The position numbers and the translations under genes were made by a program. A stretch of DNA of 46,244 bases from positions 1-46,244 of the forward strand of contig JAFUHF010000041.1 of NCBI GenBank assembly GCA_017468985.1. The letters are read 5' to 3'. This stretch comes from Bacteroidaceae bacterium (GTDB lineage: Bacteria; Bacteroidota; Bacteroidia; Bacteroidales; Bacteroidaceae). The number at the start of each line of letters is the position of its first letter. Positions within the stretch are counted from its first letter, which is position 1. Below, piece after piece: positions 1 through 46,244 of the stretch. The notes below the pieces were generated by a model. The model ran no database searches and was not told where the DNA came from. It saw only the letters and a list, made by a program, of their open reading frames with translations.

Positions 1-120
1 AGTGGAAATCGTCCCTCCCTCAGCGCAGCTATTTCTACCTAGTGGTAATCGTCCCTCCCTCAGCGCAGCTATTTCTACCGGGTAGAAATCGTCCTGCAAT
101 TTGAGCGGCCATTTCTACCT
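1..120. repeat. Three 40-bp tandem repeats with internal inverted repeats
   Basis: Three consecutive 40-bp units (1-40, 41-80, 81-120). Units 1 and 2 differ at two positions; unit 3 keeps both ends but has a diverged middle. Each unit starts near GGTAGAAAT (or a variant) and ends with ATTTCTACC, so the ends can pair. ATTTCTACC at 71-79 and GGTAGAAAT at 81-89 form a perfect 9-bp palindrome with one central base. The array may continue beyond the left edge of the window. The stop codon of the acyltransferase gene (115-117 on the minus strand) lies inside the last unit. No unique spacers are present, so this is not a CRISPR array. Confidence 0.9.
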
Positions 121-1032
121 GTTTTTCGTAATTGCGCACAGCGGCAAACTGTGCCACCCTCTCGTCAATCGGCTCACAGCCCAGGCAAGCAGCAAAGAGA
201 ACATGAGAATGGCCCCTACGTTGATACCCACAAACGGAGTGACCGAGCACAACGACAAGGGACCGATCATCAATGGATTGTGAACAAGATAGAGCGGATA
301 AGTGAGACGGTCCATCCACCTTGCAAATGGAGGCAACGGGAGCTCACCAAGCAACGGACGCAGTGAGAGCAACGCCAAGGCCAGAAAACTGCGCATGGCC
401 ACGTAGCCCGTAGCCACATCGAAGACGAGGAGGCTTTTCCACGTGATCACCTGCAAGGCTATGCACAACACTACCACACAGCGTTGCACCTGCTGCACGC
501 GCAGGGGAAGCACAGGCGAAAAGTAGGCCACCAGATAGAGAGGAAACCAATAGAACCGACCATAGAAACACAGCAGCGACAGCACAAAGGCCGCCCATGC
601 CAGCAGCCACATCCACAGTGCCCAGCGACGCAGGCACTGCATCAATGGCAATACCGCGTAGCAGACCAGAATGGCCGTAACGAACCACAGATGGTTCAGC
701 CCGGGCAGCGCTGCGCCGAAGCCCTGAAGGCAGCAAGCGTAGAGCAAAACCTGCGACCATGAGAAAGCCGAAGGAAAGAAGAAGCCATAGACCAGCAGGA
801 AGCAGAGCAGCGTCAGCACATAAGGCAGGTAAATGCGCTTTAAGCGCCTGAGGCCCCACTGCCGCCAGTCCTTCACGCGTCGCTCACCGTAGAGCGAGGC
901 ACTGAGCACAAAGAATAGCGGCACTCCTACGTAGAACGTAGCCGACCACGGATTGCCATACCCCTCCAGAAGGTGGCACACCACGATGCAGAGCATCGCA
1001 AGAATACGCAGATAGGAAACGCCGCTGTCCAT
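115..1032 (-). CDS. Acyltransferase family 3 membrane protein
   Basis: A 305-residue integral membrane protein of the acyltransferase-3 (OafA/YrhL-like) family, which transfers acyl groups, usually acetyl, to surface sugars or lipids. The N-terminus places a histidine (His20) in the first membrane segment (LRILAMLCIVVCH), as is usual for the family. About ten hydrophobic segments follow, with basic loops such as GERRVKDWRQW. The acceptor cannot be read from the sequence. It is last in a minus-strand run after the metallophosphoesterase and purT, 82 bp downstream of purT, so it may be co-transcribed with them. Its last codons run into the 40-bp repeat array, so the array could have trimmed or replaced the original C-terminus. 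Confidence 0.8.
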   Translation of the reverse strand: MDSGVSYLRILAMLCIVVCHLLEGYGNPWSATFYVGVPLFFVLSASLYGERRVKDWRQWGLRRLKRIYLPYVLTLLCFLLVYGFFFPSAFSWSQVLLYACCLQGFGAALPGLNHLWFVTAILVCYAVLPLMQCLRRWALWMWLLAWAAFVLSLLCFYGRFYWFPLYLVAYFSPVLPLRVQQVQRCVVVLCIALQVITWKSLLVFDVATGYVAMRSFLALALLSLRPLLGELPLPPFARWMDRLTYPLYLVHNPLMIGPLSLCSVTPFVGINVGAILMFSLLLAWAVSRLTRGWHSLPLCAITKNR

Positions 1033-1114
1033 AAAGAAATGGTGTCCACAAACCCTATGCTACAGGCACGGTGGCCACAGGCAGCAGGATTTGTGGACGG
1101 GAAAGGGATTTATC

Positions 1115-2278
1115 TTAATACACTTCAACGTAGCCGGCCAGTCGCTGAGCCTTGTCGCGCAAGGATTGCAGGTCGCAGCCGTTTTCGCCACTCACCACTA
1201 CCACTCCCATGCGGCGGTTCTTACGCGTAGAGGGTTTACCAAAGATGCGTACGTCGGCATCCTCCTCGCAGGTCAGCTCCACGCCGCGATAACGCGGAGC
1301 CTCCGTAGAAGCGATGGGCGAAAGGATGACGGCACTGGCACCAGTGCGCAGCTGCTTGATGCAGGGAATGGGCAAGCCCAGCACTGCACGGGCATGAAGC
1401 TCAAATTCGTTGAAGTTCTGCGTTCCGGCCAGCGTCACCATACCCGTATCGTGAGGACGCGGAGAAAGTTCGGAAAAGTAAACCCCATCCTTATGGGAAA
1501 GGAAAAACTCTACGCCCCAAATGCCGGCTCCCGTAAGGGCCTCGGTCACCTTGGCAGCCATGCGCTGCGCTTCCTGAAGCTGCTCCGCACTGATAGCCGC
1601 CGGCTGGAAACTTTCACGGTAGTCGCCATGCTCCTGCCGGTGACCCACTGGCGGACAAAACAGCGTGGGACCATTTTGCTGCGTAACAGTGAGCAGCGTG
1701 ATTTCAGAATCAAAATGAATGAATTCCTCTATGATGACTTCCTTCAGATCGCCGCGGCATCCCGTCATGGCATAATCCCAGCAACCACGCAGATCGGCTT
1801 CGCACTTGGCTACGCTCTGGCCTTTACCGGAGGACGACATCAGCGGTTTAATGACGCAAGGGAAACCTATTTCACTTGCTGCGCGGAGCAGTTCGTCGTA
1901 GGTGGTGGCATAGAAGTATTTTGCCGTTTTGAGTCCCAGCTCCTTTGCTGCGAGATCGCGAATGGCCTTGCGGTTCATGGTGAAATTAACGGCCCGAGCC
2001 GACGGCACCACCTGAATGCCTTCCCGTTCAAAATCGTAGAGCCTCTCCGTACGGATGGCCTCAATCTCGGGCACAATGACGTCGGGGCAATGTTTCTTTA
2101 CGGCTGCCGCCAGGGCATCGCCGTCGAGCATGGGGAAAACCTCGCGCTCGTCGGCCACCTGCATGGCCGGAGCATCATCATAAGCATCGCAGGCCACCAC
2201 GCGACCACCAAGACGTTTCACGGCGATGGTGAATTCCTTGCCCAGTTCGCCGCTTCCTAAAAGCATGATCTTTTTCAT
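1115..2278 (-). CDS. purT: Formate-dependent phosphoribosylglycinamide formyltransferase PurT
   Basis: A 387-residue ATP-grasp enzyme of purine synthesis. It makes formyl-GAR from GAR, formate and ATP, as the folate-independent alternative to PurN, in the cytosol. The N-terminal nucleotide-binding-like segment [11 protein letters not shown] is characteristic of the PurT/PurK family. The ATP-grasp core shows [17 protein letters not shown] near residues 150-165 and [21 protein letters not shown] near 290-310, where the metal-binding glutamate and the RPHD motif lie. Length and motifs fit full-length PurT. The start ATG lies 40 bp after the metallophosphoesterase gene, suggesting a shared transcript. 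Nothing looks damaged. The long plus-strand open frame opposite it is an antisense shadow. Confidence 0.95.
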
Positions 2279-2318
2279 GACTATTGAAATATGATTAATT
2301 GGTATATGGATTTCTTCT

Positions 2319-3413
2319 TCAGTTGTGCAACGTAGCTACCACCAACTCGCTTTGGGAGCCAATGCGGAACTTGCCTCCCCAAATGCCCAATCCGGAACTC
2401 ACGTAGACGTGCGTTCTGCCTGACTTGCGCAGATAGCCGTGAGAGCACTCATAGATGGCATCGGTTATCAGATTAATGGGGAAAACCTGTCCTCTGTGCG
2501 TATGGCCTGAGAACTGAAAGTCTATGCCGACAGCCTCGGCCTCCTCCAGATGGTAAGGCTGGTGATCCAGCAGAATGACGGGAAGGTCGGTCTGCAGCCC
2601 CTCGGTGAGATGCCGCAAGGATGCACGCCGCAGGTTGGTGCGATCGTCACGCCCTACGATATAGAAGGCGCTGTCTACCATCACTGCTTCATCGCGTAGC
2701 AGACGGATGCCACTTTCCTGCATGAACTGCGCACTCTTTTCCATCCCGGCCAGCCAGTCGTGGTTGCCCATACAAGCATATACTCCCAACGGAGCCTTGA
2801 TGCCTCTCAACACGGCTGCTGTGCCACTCTCCCATAAGGGGCGCACGGAATTATCGACAATGTCGCCTGCTATGAGCACCACGTCGGGCTGCTGTGCATT
2901 TATTAGCTCCACCCATCCGGCTGCCTCACGCGGACCGATGGTATAACCCAGGTGCAGGTCGGAAACGGCCACAATACGAAGCGGACGCTTCAGAGGACGC
3001 TCCACCTTCAGATCCAAGGATACGATAGCCTTGCTGCGGTAATGGAAATAGCCATAAAGAAAAAGGAGCGCCACCGGAACCAGTAAGAGCAGCGTACCCT
3101 TCCACGAATGGAGGAACCACGGGCGCATGGCTGGAATCATTAGCCGAAGCAAGTCCAGCACCAGCAAGCCTAAAAAGAGGTAAAGCAGGATGAAGAACCA
3201 CGAAGTGGACAAACCATAGATAAACGTGAGCAACGGAACAGGCACTTCAGCTGAACGGATGGCAAAAAAGGCCGGCAGCAGAAGGAAAAGCCCCACAATC
3301 AGAATCACGGCTCCCACTCTTGGAACAGTGCCAAAAGGCAATATTTGCCAAAAGCGACGACAGATATAAAACAAAAGAAGCAAAAACAAAAGCAGGGGAA
3401 TGAGGAACTTCAT
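2319..3413 (-). CDS. Membrane-anchored metallophosphoesterase
   Basis: A 364-residue calcineurin-like phosphoesterase. Three or four hydrophobic segments occupy residues 1-120. The catalytic domain follows with the full set of metal ligands: SDLHLG (Asp152, His154), IAGDIVDN (Asp184), MGNHDW (Asn217, His218), a histidine in LLDHQPYH (His284) and [10 protein letters not shown] (His304, His306). The arrangement matches YkuE-like and YaeI-like enzymes; members of this broad group hydrolyse phosphodiesters such as lipid intermediates, but the substrate here is unknown. It is first in the metallophosphoesterase-purT-acyltransferase run, with a -7 element about 40 bp upstream. The active site probably sits at the membrane surface; its side is not determined. 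Confidence 0.85.
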
Positions 3414-3452
3414 GCGACAGCTATTTCTTTATAATGAATAATGACAGGTCTG

Positions 3453-3460
3453 CAAAGTTA
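3453..3460 (-). promoter_or_regulatory. Bacteroidetes -7 element for the metallophosphoesterase-purT run
   Basis: The minus strand reads TAACTTTG, a perfect match to the Bacteroidetes -7 consensus TAnnTTTG, about 40 bases before the metallophosphoesterase start. No clear TTTG is seen about 20 bases further upstream, so the -33 half is weak or absent. Confidence 0.5.
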
Positions 3461-3687
3461 CATCTTTTACGGCATGCAGGGAGGACGAAAGGAGAAATAA
3501 TGAATAAAAGCCGCCCTTCGGAGGTTGTTTTGCCCCTACTGTTTTTACGCTAAGGGGCATCAGAGCAGCAATCACCGATGGTAAACAGGAGCTATCCATT
3601 TGTTTATAAAATCAAGATATCACCACAGAGTTCACCATGCCCGTGGAGTTTCTCACGCCAAGTCGAGCAAAGAAAACTCCGCTTTCC

Positions 3688-3719
3688 TTTTGCGCTTCGC
3701 GTGCATAATCGTAACTTTG
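3688..3719 (+). promoter_or_regulatory. Promoter of the DUF4294-CotH pair
   Basis: TTTG at 3688-3691, a 20-base gap, then TAACTTTG at 3712-3719: an exact match in sequence and spacing to the Bacteroidetes primary sigma factor consensus. Transcription should begin around 3725, about 25 bases before the DUF4294 start codon. Confidence 0.8.
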
Positions 3720-3749
3720 CTGCACAAATAAAGATGTATACTCAGAAGG

Positions 3750-4358
3750 ATGAAGTCATTACGTCTGATGTTACTAAGTCTGTTCCTCTTGCCATCGGCA
3801 TTGGAAATAAAGGCCCAAACGAATGACACGTTGCGTGCCGTAGTACGTGTAAGCGTGAACCGCGTGGCCTATGATGGCGACAGTATTCCCAACGTCAAGT
3901 TGCACGAATTCTACTGCATGCCGCCCATGCAATTTCGGAACAAAAAAGAGCAAGAGAAATATAACCGAATGGTCAGAAACATCAAGTACGTATTCCCCTA
4001 CGCCCAATTGGTAAGAAGCACCCTCATTGAGACGCATGACTATCTGGAGACCTTGCCCAACGACAAGGCAAGAAAGCAGCACATCGCTTTGGTAGAAAAA
4101 GGAGTAAAAGAACAGTATACCCCCATCGTGAAGAAAATGTCAAGGTCGCAGGGGAAGTTGCTCGTAAAACTGGTAGATCGGGAGTGCGGACAGACCTCCT
4201 ACGAAATGGTGAAAGCATTTCTTGGTCCTGTTAAGGCAAGCGTGTATCAGGTAGTGGCAGGACTTTTTGGCAACAGCCTGACGAAGCATTACGATCCGGA
4301 AGGCGAAGACAAACATACGGAACGCATCGTGAGAATGGTGGAAAGTGGGCAGATATGA
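3750..4358 (+). CDS. Secreted DUF4294 family protein
   Basis: A 202-residue protein with a signal peptide (MKSLRLMLLSLFLLPSALEIKAQ, cleavage probably after about residue 23). The rest is a DUF4294 domain, a Bacteroidetes family of unknown function. Recognisable segments are the stretch ending PNVKLHEFYCMPP near residue 55, the basic helical part FRNKKEQEKYNRMVRNIKYV near 62-81, and the region around RECGQTSYEMVKAFLG. No catalytic motif is evident. The gene has a consensus promoter, and its TGA stop overlaps the ATG of the CotH-family gene (ATGA at 4355-4358), so the two are translationally coupled and may act together outside the cytoplasm. Confidence 0.8.
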   Translation: MKSLRLMLLSLFLLPSALEIKAQTNDTLRAVVRVSVNRVAYDGDSIPNVKLHEFYCMPPMQFRNKKEQEKYNRMVRNIKYVFPYAQLVRSTLIETHDYLETLPNDKARKQHIALVEKGVKEQYTPIVKKMSRSQGKLLVKLVDRECGQTSYEMVKAFLGPVKASVYQVVAGLFGNSLTKHYDPEGEDKHTERIVRMVESGQI

Positions 4359-6412
4359 ACTATAAACAACTTCTATCAGCATGGGGCTCCGAAGGGCAAA
4401 GAAAACGGAAGGTCTTTCTGTTTTGCATCTTCATCATGACCACACTGCTACCCTCATGGGGCCAGACACCACGTCAACGGACGAATCTGCCCACCCTCTA
4501 CATCAACACCCTTGACGGTTCAGGCATAACGAGCAAAAAAACGTACAAGTTGGCCACCATGTACTGGGTGGAAGGAGGAAACATCACTCGCTATGATTCC
4601 CTGGAAATACGCGGAAGAGGAAACTCTACTTGGGGAATGGCCAAGAAACCCTACCGTATAAAATTCAAGAAGAAACAGAAACTACTGGGCAAAGGCTACG
4701 CCAATGCAAGAAACTGGACCCTACTGGCCAATTGCGCTGACAAAACCATGCTCCGTAATGCCCTGACCAGCGAAGTGGGCGTATTTTTGGGGCTAAGCTA
4801 TAATCCTGCCGCACGATTTGTAGACTTCTACCTGAATAATCGATACTTAGGCACCTATCAAATCTCCGATCAGGTAGACATACGCCCCCATCGCGTAGAC
4901 ATCGTAGAACAAGAAATGATGGTGAGGGAAGACAAGGCCAACATAACGGGAGGCTATCTGCTGGAAGCCACAGCCAACACTGACAGCGATGACAAATACT
5001 TCCGAACAAACAAAGGCGTACACGTCAGGATTCACAGCCCCAAGCCAGACAGCATAGTAAACCGACAGGTGCAGTATATCCAGAACTACGTGATGGGATT
5101 TGAAAGCGCATTGTTTTCATCATCGTTTGGTGACCCCACTCGCGGTTATCGAAACTATGTGGATACCACGAGCCTGCTGGCATGGTATACGGCTAACGAG
5201 ATAGCATCAAACCCTGACGGATTCTACAGTACTTATTTCTACAAGGAAAAAGACGATCCCCACCTGTACTGGGGGCCACTATGGGACAACGACATTTCCT
5301 ACAACAACACCATTCGCAAGGGTGACGTAACAGAGCAACTGATGTCGGAAATTGGTTTTGGCGACGGCATTACCAAAGTATGGCTATCGCGTATGTGGGA
5401 AGACGAATGGTTTATAAGCGCCTTGAACCGCTTCTACCGCAAAGCCTACAAAGCAGGCCTTACCGACTTCATGGAGAGAAAGGTAGACTCATTGGCTGCC
5501 ATCATTCGCTTGTCGCAAGCCGAAAACTACAAAGTATGGAACATTAAGCAGCAGTATTATGAAGAAATTGTACTCTATAGCACCTACGACGAATACGTAG
5601 AAGATCTCAAAGCCTTCATTCGAGGCCATAACCAGTTTCTTCTCAATACATTCTGCATGTCAAGCACCTTCGAAGCCGACACGACCTGCTACTACCGTAT
5701 CTCGAACAAAAGTAACCCCTTGGGCGTGTTGGACATTTATGGTTCGATAGATGATCCCGAAAGCATGGTTCGCCTCTGCATGTATGCAAACAGATCTGAC
5801 AGAATACATCAGCAATGGAGAATCAGACCCCTAAAAGACGGAACCTTCATGTTGCTCGCCTCTGACAAAGAGATTGCCGTAACAGATGCCTACGACGACA
5901 CGCCCAGCATCTCTACGTTGCTCTTGGAAAGGGCAGACTCCAATGACACACGTCAACAATGGCAGATTCTCCCTCAGGATAAAGGCCGATTCTTTAATAT
6001 TAAGAACGTGAAAACCGGCAGAGTAGCCAATAATCGCAATGGTTCTACCATTAACAACAACATGGTGGTAAGCTATGAAAGCGACAACCGCGATGCAACG
6101 ACCAACAGTCGCCTTTGGAGCATCAGCTCTGATGGAGCCATACCGTCCCCTTCCATGAACAGCATACTAAAACAGGAACGAACCGCCGACTATGCATTAA
6201 TGTATAACCCCACCTTACAAGAAGTGCATTTCGTAGCACCCGACCTTGCACAGCTCAGGTTTGAATGTAATGTTTTTTCCTTAGAAGGAAGAATGATAGG
6301 CCATTTCAAAGGACAAGAATCTTTTAGTACAGAAAGGATTCCTAAAGGGACGTATATTATATCGTGGACCGACCAGGGGAAACGCCACAGCGCAAAATTC
6401 ATGAAGAGATAA
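4355..6412 (+). CDS. Secreted CotH-family protein with ricin-like domain and type IX secretion tail
   Basis: A 685-residue exported protein with a signal segment near residues 18-37. The CotH (atypical kinase fold) domain covers about 45-430, with RGRGNSTW (86-93), the KKPYRIKFKKK strand, WTLLANCADKTMLRN (121-135) and PLWDNDISYNN (308-318), whose aspartates match the metal/catalytic positions of CotH kinases. Residues 445-592 resemble a ricin-type beta-trefoil, with two QxW marks (QQW at 486-488 and 534-536), so carbohydrate binding is likely. The last ~80 residues end in FSLEGRMIG ... IPKGTYIIS and a basic tail, which looks like a type IX secretion sorting domain. CotH members phosphorylate proteins in some bacteria; the target here is unknown. 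Coupled by ATGA overlap to the DUF4294 gene. Confidence 0.82.
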   Translation: MNYKQLLSAWGSEGQRKRKVFLFCIFIMTTLLPSWGQTPRQRTNLPTLYINTLDGSGITSKKTYKLATMYWVEGGNITRYDSLEIRGRGNSTWGMAKKPYRIKFKKKQKLLGKGYANARNWTLLANCADKTMLRNALTSEVGVFLGLSYNPAARFVDFYLNNRYLGTYQISDQVDIRPHRVDIVEQEMMVREDKANITGGYLLEATANTDSDDKYFRTNKGVHVRIHSPKPDSIVNRQVQYIQNYVMGFESALFSSSFGDPTRGYRNYVDTTSLLAWYTANEIASNPDGFYSTYFYKEKDDPHLYWGPLWDNDISYNNTIRKGDVTEQLMSEIGFGDGITKVWLSRMWEDEWFISALNRFYRKAYKAGLTDFMERKVDSLAAIIRLSQAENYKVWNIKQQYYEEIVLYSTYDEYVEDLKAFIRGHNQFLLNTFCMSSTFEADTTCYYRISNKSNPLGVLDIYGSIDDPESMVRLCMYANRSDRIHQQWRIRPLKDGTFMLLASDKEIAVTDAYDDTPSISTLLLERADSNDTRQQWQILPQDKGRFFNIKNVKTGRVANNRNGSTINNNMVVSYESDNRDATTNSRLWSISSDGAIPSPSMNSILKQERTADYALMYNPTLQEVHFVAPDLAQLRFECNVFSLEGRMIGHFKGQESFSTERIPKGTYIISWTDQGKRHSAKFMKR

Positions 6413-6454
6413 CGCCATGGCAACTTCTAACAAACGAAACAACTGAAACCATCG

Positions 6455-6486
6455 TTTGCTTATCTGAAGATTATTTGCTACTTTTG
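6455..6486 (+). promoter_or_regulatory. Promoter of the Ca2+-ATPase gene cluster
   Basis: TTTG at 6455-6458, a 20-base gap, and TACTTTTG at 6479-6486 match the Bacteroidetes promoter consensus exactly. The predicted start is near 6492, giving a leader of about 65 bases to the ATG at 6560. Confidence 0.8.
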
Positions 6487-6559
6487 CGCTACGTTTGAGG
6501 AGACCGCCCAGCGAAACTTGCGCAGTCCCTAATTGATAAAGCACTTTAGCATCATTGCA

Positions 6560-9181
6560 ATGACGAATTTAGACCTGAGAACCTTAGGACTTACTCCCGA
6601 CGAGGTAGAAGCGCAGCGACAACAATTTGGACGCAATTTAATCACTCCCCAAAAGCGCAGGAGCGTACTCAGCCTGTATTTGGAGAAGTTTCGCGATCCC
6701 ATCATCCGTATACTGCTTGCTGCGGCAGCCCTTTCACTGATCATTGGGATAATAGAAAATCAATACGTAGAAACCATAGGTATTGTCGTCGCCATCTTGC
6801 TGGCAACTGGTATAGGATTCTACTTTGAATATGATGCACAGAAGAAGTTCGACGTGCTCAATGCATTGGGACAAGAAGAACTCACCACCGTAGTACGCGA
6901 GGGGCGTGTAATTCAGATTCCTCGAAGCGAATTGGTGGTAGGCGACATCGTTATTTTGGAGCAAGGAGCAGAAGTACCTGCCGACGGACAACTACTGGAA
7001 GCCATCGGGATGATGGTCAATGAATCGTCCCTGACAGGAGAGCCCATTTGCCATAAAACTGCCGAAGCTCCGGCACAAATGAACGACAGCACGTATCCGC
7101 GCAACAAAGTACTACGGTCGTCTATGATTGCCAGCGGCCACGGCATAATGAAAGTAGAGGCCATTGGCGATGCCACTGAGATAGGTCGTGTGGCACATCA
7201 GGCAACAGCCAGCAACCATATACAAACACCACTTGGTTTGCAATTAGATCGCCTTTCAAGCCTCATTAACAAAGTAGCGATCATTGTGTCTGTGGCCGTA
7301 TTCATTGCTTTTAGCATTCATGGGCTTTTGGTTTACCTCGGTGACATTTCTGCCACGGGTGAAGGAGGATGGCTACGAGGTGCTGAGATACTGCTGAAAT
7401 ATTTTATGGTAGCTGTAACGCTAGTAGTGATGGCTGTCCCTGAAGGTTTGCCCATGGCCGTCACTCTGAGTTTGGCACTGAATATGCGAAGGATGCTTAA
7501 AACGAATAATTTGGTTCGTAAGTTGCATGCTTGCGAAACGATGGGGGCCATCACCGTAATATGCACGGACAAGACAGGGACGCTCACACAAAACCAAATG
7601 AAAGTTTCTGACCTGAAATATCAGAAAGAAGAAGAGAAGTTTCTTTTTGAAAATATTGCAGCCAACTCTACGGCCCATTTAGAAGGTGGAGAAGAAAAAG
7701 GATGCATTGGCAATCCTACAGAATGCGCCCTGCTGCTTTATCTTCAAGATAAGGAGCAAGACTATGCAGAACTACGGCGAAAGGCACACATCATAGAACA
7801 ACTTCCCTTCTCAACGGAACGTAAATACATGTCTACCATCGTAGAATCAGGCATAACCGGTAGAAGAATACTCTACGTAAAAGGAGCTCCTGAGCAGCTC
7901 ATTGCCTTATGTACAGGGAATAATGGGGGTAATCAAGAATTTATAGATCAACTGGCCACTTACGAAGCCTCAGCAATGCGTACATTGGCTTTTGCTTATA
8001 AATTTTTGGAAGAATCCGATGGCACCGACTGCATACAAATCACCGAACAAGGAGGACTACGGCTGACTGGTATTTGCGGCATTATGGACCCCATCAGGCC
8101 CGAAGTTCCTGCTGCGATTGTCACCTGTCAGAATGCAGGAATCAATGTAAAAATAGTAACCGGCGACCACGAAGGCACTGCCATAGAAACAGCACGTCGC
8201 ATTGGCCTATGGACAGAGCAAGATTCATCAGAGAATGCTATCAGCGGAAAAGCCTTTGCCAAAATGAGTAATGAAGAAGCTTTGGAAAAAGTTGAACAAA
8301 TCAAAGTGATGAGCCGCGCCCGACCGATGGATAAACAGAGATTTGTAGAACTTTTACAGAAGAAAGGGGCTGTTGTTGCTGTAACAGGCGACGGGACTAA
8401 TGACGCACCGGCCCTTCATCATGCCCAAGTAGGCTTATCAATGGGAAGTGGAACAGCCATAGCTAAGGAAGCCAGCGATATTACACTGATTGATGACAGC
8501 TTTCGCTCAATAGCCACCGCCGTAATGTGGGGACGCAGTTTGTATAAGAACATACAACGTTTCATTGTATTCCAACTCACGGTTAGCCTCACAGCTATGG
8601 TAATTACTCTGTTAGGAGCCTTCTTTGACACAGACATGCCACTAACGGTTACACAAATATTGTGGATCAACCTCATCATGGACACATTTGCCTCATTGGC
8701 CCTCTCCACCATTCCACCATCTTCTGACGTCATGAAGGAGAGGCCTCGGCGAACGGCTGATTTCATCATCACTAAACCCATGTGGAAAAGTATTATCATT
8801 ACATCCGCTCTTTTTGTCATGATACTGCTTTATATCATCCTCTATTACGAACAATGGGGACGAAACACCCTCAACGTTCACGACCTTACCATAATATTTA
8901 CAACATTCGTAATGTTACAAATATGGAACCTGCTTAACGTGCGTACTATTGGTACTCACGACTCTGCATTCCATCATTTGAACCAATGCAGGGGACTTTT
9001 ATTGGTAATTGCCCTGATTTTTATAGGACAGATTTTGATCGTACAATTTGGTGGTGCCATTTTCCGCACCGTTCCACTTCAATTCAACACTTGGCTCATT
9101 ATCATAGCAAGTACTTCCGTCCTATTTTGGATTGATGAATTATGTAGATGGCTCAGACGCCTCTCCCAGAAAAAACAATAA
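6560..9181 (+). CDS. Calcium-translocating P-type ATPase (PMCA/SERCA-like)
   Basis: An 873-residue P2-type cation pump that exports Ca2+ at the cost of ATP. ATG 6560 is preferred over an in-frame TTG at 6533 because the family N-terminus (a short cytosolic segment ending in QQFGRNLITP) starts there. Features: TGE dephosphorylation motif (159-161), PEGLP in the fourth membrane helix (294-298), phosphorylation site CTDKTGTLTQ with Asp337, nucleotide domain with KGAPE, hinge motif GDGTNDAPAL near 610, and six C-terminal membrane helices with NLIMDTFASLAL, which supplies ion-binding Asn and Asp residues. All key residues are intact. It heads a run with ribF, rpe and comEC, although a functional link to these is not obvious. 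Confidence 0.92.
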   Translation: MTNLDLRTLGLTPDEVEAQRQQFGRNLITPQKRRSVLSLYLEKFRDPIIRILLAAAALSLIIGIIENQYVETIGIVVAILLATGIGFYFEYDAQKKFDVLNALGQEELTTVVREGRVIQIPRSELVVGDIVILEQGAEVPADGQLLEAIGMMVNESSLTGEPICHKTAEAPAQMNDSTYPRNKVLRSSMIASGHGIMKVEAIGDATEIGRVAHQATASNHIQTPLGLQLDRLSSLINKVAIIVSVAVFIAFSIHGLLVYLGDISATGEGGWLRGAEILLKYFMVAVTLVVMAVPEGLPMAVTLSLALNMRRMLKTNNLVRKLHACETMGAITVICTDKTGTLTQNQMKVSDLKYQKEEEKFLFENIAANSTAHLEGGEEKGCIGNPTECALLLYLQDKEQDYAELRRKAHIIEQLPFSTERKYMSTIVESGITGRRILYVKGAPEQLIALCTGNNGGNQEFIDQLATYEASAMRTLAFAYKFLEESDGTDCIQITEQGGLRLTGICGIMDPIRPEVPAAIVTCQNAGINVKIVTGDHEGTAIETARRIGLWTEQDSSENAISGKAFAKMSNEEALEKVEQIKVMSRARPMDKQRFVELLQKKGAVVAVTGDGTNDAPALHHAQVGLSMGSGTAIAKEASDITLIDDSFRSIATAVMWGRSLYKNIQRFIVFQLTVSLTAMVITLLGAFFDTDMPLTVTQILWINLIMDTFASLALSTIPPSSDVMKERPRRTADFIITKPMWKSIIITSALFVMILLYIILYYEQWGRNTLNVHDLTIIFTTFVMLQIWNLLNVRTIGTHDSAFHHLNQCRGLLLVIALIFIGQILIVQFGGAIFRTVPLQFNTWLIIIASTSVLFWIDELCRWLRRLSQKKQ

Positions 9182-9218
9182 GCAAACTTTTGCATGCGTT
9201 ATCACTCCATATATTAAG

Positions 9219-10166
9219 ATGAAAGTAATCTCCGTCACAGCAGCCCCTAATCAACAGGTTAAATATGTGCCCTGCGTTGCTACCATTGGTTTCTTTGACG
9301 GTGTTCATTTGGGGCATCTTGACCTAATCAGACAATTGTGCAAAGAGGCTCACCTAATGCATCTGCCAGCAACGATTATCACCTTTCCCAATCACCCCCT
9401 TACAGTTCTAAGGCCAGGCCACCATCCTCAACTCCTCACGACCATAGAAGACAAAATCTCTCTTCTGGAACAAGCCGGAGTTGACATGTGCTACCTGATA
9501 CCGTTTACACAAGAATTATCCCAACTGTCTGCTTACGATTTCATGAAACATTACCTCAAGGAAAAATGGAACGTAAAGCGACTCATTGTAGGCTATGACC
9601 ATCATTTTGGCCATAGTAATAGCGACAAAAAAGATAATTACAAAATCTACGGCCAAGCGTTAGACATACAAATCACCACGGCCTCTCCTTGCATGCTCAT
9701 GGGCGAGACCATCAGCAGTTCCATTATCCGTAAGGCCATCCTACAGGGAAACGTTAATAAGGCCCGAACCTTCTTAGGACGTCCCTATTCTCTCAAAGGA
9801 AAAGTGGTACACGGGTTACACAATGGTCATAAATTGGGCTTCCCCACAGCAAACATTCTTCCTGAAAACATTCAGACCATTATTCCCAATAATGGAAGTT
9901 ATGCTGCATATACACATGTTAACCACCATACCTATCAGTCCATGGTAGGCATTAGCAATCGGCCCAGCATAGGCCATCATCTGCAGCGTACCATTGAAGT
10001 CCACATTTTCGACTTTCAGGAAGACCTATACGGATCCACATTACAAGTAGACTTTATCGAAAAGATCCGCGACGAAAAAGTATTCGATAGTACAACTGAC
10101 CTTGCTGCACAACTCCAGAACGATGCCGAACAGGCACGCCATTTATTAAACTCTATTGATTCCTGA
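9219..10166 (+). CDS. ribF: Bifunctional riboflavin kinase / FAD synthetase RibF
   Basis: A 315-residue cytosolic enzyme that phosphorylates riboflavin to FMN and adenylates FMN to FAD. ATG 9219 is chosen because the family N-terminus (MKVISVTAAPNQ) begins there; the longer open frame overlaps the ATPase gene. The FAD synthetase domain shows ATIGFFDGVHLGH near residues 26-38 and VGYDHHFGH near 125-133. The riboflavin kinase domain begins with LGRPYSLKGKVVHG and contains LGFPTANI near 206-213. Both active sites look complete. It starts 37 bases after the ATPase stop and ends about 36 bases before rpe, so co-transcription is likely. Confidence 0.95.
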   Translation: MKVISVTAAPNQQVKYVPCVATIGFFDGVHLGHLDLIRQLCKEAHLMHLPATIITFPNHPLTVLRPGHHPQLLTTIEDKISLLEQAGVDMCYLIPFTQELSQLSAYDFMKHYLKEKWNVKRLIVGYDHHFGHSNSDKKDNYKIYGQALDIQITTASPCMLMGETISSSIIRKAILQGNVNKARTFLGRPYSLKGKVVHGLHNGHKLGFPTANILPENIQTIIPNNGSYAAYTHVNHHTYQSMVGISNRPSIGHHLQRTIEVHIFDFQEDLYGSTLQVDFIEKIRDEKVFDSTTDLAAQLQNDAEQARHLLNSIDS

Positions 10167-10202
10167 TTGCGCAATAATATACTCACATTATTCTTTTCTT
10201 CT

Positions 10203-10865
10203 ATGAGCCAACGAATGATAGCCCCGTCACTCTTATCCGCCGACTTCGGTCACTTAGCAAGCAATATTGAAATGCTAAACGAAAGTCGTTGTGATTGGTT
10301 CCATCTTGATGTAATGGATGGCGTATTTGTACCAAATATCAGTTTCGGATTTCCTGTAATGGAGGCAATAAAACAATTTGCCAAGAAGCCGCTTGATGTT
10401 CATCTGATGATTGTTCAACCAGAAAAGTTTATTGATCAGGTAAAAAGTCTTGGAGCACATGTAATGAATGTCCATCAGGAAGCATGCCCCCATCTGCATC
10501 GCGTTTTGCAGCAAATCAAAGATGCAGGAATGAAAGCAGGTGTTACGCTCAATCCATCCACTCCCATAGGAAGTATTGAAGACATCTTGGAACTGGCAGA
10601 CATCGTGATGCTCATGTCTGTCAACCCTGGTTTTGGTGGCCAGCAATTCATAGCCCACACAATAGATAAAACATGCCGGCTGCGCGCCCTTATTGATCAG
10701 AAAAAACTATCTACGTTAATAGAGATTGACGGTGGAGTGAGTCGCCTGAACGCAGCGCAGCTCTACGATGCAGGTGCAGATATTCTGGTGGCAGGAAGCG
10801 CCGTTTTCCGTGCTCCAAGTCCTATTGACGAAATTGATTTGATTAAAAATGCCACGTTAGCTTGA
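10203..10865 (+). CDS. rpe: Ribulose-phosphate 3-epimerase
   Basis: A 220-residue TIM-barrel enzyme of the pentose phosphate pathway that interconverts D-ribulose 5-phosphate and D-xylulose 5-phosphate. The start ATG at 10203 gives MSQRMIAPSLLSADF; a second ATG at 10215 is possible. Conserved motifs are APSLLSADF, FHLDVMDGVFVPN (His and Asp metal ligands), LDVHLMI, MSVNPGFGGQ and EIDGGV with the catalytic aspartate. Full length, no defects. Its TGA stop overlaps the TTG start of comEC (TTGA at 10862-10865), indicating translational coupling. Confidence 0.96.
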   Translation: MSQRMIAPSLLSADFGHLASNIEMLNESRCDWFHLDVMDGVFVPNISFGFPVMEAIKQFAKKPLDVHLMIVQPEKFIDQVKSLGAHVMNVHQEACPHLHRVLQQIKDAGMKAGVTLNPSTPIGSIEDILELADIVMLMSVNPGFGGQQFIAHTIDKTCRLRALIDQKKLSTLIEIDGGVSRLNAAQLYDAGADILVAGSAVFRAPSPIDEIDLIKNATLA

Positions 10866-12976
10866 TTCGGTTAGAACCTCAGCCTTTGCAGGCCCCTCTT
10901 TTACCTGTTGCTACCTCATTTATTGTCGGTATTGTCATTGCCGAACTTCTTCCTTCATCTCCTTTTACAATCTTCTTTTCAATCTTAGGCGTTGTATTAT
11001 GCCTAATCATACTACATCTGCTATACAGGAGAAAATTGCGATTGAATTATGGCTTCAGCATAGCCATAATAATCATTCTTTTCGCAAGTTTAGGTATTGC
11101 TCGTAGCCATATATGCATCGACAAGCCCCAGAAGCCTTGGCCCGATGGCGAAAGAGTATGGCGCGGCATCATTACTGACATCACTACCCATAATGGATAT
11201 TCTCGCTCTACCATACAGCTTACAAGTTATCATGAAGATGGAAAGTGGCATGCCGAAGGGCGAAAAACAGAATGCATGCTCAATACTACACATGATGACA
11301 TCAAGATTGGAGATGGATTGATTTTCATTGCCCACATACGACCACCACGCAATCCGGGCAACCCTCATGAATTCGATTACGCTCAATGGCTGATTCGTAA
11401 AGGATTTGAAGGACAAGCACAAATTTGGGAGAAGTGGAAAAAACTCCACAAAACCGAAACCCGGAAACAAATTGATCATTTGTCATGGTTTTTACGATTG
11501 AAAATACACACATTGATGTACCGTGACCGTTTAACAGCACAATTCAGGGTATTTCCCATGGGTGATGCAGAAATGCAAGTCGTTTCGACCATGACGTTAG
11601 GAAATAGACAACTGCTCACACAAGATGTCCGAAATCTCTATGCTCACTCCGGGGTAGCCCATGTCTTGGCCCTTTCTGGACTCCATTTAGGGATTCTTTT
11701 TGGATTCCTTTCAACCTTGATGCAACCACTGCGCCGCAAAAAAGCAGACAGAACAATATACACATTGGTATGCATGGCCACCATTTGGAGTTACACATTC
11801 CTTACTGGTATGAGTATTTCTATTTTGAGAGCCGCGCTAATGTATTCGCTCTATGTTATGGTGAATTTTAACAGACATGAGGGCACCAGCCTCAATCAGC
11901 TCTGCATTGCCGCTCTGATCATAACATTATGGAATCCACAAAGCGTTTTCGATGTTGGCTTTCAGCTCTCGTTTCTCTCTGTACTGACCATTCTCTGTCT
12001 TATGCCCTACGTTAGGCAATTGAAAATTCACCACAAACCATTACGTATATTGTATTACATGGCAATGGCCAGTATCATTGCACAAACAGCCACAGCACCA
12101 CTCATAATATACTATTTTCACTATGTTTCCTTCTTCTTCCTGCCAGCCAATTTGATTGTTATTCCCTGCATATACTTCATTCTTATTGGCACTATCTTCT
12201 ACTTCCTTTTTTCTCCCTTTCACATAGTACAGAGCATTTTTGTGCAAATCATAGCACATACAGCAAACTTTCTAAACCGCTTCCTTTTATGGATTTCGCA
12301 TTTCCCCTATCACCATATAGAACTATATCCCACTCTCACCGAAACGCTCCTCATCTACGTCCTACTTGTCGCCTTCTTTCTGCTCATTATAAAACATGCT
12401 GTTCGCTACTGCCTTTATGTAATAGTCTTCGTAATGGGTATATTAGGCGTTCTTCATCTTATAACATCCACAAAACAAGAATCGACACAAATCATCTTCT
12501 ACAATACGGGCACAAAACCAACTGTTCACTTTTTACTTAACAATAAGCAATCATACCTGTGGACATTACCTCATGACTCAGCTAATTTCGCTCTTCGCAA
12601 TATTTCCAAAAATTACTGGGCTCCTCATCACATCTTACAACCAGTACAATTCTCAGAGCACTCATCATTTCCTCAATTGAGATGCAACGAAAACATCATC
12701 CTATTTCGCAAAAGACGCATCGCCATACTTAGCGATGACCGCTGGCCCAAAAGAGAAGTGCCCCAGGCTTTGCCAGTAGACTACCTTTACCTGACGAAAG
12801 GCTACCACCATTCATTGAGCGATGCCTTAAGAATCTTTCATCCTAAAATGGTCATCATCAGTGCATCACTTCCAGATGAAATCCGCAAACAGATGGCTAC
12901 CTATTGTATCACACATCAATTAAGCTATTACGATATTGCCGAAAGCGGTGCATTGAGCCTAAAATTATCCGATTGA
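10862..12976 (+). CDS. comEC: ComEC/Rec2-family DNA uptake channel protein
   Basis: A 704-residue polytopic membrane protein of the ComEC/Rec2 family, which forms the inner-membrane channel for single-stranded DNA in natural transformation. The start appears to be TTG at 10862: no ATG lies near the N-terminus and the first membrane segment follows at once. An OB-like region (about 90-190) contains [16 protein letters not shown], typical of DUF4131-type ComEC N-domains. The competence domain has [11 protein letters not shown] near 266-276 and [10 protein letters not shown]. The C-terminal portion, after about residue 530, resembles a shrunken metallo-beta-lactamase domain that has lost HxHxDH. 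The other genes needed for competence are not in the window, so function in transformation is inferred from the family. Confidence 0.88.
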
Positions 12977-13006
12977 AAATCCGAAACGGAAATCATTCTC
13001 TGAAAA

Positions 13007-13038
13007 TTTGGCAGTTACAAAAAAAATTACGAACTTTG
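13007..13038 (+). promoter_or_regulatory. Promoter of rpsF-rpsR-rplI
   Basis: TTTG at 13007-13010, a 20-base gap, and GAACTTTG at 13031-13038 (seven of eight matches to TAnnTTTG). The transcript should begin near 13044, leaving an A-rich leader of about 43 bases before rpsF. No S6:S18-type leader RNA structure was recognised in it. Confidence 0.7.
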
Positions 13039-13086
13039 CAGCCTCAAAATCCAAAAACAAACAAATTAATTATCATTCAACAAAGT

Positions 13087-13431
13087 ATGAATCAGTACGA
13101 AACCGTTTTCATTTTTACTCCCGTTTTGTCTGAAGATCAGATGAAGGAAGCGGTTGGGAAGTTCAGAGATCTACTGACTTCTAATGGTGCCGAGTTTCTT
13201 TACGAAGAAAATTGGGGTATACGCAAGTTGGCATATTCCATTGAAAAAAAGTCAAGCGGCTTTTACGTCGTATTTGGCTACAAAGTAGCACCTACCGCCA
13301 TCAAGACATTAGAAATTGCGTTCCGTCGTGACGAACGCGTACTTCGCTACCTCACAGTCAAAATGGAAAAGTACGCAGCCGCTTATGCTGCTAAACGTCA
13401 ATCATTAAAAGCAAACAAAAAGGAGGACTAA
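13087..13431 (+). CDS. rpsF: 30S ribosomal protein bS6
   Basis: A 114-residue ribosomal protein that binds 16S rRNA on the platform of the small subunit together with bS18. ATG 13087 gives [18 protein letters not shown], the normal bS6 start; the longer open frame runs back into comEC. Typical segments are the [10 protein letters not shown] strand and the [14 protein letters not shown] strand near residues 80-95. The final codons (Lys-Lys-Glu-Asp) contain the strong Shine-Dalgarno of rpsR. The gene itself has no Shine-Dalgarno, only an A-rich stretch before ATG. In Bacteroidetes ribosomes bS6, bS18 and bS21 together bury the anti-Shine-Dalgarno tail. Confidence 0.97.
13419..13426 (+). promoter_or_regulatory. 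Strong Shine-Dalgarno of rpsR
   Basis: AAAGGAGG, eight contiguous bases complementary to the 16S 3' tail, ends seven bases before the rpsR ATG, which is ideal spacing. It lies inside the last codons of rpsF. Such sites are rare in Bacteroidetes; no Shine-Dalgarno was seen at the other starts checked (rpsF, hemW, cotH, leuS, rdgB). Confidence 0.9.
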
Positions 13432-13433
13432 TT

Positions 13434-13706
13434 ATGGCAGAAGAAAGAAATTCAGAGATCAGATACTTGACTCCCCCATCAGTAGACCTGAAAAGAAAGA
13501 AGTATTGCCGCTTCAAGAAAAGTGGAATCAAATACATTGACTTTAAGGATCCCGAATTCCTGAAGAAGTTTCTTAATGAACAGGGTAAGATTCTACCCCG
13601 GCGTATCACTGGCACATCGTTGAAGTATCAGCGTCGTGTAGCTCAGGCTGTAAAGAGAGCACGTCATCTTGCACTGCTTCCATTTGTTACTGACTTAATG
13701 AAATAA
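13434..13706 (+). CDS. rpsR: 30S ribosomal protein bS18
   Basis: A 90-residue small-subunit protein that pairs with bS6 on the platform. The sequence is typical of Bacteroidetes bS18: [39 protein letters not shown], then [20 protein letters not shown] and RHLALLPF. It starts two bases after the rpsF stop and is preceded by AAAGGAGG. Its stop codon overlaps the Shine-Dalgarno of rplI. The strong ribosome-binding site is unusual for the phylum and may reflect feedback by ribosomes with an exposed anti-Shine-Dalgarno tail. Confidence 0.98.
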
Positions 13707-13711
13707 GGAGG
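13705..13711 (+). promoter_or_regulatory. Strong Shine-Dalgarno of rplI
   Basis: AAGGAGG, seven contiguous bases complementary to the 16S tail, ends ten bases before the rplI ATG and overlaps the rpsR stop codon. This fixes the rplI start at 13722. Confidence 0.88.
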
Positions 13712-13721
13712 AAATAGAGTT

Positions 13722-14171
13722 ATGGAAATCATATTGAAAGAAGACGTTGTTGGTTTAGGCTATAAGAACGACATCGTAAACGTAAAAGATGGCTACGGAC
13801 GTAATTATCTTATCCCCACTCGTAAAGGTGTAATTGCTTCCGAATCTGCCAAGAAAGTGTTAGCTGAAGAATTGAAACAACGCGCTCATAAGTTAGCCAA
13901 GATAAAGGCCGACGCCGAAGAATTGGCAGCAAAATTGGCTCAGGTAGAGGGTCTCGTGATTCCTACCAAGGTCAGTGCAACTGGCGTAATCTACGGATCA
14001 GTAAATAGTCTACAAATCGCTGAAAAATTGAAGGAAAAAGGCTTCGATATTGACCGTAAGATCATCATTGTTAACGATGTTAAGCAGACAGGATCTTACA
14101 CAGCCACTGTAAAACTTCATAAAGAAGTGTCTGTTGAGATACCATTCGAGGTTGTTGCAGAACAAGAATAA
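13722..14171 (+). CDS. rplI: 50S ribosomal protein bL9
   Basis: A 149-residue large-subunit protein that binds 23S rRNA at the base of the L1 stalk. The N-terminal RNA-binding domain is clear: MEIILKEDVVGLGYKND, GYGRNYLIPTRKGVIA. A long connecting helix (about 45-75) leads to the C-terminal domain with GVIYGSVNSLQIAEKLKEKGFDID-like sequence. It is last in the rpsF-rpsR-rplI operon and is followed by a clear intrinsic terminator. Full length and unremarkable apart from its strong Shine-Dalgarno. Confidence 0.97.
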   Translation: MEIILKEDVVGLGYKNDIVNVKDGYGRNYLIPTRKGVIASESAKKVLAEELKQRAHKLAKIKADAEELAAKLAQVEGLVIPTKVSATGVIYGSVNSLQIAEKLKEKGFDIDRKIIIVNDVKQTGSYTATVKLHKEVSVEIPFEVVAEQE

Positions 14172-14200
14172 TTATTCCCAGTTAATATAGAGATCAGACC

Positions 14201-14243
14201 GGTCCCTTCCCCATCAAAATGAGGAAGGGACCTTCTTTTTTTC
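14201..14243 (+). terminator. Intrinsic terminator after rplI
   Basis: GGTCCCTTCC (14201-14210) pairs perfectly with GGAAGGGACC (14223-14232) across a 12-base loop, followed by TTCTTTTTTT. This ends the rpsF-rpsR-rplI transcript. Confidence 0.92.
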
Positions 14244-14359
14244 ACGCTACTTCCATGCCCCAGAAACTCTATCATCTTTCCAATTTAGAATCATTACGCC
14301 CCTTCGATGCTCGTACCCCCAGGTTCTAAAATTCAATTGTAAAAGATTTCTCGATTTAT

Positions 14360-14467
14360 CCACGTTCCAACTGTCTTCACGAGTATCGTATAGGCAGATT
14401 AACACGTGCTTATTGGAACCACGAGTATTGGCAAATGGCACTTGCACGGGTCAGTCCGTAAGCACGT
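14360..14467. repeat. Interspersed repeat element, single-unit copy
   Basis: This segment shares both flanks and one internal unit with the element at 45791-46027: a left part including GTCTTCACGAGTATCGTATA, a core GGCAGATTAACACGTGCT, and a right part including GGCACTTGCACGGGTC and GTCCGTAAGCACG. ACGTGCTTA (14404-14412) and TAAGCACGT (14459-14467) form a perfect 9-bp inverted pair. The two copies are in the same orientation. No reading frame encodes a mobility protein, so the element would have to be non-autonomous or a structured repeat. Confidence 0.85.
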
Positions 14468-14726
14468 ACTGTACAAGTGGTACAAAAGTTTCTTTAAAGA
14501 ATGTATATTCCTCCTATTTCGTGCGAACCTTAATTCAAAAATTGCATTTTTTCATAAAAACATTGAGATAACACCTATAAGTGATTCCAAGCGAGATACT
14601 GCCATTCAGGCGTACAAATACCATGCCCTCATTGTGGGAGGAAAAGGGCATCTCGTGTTCCCAGCCAATGCTTATTTTCAGAAGTGAAAGAAGATGCTGT
14701 GGTAATTTAAAACAATGTAAAAAAGA

Positions 14727-14765
14727 AAATCGTGGAGTGCGTATCCTGTGCGCTCCGCGATTTTT
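14727..14765. terminator. Isolated bidirectional terminator-like hairpin
   Basis: AAATCGTGGAGTGCG (14727-14741) pairs, with two G-T pairs, with the complement starting at GCGCTCCGCG (14750-14759) and continuing into ATTTTTG. A-rich and T-rich flanks on both sides allow termination in both directions. It lies about 260 bases beyond the end of the EF-G2 gene and 480 bases beyond the rplI terminator, so which transcript it ends is unclear. Confidence 0.6.
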
Positions 14766-15027
14766 GTTATAATGTGATAACTCTTTTTGGTATTACAGGT
14801 ATTCGGTAAAAAATTCCGTAGGCACGATAAGAACTAAAGCCAGTATTTCACATGATGGATTTAAACACTGGTAAAGAGGGACTATTAGAGATTCTATTGA
14901 CAATTTTACCAGACACCAATAAATTAGAATAATTCATTACTCCATCATTCTTCTGTTTACCACAAAACGAAAGCAGCCCAAGCCTTTGCCGGACTGCCCT
15001 CTGTATTTAAATGTAAGGAGAATGCTT

Positions 15028-17187
15028 TTATGCCTCTTCGGCCTGCTCTGCCTCATGCTCCTTGATGAGTTTATCCTGTACATCAGCAGGAACAAGCTCA
15101 TAACTGGAGAAGGACATCGTAAACGATGCACTGCCAGCGGTAATTGAACTCAATGCAGTGGAGAAACTGGAGAGTTCCTTCAAAGGAACCTTAGCATTCA
15201 GCTTCTGATACCCACCATCGGAATCCATTCCCATGATGATGCCCCTACGTCCCTGCAGGTCACTCATTACGTCACCCATATAATCGGCAGGAACAAGTAC
15301 TTCTACATCATAAATGGGTTCAAGAATCTTTGGACCGGCATCGCGGAATGCTGCACTGAAGGCATTACGGCCTGCGAGCATGAACGATACTTCGTTTGAA
15401 TCCACAGGATGCATCTTACCATCGTATACGATCACACGCACATCACGAGCATAGCTTCCGGTCAGAGGTCCTCTTTCCATACGCTCCATAATTCCTTTCA
15501 GAATGGCAGGCATGAAACGTGTATCAATGGCACCTCCCACAACGGAATTAATGAATACCAGCTTTCCACCCCATTCCAAAGGAATCTCTTCCGTACTACG
15601 CGGAGTGATCTTGAATTCTTGACCTCCGAATTTGTACATTGAGGGGTCTGGCATGCCTTCTGTGTATGGCTCAAGTATGAGATGCACTTCGCCAAACTGG
15701 CCTGCGCCTCCACTCTGCTTCTTATGGCGATAGTCGGCACGAGCCGTCTTCGTAATCGTTTCACGATAGGGAATGCGCTGCTCGTAAAGTTCTACCTGAA
15801 TCTTGTCATTGTTTTCCAAACGCCATTTCAGCGTACGCAAGTGGAATTCGCCCTGACCATGAATCAGAACTTGGCGCAGTTCCTTACTCTGCTCAACCAC
15901 CCAGGTGGGATCTTCCTCTGACATGCGGTTGATGGCCACCATCATCTTTTCCATTTCGGCCACGTTCACGGGGCGAATGGCACGCGTATATTTGGCGTTC
16001 GGATATTTGATGTAGTTGAAGCGATTTTCTACGTCTTTTCCATTCAGCGTGTTACCGGTATGTACATCTTTCAACTTTACGGTGCAACCTATGTCACCTG
16101 CTTTCAGCTCTGACACTTTTATACGGTTCTGGCCTGCACACACAAAGAGCTGCGAAATTCTTTCCTTCGAACCGCGATCTGCGTTCTGTAAATCATCTCC
16201 TTCGTGCACCGTACCACTCATCACTTTGAAGTATTGCACCTCACCAATGTGTGGTTCCATACCCGTCTTGAAGAAAAAGAGTGATGTGGGACCTTCACTG
16301 TCTGGAGTTACCTCTTCGCCTTGTGCATTTTTCACCTTTGGCATATCACTTACGAAAGGCACCACATTGCCAAGAAACTCCAGTAAACGGTCTATGCCCA
16401 TATCCTGACGTGCGCAAACGCAGAACAATGGGAAGATGCCTCTTGCAACCAACCCCTTGCGTATACCTTCACGTATTTCGTCCTGCGTAAGGCTTTCCGA
16501 CTCAAAAAACTTCTCCATGAGCGCGTCGTCGTGCTCTGCGGCAGCTTCCACCAAGGCATGATGCAATTCTTCAGCCTTATTTTGGAATTCGGCAGGAATG
16601 TCTGTAATAGTTGCCTTTCCACCGTTTTCAGGATAGGTGTACTGCTTCATTAGTAACACGTCAATGATGCTATTGAATCCGGGGCCAGTGGCAACGGGAA
16701 ATTGAACCGGAATTACATTGGAACCATAAACTTCATGAAGCTTCTCTAAGATGGTATCAAAATCACACTTATCGTCATCCAGCTGATTCAAGAGGAAGAT
16801 CACCGGCTTGCCCAGCTTCTGCGTCTGACGGAACTGGTTCTGCGTTCCTACTTCAACGCCTTTTGCACCATTAATCACGATTGCAGCCGTGTCTGTAACG
16901 TTCAAAGCCGTTATAGATGCTCCTGCAAAGTCATCAGAACCCGGACAATCAATAAAATTCAACTTCTTACCGTTGAACTCAGAATGAAAAACCGTAGCAA
17001 AAACAGAATAACCATACTCTTGCTCCACGGGGAAATAGTCACTGACCGTATTCTTTGAGGCTACATTGCCTCTACGCGTAATAAGACCACTCTCGAACAG
17101 GATGGACTCAGTGAGGGTGGTCTTTCCCGCACCTGCATTGCCAAGAAGGGCAATGTTTTTAATCTCATTTGTTTGATATACTTTCAT
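15028..17187 (-). CDS. fusA2: EF-G2-like translation factor lacking the catalytic histidine
   Basis: A 719-residue protein with the full domain order of elongation factor G: G domain (about 1-280), domain II, then domains III-V to the C-terminus. The P-loop GNAGAGKT (16-23) is intact. The switch-II motif, DTPGHVDF in ordinary EF-G, reads DCPGSDDF here (80-87), so the histidine that activates water for GTP hydrolysis is replaced by Ser84. The NKxD motif reads NQLD (134-137). This pattern fits Bacteroides EF-G2, a factor reported to support translation without GTP hydrolysis and to be induced by the regulator Cur during carbon limitation. It lies near rpsF-rpsR-rplI on the opposite strand. The symbol rests on this similarity; ordinary EF-G must be encoded elsewhere. 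Confidence 0.85.
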   Translation of the reverse strand: MKVYQTNEIKNIALLGNAGAGKTTLTESILFESGLITRRGNVASKNTVSDYFPVEQEYGYSVFATVFHSEFNGKKLNFIDCPGSDDFAGASITALNVTDTAAIVINGAKGVEVGTQNQFRQTQKLGKPVIFLLNQLDDDKCDFDTILEKLHEVYGSNVIPVQFPVATGPGFNSIIDVLLMKQYTYPENGGKATITDIPAEFQNKAEELHHALVEAAAEHDDALMEKFFESESLTQDEIREGIRKGLVARGIFPLFCVCARQDMGIDRLLEFLGNVVPFVSDMPKVKNAQGEEVTPDSEGPTSLFFFKTGMEPHIGEVQYFKVMSGTVHEGDDLQNADRGSKERISQLFVCAGQNRIKVSELKAGDIGCTVKLKDVHTGNTLNGKDVENRFNYIKYPNAKYTRAIRPVNVAEMEKMMVAINRMSEEDPTWVVEQSKELRQVLIHGQGEFHLRTLKWRLENNDKIQVELYEQRIPYRETITKTARADYRHKKQSGGAGQFGEVHLILEPYTEGMPDPSMYKFGGQEFKITPRSTEEIPLEWGGKLVFINSVVGGAIDTRFMPAILKGIMERMERGPLTGSYARDVRVIVYDGKMHPVDSNEVSFMLAGRNAFSAAFRDAGPKILEPIYDVEVLVPADYMGDVMSDLQGRRGIIMGMDSDGGYQKLNAKVPLKELSSFSTALSSITAGSASFTMSFSSYELVPADVQDKLIKEHEAEQAEEA

Positions 17188-17224
17188 ATACTGTATAATT
17201 TATTGCTGTTTCTTAAAAACCGTC

Positions 17225-17256
17225 GCAATTTAGCGATTTATTTTGTAATAGCCAAG
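17225..17256 (-). promoter_or_regulatory. Candidate weak promoter of the EF-G2 gene
   Basis: On the minus strand CTTG (17256-17253), a 20-base gap and TAAATTGC (17232-17225) resemble TTTG-N20-TAnnTTTG with mismatches in both halves. A weak core promoter would fit a gene that needs an activator. Predicted start near 17218, about 31 bases before the ATG. Confidence 0.35.
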
Positions 17257-17278
17257 TTTTTCCCCTACCTTATGCTGT

Positions 17279-17294
17279 GTAAAGCGATATTTAC
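17279..17294. promoter_or_regulatory. Candidate CRP-type operator upstream of EF-G2
   Basis: GTAAA, six bases, TTTAC forms a perfect inverted repeat with the spacing used by CRP/FNR-family regulators. Its centre is about 68 bases upstream of the predicted EF-G2 start, a usual position for such activators. A link to the Cur regulator is inferred only from the reported regulation of Bacteroides fusA2. Confidence 0.35.
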
Positions 17295-17428
17295 TTCCAT
17301 TTTGTTCTGAGCAATAGGGCTAATAGGCATATTCTGCTTTTTAAATGAATGAAGATGCATCTTCTTTTTAGTCTGTGGCATGCCTATCGTGCCACGTATG
17401 ACGTTCTATCAGTATTCCGCTTCCCTAT

Positions 17429-17461
17429 CTTGTGTCGTATGGCATAAAAGTATTACCTTTG
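17429..17461 (+). promoter_or_regulatory. Promoter of hemW
   Basis: CTTG at 17429-17432 (one mismatch to TTTG), a 21-base gap and TACCTTTG at 17454-17461 (exact -7). Predicted start near 17467, about 20 bases before the ATG at 17488. This supports the shorter hemW start. Confidence 0.65.
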
Positions 17462-17487
17462 CTTGGTTTTTCTCACGCCTCATCACC

Positions 17488-18630
17488 ATGAATGGCCTTT
17501 ATATCCATGTCCCATTTTGCAAGTCGCGCTGTGCTTACTGCGATTTCTACTCTACCACCCTCGGTGAGCAGAAGCGCGAAGCCTATGTACGCTCCCTTTG
17601 CAATGAGATGTCACTTCGGGCATCATATCTTCCATCCAAACACCTGAGTAGCATCTATTGGGGAGGTGGAACGCCATCCTTGCTGAGTGTCAGACAGCTT
17701 GACACTGTTTTTCAGACCATCTACAAGTTGTTCAGCGTAGATTCACATGCCGAAATCACTTTAGAGGCCAATCCTGACGACATGGCCCCTGAATACGTAT
17801 CTGCCCTTCGCTCCTTACCCATCAATCGCCTAAGCTTAGGACTTCAAACCTTCAACAATACCATTCTAAAACTTCTTCACCGCCGCCATACGGCCGATGA
17901 AGCTCGGTTTGCTGTAAAATGTCTGCAAGATGCCGGATACGAAAACCTGAGTATTGATCTGATTTACGGTCTGCCCTTTCAGTCTGTCGAAAATTGGAAC
18001 TTTGATGTGACTCAGGCCCTATATTTAGAAGTATGTCATCTCTCAGCTTACGCTCTGAGTTATGAGGAAGGCACACTGCTCTGGAAAATGCTTCAACAAG
18101 GCTCCCTGCAGGAAACCTCTGAGCAAGAAAGCTGGCAAATGTATGTTCATTTGATGGACCAAGCAAAACAAGCAGGCTTTCAGCATTATGAAATCTCCAA
18201 TTTTGCCAAAGAGGGGAAACAAGCCGTTCACAATTCGGGATATTGGCAGGAAATGTGCTACTTGGGAATAGGCCCTGGAGCCCATTCCTACGATGGTCAT
18301 TCCCGAAGTTGGAACACTGGCAATCTTCGCGCCTATCTTCAAGCTTGCGGAAACGTGGAAGCGGAAAAACTCATCGAAACGGAGCACCTCACCCCTGAAA
18401 CACGCTTCAATGAAACCATCATGAAGCGACTGCGCACCAGTGTAGGACTAAACATCAATGAGCTTCGCCATACGTTTAGCGAGGAATGGGTTTCTGAAAT
18501 GCTACAAGTGGCAAAAGGCCATGCGGAACGCGGATTCTTAACATGGGACGATAGTCGAGAAGCTCTTCGACTGACACGAAAAGGCATATTTATCTCTAAC
18601 GAAATCATGAGTGATCTCATGAGGGTCTGA
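17488..18630 (+). CDS. hemW: Radical SAM heme chaperone HemW
   Basis: A 380-residue radical SAM protein of the HemW (HemN-like) family, which binds heme and delivers it to targets; many were annotated as oxygen-independent coproporphyrinogen oxidase. ATG 17488 gives MNGLYIHVPFCKSRCAYCDF with the iron-sulfur motif CxxxCxxC at Cys11, Cys15 and Cys18. The HemN-type fourth cysteine is absent; Phe follows Asp here, which is usual for HemW. Other motifs are YWGGGTPS, ITLEANPDD, NRLSLGLQTF and IDLIYGLP. A C-terminal HemN-type domain follows. It is convergent with the DUF4827 gene, 24 bases away, with no obvious terminator between them. Confidence 0.93.
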   Translation: MNGLYIHVPFCKSRCAYCDFYSTTLGEQKREAYVRSLCNEMSLRASYLPSKHLSSIYWGGGTPSLLSVRQLDTVFQTIYKLFSVDSHAEITLEANPDDMAPEYVSALRSLPINRLSLGLQTFNNTILKLLHRRHTADEARFAVKCLQDAGYENLSIDLIYGLPFQSVENWNFDVTQALYLEVCHLSAYALSYEEGTLLWKMLQQGSLQETSEQESWQMYVHLMDQAKQAGFQHYEISNFAKEGKQAVHNSGYWQEMCYLGIGPGAHSYDGHSRSWNTGNLRAYLQACGNVEAEKLIETEHLTPETRFNETIMKRLRTSVGLNINELRHTFSEEWVSEMLQVAKGHAERGFLTWDDSREALRLTRKGIFISNEIMSDLMRV

Positions 18631-18654
18631 AAGAAGATAAAAAGGAAAAATTTA

Positions 18655-19350
18655 TCAGCGCCCACGCTGATAAGTCAATTCATAAAAGCAGGGATATACT
18701 GCCGATTCTGTTTGAGCATCCGGCGTACCTGAAGTATGGGGAACAATAAGTCTCACTTTGGCCAATCCTCCATCAGCAGAAGTTGGCCTGCCTAATCGAA
18801 TATACGTAAGAGGTATCAACCAGCCTTCCGGAACCGACGTAGTGCCGTGGATGCTCCTCATTACGCCCGAGACATAGGATGCAGTGAACACCCCGTAACT
18901 ATTGCTCACTGTCATCAGGTCAGGAACAGCTATATAATATAGGTTATTGTTGCGCGACATCACGGAATCGCCCAGAATATTGAACTCTATGTACCTGTTC
19001 AGTATCTTTGCAGTCTCTCCATGTGTCAGTTTCTCTCCATTACCCTTATCTACAATCTGCATGTAGATACCAGTGGAATTCATCAGCACATACTCATTCT
19101 CCGCCACGTTGGTGGTACTGTCTTGTGCATAGAATTGTTCTTCCGATATGACCTTGATCGGCGGAACATAAAGTAGCGTATCCTTGCTGTCCAACTCATA
19201 GACGCACGTACCTTTTTTCAGGAAAGCATTGATGGCATTACGCTCGCGTTCCTTCTTTTCTGCGTATGTATCGTCATCGTCACAGGAAACCATGCAGAAA
19301 GTTCCGGCAAGCACCACCAACAGGAGCCAAATGTACACTCTTTTATTCAT
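18655..19350 (-). CDS. DUF4827 lipoprotein
   Basis: A 231-residue lipoprotein of the DUF4827 family, a Bacteroidetes group related to FKBP-type proteins but of unknown function. ATG 19350 is chosen over 19380 because a perfect -7 element lies between them and because it gives a short signal MNKRVYIWLLLVVLAGTFC with a lipobox at MVSC (Cys23). Four aspartates after the cysteine resemble the Bacteroides lipoprotein export signal, suggesting the protein faces outward on the outer membrane. The middle contains LYVPPIKVISEEQFYAQDS and, near 190, VPEGWLIPLTYIRLG, like the peptidyl-prolyl isomerase fold. It follows nrnA on the same strand but has its own promoter. Confidence 0.8.
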   Translation of the reverse strand: MNKRVYIWLLLVVLAGTFCMVSCDDDDTYAEKKERERNAINAFLKKGTCVYELDSKDTLLYVPPIKVISEEQFYAQDSTTNVAENEYVLMNSTGIYMQIVDKGNGEKLTHGETAKILNRYIEFNILGDSVMSRNNNLYYIAVPDLMTVSNSYGVFTASYVSGVMRSIHGTTSVPEGWLIPLTYIRLGRPTSADGGLAKVRLIVPHTSGTPDAQTESAVYPCFYELTYQRGR

Positions 19351-19358
19351 ATACGTTG

Positions 19359-19366
19359 CAAAGTTA
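19359..19366 (-). promoter_or_regulatory. -7 element just before the DUF4827 gene
   Basis: The minus strand reads TAACTTTG ending only eight bases before ATG 19350. Transcription would start within a few bases of the start codon, giving a leaderless or nearly leaderless mRNA. The -33 half is not recognisable. Confidence 0.55.
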
Positions 19367-19424
19367 CGAATTAAATCCATTGCTGTAACGCCTCACCATA
19401 GCTTTTTGCATCTGCTGACAGGGT

Positions 19425-20495
19425 TTAACGATCTTCAACACTGCGCTCTTTCATGTTCTCCGCGTCGCGCAGCAGCTCTTCGTAAGCTTCTATGGCTTTA
19501 TGAGCTTGTTCTACGGCCTCCGCCATTGTCATCGATAGCGATCCGCCTGCTGCATTCAGGTGACCACCTCCACGAAAGAAGTCTTCAGCCATCCGATTAC
19601 ACGGAAAGTCATCCACGGAGCGCAAAGAAACACGTATCAGAGGCTTCTCGGTATCCTCACGGAGCGATATGGAGAGTTTGGTATCCTTAATGCGCAGTGG
19701 GAGATTCACCAAACCCTCTGCGTCGCCTTTCTTGAAATGGTATGCCTTCATTTCTTCGCGTGTCAGCGTAAAAAGGGCAGTGTGATGCTCCGAAAAGTAT
19801 TGCATTTTGTCATGCACTATATGGCCCTCCAGACGCAAGCGATTTAGGCTGTACGAATGATACACGTTGCGGTAAATTTTGTCTTTATCTATCCCTTTGG
19901 TCAGCAGTTGAGAGATTATATAGAAAATTGAACATCGATTCGAATTATAGGTAAAGCTTCCCGTATCGGTCATCATTCCACAATAGATGCATTGTGCCAT
20001 TTCGTTTGAAATACCCTCCAAACCATAGAGTTGTATCAGGATGCAGTAGATCATTTCGCAGGTAGACGACGCCTCTGAGTCGGAAATCAGTATGCGTGCT
20101 CCACAATGGGGGTCCAGATGGTGATCTACCATTATGATTGGTGCTTTTCGGGCACTTACTACAGGCTGCATATGTTCCAATCTGGCCAACGCGTTAAAGT
20201 CTAAGCAAAACATCAGGTCGGCTCCCTCTATCAACTTTGCGGCGGCTCCCCGATTGTATTCATAGTTGATAACATCCGAGGCTCCTGGCAACCACGAAAG
20301 AAAATCGGGGAAGGCATTGGGCATAATGACATTCACCTTCTTTTCCTGACGCTTCAGGCTGTCGGCCAAGGCCAAGGTAGAACCCATTGCATCCCCATCG
20401 GGCGATACGTGGCCGAAGAGAACGATATTATGGGCCTTAGCCACCAGGCGATTCCACTCTTGAACTTGTTCCTGAGACAAATATTGTTGAAACAT
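19425..20495 (-). CDS. nrnA: DHH/DHHA1 phosphoesterase (NrnA-like)
   Basis: A 356-residue DHH-family protein, likely the bifunctional oligoribonuclease and pAp phosphatase that clears short RNA products and 3'-phosphoadenosine 5'-phosphate in the cytosol. Motif I is FGHVSPDGDAMGS (His29, Asp33, Asp35), motif II LDFNA (Asp99), motif III VDHHLDP (Asp124-His126), followed by SEASSTCEMIY. The DHHA1 domain ends in GGGHLNAAGGS near residues 323-333. All metal ligands are present. It lies 50 bases after the glycosidase-like gene in the long minus-strand series. Annotation as NrnA rather than another DHH enzyme is based on length and motif order. Confidence 0.88.
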   Translation of the reverse strand: MFQQYLSQEQVQEWNRLVAKAHNIVLFGHVSPDGDAMGSTLALADSLKRQEKKVNVIMPNAFPDFLSWLPGASDVINYEYNRGAAAKLIEGADLMFCLDFNALARLEHMQPVVSARKAPIIMVDHHLDPHCGARILISDSEASSTCEMIYCILIQLYGLEGISNEMAQCIYCGMMTDTGSFTYNSNRCSIFYIISQLLTKGIDKDKIYRNVYHSYSLNRLRLEGHIVHDKMQYFSEHHTALFTLTREEMKAYHFKKGDAEGLVNLPLRIKDTKLSISLREDTEKPLIRVSLRSVDDFPCNRMAEDFFRGGGHLNAAGGSLSMTMAEAVEQAHKAIEAYEELLRDAENMKERSVEDR

Positions 20496-20544
20496 GTATC
20501 TTCCTTATTTCAATTTGGGGCACACCGATGCGCCTTTCACCCTC

Positions 20545-22434
20545 TCAATGGGGCGTGCAGATCGGCAGGAACTTGAACAAACGCAATTTTGACGGAACAT
20601 TCTGTCCCTCATGATACCAATACACGTGACTGCGTGCAAAATTATCAAGCAGTTCGTCTGCTTGGGCCACATCTGAGGGTTTCCAGTCCGTACAGAAAAT
20701 GGGGCGCCCATATCTGAAAGCAACGCTCTTCAACCAACCGGCCTGAGCCGCACTTTGTTTTGAAGAGAAGGCTATCACGTCACTCAGTTTCCAAATTGTA
20801 TAACATAAGTCGGCATTGCTCCCACCTGAATAGGCTAAATAGTTCCATCCGTTTCTACGACCGTGGAGCATAGCGTCATGATAATTGAAATCTACGGCAA
20901 ATGGTTTTACTTCGACCCACGGAGTTGCCAAAATAGGCTGGTTTGGATATACTTTGCGCGTCCTGCGGAATAATTCTTGCAAGAGGAGGGTCAGTTGCTT
21001 CGAATCTGTAATGGTTTTGCCCGGATGCTGATAGAGATTCCAGGCCTGAATGCGTGAATCATTATAATAACGGTTCACTACGTCGCCAACAAAGTCTATT
21101 AGCTCTTTCTCTCCATAATGAGCCGCAATCTCATCCGTAATCAGCGTAGGCATCACGGTGAAGCCTTTTTCGTCCGCTTTGGCAAGCATTTCCTTGGTCT
21201 GTTTGAAGAACTGATCCTTATTTTCTTTATACGCCTTCATGCTGAACTCCACCGTCAGGCTATTAAAGTCTCCGCTTTGAGCCTCGGATCCGTTTAGCCA
21301 TGCTTTTACCTCTTCCATGTTGCCTTGCAGTGCCTTTCCTTTAATGGGTCCGGCCGCCATCCAGCGCCATGCTTTCTCTGCGGCCCATCGATCGGTCCAT
21401 TCGGCTCCTATGTCGGTCGGTTGACCTGATGTAAAGCGATAATTCTTTATTTCATCCATGTCTCTACGATCAATGGGTTCTCCATCCGGGTGCAAAAGGT
21501 CGTGAAAAGACACATCGTAGGGATCGTAGGCACTGCGATGCCACTTTATGCTCCAATTTGCGTCACACATGTAGAGCCCCCAGAGATAAAAATGCACATT
21601 ATATTTCTGAAAGTTGGCAAACGTGCGCGCAAGAGTGGCATTGTTGCTTCGCGTCATACATTCAGTGGCTACGACGGGACGATTCCCTATCTTGCGCAGA
21701 CAGTTCATCAATCTTTCAGTATGTGCGGAATCACCGGAATACAGGTGGAAGTTATGCACGTCCATGTGGCTCTCCACCTCCCATGCTAAGCGGACAACAT
21801 CGCTTGCATTCTCATCAAGCAAGTCGCCGCGCCAGAATATGGATGACGACAGGGCTTGGTCTGGATTGAGTTCGAGGCTCCACTCCAATATTTTGTCTAT
21901 CGCCTTGAGCTGAAGCATGAATCTTTCCTTGTTTTTCGATGGGTCGAAACCTACATTTCCAGGTTCATTCCAAAGGTCCCAAAGCACCACGCGCTTATCA
22001 TGTGCAAAGGCACCAATCATCTTCTGCGTGTATTCCTTCATGCTTTTAAGGGCAGCTTCGTCCGTTCCATTCGAGTCGTAGTAGGATTGAGGAACAGGCA
22101 CCGTCAATACGGGCGATACGGTCATTCCATATTTCTCACAATAGTCGGCGGTGGCTTTCAAAAACTTGATTTGGTTTTCAGCAGTTCCTCCACCAAGCCA
22201 TGTGCGGATACTATTAAGGCCCAATTCGCTTCCCTTGCGTATCACCTCCTCGCGCGACATGTTCGGATAGGGCAGTTCCCCTTGATTGAAGCCCTTGATT
22301 ACGCCCAAGCGTTTCTCCCACACCCATGCTTGCTTCTCGGTCCACTGTTTGCGGCCCTTACTCATGGCATTGAGCGGCAACATTGCCACCATCACAGCCA
22401 TCACTACTAACTTGGTCAGAACGGAATGTTTCAT
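20545..22434 (-). CDS. Secreted two-barrel glycosidase-like protein, second barrel degenerate
   Basis: A 629-residue exported protein. ATG 22434 gives a signal peptide MKHSVLTKLVVMAVMVAMLP; an ATG at 22446 is also possible. The first half is a clan GH-A TIM barrel of cellulase/mannanase type: VLWDLWNEPGN contains the acid/base Glu157 and VVATECM the nucleophile Glu258. The second half (about 345-629) repeats the layout in decayed form: AWNLYQHPGK stands where WNEPG should be, and RPIFCTDW where VVATE should be, so both catalytic glutamates are missing. The second barrel may bind glycan or shape the site. The substrate is not predictable. The DUF4838 gene ends 31 bases upstream, so the two are probably co-expressed as a small glycan-degrading pair. 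Confidence 0.78.
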   Translation of the reverse strand: MKHSVLTKLVVMAVMVAMLPLNAMSKGRKQWTEKQAWVWEKRLGVIKGFNQGELPYPNMSREEVIRKGSELGLNSIRTWLGGGTAENQIKFLKATADYCEKYGMTVSPVLTVPVPQSYYDSNGTDEAALKSMKEYTQKMIGAFAHDKRVVLWDLWNEPGNVGFDPSKNKERFMLQLKAIDKILEWSLELNPDQALSSSIFWRGDLLDENASDVVRLAWEVESHMDVHNFHLYSGDSAHTERLMNCLRKIGNRPVVATECMTRSNNATLARTFANFQKYNVHFYLWGLYMCDANWSIKWHRSAYDPYDVSFHDLLHPDGEPIDRRDMDEIKNYRFTSGQPTDIGAEWTDRWAAEKAWRWMAAGPIKGKALQGNMEEVKAWLNGSEAQSGDFNSLTVEFSMKAYKENKDQFFKQTKEMLAKADEKGFTVMPTLITDEIAAHYGEKELIDFVGDVVNRYYNDSRIQAWNLYQHPGKTITDSKQLTLLLQELFRRTRKVYPNQPILATPWVEVKPFAVDFNYHDAMLHGRRNGWNYLAYSGGSNADLCYTIWKLSDVIAFSSKQSAAQAGWLKSVAFRYGRPIFCTDWKPSDVAQADELLDNFARSHVYWYHEGQNVPSKLRLFKFLPICTPH

Positions 22435-22465
22435 ATTTTGATCCATTTATGGGGTTTTCTCTGTT

Positions 22466-24208
22466 TTATGGGTGCAGTTCCAAAAAACGCTCTATGGTTT
22501 GCGGTTCATTGGGCCGTGCTTTATACTTACGCATCAGTCCTACAAACTCCTGCCACGTCCCGTCGCTCTTCGACTCCTCAAAATGACGCATACATTGCAA
22601 ATATAGGGGTTGCATCCTTACCTGTTCCACCCTTTCGCTTATCAATTCGTCTCCAGCGGCCAGTTGCCGAGCCTCGTTCAGCAGTTCAAAGGCTCTTCGC
22701 GTGAACTCGTCGCTGTAAATTTCGTGCTGGGCGTTAATGTATATACCGTAGTGAACGTCTGGCATCACCAGTGATTGACACAGCCTGTAGTATTCCCAAA
22801 TTTTAGGTGCTGCCTTTCCATAGAAGCCGCTGATGAAGATATTGACCAGTGAATCTACATTCTGCTTGGGGTTCCAAAGCAGTTGATTCACTGTCCAGGC
22901 CTTCATCTCGTCAAATTCGGCTCCGGCCGACTGATATTGTGCCTCCTCGAATATGCCAATGGCTTTATTTTTACGGAAAACTTCAATATTGGGACCCAGT
23001 ACCTGAAAATTAGGCCACGGAGCAATGTACTGTGCATAGTCTACAATGTAATCCCATATAAATAGATGTGGTGCCAATTCTGCCCAGCGTTTTATGTCAT
23101 CCATAAAGGCCTCGTTCTGGGGACAACCGGCATCAAGGGGATGAGCGAAGCAACACTCAATGCTGCAAAGGCGAATCACCACATTATTTCTCGGTTTGAT
23201 GCCTACGGGAGGCTTTCTGGTATACTGATAGGCGAAAGTGCCTACGTATTTGTCGGGAAATTCGTCTTTCACGGCGTCTGCCACCTGATTCACAAACCAA
23301 ACCATCAGTCCTGAATGTCCACCGTAACGCTCCTCGATGGCCTTACACTCCGAACACTCGCAAAACAGTTGGTTGTCGTTCTGCGAAAGGCTGTAAATGC
23401 GATAAGCCGGAAGTTCACGCATCTTTTGTGCCAGTCGTTCTTTGCAAAGGTTCAACACTTGGGGATTCGAAAGACACAATTGACCGTACGAAATACGCTT
23501 TCCGTCGCGCTGGCAGAAATATTCAGGATGCACATCAAAGAATTCCTTGGCCTGAACCAGCATGCCCATCGTATGAGCACTCCAATAGGCCTCCAAATCG
23601 CCATATTCTGACTCCACGGGATTCCATTTCATGTTTTCCTTCGTGTGAGCACTCCAAGCAGGAGACGTATTGGCCACAAAATAGTTAGAGTAACGGTAGC
23701 CAATGGCTGGTGCCTCACTATGGTCAAGATTCTTAAATCCCCACTGGTCCAGATGAGGAATTACGGTGCATTTGGGCGTAAGCCAATGTATGCCGAACTC
23801 TTTTTCTAAAAAAGCATACACCCCATACATCGTTCCGCGCTGTGCGCCGCCATAGATCAGGATATCCTTCCCTGAGCTACGGTAAGTAAAGCTCTCGTCA
23901 TCCTTCTGAGGTGCTGCCACATCCTTCAGAGCCTTGTTTCCGTCCACATAGCCTACGATGATCTTCTTACCCTTCGTTTGCAAGTCATTCACTATGGGCA
24001 TTCGGGCGCCACTCACCTCAAACAGGTAATCTTGCAACTCCCGAGCCGCCGTTTTCTCTGAAAGGGAGGCTTCCTTAGCCACCACTATCTTGTAATCCGA
24101 CTTTCCTTTCTTGAACAGCACGTTGTCTGCCCTTACCGACACTTGCAGCAACAGTAACACCCCCATGGTAAACAGGACCGACAGGCTTTTTCGTGACATT
24201 ATCCTCAT
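22466..24208 (-). CDS. Secreted DUF4838 glycosidase-like protein
   Basis: About 580 residues. The start is taken at ATG 24208, giving signal peptide MRIMSRKSLSVLFTMGVLLL ending near VRAD; ATG 24199 and 24244 are alternatives. The N-terminal ~130 residues resemble the non-catalytic alpha/beta domain found before GH20, GH67 and GH115 enzymes (TAARELQDYLFEVSG, RGTMYGVYAFLEKEFGI). The rest is a DUF4838 barrel, with QNDNQLFCECSECKAIEERY near residue 280 as its clearest signature (paired cysteines). DUF4838 has no assigned activity that I can name; a role in releasing uronic or amino sugars is only suggested by the domain company. It sits between rdgB and the two-barrel gene with short gaps. Confidence 0.8.
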   Translation of the reverse strand: MRIMSRKSLSVLFTMGVLLLLQVSVRADNVLFKKGKSDYKIVVAKEASLSEKTAARELQDYLFEVSGARMPIVNDLQTKGKKIIVGYVDGNKALKDVAAPQKDDESFTYRSSGKDILIYGGAQRGTMYGVYAFLEKEFGIHWLTPKCTVIPHLDQWGFKNLDHSEAPAIGYRYSNYFVANTSPAWSAHTKENMKWNPVESEYGDLEAYWSAHTMGMLVQAKEFFDVHPEYFCQRDGKRISYGQLCLSNPQVLNLCKERLAQKMRELPAYRIYSLSQNDNQLFCECSECKAIEERYGGHSGLMVWFVNQVADAVKDEFPDKYVGTFAYQYTRKPPVGIKPRNNVVIRLCSIECCFAHPLDAGCPQNEAFMDDIKRWAELAPHLFIWDYIVDYAQYIAPWPNFQVLGPNIEVFRKNKAIGIFEEAQYQSAGAEFDEMKAWTVNQLLWNPKQNVDSLVNIFISGFYGKAAPKIWEYYRLCQSLVMPDVHYGIYINAQHEIYSDEFTRRAFELLNEARQLAAGDELISERVEQVRMQPLYLQCMRHFEESKSDGTWQEFVGLMRKYKARPNEPQTIERFLELHP

Positions 24209-24258
24209 AACTCTATCCATTTTTAGCTGTAAACGCATTCCCAATGTACCTGTTCTTC

Positions 24259-24840
24259 TTATTCTTGGTTCAGATAAGCCATCAGTTGAGCTACTGCGCG
24301 CGCCCTGTGGCTGATTTCGTTCTTACGCTCCTCTCCCATCTCTGCAAAGGTCTGTCCTGCGCCTTCGGGAACGAATACGGGATCATAGCCAAAGCCTTCC
24401 GTACCCTTGGGCGATGTGGCTATCTCGCCTTCCACCACTCCGTTGAACAGGCGTTCCTCGCCATGCTCAATCAGAGCTATCACTGTGCGGAAACGGGCCT
24501 TGCGGTTGGTTTTTCCCTGCAATTCGCGGAGCAACTTCTGCGTGTTAGCCTCTGGATCATACACTTCTGAGGCATAACGGGCCGTGTGTACACCCGGGCC
24601 ACCGCCCAGTTCGTCTACTTCCAGACCTGTATCGTCAGCAAAGCAGTCCAGTCCGGTTCGGTCATACACATAATGCGCCTTGATCAGTGCGTTGCCCTCC
24701 AGCGTATCCGCTGTTTCAGGAATGTCGGCCTCTATATGGATATCTGCCAGACTGAGCACTTCCATCCGTTCTGTCAGTATCTCTCGGATTTCCTTCAGTT
24801 TGTGGGCATTGTTGGTGGCAAAGACTAAAGTTCTTTTCAT
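24259..24840 (-). CDS. rdgB: XTP/dITP diphosphatase (RdgB/HAM1)
   Basis: A 193-residue housecleaning nucleotide pyrophosphatase that hydrolyses XTP, dITP and ITP to monophosphates, keeping deaminated purines out of nucleic acids. Motifs are [12 protein letters not shown] (nucleotide-binding T/SxNxxK), [20 protein letters not shown] with the catalytic Asp, and [12 protein letters not shown]; the tail [12 protein letters not shown]-like sequence (here [12 protein letters not shown]) is conserved. Full length. It starts 13 bases after the fucosyltransferase-like gene and ends 14 bases before the DUF4838 frame. Confidence 0.96.
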
Positions 24841-24853
24841 TTGTCTGATGATA

Positions 24854-25663
24854 TTAATGATTTTCCCTCATCACTTCAAACGAAGCGTCGCTCAATTCGG
24901 CAGCCGTTTCGGAGAAGGAGGAATAATAACTACCAATAATGTGATTCGTGGCCGCCAGACTATAGAGATCCACAACGGCATCGCGAATGCCGTCTGCGCT
25001 GTTGCGGTTGGTGTTTACGCGACGCGTGATGAGCCTCTTGCCGTAGATTTCCCTGAAATATTGCTTTACGTGATCGTCATCGGTACAAAGAAAGACGCTT
25101 TCGGCCTCTCCACTGGCCAGCAAACCGTCTATGCGCTTGCGAAAAGCCGTCAACGGACTGTAGCGTATGGCTTTCAGGTTGTCCTTACGGCGAATATGCA
25201 CTCCAATAGTGGTGGGGGCAAATTTCGAGGTGGTAGCCACGATACGTTCTTGCAGTTCGGGCACAGGACGGAACAATCGGCGCACGTCGCCAGCCTCATA
25301 GGGTCCTAAAGCATAACAAGTGTCCATATACACGCGCCTTTGGCCTACAAAATCCGGCAAATGGAAGTCCGCTTCGGGGCGAAAGCACCTATATTCCGCA
25401 TCGTAGCGCCTCTTGCGAAGCAGCAGGGGGATCAGGAGGTTTTGTTTGGTCGCCGGAGCATCGAGCAGGCTGCCACGCTCTATTTCTACGCCTTCCTCTT
25501 TTCCTAATGGAAGGAACAAATCGTTGAACGACGCCTTGCAGTCCCATGCCGGCTGCCACACCACGCGTATGCCGCCTTCCACATGAGGCGCAGCCACCAC
25601 CGCCGATGCTACTACGCGCATTCGGTTACCTAAACCCGAAACCGGAACGATGGTGATGCTCAT
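24854..25663 (-). CDS. Fucosyltransferase-like (GT-B) protein
   Basis: A 269-residue protein with the motifs of the NodZ/GT11/O-fucosyltransferase superfamily. GLGNRMR (10-16) matches the N-terminal GNR motif; [10 protein letters not shown] (153-162) matches motif I (HxRRxD), whose arginine binds the GDP-sugar; [13 protein letters not shown] (245-257) matches the C-terminal S-FS motif. [13 protein letters not shown] near 191-203 is the usual strand before it. A cytosolic enzyme using a GDP-sugar such as GDP-fucose is therefore likely, but sequence similarity to characterised members is low by eye and the acceptor is unknown. It lies between yitT and rdgB with short gaps, away from any polysaccharide locus. 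Confidence 0.65.
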
Positions 25664-25700
25664 GCTCTGACTATTGGCCTATGTGGAAAAAACAATGATG

Positions 25701-26588
25701 CTATTTACCTTTTATCTTGTCGAAACCTTCGCCAAATACGCCGGCCACCTTGCCCTGCGAAACGAAAGCACTTGGATCAATAGTCCTGATAATCCGGAAG
25801 ATGTGCGTACTCTCCCTGCGGCGACACAACACTACCAGCACCTTTCTGGCTTTCTTGGTATACCAGCCCTCGCCGTCAAGCACGGTGACGCCACGTCCCG
25901 TTTTGGCAATCTCCGTGGCTATCTCGTCGTACTTCTGGGAGAAAATCATGAACTGCACCGACTGCCGGACGGCATTCATGGAGTAGTCTAAGGCAAAAGC
26001 CTCAATGATCATGGTGCAATAACCGAACAACAAGAGTTCAATGCTATGGAACTGGAGGTAACTTGACGAAATAATGACCACATCGGCCAGCATGATAATC
26101 TGTCCGAGACTCACGTCGCGATACTTGTTGACCACTGCGGCCACAATATCAGTTCCACCGGTGCTGCCGTTGTTCAGAAAGACCACTCCAAGTCCCAAGC
26201 CCTCCAAAACGGCTCCTATTACGCAAGCCATGAAGCGTTGGTCGCCCAATATTTGTGGGAACGACCCATCCTCAGGGTTTCGGACAAGATCCTGCATCAC
26301 CCCCATAAGGATAGTCATGAAAATTACGGCATAAATGGTGTTCAACATGAACTTTACGCCCAAAATTCTCAGTGCAATGAGGAGCAGTATGACGTTTAGC
26401 AGGAAAAAGGTGTATTGCGCAGGGAAGCCTGTGGCGTAAAAAATCACAGCTCCCAGTCCGGCCACACCTCCGGTGGTGATTTGATACGGCAGTTGGAAAC
26501 AAACGAAACCGGTAACGTAGAGCAAGATGCCAAACGACATAAAGAGCAGGTCCTTGCCCTGACGAAGGTATGAATTTGGAATGGACAT
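25701..26588 (-). CDS. YitT family membrane protein
   Basis: A 295-residue protein with five or six membrane segments (about 12-195) of the YitT/DUF161 type, followed by a cytosolic DUF2179 domain (about 215-290) with RGVTVLDGEGWYTKK and RKVLVVLCRRRE. Typical membrane motifs are ITTGGVAGLGAVI and NNGSTGGTDIVA. The family is widespread and its function is not established; transport or sensing has been proposed. It starts 21 bases after the leuS stop, so it should share the leuS transcript. Confidence 0.88.
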   Translation of the reverse strand: MSIPNSYLRQGKDLLFMSFGILLYVTGFVCFQLPYQITTGGVAGLGAVIFYATGFPAQYTFFLLNVILLLIALRILGVKFMLNTIYAVIFMTILMGVMQDLVRNPEDGSFPQILGDQRFMACVIGAVLEGLGLGVVFLNNGSTGGTDIVAAVVNKYRDVSLGQIIMLADVVIISSSYLQFHSIELLLFGYCTMIIEAFALDYSMNAVRQSVQFMIFSQKYDEIATEIAKTGRGVTVLDGEGWYTKKARKVLVVLCRRRESTHIFRIIRTIDPSAFVSQGKVAGVFGEGFDKIKGK

Positions 26589-26609
26589 TATGGCAGAAGG
26601 GCTTAACGA

Positions 26610-29429
26610 TTACTTCACTACGATGTTCACAATGCGGTGGGGCACTACAATGACTTTCACCACCTGCTTTCCTTCCAGATATTTGGGCGTCAGCTCTGCT
26701 TCGAGGGCCAGCTTTTCTGCGTCCTGCCGACTGATGTCGGTAGGCATCTGCAGGGTGAAGCGCGTTTTGCCATTGAAGGAGATACTGATGGTTTCGCTGT
26801 CTTCCTTCAGATATGTTTCGTCATATTCGGGCCATGAGGCATCGCATACGGAGTCTTCGTGGCCCAGTTGCTCCCACAGTTCCTCAGCGATATGCGGCGC
26901 ATAGGGCGCGAGCAGTCTTACGAGGGTTTCCAGAACGCCCTTGTCGGTGCATTTCTGCCCGGCCAGTTCGCCCACACAGATCATGAAGGCCGAAATCGAC
27001 GTATTGTAAGCATAGACCTCCATGTCTTCGCTCACTTTCTTGATAAGCTTGTGGATACTCTTCAGATTTTCGGGCGTAGCAGTGCCTTCCTGAGGCAGGA
27101 ACTGGCCGTCACGGCCCCAAAACAGGTTCCACACCTTGCGCAGGAAGCGCGAACAGCCGTCAATGCCGTTACTGTCCCACGGTTTGCTCATATTGATAGG
27201 TCCGAGGAACATCTCGTAGAGCCGGAGCGTGTCTGCACCATATTTTTCAACAATATGGTCGGGGTTTACGACGTTATACATCGACTTTGACATCTTTTCT
27301 ATGGCCCAGCCGCAGACATACTTCCCATTTTCGAGTACAAATTCTGCGTCATGATACTCCGGACGCCAAGCCTTGAATGCTTCCAGGTCCAGAACGTCAT
27401 TTTGAACGATATTCACGTCAACATGGATGGGCGTAACGTCATATTCGTCCTTTAGTCCGAAGGAAACGAAGCGGTTGGTACCCTGAATGCGATAAACGAA
27501 GTTGCTGCGGCCCTGTATCATTCCCTGATTCACCAGTTTCTTGAACGGCTCTTCCTCGCAGCTGTATCCATAGTCGTGGAGGAACTTGTTCCAGAAACGG
27601 GAGTAGATGAGGTGACCCGTGGCATGCTCCGTACCTCCAATGTAGAGGTCCACTTGCCTCCAGTATTCGTCCACTTTGGAGTCTACGAGGGCCTCAGTGT
27701 TATGGGGATCCATGTAGCGCAGATAGTAGGCACTCGAACCGGCAAAACCGGGCATCGTGTTGAGCTCTAAGGGGAACACGGTCTTCTGATCTATCTTACT
27801 GTTGTCGGTGATGCACTTATTCACCGTGTCCCAAGCCCAACGCTCTGCATTTCCGAGGGGCGGCTCACCTGTTTCGGTCGGGAGGAACTTCTTCACCTCC
27901 GGAAGTTCGAGTGGGAGACACTCCTCGGGTATCATGCGAGGTATTCCATGCTCATAATAGACCGGAAAGGGTTCCCCCCAGTAGCGTTGACGGCTAAATA
28001 TGGCATCGCGCAAGCGGTAATTCACTTTTACGCGGCCAATGCCTCTCTCGGTAACGTATTTCTTCGTAGCGGCAATGGCTTCCTTCACAGTGAGACCGTT
28101 GAGAGAGAAATTTTTGCCTTCAGAGTTAGTAACGATTCCTTCCTTGGCATCAAAACTCTGTTCACTGACGTCACAGCCTTCTATTAGAGGGATTATAGGC
28201 AAATTAAAGGCTCGGGCAAAGGCGTAATCGCGACTGTCGTGTGCAGGCACGGCCATGATGGCACCTGTACCGTAACCGGCGAGCACATAGTCACTCACCC
28301 AAATGGGTACGGCCGAATCAGTGAATGGATTAATCGCGTAGGATCCCGTAAAGACGCCAGTCTTCTCCGTTGCCATTTGGCGTTCGCGCTCTGTGCGTTT
28401 TTTGGTCTGATTCACATATGCCTCCACGGCTTGACGCTGCTCCGCGGTGGTAAGCTCGCTCACCAGCTCACTTTCAGGCGCTAAAACCATGAAAGTCACG
28501 CCAAACATAGTGTCCGCGCGTGTTGTGAAGATGGTAAACTTCTTGTCGCTGTCCTTCACGCGGAATTCCACCTCGGTTCCCTCGCTGCGGCCTATCCAGT
28601 TGCGCTGTGTTTCCTTGATGGAGTCCGTCCAGTCAATGGTCTCCAGCCCGTCGAGCAGTCGCTGGGCGTAGGCAGAAACGCGCAGGCACCACTGCTTCAT
28701 TTTCTTCTGCACCACGGGATAGCCGCCTCTTACGCTGACACCTTCCACCACCTCGTCGTTGGCCAACACGGTGCCCAGCTCCGGACACCAGTTCACCATC
28801 ATTTCGCCAAGGTAGGCTATGCGGTAATTCATGAGCACCTGACTCTGTCGGGCCTCGCCCATGGCGTTCCACTCAGCAGCCGTCAGATGGAGCTCCTCCG
28901 TTTGAGCGGCGTGGAGGCCCTCGGTACCATGCTGGGCGAGGTGCTCCGTGAATTTAGAAATGGGCTGGGCCTTGCTCAGGTCCAAATCGTAGTATGATTC
29001 AAACATCCGCTGGAAGGCCCACTGCGTCCAGTGATAATAGCCGGGCTCGCAGGTGCGCACTTCGCGGTCCCAGTCAAAAGAGAAACCTATGCGGTCGAGC
29101 TGTTCGCGATAGCGGTCAATGTTTTTCTCCGTAGTGACAGCCGGATGCTGCCCCGTTTGAATGGCATACTGCTCGGCAGGCAGTCCATAGGCGTCGTACC
29201 CCATGGGATTGAGCACATTGAATCCCTTCATGCGCTTATAGCGTGCATAAATGTCGCTGGCGATGTAGCCCAGGGGGTGACCAACGTGCAAGCCGGCCCC
29301 GGAGGGATAGGGAAACATGTTCAATACGTAATATTTTGGCTTCTGGGGATCTTCCGTCACCTTATAGGTTTTACGTTCCACCCAACGCTGGCGCCATTTT
29401 TTCTCAATTTCGATAAAATTATATTCCAT
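26610..29429 (-). CDS. leuS: Leucyl-tRNA synthetase
   Basis: A 939-residue class Ia aminoacyl-tRNA synthetase that charges tRNA-Leu. The HIGH motif is in [16 protein letters not shown] (HVGH at 48-51) and KMSKS is intact near 711-715 (EKMSKSMYN). The editing domain (CP1) is present in the middle with [12 protein letters not shown] and [13 protein letters not shown]. The C-terminal anticodon-binding region includes [17 protein letters not shown]. The length is typical for Bacteroidetes. It heads the long minus-strand series that continues through yitT, the fucosyltransferase-like gene, rdgB, DUF4838, the glycosidase-like gene and nrnA. Confidence 0.98.
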
Positions 29430-29475
29430 ACAATGTTGCTAACCTGACTATGAGGGTAAGTGTTACTTTAGACTG

Positions 29476-29483
29476 CAAAAATA
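29476..29483 (-). promoter_or_regulatory. -7 element of the leuS series
   Basis: The minus strand reads TATTTTTG, an exact TAnnTTTG, 46 bases before the leuS ATG. The -33 half is not clear. Confidence 0.5.
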
Positions 29484-29581
29484 CAATATTCTTTTGAGGA
29501 ATAGCGCGTAGGTATCAGAAAATCACTCTGCATTGGCCTTATCTTCGGGCAAGAGTAATGAGAGGAGCAGAAATACGTTCG

Positions 29582-29800
29582 TCCATTCGGTCCAATCACT
29601 TCACGTTAGGTCCGAAAAACGCTTCCATTCCGCCCAATTGCCTCACGTTTGGCCCAAAAAACACTTCCATTCCGCCTAATCGCTTCACGTTAGGTCCGAA
29701 AAACGCTTCCATTCCGCCCAATCGCTTCACGTTTGGACCGAAAAACACTTCCATTCAGCCCAATCGCTTCACGTTTGGCCCAAATCAAGCTTCCATTCGG
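29582..29800. repeat. 42-bp tandem repeat array, five units plus a partial sixth
   Basis: Unit starts (TCCATT) fall at 29582, 29624, 29666, 29708, 29750 and 29792, exactly 42 bases apart. Units alternate: 1 and 3 carry TTAGGTCCGAAAAACGC, while 2 and 4 carry TTTGGCCCAAAAAACAC or a close variant, so an 84-bp higher-order unit has been duplicated. Because 42 is divisible by three, one plus-strand frame (29558-29815) stays open and would encode a 14-residue repeat (core GPKNASIPPNR), but it lacks a convincing start or context. No unique spacers. Confidence 0.92.
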
Positions 29801-29832
29801 CCTCCCGAGGCTTGATCAGGCCAAATGGCCAT

Positions 29833-29858
29833 AAAAAAACCGCCACCGAAGTGGCGGT
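29833..29858 (-). terminator. Terminator of the AlbA_2 gene
   Basis: On the minus strand ACCGCCAC and GTGGCGGT form an 8-bp stem with a four-base loop (29839-29858), followed by TTTTTTTAT. It lies 39 bases past the AlbA_2 stop codon. Confidence 0.9.
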
Positions 29859-29896
29859 CAGACTGAATAAAAATGATTCTGTACCTTCGTCCTACA

Positions 29897-32800
29897 TTAT
29901 GGGAACACCACACCGGCTTGGCGGAGCGCCGTGGCCCATGGATAGGACGCACTGATGGGCGTGCCGAGCGTGGTGCGTGGCCGCAGGGTGATTCCATCCA
30001 GTTCGGGCAGCACACGGGCAGGAACCGTTTCGTTTCCAAGGTAGCCCTGGCTCTCCACGTCGCACAGTGGGTGACCTTTGGAGCGGATGCTCTCCTCCTC
30101 CAACTGGCTGATGGCATCTACGCGCACCACTTTGCGCCCACGGGCATCCACATTGAAGGTAACGAGTCCGTCGTCAGGCCCCATGATGGTAGCAAAGAGC
30201 GCCTCATGGTCGGCATTGCGCTTATAGGCCTTGTTGTCAGTTTTCTCCAGCAGCTCGGCAATCGGCACCTTGACCACGTTGCCTCCCTCATAACAGATGA
30301 CGAGGTAATGGTCGCGTTCCTCGTCGCGGATGGCCAGACTGAGAAGCGTTTCGTCCCAGTATTCGTCGGTGGTCTTCTTATATTCATGCTCGGGCAGGAA
30401 GTGGAGATAGGCAATCGTAGGTACATAGCTCTCCTCGTAGCTGTGGAGCACATTGGGACGCATTTTGCTGGTAGCAATGCTCTTGGCAGGATTTTTTTCG
30501 TCGGGTTTCCGAATAGATGCGGCCTTTACGGGCTCTGACGGAGCCACAGGCTCGCTCACAGGCTGGGGGTCAGGTTTCCTGACGGTGCGGCGCGCCATAA
30601 ACAAGTCGAGGTCGGTGCCTGAAAGCATCACTTTGGCCACACCGCGACGCTCGTAGAGATGCCCGTCACAATAGGCAGGATAAGGATAGGGGTTCACCTT
30701 GATCACGCAAACCTTGCGCTCCACCGTGCCGGGCCCCTCGTCGGAATCGAAGCTAATTTTCACATAAGCCTCGGCATCCTTGCCTATCTGGTTGCGTATT
30801 TCCCACCCCAGATAGTTAGCGTAGCGGTCGGTGCTGCCCCGGAACTCCTCGTAGGCCAGGTCTTGGGCAATGCCTACACCGGCTCCCTGGTCGTTCACCC
30901 CAATATAGAGCGTTCCGCCATCAGCATTGAGGAAAGAGCAGATCTCCTTCATGATTTCAGCAGTTTGCTGCTTCAGGTCGGGCTGCATGTGGCTCCCTGA
31001 AGGATAGACAAGGCTCGACTTGAACTCATGGCGGAGGTCTTCCTGCCCGTAGTTCTTCAACGTGGATTCCCGTTGGGAGAGTTGGAGCAGTTCGTAGATC
31101 TTCACCTCTATGTCGTGACCGAGATAAGCCAGATCGCCGGCTTGCAGCAGGTTGTAGGAAAGCACCAGCTCTGCCAGCCGGGCTATCTTGGTGCCGGCAT
31201 GCTCATTCATGAGATTCCAGAGACTTGGGTTGAGTTCGCGATGGCCAATCATGCTTACAGCCTTTATCTCGAGATAATGGCTGTATAATTCAGTCTGCGA
31301 ACTGAGCCTGGCTTCTTCCGTGAGATTCAAATCATGCAAAACTTCACCATCAATCTTGCCGTTAGTCTCAAAACTCTTCAAAAGCCATATCAGCTTCATG
31401 CGACAGGCATAATAATCGCGCATTTCGGGCTCTTCGAGTATGGAGGAGAGCAATCTGGCAAATCCCAGGTAGTTGTAGGCTTCCAGATAGTCCTGCCGAC
31501 TGGCTGAATAGCGATCAATGAGATGCATTAACTCCTGGAGATAGGCTGAAGTGAGCACCGTTTCGCCTGAGATGACATCTTTTTCGCTGTCATCCTCGTC
31601 GGAGGCTCCCTGGAAGGTCCTGTCGTTGGCATAAATGTTCATCATCTGATGGAACGCGGCCGGAATGTAGAAGGATTTGGCCGTGATGCCCACGAACTGA
31701 ACCTTCAACGACCCACTGCGGCCTCGCTCCCTATGGGTTACGGTGACAAACGTTCCGCTTGGAAGTACAGGCATGCCCACGCGTCGGGGAATGTAGATGG
31801 GCGCGCCAAAGTCGGAAACGCCGATGTAGTTTTCGCGGTCGGAAGTGAATATGCGACATACGAAGATCTCGTCATAACCCACGGTGTCGACCAGAATGCT
31901 CTGTATGAGCTGTTGTATGGAGAAAACACACTCTCCGTCCTCTCCCACGCTCTTCACCTGAGCCTTGAAGAGCAGTGGCACACTGCGGTCGCGATCCCAA
32001 TAGAAGGCGTTGACCTCCACCTCCAGATGTTTGGCATATCCCAGCACGTCGCTCATGTGAAGCCATCCCTGCCCGGAATAGGCTTCGTCTTCTATCTTGC
32101 AACGGAACAGGCAGGGGTCGCGCTGATCGCGCGAAACCACCCTGATGTCTACTACGTCGCCCACATTGGGCACCGTTTTGCGCCTCACCGTACTCCGCAA
32201 GCGCGGCTGACTGCTCAAACTGCGCTCAATGTCGGTCCATAGGTCGCGATAATAGGCTATGTCATCCTTCTTGCCCGTTAGGCGGCCGCCGTCGGCCGTG
32301 ACACTGAGCCCAAGAAAAGGCAGTCCAATGAGTTTCTTCTGTCGGATGCTCTCATGAAGGGGGCAGATGCGCACCCCATCGTCGGTGATGACAACTTGCG
32401 CATAGGCCCCTTCGTAGACTTTCGTCATGCCGAAGCGTGGCGTGCGCGACTCAAGGGTCAGCCGACTGGCCAGAAGGCCCGGCTGGGTGGTGTCATCCCA
32501 GCTATACTCGTGGAGTACGGGTATGCGTCCCATCAGGGTGATAAATGCCTTGTAGAGCAGCTGTGACGAGTTGCCCGTGGGCTGCAATGAAGCGTAGCGA
32601 TAGAGCATGGCCTTGTTGAGTTTGCAGTCAATGATGCTGCCGTCGTCTTCCTCCTTGGCCAAATAGAGCTGAATGGCCAGGGCTTCCATCATGCTGCTGG
32701 CCGTGGAGCGGCCTGCGGAGCCTAAAAGGTCGGCCTGCTTGCGGAATTCGCGGACATAAAGTTCCAAGGTCTTCACGAAGGCACGGCGGAAGGGCTCTGC

Positions 32801-33757
32801 ATTCCAATATTGCTCCTCGCGCGAATGAATGATCGAAAAAATCTCCTCCATTTTCATACTGACAATGTCGGGACGGAGAACAAAGATGCCAATCATGATA
32901 TTGAGGCTCTCGGCAGCGTGATAAATGTAACCAGTGCGCTTCAGGTTGCGAAGCAGATGGTCAATATAGACTTCTTCCTGTCCACCGTCAATGAGTTCGA
33001 CCACTTTTTGGTATCGTTCGATCTGCTCCACCATGGAGGTGAGCCTTTGCTGGAACATGCGGCGCTCACTGATGTTGCAATTGCTCAAAATTTCGTTTTC
33101 TTCGAGCATATAGATAGACAGGGCCCTCATTTGCTGCAAAAATGTGCCATTGTCGATCACGGCAGGCCCATTTTGGCTTCCAATGGACGCCATCATCCAC
33201 TCGTTGCACGCATCGGCAAAAGGTTCCTTGTCAGTAAAAAGGAGATTAACGAACGACTGCACGTCAGTCCCACTGGAATAGAGCTCTAAGGCCTTTTTGA
33301 TCTCTTGAGGGTCTAATGAGGTAGTTTCGGGGCCGCTATTTGTAACTAATTCCAAGGTTAGCTTGACGCCTGACAGGCTTTTTACTCTGCATTTGATCTG
33401 CTGATGAATATAGAGCTTGGCACGTTTATAGTCCCAGAGGCGAAAATAGAATCCGTTAGCGTCGGCCACTTGATAATATCCTCCACGCGAGGTGAAATCA
33501 GCCGTCACCAAAAAGTCATATTCGCTTCCCACTCGATAGCATTGCTTGAGCAGGGGCACATAATCCTGCGTAACCTTGACGCCATACTCACTTTCGTCTA
33601 TATTGCAACGAATCTCCGTAAGGTCTTGCCGGCTTTCCTGAAAAGGAAACAAAGCCACGGAGTAGTCACGTCCACCATACTCTACTTTCACGTATGGCCT
33701 CCTGTCATACGTATAACGATCCTTAATTTTAAGAATCAACTGTTTTCTTGAAGTCAT
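29897..33757 (-). CDS. Large multidomain protein with AlbA_2 (Schlafen-type) domain
   Basis: A 1286-residue soluble protein with no signal or membrane segment. Residues 1-140 form beta-rich, OB-like sequence. A helical region follows (150-420). Residues about 525-705 contain two or three S1/OB-like segments (VGDVVDIRVVSRDQ, GWLHMSDVLGYAKHLEVEV, FVTVTHRERGRSGSLKV). A second helical part spans 730-900. An AlbA_2 domain covers 905-1057, with EFKSSLVY (Glu911, Lys913) and FLNADGGTLYIGVND (942-956), the usual marks. After a Pro-rich linker, 1100-1286 is beta-rich with GGNVVKVPIAELL, faintly like GyrA C-terminal repeats. Nucleic-acid binding is likely. The function is unknown. It is a single-gene unit with its own promoter and terminator. 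Confidence 0.75.
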   Translation of the reverse strand: MTSRKQLILKIKDRYTYDRRPYVKVEYGGRDYSVALFPFQESRQDLTEIRCNIDESEYGVKVTQDYVPLLKQCYRVGSEYDFLVTADFTSRGGYYQVADANGFYFRLWDYKRAKLYIHQQIKCRVKSLSGVKLTLELVTNSGPETTSLDPQEIKKALELYSSGTDVQSFVNLLFTDKEPFADACNEWMMASIGSQNGPAVIDNGTFLQQMRALSIYMLEENEILSNCNISERRMFQQRLTSMVEQIERYQKVVELIDGGQEEVYIDHLLRNLKRTGYIYHAAESLNIMIGIFVLRPDIVSMKMEEIFSIIHSREEQYWNAEPFRRAFVKTLELYVREFRKQADLLGSAGRSTASSMMEALAIQLYLAKEEDDGSIIDCKLNKAMLYRYASLQPTGNSSQLLYKAFITLMGRIPVLHEYSWDDTTQPGLLASRLTLESRTPRFGMTKVYEGAYAQVVITDDGVRICPLHESIRQKKLIGLPFLGLSVTADGGRLTGKKDDIAYYRDLWTDIERSLSSQPRLRSTVRRKTVPNVGDVVDIRVVSRDQRDPCLFRCKIEDEAYSGQGWLHMSDVLGYAKHLEVEVNAFYWDRDRSVPLLFKAQVKSVGEDGECVFSIQQLIQSILVDTVGYDEIFVCRIFTSDRENYIGVSDFGAPIYIPRRVGMPVLPSGTFVTVTHRERGRSGSLKVQFVGITAKSFYIPAAFHQMMNIYANDRTFQGASDEDDSEKDVISGETVLTSAYLQELMHLIDRYSASRQDYLEAYNYLGFARLLSSILEEPEMRDYYACRMKLIWLLKSFETNGKIDGEVLHDLNLTEEARLSSQTELYSHYLEIKAVSMIGHRELNPSLWNLMNEHAGTKIARLAELVLSYNLLQAGDLAYLGHDIEVKIYELLQLSQRESTLKNYGQEDLRHEFKSSLVYPSGSHMQPDLKQQTAEIMKEICSFLNADGGTLYIGVNDQGAGVGIAQDLAYEEFRGSTDRYANYLGWEIRNQIGKDAEAYVKISFDSDEGPGTVERKVCVIKVNPYPYPAYCDGHLYERRGVAKVMLSGTDLDLFMARRTVRKPDPQPVSEPVAPSEPVKAASIRKPDEKNPAKSIATSKMRPNVLHSYEESYVPTIAYLHFLPEHEYKKTTDEYWDETLLSLAIRDEERDHYLVICYEGGNVVKVPIAELLEKTDNKAYKRNADHEALFATIMGPDDGLVTFNVDARGRKVVRVDAISQLEEESIRSKGHPLCDVESQGYLGNETVPARVLPELDGITLRPRTTLGTPISASYPWATALRQAGVVFP

Positions 33758-33798
33758 AAATAAATCTGATTTTTAATAACAGGTTCTGTTTTTCAAGG

Positions 33799-33806
33799 CA
33801 AAAGTA
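33799..33806 (-). promoter_or_regulatory. -7 element of the AlbA_2 gene
   Basis: The minus strand reads TACTTTTG, an exact TAnnTTTG, about 40 bases before the ATG at 33757. The nearest TTTG lies 24 bases upstream, longer than the usual 19-21. Confidence 0.5.
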
Positions 33807-33847
33807 ACAAAAAAGCGGCATGCTGCCAATCAAAAGGGAAGTTTTCG

Positions 33848-33855
33848 TATCTTTG
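33848..33855 (+). promoter_or_regulatory. -7 element of the GH78-like gene
   Basis: TATCTTTG is an exact -7 match, 38 bases before ATG 33894. No TTTG is seen at the -33 position, so the promoter may depend on an activator. It diverges from the AlbA_2 promoter 42 bases away. Confidence 0.5.
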
Positions 33856-33893
33856 CAAACGATATAAACAAAACGTTTTACAATCATACACCC

Positions 33894-35663
33894 ATGAAGA
33901 AGAGACTCTCCATTGTCTTAGGCCTTCTGGCGCTGGCCTTTCCGCTTTTTGCACAGATGCATATTCCTCCAGTGTTTAAAGACACTTCCGGCATCCGTCC
34001 CGACAAGATGACTCGCGCTTACATCACGCCAAAGCGCATCGTTTGGGTTTCAAACCCAACGTCAGTGAAGGACGCCTTCCACCTGTTGGAGCCCAATACG
34101 GGGCAAGCCGACCTGGAGAACAAGAACATGTGTCTTTTAACTTCCCAAAAGGGCGACACGGCTTCCATCATACTGGATTTTGGCCGAGAAATACACGGCG
34201 GCCTGAAATTGGTGTTCAGTCAGTGCAGCAAGGGCGAAACGCCTCTGATGCGTATTCGCTTTGGAGAGTCAGTTAGCGAAACGTGCAGCGAGTTAAAGAG
34301 CATTACGGGCAATCCTAACGGAGCCACCAACGACCATGCCATACGTGACTTCAAAACGGTAGTCCCGTTCTGGGGGCAGATAGAATTAGGAAGCACGGGA
34401 TTCCGCTTCGTACGCATTGACCTGCTCAGCGAGGATATTTCCATCTTCATGAAAGAAGCGACCGCCATTTTTCGCTTTAAAGACGTCCCGTACCTTGGCT
34501 CTTTCAAGTGTGACGACGAAAATTTGAATGAAATATGGAACGTAGGCGCATATACCGTTCATTTGAACATGCAGGAATACATTTGGGACGGAATAAAGCG
34601 CGACAGGCTCATTTGGTTGGGCGACATGCACCCCGAAACATCTACGATAAGCCGCGTGTTTGGCAACGACGATTCTTTTTACGCCAGTTTGGACTTAGCG
34701 TGTGAGCAATGGCCTCTTCCAAACTGGCTGAACGGCATGAGCGCATACTCTTTGTGGTATCTCATCATTCAGCACGATTGGTACCTGCACAATGGCGACA
34801 AAACATACTTGAATAATCATGCCGCCTATATCACAGGGCTCATTGACCAGATTGACGGCCTTGTGGATGCCGACGGTAGCGAGCATCTGGCCGCAGCGCG
34901 CTTCTTAGACTGGCCCTCAAGCCCCAATAAAGAGGGAGTAGAAGCCGGATACAGGGCGTTGCTGTGCTGGGCCATGGACGACGGGGCCAAACTCTGCCGC
35001 CTTTTGGGTGACGAAAGCCATGAAAAGAAGTGTCACGACATCACTGCGCGGCTCAAAAAGAAAATTCTGCCTCCCAACGACCTGAAACAGGCCGCAGCAC
35101 TCATGGCCATCGCCGGACTGATGACGCCGGAAGAAGCAGCAACGAAATACATTCTCCCCAGAGGACCGAAAGGCTTTTCTACGTTCTATGGCTACTATAT
35201 GCTGCAAGCTTTGGCCATGGCCGGGAAGTATGACGAAGCCATGGACATCATCAAAGCCTTCTGGGGAGGCATGCTGAAGCTTGGCGCCACTACGTTCTGG
35301 GAAGATTTCAATTTAGACTGGACGGAGAATGCAGCCAGGATTGACGACTTTGTTCCGGCAGGCAAAAAGGACATCCACGGGGACTTTGGAGCCTATTGTT
35401 ACCCCGGATTCCGTCACAGTTTCTGTCACGGATGGGCATCGGGCCCCACGGCATGGATGTCGGAGCACATTTTGGGTTTCCAGCCCCTCGAAGCAGGATG
35501 CCGCAAGCTGAGCATCAAGCCTCATTTAGGCCACCTGAAGTGGGCGGAAGGAACTTTACCCACGCCTTACGGCACCGTATACGTAAAGCATACAAAAGAT
35601 GCCGCTGGCAAGGTTCACACCACCGTAAAAGCCCCGAAAGACATTAAGATTGTGAAGCAATGA
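33894..35663 (+). CDS. Secreted alpha-L-rhamnosidase-like protein (GH78-type)
   Basis: A 589-residue exported protein with signal peptide MKKRLSIVLGLLALAFPLFA. A beta-sandwich region (about 60-195) with IILDFGREIHGG and GFRFVRIDL leads to an (alpha/alpha)6 barrel. WDGIKRDRLIWLGDMHPE (231-248) matches the GH78 active-site segment, where acidic residues protonate the bond. C-terminal HGWASGPTAWMSEHILG and the following beta-domain (LSIKPHLGHLKWAEGTLPT) are typical of GH78 ends. It probably removes terminal rhamnose or a similar sugar in the periplasm or outside. It is monocistronic, convergent with the PAP2 gene, whose end is 13 bases away, and no SusCD pair is near. Confidence 0.82.
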   Translation: MKKRLSIVLGLLALAFPLFAQMHIPPVFKDTSGIRPDKMTRAYITPKRIVWVSNPTSVKDAFHLLEPNTGQADLENKNMCLLTSQKGDTASIILDFGREIHGGLKLVFSQCSKGETPLMRIRFGESVSETCSELKSITGNPNGATNDHAIRDFKTVVPFWGQIELGSTGFRFVRIDLLSEDISIFMKEATAIFRFKDVPYLGSFKCDDENLNEIWNVGAYTVHLNMQEYIWDGIKRDRLIWLGDMHPETSTISRVFGNDDSFYASLDLACEQWPLPNWLNGMSAYSLWYLIIQHDWYLHNGDKTYLNNHAAYITGLIDQIDGLVDADGSEHLAAARFLDWPSSPNKEGVEAGYRALLCWAMDDGAKLCRLLGDESHEKKCHDITARLKKKILPPNDLKQAAALMAIAGLMTPEEAATKYILPRGPKGFSTFYGYYMLQALAMAGKYDEAMDIIKAFWGGMLKLGATTFWEDFNLDWTENAARIDDFVPAGKKDIHGDFGAYCYPGFRHSFCHGWASGPTAWMSEHILGFQPLEAGCRKLSIKPHLGHLKWAEGTLPTPYGTVYVKHTKDAAGKVHTTVKAPKDIKIVKQ

Positions 35664-35676
35664 GTGCCCCAAGGGC

Positions 35677-36642
35677 TCAGGCCCGAGGGCGATGAACGTA
35701 ACGTGAATGGTAGATGCGCAACGACAGGGCATAAAACAGCAACGCACTGCCCCATCCGGCAATAACGTCCACACCGTAGTGCGCACCGATATAGACGGTG
35801 GACAAACAAAGCACTACGTAGAAGGGCAAAAAAAACAGGAGCAAGACTTTCGACATTTTTCGCGCTAACAGCATCAGCACAGTGGCAAGCCCCACGTGAG
35901 AGCTGGGAAAGGCCGCAATGGGGAACTCGCTGCCTTGCAATTTCTCCACCAAGCTATAGAAGAAGCCCGAATGAATGCCATTATCATAGTTCAGCTCCGG
36001 ATGGAGACGAAACCAATCGCCAATTGAAGGAAACACACCGGCGGAAGCCGCATCAACGCCAATTTTGGGGTAATAGAACTGTGGTCCACCTGCCTGAAGA
36101 AACAGAAACACCACATAGTACATGGCGAAAGACGAAAGTATGACCGTAGTGGTTCTATCGAAATGTCGATAGGCGCAAAAAGTGGCAAAAACCACTGTCA
36201 CGACAATCATCAGGTAATATGAAAAGTAGCCCATGTAGAACAGCTCACTCCAAAAGGCTCCATGGAGCACTTGGTGGAACACCAAGGCTGGCTGACAGCC
36301 GAAAATCAGTTGATCGGCATGCGCAAAGAAGGGGTCTACGTTGGGCATGAGCTTTGCAAAGTTATAGATATCGGGGTACCAGAACGAGAGCAACGCCACT
36401 TGGAAGTAAACGCGCAATACGTAGGTGAGATCGCAGGGAAAATTACGGTAAAGCCGCCAGAGTACCACAGTAAAGGCGATGATAGCCAATCGGGAAAGGA
36501 TGGGAGCCGGGCCGGCGGCAATTTCGTGGTAAAACACCACGGCCATGGCCAGGGTAAAGAGATTATACACCATCATGACCTTTTCCTGACCAATAAGTCC
36601 GGGTAAGGGTTGCTGACGGGCGATATATTTATTGAAATTCAT
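35677..36642 (-). CDS. PAP2-family phosphotransferase (AUR1-like)
   Basis: A 321-residue protein with about six to eight membrane helices. The PAP2/AUR1 motifs are GGPQFYYP (185-192), FPSSHVGLAT with His249, and GAHYGVDVIAGW with His288 and Asp292, giving the His-His-Asp set used by phosphatidic acid phosphatases and inositol phosphorylceramide synthases. The spacing and the large loop between the first and second motifs resemble AUR1-like enzymes, which transfer a phospho-head group to ceramide. Bacteroidetes make sphingolipids, so such a role is possible, but dephosphorylation of a lipid is equally consistent. It is the last gene after the epimerase, 59 bases downstream. Confidence 0.8.
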   Translation of the reverse strand: MNFNKYIARQQPLPGLIGQEKVMMVYNLFTLAMAVVFYHEIAAGPAPILSRLAIIAFTVVLWRLYRNFPCDLTYVLRVYFQVALLSFWYPDIYNFAKLMPNVDPFFAHADQLIFGCQPALVFHQVLHGAFWSELFYMGYFSYYLMIVVTVVFATFCAYRHFDRTTTVILSSFAMYYVVFLFLQAGGPQFYYPKIGVDAASAGVFPSIGDWFRLHPELNYDNGIHSGFFYSLVEKLQGSEFPIAAFPSSHVGLATVLMLLARKMSKVLLLFFLPFYVVLCLSTVYIGAHYGVDVIAGWGSALLFYALSLRIYHSRYVHRPRA

Positions 36643-36701
36643 AAATCCGAATGCTTTACTTCATACTGATTGAGCTAAAATTTGCTTTCCCCCGAGCCTG
36701 C

Positions 36702-37733
36702 TCAGAGCCAGCCTTGCGCTTTATACCAGAAAATAGTTTCCTCTACTCCTCGCTCAAGGGGATATTCGGGCGAAAAGCCGAAATCGCGCTGTGCCGAAGC
36801 GATGTCACACCGCCAATTGCGTTGCTTGAGGGTGAGGAATTTGTCTAAATTGAGCGTGCTGGCCTTACGGGAGCGACGCGAGGTCCACTCCGAAACGGCA
36901 CATACCATTCGGGTGATCCACAAGGGAGCCACGATGCGAAAAACACCGCGCACTCCCAGCGTTTGCTTCAACAATCGGCTGAAATCACTGCTCTGGTAGG
37001 TATGTCCGTCGCTAAGCAGATAGGTTTCGCCCTCCCTGCCATTTTCCAAGGCCTGAAAAACGGCTTTGGCCAGGTCGCGCACATAGATAAAGGTGATTTC
37101 CTGCCTTTTCCAGCCCACGGCAAAGTCCACATGCCCCTTGATGCTCTTAGCCATCAGAAAATAGTCCTGCTCACGGGGACCATATACTCCCGTAGGGCGC
37201 AAGACGACATAGGGAACATCCTTTTGCGCAGCGAGCACCTTCTCGGCCTCCCATTTGGAACGGGCATAGGCCGAAACGGGCTTCGGATGGTCAGTGGAAG
37301 CAAGCGGTTCATAAGAATAAGGCTGCTGGTTGGGAATGCGACGCTCCTTGATGGGGCCTAATACGCTTAGCGAACTCATGAAGACCACCCTGCGAGGTAT
37401 CATCTGCAACTGCGTGAGGGCATGAAGCAAATGGGAAACCGTGAGCACGTTACCCTCCACCCATTCGGCATCTGTCTTGGCTTTTGTCACGCCGGCAGCC
37501 ATCACCACGTAGTCCCAAGCCCCAAATTGCTGCTGATGAGCCTGCAACTGGACCAGCAATTGTTCTTCGTGAACGAAATCCAAGGTAATGAAGCGTATCC
37601 GCTCGTCCGTAAGCCACTTCCTGCTACTCGATGGGCGCACGGCAGCCCACACTTCGTAGCTCAGTTCCAAGGCATGCTCCACAATGAAGCTGCCGATGAA
37701 TCCACTTGCTCCGGTGATCAGGATTTTCGCCAT
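36702..37733 (-). CDS. NAD-dependent epimerase/dehydratase (extended SDR)
   Basis: A 343-residue extended short-chain dehydrogenase. The Rossmann motif GASGFIG (8-14) and the catalytic pair YARSK (Tyr156, Lys160) are intact, with serines at VVFMSSLSVLG (117-125). The C-terminal part resembles 3-beta-hydroxysteroid dehydrogenase and dihydroflavonol reductase-like members rather than sugar epimerases, so the substrate may be a lipid-like alcohol or ketone. It has a good promoter of its own and precedes the AUR1-like PAP2 gene, which favours a shared role in lipid or isoprenoid metabolism; this is inference. Confidence 0.85.
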   Translation of the reverse strand: MAKILITGASGFIGSFIVEHALELSYEVWAAVRPSSSRKWLTDERIRFITLDFVHEEQLLVQLQAHQQQFGAWDYVVMAAGVTKAKTDAEWVEGNVLTVSHLLHALTQLQMIPRRVVFMSSLSVLGPIKERRIPNQQPYSYEPLASTDHPKPVSAYARSKWEAEKVLAAQKDVPYVVLRPTGVYGPREQDYFLMAKSIKGHVDFAVGWKRQEITFIYVRDLAKAVFQALENGREGETYLLSDGHTYQSSDFSRLLKQTLGVRGVFRIVAPLWITRMVCAVSEWTSRRSRKASTLNLDKFLTLKQRNWRCDIASAQRDFGFSPEYPLERGVEETIFWYKAQGWL

Positions 37734-37764
37734 GATGTAAGTTCACTGCTGCAATTTACGCTTG

Positions 37765-37796
37765 CAAAAGTACCAAAATCACCCCACACCTACAAG
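37765..37796 (-). promoter_or_regulatory. Promoter of the epimerase-PAP2 pair
   Basis: On the minus strand CTTG (37796-37793), a 20-base gap and TACTTTTG (37772-37765). The -7 is exact and the -33 has one mismatch. Predicted start near 37758, 25 bases before the ATG. Confidence 0.65.
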
Positions 37797-37869
37797 TTTA
37801 GGTCCCAAAAACATTCGGAAGACGGCCCTGCTCCCTTCTCTATATCAAACGAAGGATGTACGGCCGTCT
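37797..37869. repeat. Decayed 42-bp repeat unit and adjacent hairpin
   Basis: TTAGGTCCCAAAAAC (37798-37812) matches the core of the 29582 array at 14 of 15 bases and is followed by ATTCGG, as in that array, with a short deletion between. Immediately after, AGACGGCC (37820-37827) pairs with GGCCGTCT (37862-37869) across a 34-base loop. No T-run follows the hairpin. Confidence 0.5.
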
Positions 37870-37899
37870 CCCGAAAAGACACAGGGGTTCCAGAATGCG

Positions 37900-40662
37900 C
37901 TATTCGCTCCCGAACATCTGGCCATTGACCGCAATACCCTGTGCATTGACGTGAATCTGGCTTTGCGGCCGACTATTGCTGTAAAATATCACATTGGCAT
38001 GCCCGTCGCTGTCGGTTACCATGTCGGGTGCCCAATACAGCGTTCGTCGGACGTCGGTTGGCGTCGGAGCATCGGCCTTGCGATAGTCGGGACTAAAGAA
38101 TTCTGTTGGACGGGAATATCCGTGCAGTATGGTGGTCCTCGTTCCTTTCTTGTATTTGTTTAACAGGGGAATGTCAAGGTTGCTGTACAACAAAAATACA
38201 ACTGGCTGACGTGTGTCCATGAAAATAGAATCAGGAAGTATCGAACCAAGTATCGTGTTATCTTCGACAATGTACAAACTGCGCACATCACTACCCAAAA
38301 TGTTCAAATCATGTTTTACTGGGTACTTGTTATCTAACATTACCGTCACCGGACGCAGTTTATACGTCAATGCAAATGAAGCCTCCATTTCTGCTCTTTC
38401 ATTATATTCATCTATATCTTTTGAAGGGACTCCTTTTGAAGGATCTATTGTTTTCTTCTCTTCCTCCTCCTTTTCGCCATTGCCCCATGTTTGCCTGAAC
38501 CACTCTTGCGCAGCCTTGGATGTGACGTCTCTACCACGCACTCCTTTTCCTACTCTGCCATCTAATTCTGCATTTGATGCATACGATTTACCTCGTTCTA
38601 TCAAATCATAATCAAAATACGGATTCTGCTTCTTCAGCCAGTCCCATAGCAGAGGTTCATATTGTCCATCGTCCATAAGCCGCTGCATTTCGTCCTCCAG
38701 ATTATAATATACGGTGGCAATTTGCCGCCCGGCTTTCTCTCCACCGAGGTAAGTATAGCGCGTGCCATACTGCGAGGTGTAGTGTTTCTTCTCCGTAACC
38801 TTTGCTTCGCCCAAATGATGAACTTTAGGAATGGTATCTACCCATTGGAAGGTATGCGGCTGCTCGGCGGTCAAAGTCTGACGCAAATCCTTGCGCTCAA
38901 GCGACGTCAGAGCCATCGGCTCGTAGGCCTGTGCCGACGGATGGAAGTTTCTTGACAGCTTCACGGCACAACTCTGCGTCTTATCCTTGTCGTTCGTTAC
39001 GCTGATAAAGCCTAACCGATTATCATAAAAGCCTTTTCCGAAGCCAATGGCAAAGGTTCCGTCATCAGCGGTCTTGGTAGACACCTCCCTAAGGCGAGTG
39101 TCACTCATCATCACGAGGTTAACGTTCATGTTGGTAATGGGCGTATCGTCCTTCGGGCTTTTCACGATTTTTCCGTCGAGCATCAGCTGTTCTTCCGCAG
39201 GATAAGCGATTTCCTTAGCCTCAACACCGGCCATTTCCTTCCATTCATATCGACGCCAGCCCTGTACCAAAAGCAGCAGGTCGAGTGCTTCGGCATGACT
39301 ATCGTCATTTTTCTCAAAATAATACTCTGGCTGGTGAATATATCCCTTCAGGTCAGAGGTCAGCAGCATATCGGTCTGCAAATTCACCACATCGGGAGCC
39401 ACCATACCGGCCACATCTTGCACGGAGAGTGAAAATTCGCCCTGCAAAGGCTGGCCTTCGGCATCCTGCAACGAGAAGTCAAGCACAATGGGGCTGAATG
39501 GCTGAAAAACCTTCGCATTTTGCTTTACCTCGAAAATCAATGGCTTCTTATGGGGTGCTATCCAGACCATGCGTTCGGCCAAAACCTGTCCTTCGGGGGT
39601 AAAGAGGGTGACTTGATGAATGCCGTCCTTCAACCACTGCCGCGGAATGGAGAATTGCTGGGCCTTGGCATTCCCTGCCAGACGAACGGTGTCGAAATGG
39701 CAGGCCTGGCCCCTGCACGTCACACTCAGCCCCACCAACTGCCGGGCCATATCGGCCGTTGATGACACCGTCCACGTCAGTCCTTCGCTGGTTTCCCTGG
39801 CAGAGAGTTCACATCCCCGCGGTTGTGCTTCCGGAAGGTTAAATTTCTCGCCATCCACCTCTGCATAACCGCCATCCCAGTCCGTTGGCAGCATGAAGCT
39901 ACCCATACCTTCGTGCAAAGGCTGCGAAGTGGCTATCTGCGTGCCGTCGGCCTTATAGATGGCAATGCTTTGCTGCAAGGATTGGCCCTCTTTGTTGGTC
40001 AGGCGGTAGGCTACTTTGCTTTCTAATCCTTTCACGATGTTGCCCCCTTGCGGATAGAAGCCCAGTTCCACCTTTTTCGACTTGCTTTCCATAGGAAAGA
40101 GCGGAGCAGGCTTCGGACGTCCGTCCAAACGGATGAGTTTTCTGTCTTCCGTGGACTTACGGAAGGAAAGTGTGGAAAATTGCGTCGTATCTTTGGGCAC
40201 GTCATAAATAGGCACCACCCTGCTGTATACGTATGAAGCATCCCAATTCAGCATAGCGCGAGTATAGGCCCTCACTTCATAATAACCGGTAATGAAAATA
40301 TTCTCCAAAGAGATGTCGCCATAGGTCCTGCCGTTGATAATGGGCAACGTCTGCCGCTCCACCACCTGACCGTCGGGCATCACGAGCTCTACATAGAGCA
40401 CTTTGCTCAGCGTGGTAGGCAGCAGCGTGCTGGCCTTGAACACGTAGGCTTTGAACCAAATCTTCTCGCCCGGGAAATATCCGTTATTGTCTAAATGGAG
40501 ATATACTTTCTCCTGCGTGTAATGCTCATTGTAAGCAGCAATGTTCGTAAAGAACTTCTTCAGTGATGCTACCGTCACTGCATCATCGGCCTTGGCCATG
40601 CCACAGGTCATCATGACCCAAAGGGCCAAACAAAATCTGAAACTCCGTGCTGTCTTTCCCAT
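37900..40662 (-). CDS. Exported MG2-domain / TonB-plug-like protein
   Basis: A 920-residue protein with a signal peptide ending near MTCGMAKADD. Residues about 40-130 form an alpha-2-macroglobulin MG2 domain (YTQEKVYLHLDNNGYFPGEK, WFKAYVFKAS, GYYEVRAYTRAMLNW). Beta-rich domains follow to about residue 600, including a carboxypeptidase-like segment near 510-545. Residues 750-860 resemble a TonB-receptor plug (VTVMLDNKYPVKHDLNILGS), but no membrane beta-barrel follows. Bacteroidetes encode many such proteins; they are often listed as hypothetical or TonB-dependent-receptor-like and their role is not established. An acidic-basic low-complexity part (GEKEEEEKKTIDPSKG) lies near 735-750. It sits 176 bases downstream of the flippase gene. 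Confidence 0.7.
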   Translation of the reverse strand: MGKTARSFRFCLALWVMMTCGMAKADDAVTVASLKKFFTNIAAYNEHYTQEKVYLHLDNNGYFPGEKIWFKAYVFKASTLLPTTLSKVLYVELVMPDGQVVERQTLPIINGRTYGDISLENIFITGYYEVRAYTRAMLNWDASYVYSRVVPIYDVPKDTTQFSTLSFRKSTEDRKLIRLDGRPKPAPLFPMESKSKKVELGFYPQGGNIVKGLESKVAYRLTNKEGQSLQQSIAIYKADGTQIATSQPLHEGMGSFMLPTDWDGGYAEVDGEKFNLPEAQPRGCELSARETSEGLTWTVSSTADMARQLVGLSVTCRGQACHFDTVRLAGNAKAQQFSIPRQWLKDGIHQVTLFTPEGQVLAERMVWIAPHKKPLIFEVKQNAKVFQPFSPIVLDFSLQDAEGQPLQGEFSLSVQDVAGMVAPDVVNLQTDMLLTSDLKGYIHQPEYYFEKNDDSHAEALDLLLLVQGWRRYEWKEMAGVEAKEIAYPAEEQLMLDGKIVKSPKDDTPITNMNVNLVMMSDTRLREVSTKTADDGTFAIGFGKGFYDNRLGFISVTNDKDKTQSCAVKLSRNFHPSAQAYEPMALTSLERKDLRQTLTAEQPHTFQWVDTIPKVHHLGEAKVTEKKHYTSQYGTRYTYLGGEKAGRQIATVYYNLEDEMQRLMDDGQYEPLLWDWLKKQNPYFDYDLIERGKSYASNAELDGRVGKGVRGRDVTSKAAQEWFRQTWGNGEKEEEEKKTIDPSKGVPSKDIDEYNERAEMEASFALTYKLRPVTVMLDNKYPVKHDLNILGSDVRSLYIVEDNTILGSILPDSIFMDTRQPVVFLLYSNLDIPLLNKYKKGTRTTILHGYSRPTEFFSPDYRKADAPTPTDVRRTLYWAPDMVTDSDGHANVIFYSNSRPQSQIHVNAQGIAVNGQMFGSE

Positions 40663-40838
40663 TATATTTCTCTCTTAAAATATTTCCTGCAAGTTTAAAC
40701 AAATATTCTCAACCAGCCCCATCCTGACATTCACTTTTACATTTGCATTACGTTTTCTTAACAAAGCAAAAATGCCTTGTGCATTAATCTCAAGACTTTT
40801 TAACCTCATCTGCTCTATAAAAATCCTGAGCAACAGCC

Positions 40839-42338
40839 TCAACGGACTTTTCCGAAGTATTTTCCCACAACGGGCAGGCTCTTTAGCGGCAAATCGTGAT
40901 AGAAAATGTGACCCACAAACATCAGAATCAGCACGCAGTTCAGTCCCAAGCCTAACAGACTGGGCAACGCCTGCCTCCCCCATTGCATCACGACGAAGAA
41001 CAGCACGGCTATGCCTACATAAGCAGCCATGGAGCGCAACGGATAGCGTATGGGGTAGTAATGCTGTCCCACAAAGTAGGAGATCAGCATTGAAACACCG
41101 TATGCCACAAAGCCAGCCCAAGCACACGCCATGTAGCTCATACGTGGAATGAAGATGATGTCCAACACAATCAGTACCAGTGCCCCAAAGCCTGAAAAGT
41201 AGGCTCCCCAGATGGTGCGGTCGGTCAACTTGTACCAAAACGACAGATTAAAGAACACGCCAAACATAATCTCGGCAGCCATCACGATGGGCACCACTCT
41301 CAACCCGTCCCAATAGCTGGGATCTATAATGAATTTCAGTACATCCAGAAATCCCATCACCACCAGAAAGGCCAGCAGTGTGAATATGAGATAAAACTTC
41401 ATAGCCTGGGCATATGTCTCGCGGTTGTCGCGTTCTTTTGCTTTTCCAAAAACGAAAGGCTCATAGGCAAAGCGGAAGGCCTGGGTGATCATGACCATGA
41501 TCATGGCAATCTTGATGCATGCACCATATATGCCCAACTGCACACGGGCTTCTTCGGGCGTTCCGCTGTAAAAGTGGGGAAACAGCATTTGCGAAGCACA
41601 CTGATTGAGCTGTCCGGCCAGCCCCATCACCAGCAATGGCCACGTATAAGCCAACATTCTGGCGCAAGCCGACTTGTCAAAACCGAAGGTAATGCCGAGC
41701 AGCTCTTTCCACAGCATGAGCAATGTCAACAGGGTACACATCAAGTTGATACGGAACACCCATACCACCTCGGGCGAGAAATCTGCATCATAGATGCCCC
41801 ACGGATTCAGCTTCATTGCCGGAAGCACAAACAGATACAGCAGGTTGAGTGCAATGTTCAGTAGAATATTAATAATCTTCAACAGCGCAAACTTGATGGG
41901 GCGGTGCTGATAACGCAGGTAGGCAAACAATACGGCCGTAAAGGCATCGACGGCCACCGTAATGAACATGATCATCACGTATTCCGGATGATCAGCATAC
42001 CCCATCCATCCGCTGATCTGCTTTCCGAAGACCACCACGAGCACCATGAACAATGCCGAGGTACATCCCACCATGCGCAGCACTGTAGAATAGATGCGCT
42101 GAGGATGCTCTCCCTCCTTGTTCATGAATCGGAAGAAGGTGGTTTCCATGCCGTAGGTCAGTAGCACAATGAGCAGCGAAACGTAGGCATAGACTTCCGT
42201 CACGATGCCATAGTCCCCACCTGTTGCCAGAAACTTTCGTGTCTGAATGGGCACGAGCAGATAGTTAATGAATCTTGCTACAATGCTGCTCAGCCCATAT
42301 ATCGCAGTGTCTTTGGCCAGAGATTTTAAGTTTGCCAT
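40839..42338 (-). CDS. Polysaccharide/lipid-linked oligosaccharide flippase (MOP superfamily)
   Basis: About 499 residues with 12-14 membrane helices of the Wzx/MurJ-like MOP exporter superfamily, which moves lipid-linked sugars across the inner membrane. ATG 42338 is preferred to 42398: it gives MANLKSLAKDTAIYGLSSIV, the normal family start, and lies 11 bases after the preceding gene; the longer frame overlaps it. Conserved features are ARFINYLLVPIQTR, GMETTFFRFMN and the LGIYGACIKIAMIM segment. No glycosyltransferase cluster surrounds it, so the cargo is unknown. A large minus-strand open frame at its 3' end (to 40675) is an out-of-frame shadow. Confidence 0.87.
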   Translation of the reverse strand: MANLKSLAKDTAIYGLSSIVARFINYLLVPIQTRKFLATGGDYGIVTEVYAYVSLLIVLLTYGMETTFFRFMNKEGEHPQRIYSTVLRMVGCTSALFMVLVVVFGKQISGWMGYADHPEYVMIMFITVAVDAFTAVLFAYLRYQHRPIKFALLKIINILLNIALNLLYLFVLPAMKLNPWGIYDADFSPEVVWVFRINLMCTLLTLLMLWKELLGITFGFDKSACARMLAYTWPLLVMGLAGQLNQCASQMLFPHFYSGTPEEARVQLGIYGACIKIAMIMVMITQAFRFAYEPFVFGKAKERDNRETYAQAMKFYLIFTLLAFLVVMGFLDVLKFIIDPSYWDGLRVVPIVMAAEIMFGVFFNLSFWYKLTDRTIWGAYFSGFGALVLIVLDIIFIPRMSYMACAWAGFVAYGVSMLISYFVGQHYYPIRYPLRSMAAYVGIAVLFFVVMQWGRQALPSLLGLGLNCVLILMFVGHIFYHDLPLKSLPVVGKYFGKVR

Positions 42339-42349
42339 CGTTCGTCTAC

Positions 42350-43582
42350 TTATCCAAAAAACAGATAACCTATCAGTATGGCTGCTATGCTTCCACACAC
42401 GTCGGCCAGCAATCCGCAGGTCACGGCATGGCGCGTCTTACTGATGCCCACACTGCCAAAGTATACGGCCAGGATATAGAAAGTAGTGTCAGTTGATCCC
42501 TGCAAGATGCAACTAATCCGTCCCACGAAGGAATCAGGCCCGAAGGTATTCATGGCGTCCACCATCATGCCCCTTGCTCCGCTTCCGCTCAGCGGCTTCA
42601 TTAATGCCGTAGGCAGGGCGTCCACCCATTCCGACGACATTCCCAAGGCATTCACGGCATAGCGCACACCGTCTACCACCCAGTCCATTGCCCCCGAGGC
42701 TCTGAACACGCCTATGCTGACCAATATGGCCACCAAATACGGAATGATGCGCACCGCGGTATGGAAGCCTTCCTTGGCTCCTTCCACAAAAGCATCGTAA
42801 ACGTTGATTTTGGCACGCAAACCACTGATAAGAAAGCCTATAATAATGGTAAACAGCATCACATTGGCCACGCAGGTGCTGATCACATTCATAGAGTCCT
42901 TATCCAACTGTCTGCACCCCCACACAATGGCCGCCACGAAAGCTATGGCGCCTCCCAGCGTAAGCATCAGCGTACGGTTCAGCAAATTGATGCGCTGAAA
43001 AAGGGCGGTAATCACAATGCCTATCAGTGTAGCTATAAATGTGGCCAGCAAGATGGGCAGAAACACATCCGTAGGCTGCGCCGCTCCTGCATTGGCCCTA
43101 AAAGCCAGAATACCTACGGGAATGATCACTAACCCCGACGTATTCATCACCAGAAACATGATCATCGGATTGGTAGCCGTATCTTTCCGCGGATTCAGCT
43201 CTTGCAGGCACTCCATGGCTTTCAGCCCCAATGGCGTTGCAGCATTGTCGAGTCCCAGCATGTTTGCAGCCATGTTCATAAACATATTGCCGAAAGCTGG
43301 ATGATTCTTTGGCACGTCGGGAAACAATTTGGTCAACACCGGACTCAGCACTCGGGCCAGAGTCGTAATCAAACCGCCGCGCTCGCCGATTTTCATCATG
43401 CCCAGCCACAGGGCCAGCATGCCCGTAAGACCGATGGAGATTTCAAACGCATTTTTAGCGGCATCAAAAGTCGCATTCATGATGTTGGGAAAAACTTCCA
43501 CATCACCCATAAACACCAGCTTGATTACCGCAATCACGAATGCGATCAAGAAGAAAGCTATCCAAATATAATTCAGTACCAT
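42350..43582 (-). CDS. SpmA-SpmB fusion, nucleoside-recognition (Gate) membrane protein
   Basis: A 410-residue membrane protein in which SpmA-like (about 1-200) and SpmB-like (about 215-410) halves are fused. The first half has GNMFMNMAANMLGLDNAATP, the second MKPLSGSGARGMMVDAM and LQGSTDTTFYILAVYFG, each typical of the Gate/nucleoside-recognition domain. In spore formers the two are separate spore-maturation proteins; fused versions in non-sporulating Bacteroidetes have no established function and may transport a small molecule. It starts three bases after the DUF5106 gene and ends 11 bases before the flippase, forming a tight three-gene run. Confidence 0.88.
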   Translation of the reverse strand: MVLNYIWIAFFLIAFVIAVIKLVFMGDVEVFPNIMNATFDAAKNAFEISIGLTGMLALWLGMMKIGERGGLITTLARVLSPVLTKLFPDVPKNHPAFGNMFMNMAANMLGLDNAATPLGLKAMECLQELNPRKDTATNPMIMFLVMNTSGLVIIPVGILAFRANAGAAQPTDVFLPILLATFIATLIGIVITALFQRINLLNRTLMLTLGGAIAFVAAIVWGCRQLDKDSMNVISTCVANVMLFTIIIGFLISGLRAKINVYDAFVEGAKEGFHTAVRIIPYLVAILVSIGVFRASGAMDWVVDGVRYAVNALGMSSEWVDALPTALMKPLSGSGARGMMVDAMNTFGPDSFVGRISCILQGSTDTTFYILAVYFGSVGISKTRHAVTCGLLADVCGSIAAILIGYLFFG

Positions 43583-43585
43583 AAT

Positions 43586-44521
43586 TTATTCTGTCTGCAT
43601 ATTGATCACTTCAAGAATTCCCTCCAAGGAAAGATTCTTTTTTATCACTCTCTTTTGTTTATCCAGCACATACACCGTGGGCATTCGTTTCAGGTCGTAC
43701 AGTTCCTTCCCACCGATGTCCGACTCATCGATGGCCGCCATCCAGCCCGATGGCAAATCGTTCTTGATGTTCTCCCACAAAGGCCTGTCCTGATCCGTGT
43801 CTACGGCCAGGACCGTCATCTGCCCTTTCTCCACCTTGCTTTTCAGTGCCTCGTTTACCCCTAACGTGCTGACCAACGACTGGCATTCCTTGCAGTGAGG
43901 ATCCATAAAGATCAGTAGCAACGGTGAGCGAAGGCTCAGGCCTTGCAGACGGCCTTTTTTGCCTTGACGCGTGGTAAAGGAAAAATCAGCAGCCACCTGT
44001 CCTATGCGATTCTTTAAGGCCAATTGCAATTGGAACTTCGGTCTTTCCTTCTCCGCCTCTTTCAGCCACGGCGATTTCAACAGATGTTCCAGCACCGTAA
44101 TATAGCGTTCTTCATCCTGCATGGGTGATTCCGGATGATACAGATAGTGCTCAAACTGCGTAATGAAGTAACGATACATCGTGCCATTCCCATTCGCACA
44201 ATCCAGCAAACCCTTAATGCTCGCTGTTTGCTGTTCGAGTTCTACATTATTAATAATAGAAAGGTAGTCCACGAAAGCCTGTTCTGCATATTCCGTCCGA
44301 TGAATCAGCGTGGTATCTCCAAAATCAAAGTGATCCCAATAGTGACGTACAAAATACGCCAATCTTTCTTCCGGTTTCACGATAAACGTTGGCACTTCAG
44401 GCATCTTCAAGGCGTCACCACCATTTTGTGCCATAGCATGAACAGCACCAAAGGCCATCATGGCCCATACAAAGGTCCCTACGGCGTATTTCAATGCATT
44501 CATTTGCACGGCACTTCTCAT
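43586..44521 (-). CDS. Exported DUF5106 thioredoxin-like protein
   Basis: About 311 residues. ATG 44521 gives MRSAVQMNALKYAVGTFVWA, a signal peptide ending near AMAQ; ATG 44503 is equally possible. The N-terminal part (about 45-170) is a DUF5106 helical domain typical of Bacteroidetes TlpA-like proteins. The C-terminal thioredoxin fold has a CKEC redox pair after FMDPH, the TVLAVDTDQD strand and the cis-proline segment KRMPTVYVLD. It likely works in the periplasm as a disulfide reductant or isomerase. It heads the run with spmAB and the flippase; a near-consensus -7 (TAATTTTA) lies at 44530-44537, just before the start. Confidence 0.83.
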   Translation of the reverse strand: MRSAVQMNALKYAVGTFVWAMMAFGAVHAMAQNGGDALKMPEVPTFIVKPEERLAYFVRHYWDHFDFGDTTLIHRTEYAEQAFVDYLSIINNVELEQQTASIKGLLDCANGNGTMYRYFITQFEHYLYHPESPMQDEERYITVLEHLLKSPWLKEAEKERPKFQLQLALKNRIGQVAADFSFTTRQGKKGRLQGLSLRSPLLLIFMDPHCKECQSLVSTLGVNEALKSKVEKGQMTVLAVDTDQDRPLWENIKNDLPSGWMAAIDESDIGGKELYDLKRMPTVYVLDKQKRVIKKNLSLEGILEVINMQTE

Positions 44522-44867
44522 TTTGGCCGTAAAATTACAAATATCCTTTGGAATAAGGCCGCTCAATCCTCAACTTTCCATTAACCCAAGTCGGTCATTA
44601 GCATTATGATGATAACAACTAAATCTTTGAACAGATGCTTCGCCGTTTTGAGGGCGCTGGTGGGGTTTCATTGTAACCGAGAAACGGTAAAGTCAGATGA
44701 CAAAGAGATAGTTTGTTAGGGCAAAACAGTCTAATCACCGATTTGGGGTTAACTCCTCATACTCCTTACCCCAACTCCCTGCAACTAAAAAGCCCTGCGC
44801 CAATCCTGACGCAGGGCTCTTTCTGACTGTACCCTTCTGCTTCGGAATCAACTAACTTTGTTATCTC
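44522..44867. other. Spacer between the DUF5106 and DUF6261 genes
   Basis: A 346-bp spacer between two minus-strand genes. It holds the likely -7 element of the DUF5106 gene (44530-44537), the DUF6261 terminator and a weak inverted repeat, TTGGGGT (44743-44749) with ACCCCAA (44768-44774). No gene is seen in it. Confidence 0.6.
44787..44818 (-). terminator. Terminator of the DUF6261 gene
   Basis: AGCCCTGCG (44791-44799) and CGCAGGGCT (44810-44818) form a 9-bp stem. On the minus strand it is followed by a T-run (TTTT), 50 bases past the DUF6261 stop. Confidence 0.88.
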
Positions 44868-45707
44868 CTAAACGGCAGCCTCCTTGCTGTCGTCAGCAGC
44901 AGTGGCAGACTCTTCAGCCGGCCGGACCTCCTGAACTTCCTGCTCAGTACCACCTCCAGCCAATGCCTCAGCCTCTTCTTCTCTCTTCATGGCTATGGTC
45001 TTCACACGCTTGTTGCCGGCAATGACCGTTTGCTTGTTGTACGTGATGCGCTGGTTCAGGCCGTAGATGAAGGCTGCATAATCCGTGCTATCATCCATTG
45101 CCGAAACCACGTTCACCTGACCAACCAATTCCCTGTAGGCTGCCTCCGCATCGTAGCGTGATGCCGTGAGGTGGCTCTTGCCTTCAGGACGGATGCCGAC
45201 CGTGCGCTTTCCCAGCAACTTCTCCAGTTCATCATGCTCATGCATGAGCAGCTTCACCCACACTTCTAGTCCCAGAGCCTTCACGTCCGACACATAGGCT
45301 TCCGACGAAAGGTCCTCCGTCACATTGTAGGTCAGGTTCAGCAATTCCGTAGTGTCCATGTCCCGTTTGATGTCGTAGGTACCGAGCAGCAACTTGAGCC
45401 GGTGAGCACTGTCTGACATCTCCTGCGTAGGAGTCAGGATATTCATGCTCCTCACCTGATTGTACAGCACGCTGTAGCTCTTGCCGAGTTTCTTCTTCTG
45501 ATCGGCAATCGCATCTGTGTGCTCACTGGCCTTCACTATCTTCAGCTGCACGTCGAACGCGTCTACGGCAGCCGAGAGGATCGACAGCTGTTTGGCAAAC
45601 TTCACAGACACTTTCTCGTCTTCCTTGGCCAGTTTGCAGCTGTCCATAAGCAACTGTAAGCTTTGCGCAGTGCGCAAAAGTCTGAAATTTATAGCTATAA
45701 TTTTCAT
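44868..45707 (-). CDS. DUF6261 family protein
   Basis: A 279-residue soluble protein of the kind found as several paralogues in Bacteroidales, assigned to DUF6261 with moderate confidence. ATG 45707 gives MKIIAINFRLLRTAQSLQLL; ATG 45710 adds one Met, and a longer frame to 45794 runs back into the leader. It is mostly helical, without signal or membrane segment, and includes EVWVKLLMHEHDELEKLLG near 185 and YAAFIYGLNQRITYNKQTVI near 225. The C-terminus is low-complexity and acidic (EEEAEALAGGG, then EESATAADDSKE). The function is unknown. The unusual leader upstream, with tandem repeats and a hairpin, is described separately. Confidence 0.7.
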   Translation of the reverse strand: MKIIAINFRLLRTAQSLQLLMDSCKLAKEDEKVSVKFAKQLSILSAAVDAFDVQLKIVKASEHTDAIADQKKKLGKSYSVLYNQVRSMNILTPTQEMSDSAHRLKLLLGTYDIKRDMDTTELLNLTYNVTEDLSSEAYVSDVKALGLEVWVKLLMHEHDELEKLLGKRTVGIRPEGKSHLTASRYDAEAAYRELVGQVNVVSAMDDSTDYAAFIYGLNQRITYNKQTVIAGNKRVKTIAMKREEEAEALAGGGTEQEVQEVRPAEESATAADDSKEAAV

Positions 45708-45719
45708 CATGTAATAATT

Positions 45720-45759
45720 TAAAAAATGAAACAAAAGCCGAAGCCGGAGCCTTGCTCCG
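45720..45759 (-). promoter_or_regulatory. Hairpin with T-rich tail in the DUF6261 leader
   Basis: CGGAGC (45745-45750) and GCTCCG (45754-45759) form a 6-bp stem with a three-base loop. On the minus strand a T-rich stretch ending TTTTTT follows about 20 bases later, just before the DUF6261 ATG. It could act as a weak attenuator or merely as structure. Confidence 0.4.
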
Positions 45760-45790
45760 CAGGCACAATCATTATATTCTTGCCCCATTC

Positions 45791-46027
45791 CCACGTTACA
45801 ACCGTCTTCACGGGTATCGTATAGGCAGATTTACACGTGCTAATTTGACACCACAAGTATGGTGGAGGCTGATTTACACGTGCTAATTGGGCACCACGAG
45901 TATAGTGGAGGCTGATTTACACGTGCTAATTGGGCACCACAAGTATAGTGGAGGCTGATTTGCACGTGCTATTCTGACACTACGAGTATTGCCAAATGGC
46001 ACTTGCACGGGTCTGTCCGTAAGCACG
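45791..46027. repeat. Interspersed repeat element, expanded copy with four 43-bp units
   Basis: The outer parts match the single copy at 14360. Between them are four 43-bp units (45823-45865, 45866-45908, 45909-45951, 45952-45994), each beginning AGGCTGATTT or AGGCAGATTT and containing the palindrome CACGTG. The fourth unit diverges at its end and merges with the shared right flank (GGCACTTGCACGGGTC, GTCCGTAAGCACG). The 14360 copy has one unit, so the number of units varies between copies. Confidence 0.92.
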
Positions 46028-46066
46028 GAACTGCTGCAGGGGGAATGCAGGCTGCAATTGTTGTAA

Positions 46067-46186
46067 TCAGTATGTCAAAGAACGCAAAACTCTTGGATCA
46101 TCAGTGTTAGTTCTGAGTGGGGGCCTGAAGTTGTCTCGGTGGCTGCTTGTGGCAGCGTCAGTGTGTTGGGGAGATGTCTCATTCAT
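46067..46186 (-). CDS. Possible 39-residue leader peptide
   Basis: A short minus-strand frame starts at ATG 46186, about 25 bases after a good promoter, and ends at TGA 46067. It begins MNETSPQHTDAATSSHR and ends DPRVLRSLTY. It matches no family I know, has no signal or membrane segment, and lies just before the repeat element on the DUF6261 transcript. It may be a leader peptide or a chance frame. Confidence 0.3.
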   Translation of the reverse strand: MNETSPQHTDAATSSHRDNFRPPLRTNTDDPRVLRSLTY

Positions 46187-46210
46187 AGTAGCTCTCTCCG
46201 TTTCCGATTG

Positions 46211-46241
46211 CAAAGGTCGCAAGAAGTTGGGAAATGGCAAA
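46211..46241 (-). promoter_or_regulatory. Promoter upstream of the DUF6261 leader
   Basis: On the minus strand TTTG (46241-46238), a 19-base gap and GACCTTTG (46218-46211; seven of eight to TAnnTTTG). Transcription would start near 46205 and run through the short frame and repeats toward the DUF6261 gene. Confidence 0.6.
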
Positions 46242-46244
46242 AAT

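Follow-up and report, generated by a model that had tools for sequence, protein, structure and literature searches.

Strong Shine-Dalgarno sites precede the rpsR and rplI genes of the Bacteroidaceae bacterium analysed here and, judged by comparison with related loci, they are real sites kept by selection acting on the RNA. The genome, sampled outside its main ribosomal-protein operons, is otherwise at background for such sites, and the ribosomes of this bacterium probably ignore the classic ribosome-binding signal. As far as the available passages of the published accounts go, the pattern of sites on rpsR and its likely role in feedback are already in print, and the present genome is a further instance of the pattern. 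The exchange of sites between rpsR and rpsU within the order, a GTAT extension matched to the 16S rRNA and the independence of the rplI site do not appear in those passages and are additions of the present comparison.

Shine-Dalgarno Sites of the rpsF-rpsR-rplI Operon

The window (the whole stretch of 46,244 nucleotides that was analysed) carries on its forward strand rpsF (bS6; 13087..13431; TIGR00166, 1.6e-21), rpsR (bS18, 90 aa; 13434..13706; TIGR00165, 6.2e-33) and rplI (bL9, 149 aa; 13722..14171; TIGR00158, 2.1e-34), an operon whose products were identified by NCBIfam, as was that of hemW. The Shine-Dalgarno site of rpsR, AAAGGAGG (13419..13426, + strand), lies within the terminal Lys-Lys-Glu-Asp codons of rpsF, with a spacing of 7 nt from its final G to the ATG of rpsR (13434). 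The site of rplI, AAGGAGG (13705..13711, + strand), overlaps the last two nucleotides of the stop codon of rpsR and is spaced 10 nt from the ATG of rplI (13722). Duplex energies against the 16S rRNA tail ACCUCCUUUCU were -12.2 kcal/mol for rpsR and -11.1 kcal/mol for rplI; both pass, at proper spacing before the start codon, the value of -7 kcal/mol that defined a site throughout this work. No Shine-Dalgarno site was found before rpsF (+2.6 kcal/mol), and rpsU, located elsewhere in the genome, gave -1.1 kcal/mol and thus has no extended site of the Flavobacterium johnsoniae type. An Rfam scan of positions 12700-14700 (4227 families, E up to 1) returned as its sole match an unrelated one on the opposite strand (E 0.57). 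Adjoining the operon and facing it is another gene for elongation factor G (15028-17187, - strand), a second one that belongs to the Bacteroides type (NF058620).

Among the 23 window genes with a scored upstream region, a list that omits ORFs with unclear starts, only rpsR and rplI pass -11 kcal/mol. One further gene reaches -9.3 kcal/mol through a G-rich stretch with no exact 4-base match, and the remaining ones are at -6.4 kcal/mol or weaker. Alternative ATGs near the N-terminus of nine window genes, including hemW and the genes at 6533-12976, gave -6.3 kcal/mol at the strongest. A preliminary description of this DNA had noticed the strong sites on rpsR and rplI and their absence from rpsF, hemW and three genes that it named leuS, rdgB and cotH; the two sites, and their absence from rpsF and hemW, are borne out by these energies. 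The heptamer AAGGAGG is itself common (10 copies in the window, both strands counted), and what is unusual is its place.

In a background of 257 genes of at least 100 aa from the window and 20 stretches, for which rpsR is too short, 8 genes reached -7 kcal/mol as against 16 in a mock region taken 40-60 nt upstream. Similarly, in 40 stretches that exclude the window and cover roughly one quarter of the genome, in an assembly that is 78.65% complete, 12 of 406 genes reached this value, compared with 26 in the mock region; the counts were 3 and 3 at -11 kcal/mol, and 3 and 0 at -12 kcal/mol. Two of the three strong background genes were inspected by eye and proved to be UvrA-like and ABC-transporter-like, each G-rich just upstream. 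An ABC-transporter-like gene (L088, 3509-5410) shows a 9-base match, GAAAGGAGG, upstream of its called start, possibly by chance. The view of the preliminary description that the genome otherwise lacks such sites is upheld by the 406 sampled genes, which are at control level; this covers genes outside the main ribosomal-protein operons, which in 19 relatives do carry some. Neither the 16S rRNA nor uL14, the marker for the S10-spc cluster, was found in the bacterium's own assembly (78.65% complete), and the parts of the argument that involve them therefore rest on relatives.

Conservation of the Sites and Selection on the RNA

The comparison covered 180 related loci, namely the own locus, 29 close relatives, a family sample of 40, a named set of 80 and 30 divergent loci. 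The family sample was taken from the best matches among 370 of 393 genomes and leans to relatives, and the named set comprises the best 80 loci among the matches listed, assigned to taxa by their record titles, one of which is Lachnoclostridium; the sets may share species. A site was present before rpsR in 147 of 180 loci (own 1/1, close 26/29, family 37/40, named 72/80, divergent 11/30), before rplI in 118 of 179 and before rpsF in 2 of 176, with 6 of 180 in the rpsR mock region. The spacing of the rpsR site is tight, with 132 of 147 runs of at least five bases at two neighbouring values. Two further samples of 30 genomes each were added from families outside the list of 40 loci, some families being unsampled and some repeated; the resulting set of 101 genomes represents most families of the order. 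Sites were found in this set before rpsR in 58/101, rplI in 74/101, rpsF in 1/100 and rpsU in 31/87 genomes, the mock regions giving 4/101, 0/101, 0/99 and 2/87, respectively. Conservation in relatives, whose absence the preliminary description had named as one refutation of its reading, is thus present in 147/180 loci and 58/101 genomes. Set against 500 permuted tails in the 101 genomes, the real 16S tail gave stronger pairing than 495 of them at rpsR and 487 at rplI; at rpsF it was average, 249 of the 500 being as good.

The sites could in principle be neutral, either a by-product of the purine-rich Lys and Glu codons that end rpsF or remnants from an ancestor in which Shine-Dalgarno sites were in use. 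Of the 58 site-bearing genomes in the family sample, 50 have the site within rpsF and 55 have it in a single frame, as a coding by-product should, and 5 of 500 permuted tails equal the real tail in pairing. The named set gives a different picture. Of its 68 site-bearing loci, 43 have the site within rpsF, 24 have it beyond the stop codon and one has it across the stop, and the rpsR sites fall in all three frames of rpsF. Glu codons at the place of the site are GAG in 56 cases and GAA in 8, compared with 478 and 507 elsewhere in rpsF (p = 2.5e-10), a count made on the named set, which was not selected for the site; a corresponding count on those genomes of the family sample that carry the site is biased by selection. 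The varied place relative to the rpsF stop, together with the preference for GAG, indicates that selection acts on the RNA. Codon bias and the varied position accordingly speak against a coding origin of the rpsR site, and with the fixed spacing and the absence of sites before rpsF also taken into account, we consider a neutral or coding by-product very improbable.

Distribution of Sites between rpsR and rpsU

A tblastn search for rpsU, run on 90 of the 101 genomes, located the gene in 87. A site occurred on rpsR only in 42 of these, on rpsU only in 26, on both in 5 and on neither in 14, so that 73 of 87 genomes carry one on rpsR or rpsU. Most of the 43 genomes (of 101) without an rpsR site that could be placed on a protein tree of 86 genomes fall in one branch of 30 genomes, in which no rpsR site occurs at all, 24 having a site on rpsU only and 6 on neither. 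Among the other 56 genomes the numbers were 42 with a site on rpsR only, 8 on neither, 5 on both and one on rpsU only; on this side of the tree an rpsU site is present in 1 of 9 genomes from which the rpsR site is absent. The tree has many weak inner branches (13 of 83 starred). Under parsimony the rpsR label has to change 8 times on the tree and the rpsU label 13 times. Fisher tests of the alternation between rpsR and rpsU gave p = 1e-7, a value on which we do not rely because the genomes with rpsU sites belong mostly to a single branch, and a test on independent pairs, with 4-5 supported pairs, had no power. Judged by the tree, the exchange between rpsR and rpsU is for the most part one deep split; on the large scale it amounts to a single event, accompanied by minor gains and losses.

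In the deep rpsU branch the site before rpsU is often AGAAAGAGGTAT (L239, L246, L247, L256, L258 and others), and in the 16S tail that matches such sites AACACC is replaced by AAUACC. The motif GTAT, which can pair with the AAUACC form of the tail, was found before rpsU in 12 of 18 genomes with AAUACC and in 0 of 23 with AACACC or CCACC. For 18 of these 41 genomes the base of the tail comes from the genome's own 16S and for 23 from another genome of the same family, family f73, which has both bases, being omitted; among the 18 the numbers were 5/9 with AAUACC and 0/9 with the other tails. Three genomes, one with AAUACC outside the branch (G112) and two with AACACC inside it (G026 and G054), all lack GTAT. 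As a control, GTAT occurs in the 18 AAUACC genomes before rpsF in 3, before rpsR in none and before rplI in one. The link between GTAT and AAUACC follows the same branch as the rpsU sites; as a sequence match it supports true pairing at rpsU and is no test of rpsR. The core CCUCCUUUCU is present in every 16S match listed; these matches represent 71 of the 393 genomes of the order and 4 of the 6 in the family of the window, the other two of the six, the own genome among them, giving no 16S match. No variant core occurred among these listed matches (71 of 393 genomes), and the order thus affords no covariation test of pairing at rpsR.

Sites on Other Ribosomal-Protein Genes

The rplI site is distributed independently of the rpsR site in the 101 genomes (neither 12, rplI only 31, rpsR only 15, both 43; p = 0.82) and also independently of the rpsU site (p = 0.44). 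The S10-spc-alpha clusters were scored in 19 relatives, 11 chosen from one group and 8 from the other so that both were covered, the own genome having given no match, and 62 of 577 gene-genome cells were at -7 kcal/mol or stronger. Sites were found on rplE in 17/19, rplF in 15/18, rplW in 6/17 and rpmD in 5/17 genomes, and a further 19 cells were spread over 13 other genes; of the 33 cluster genes, 16 were without a site throughout and another 13 had one in 1 to 3 genomes. The rplE site lies within the end of rplX, so that coding constraint is possible there. The sites of rplI, rplE and rplF are similar in strength to that of rpsR, and bL9, uL5 and uL6 are not among the proteins that bury the tail, which a loop confined to bS18 fails to explain. 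Sites on rplF and rplE occurred in both groups, and those on rplW and rpmD in the rpsR group only (6 and 5 of 10, compared with 0/7).

Such sites might act as general enhancers, used without any sensing by ordinary or just-terminated 30S subunits at tightly packed internal ribosomal-protein genes. Their occurrence on internal genes unrelated to tail burial (rplE 17/19, rplF 15/18, rplW 6/17, rpmD 5/17, rplI 74/101) would be expected of enhancers, as would the median distance in the family sample from the rpsF stop to the rpsR ATG, 3 nt with a site and 19 nt without. However, about half of the cluster genes (16/33) are without any site and 13 more have one in only 1 to 3 genomes, and Bacteroidia ribosomes are reported to be blind to Shine-Dalgarno sites in vivo and in vitro (PMC9976891). 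In the named set, moreover, 24 of 68 sites lie beyond the stop codon of rpsF, and there the gap is almost the same with a site as without (medians of 3 and 5, with only 7 loci lacking a site), so that close coupling is not needed. Enhancement of this kind appears unlikely, though it is a serious competitor.

A Possible Read-Out of Incomplete Ribosomes

PMC9976891 describes bS21, bS18 and bS6 as burying the 16S tail, with Y54 of bS21 redirecting it in F. johnsoniae, and bS21 as a protein that is added late and is able to dissociate. Ribosomes of F. johnsoniae without bS21 favour strong sites, with genetic and biochemical evidence at rpsU (same source). By analogy, the tail in the complete 30S subunit of Bacteroidia would be buried by these three proteins, and ordinary ribosomes would then be unable to read the sites. 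Subunits with an incomplete platform would expose the tail, read the sites and translate rpsR by preference, which would restore the platform. The reading subunits would most likely be those without bS21, or without both bS21 and bS6:bS18, rather than those without bS18 alone, because of the late addition and dissociation of bS21. The same subunits would read rplI, together with rplF and rplE in relatives, giving a small ribosomal-protein regulon and no private bS18 loop. That the sites are read-outs of an incomplete platform, with rpsR one target among several, seems to us evenly poised between true and false, burial, reading and feedback in this species being carried over from relatives. Against it stand the 14 of 87 genomes with a site on neither rpsR nor rpsU, the similar sites on rplI, rplE and rplF, which are not genes of burying proteins, and the 3 of 29 close relatives without an rpsR site.

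Strict autoregulation, in which only ribosomes short of bS18 read rpsR, was the form of feedback that the preliminary description had favoured as its own extension of the bS21 case. It agrees with the presence of a site on rpsR and none on rpsU in this genome and with the place of bS18 among the burying proteins. The sequences do not separate ribosomes without bS18 from those without bS21. bS18 binds together with bS6 during assembly, and subunits without it may not translate at all; the activity of such subunits is only hypothetical. With sites on other genes as well, and an rplI site that is independent of the rpsR site (p = 0.82), we regard the strict form as improbable. Feedback involving bS18 thus survives as an idea, one already raised in print, but a bS18-specific loop is weakened by the rplI, rplE and rplF sites and by the independence of rplI.

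A more extended form of the incomplete-platform reading is that the order exchanged its sensor gene, with an rpsU site whose GTAT matches AAUACC in one deep branch and a shorter rpsR site in the other. The two would be alternative outputs of one control read by incomplete-platform ribosomes, with rplI, rplE and rplF in the same regulon. We put this forward tentatively, as somewhat short of an even chance. Specialised ribosomes with a demonstrated role are rare in bacteria; if the proposal is true, a natural exchange of sites between the genes of two tail-burying proteins, with the rpsU site tracking a 16S base, would allow the model to be tested by comparing genomes. A response wider than one protein is suggested by the sites on rplI, rplF and rplE.

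Relation to Published Systems

McNutt et al. 2023 (PMC9976891) report sites on rpsR in Bacteroidales and frequent ones on rpsU and/or rpsR in other orders, list rplI among other site-bearing genes in certain Bacteroidia and, with credit to Jha et al. 2021, suggest that bS21 and/or bS18 may control their own synthesis; the same is stated of rpsU and rpsR in PMC8710568. The extension to bS18, offered by the preliminary description as its own inference, had therefore been anticipated, and the present operon resembles that Bacteroidia system in its genes, its site, its order (Bacteroidales for the rpsR site, with the rplI site known from certain Bacteroidia) and the proposed feedback. The published survey found rpsR no stronger than other such genes (PMC9976891, passages available). 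In contrast to the statement in those passages that no Bacteroidales passes two rpsU criteria, a deep branch of Bacteroidales with rpsU sites was found here. With a 13-nt tail like that of McNutt et al., 3 of 40 rpsU sites in genomes without an rpsR site reach -13 kcal/mol, and with a 16-nt tail 15 of 26 positive rpsU sites do so; the rpsU branch thus does not contradict the published survey. In the literature searched (titles and abstract openings, mostly outside subscription journals) no experiments on how rpsR is regulated in Bacteroidales were found.

The likeness to bS21 autoregulation in F. johnsoniae (PMC9976891) consists in a strong site on the gene of a tail-burying protein and in the conservation of Y54. 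The site there is on rpsU, measures 9-13 bp in its kind and has genetic and biochemical support, whereas the one described here is on rpsR, measures 8 bp and is seen in the sequence, with rpsU lacking one. Autorepression by bS6:bS18 through the rpsF leader (reviewed in PMC10931766) concerns the same operon and the same protein pair but, unlike the present sites, is repression through RNA structure before rpsF.

Residue 54 of bS21 is Tyr in 85 of 87 genomes, with one Phe and one sequence cut short, and the bS21 of this bacterium has Y54. A bS21 match was absent from three members of the order (G012, G045 and G102; 89-99% complete), in which, if the absence is real, the 16S tail might be free. 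By sequence, the nearest solved chains of bS18, bS6 and bS21 are those of 9I5V, followed by 7JIL, the F. johnsoniae ribosome according to PMC9976891. 9I5V and 9I5X share a bS18 very close to the present one, with a matching bS21 sequence listed for 9I5V only, and 9I5X may represent a related ribosome that lacks bS21.
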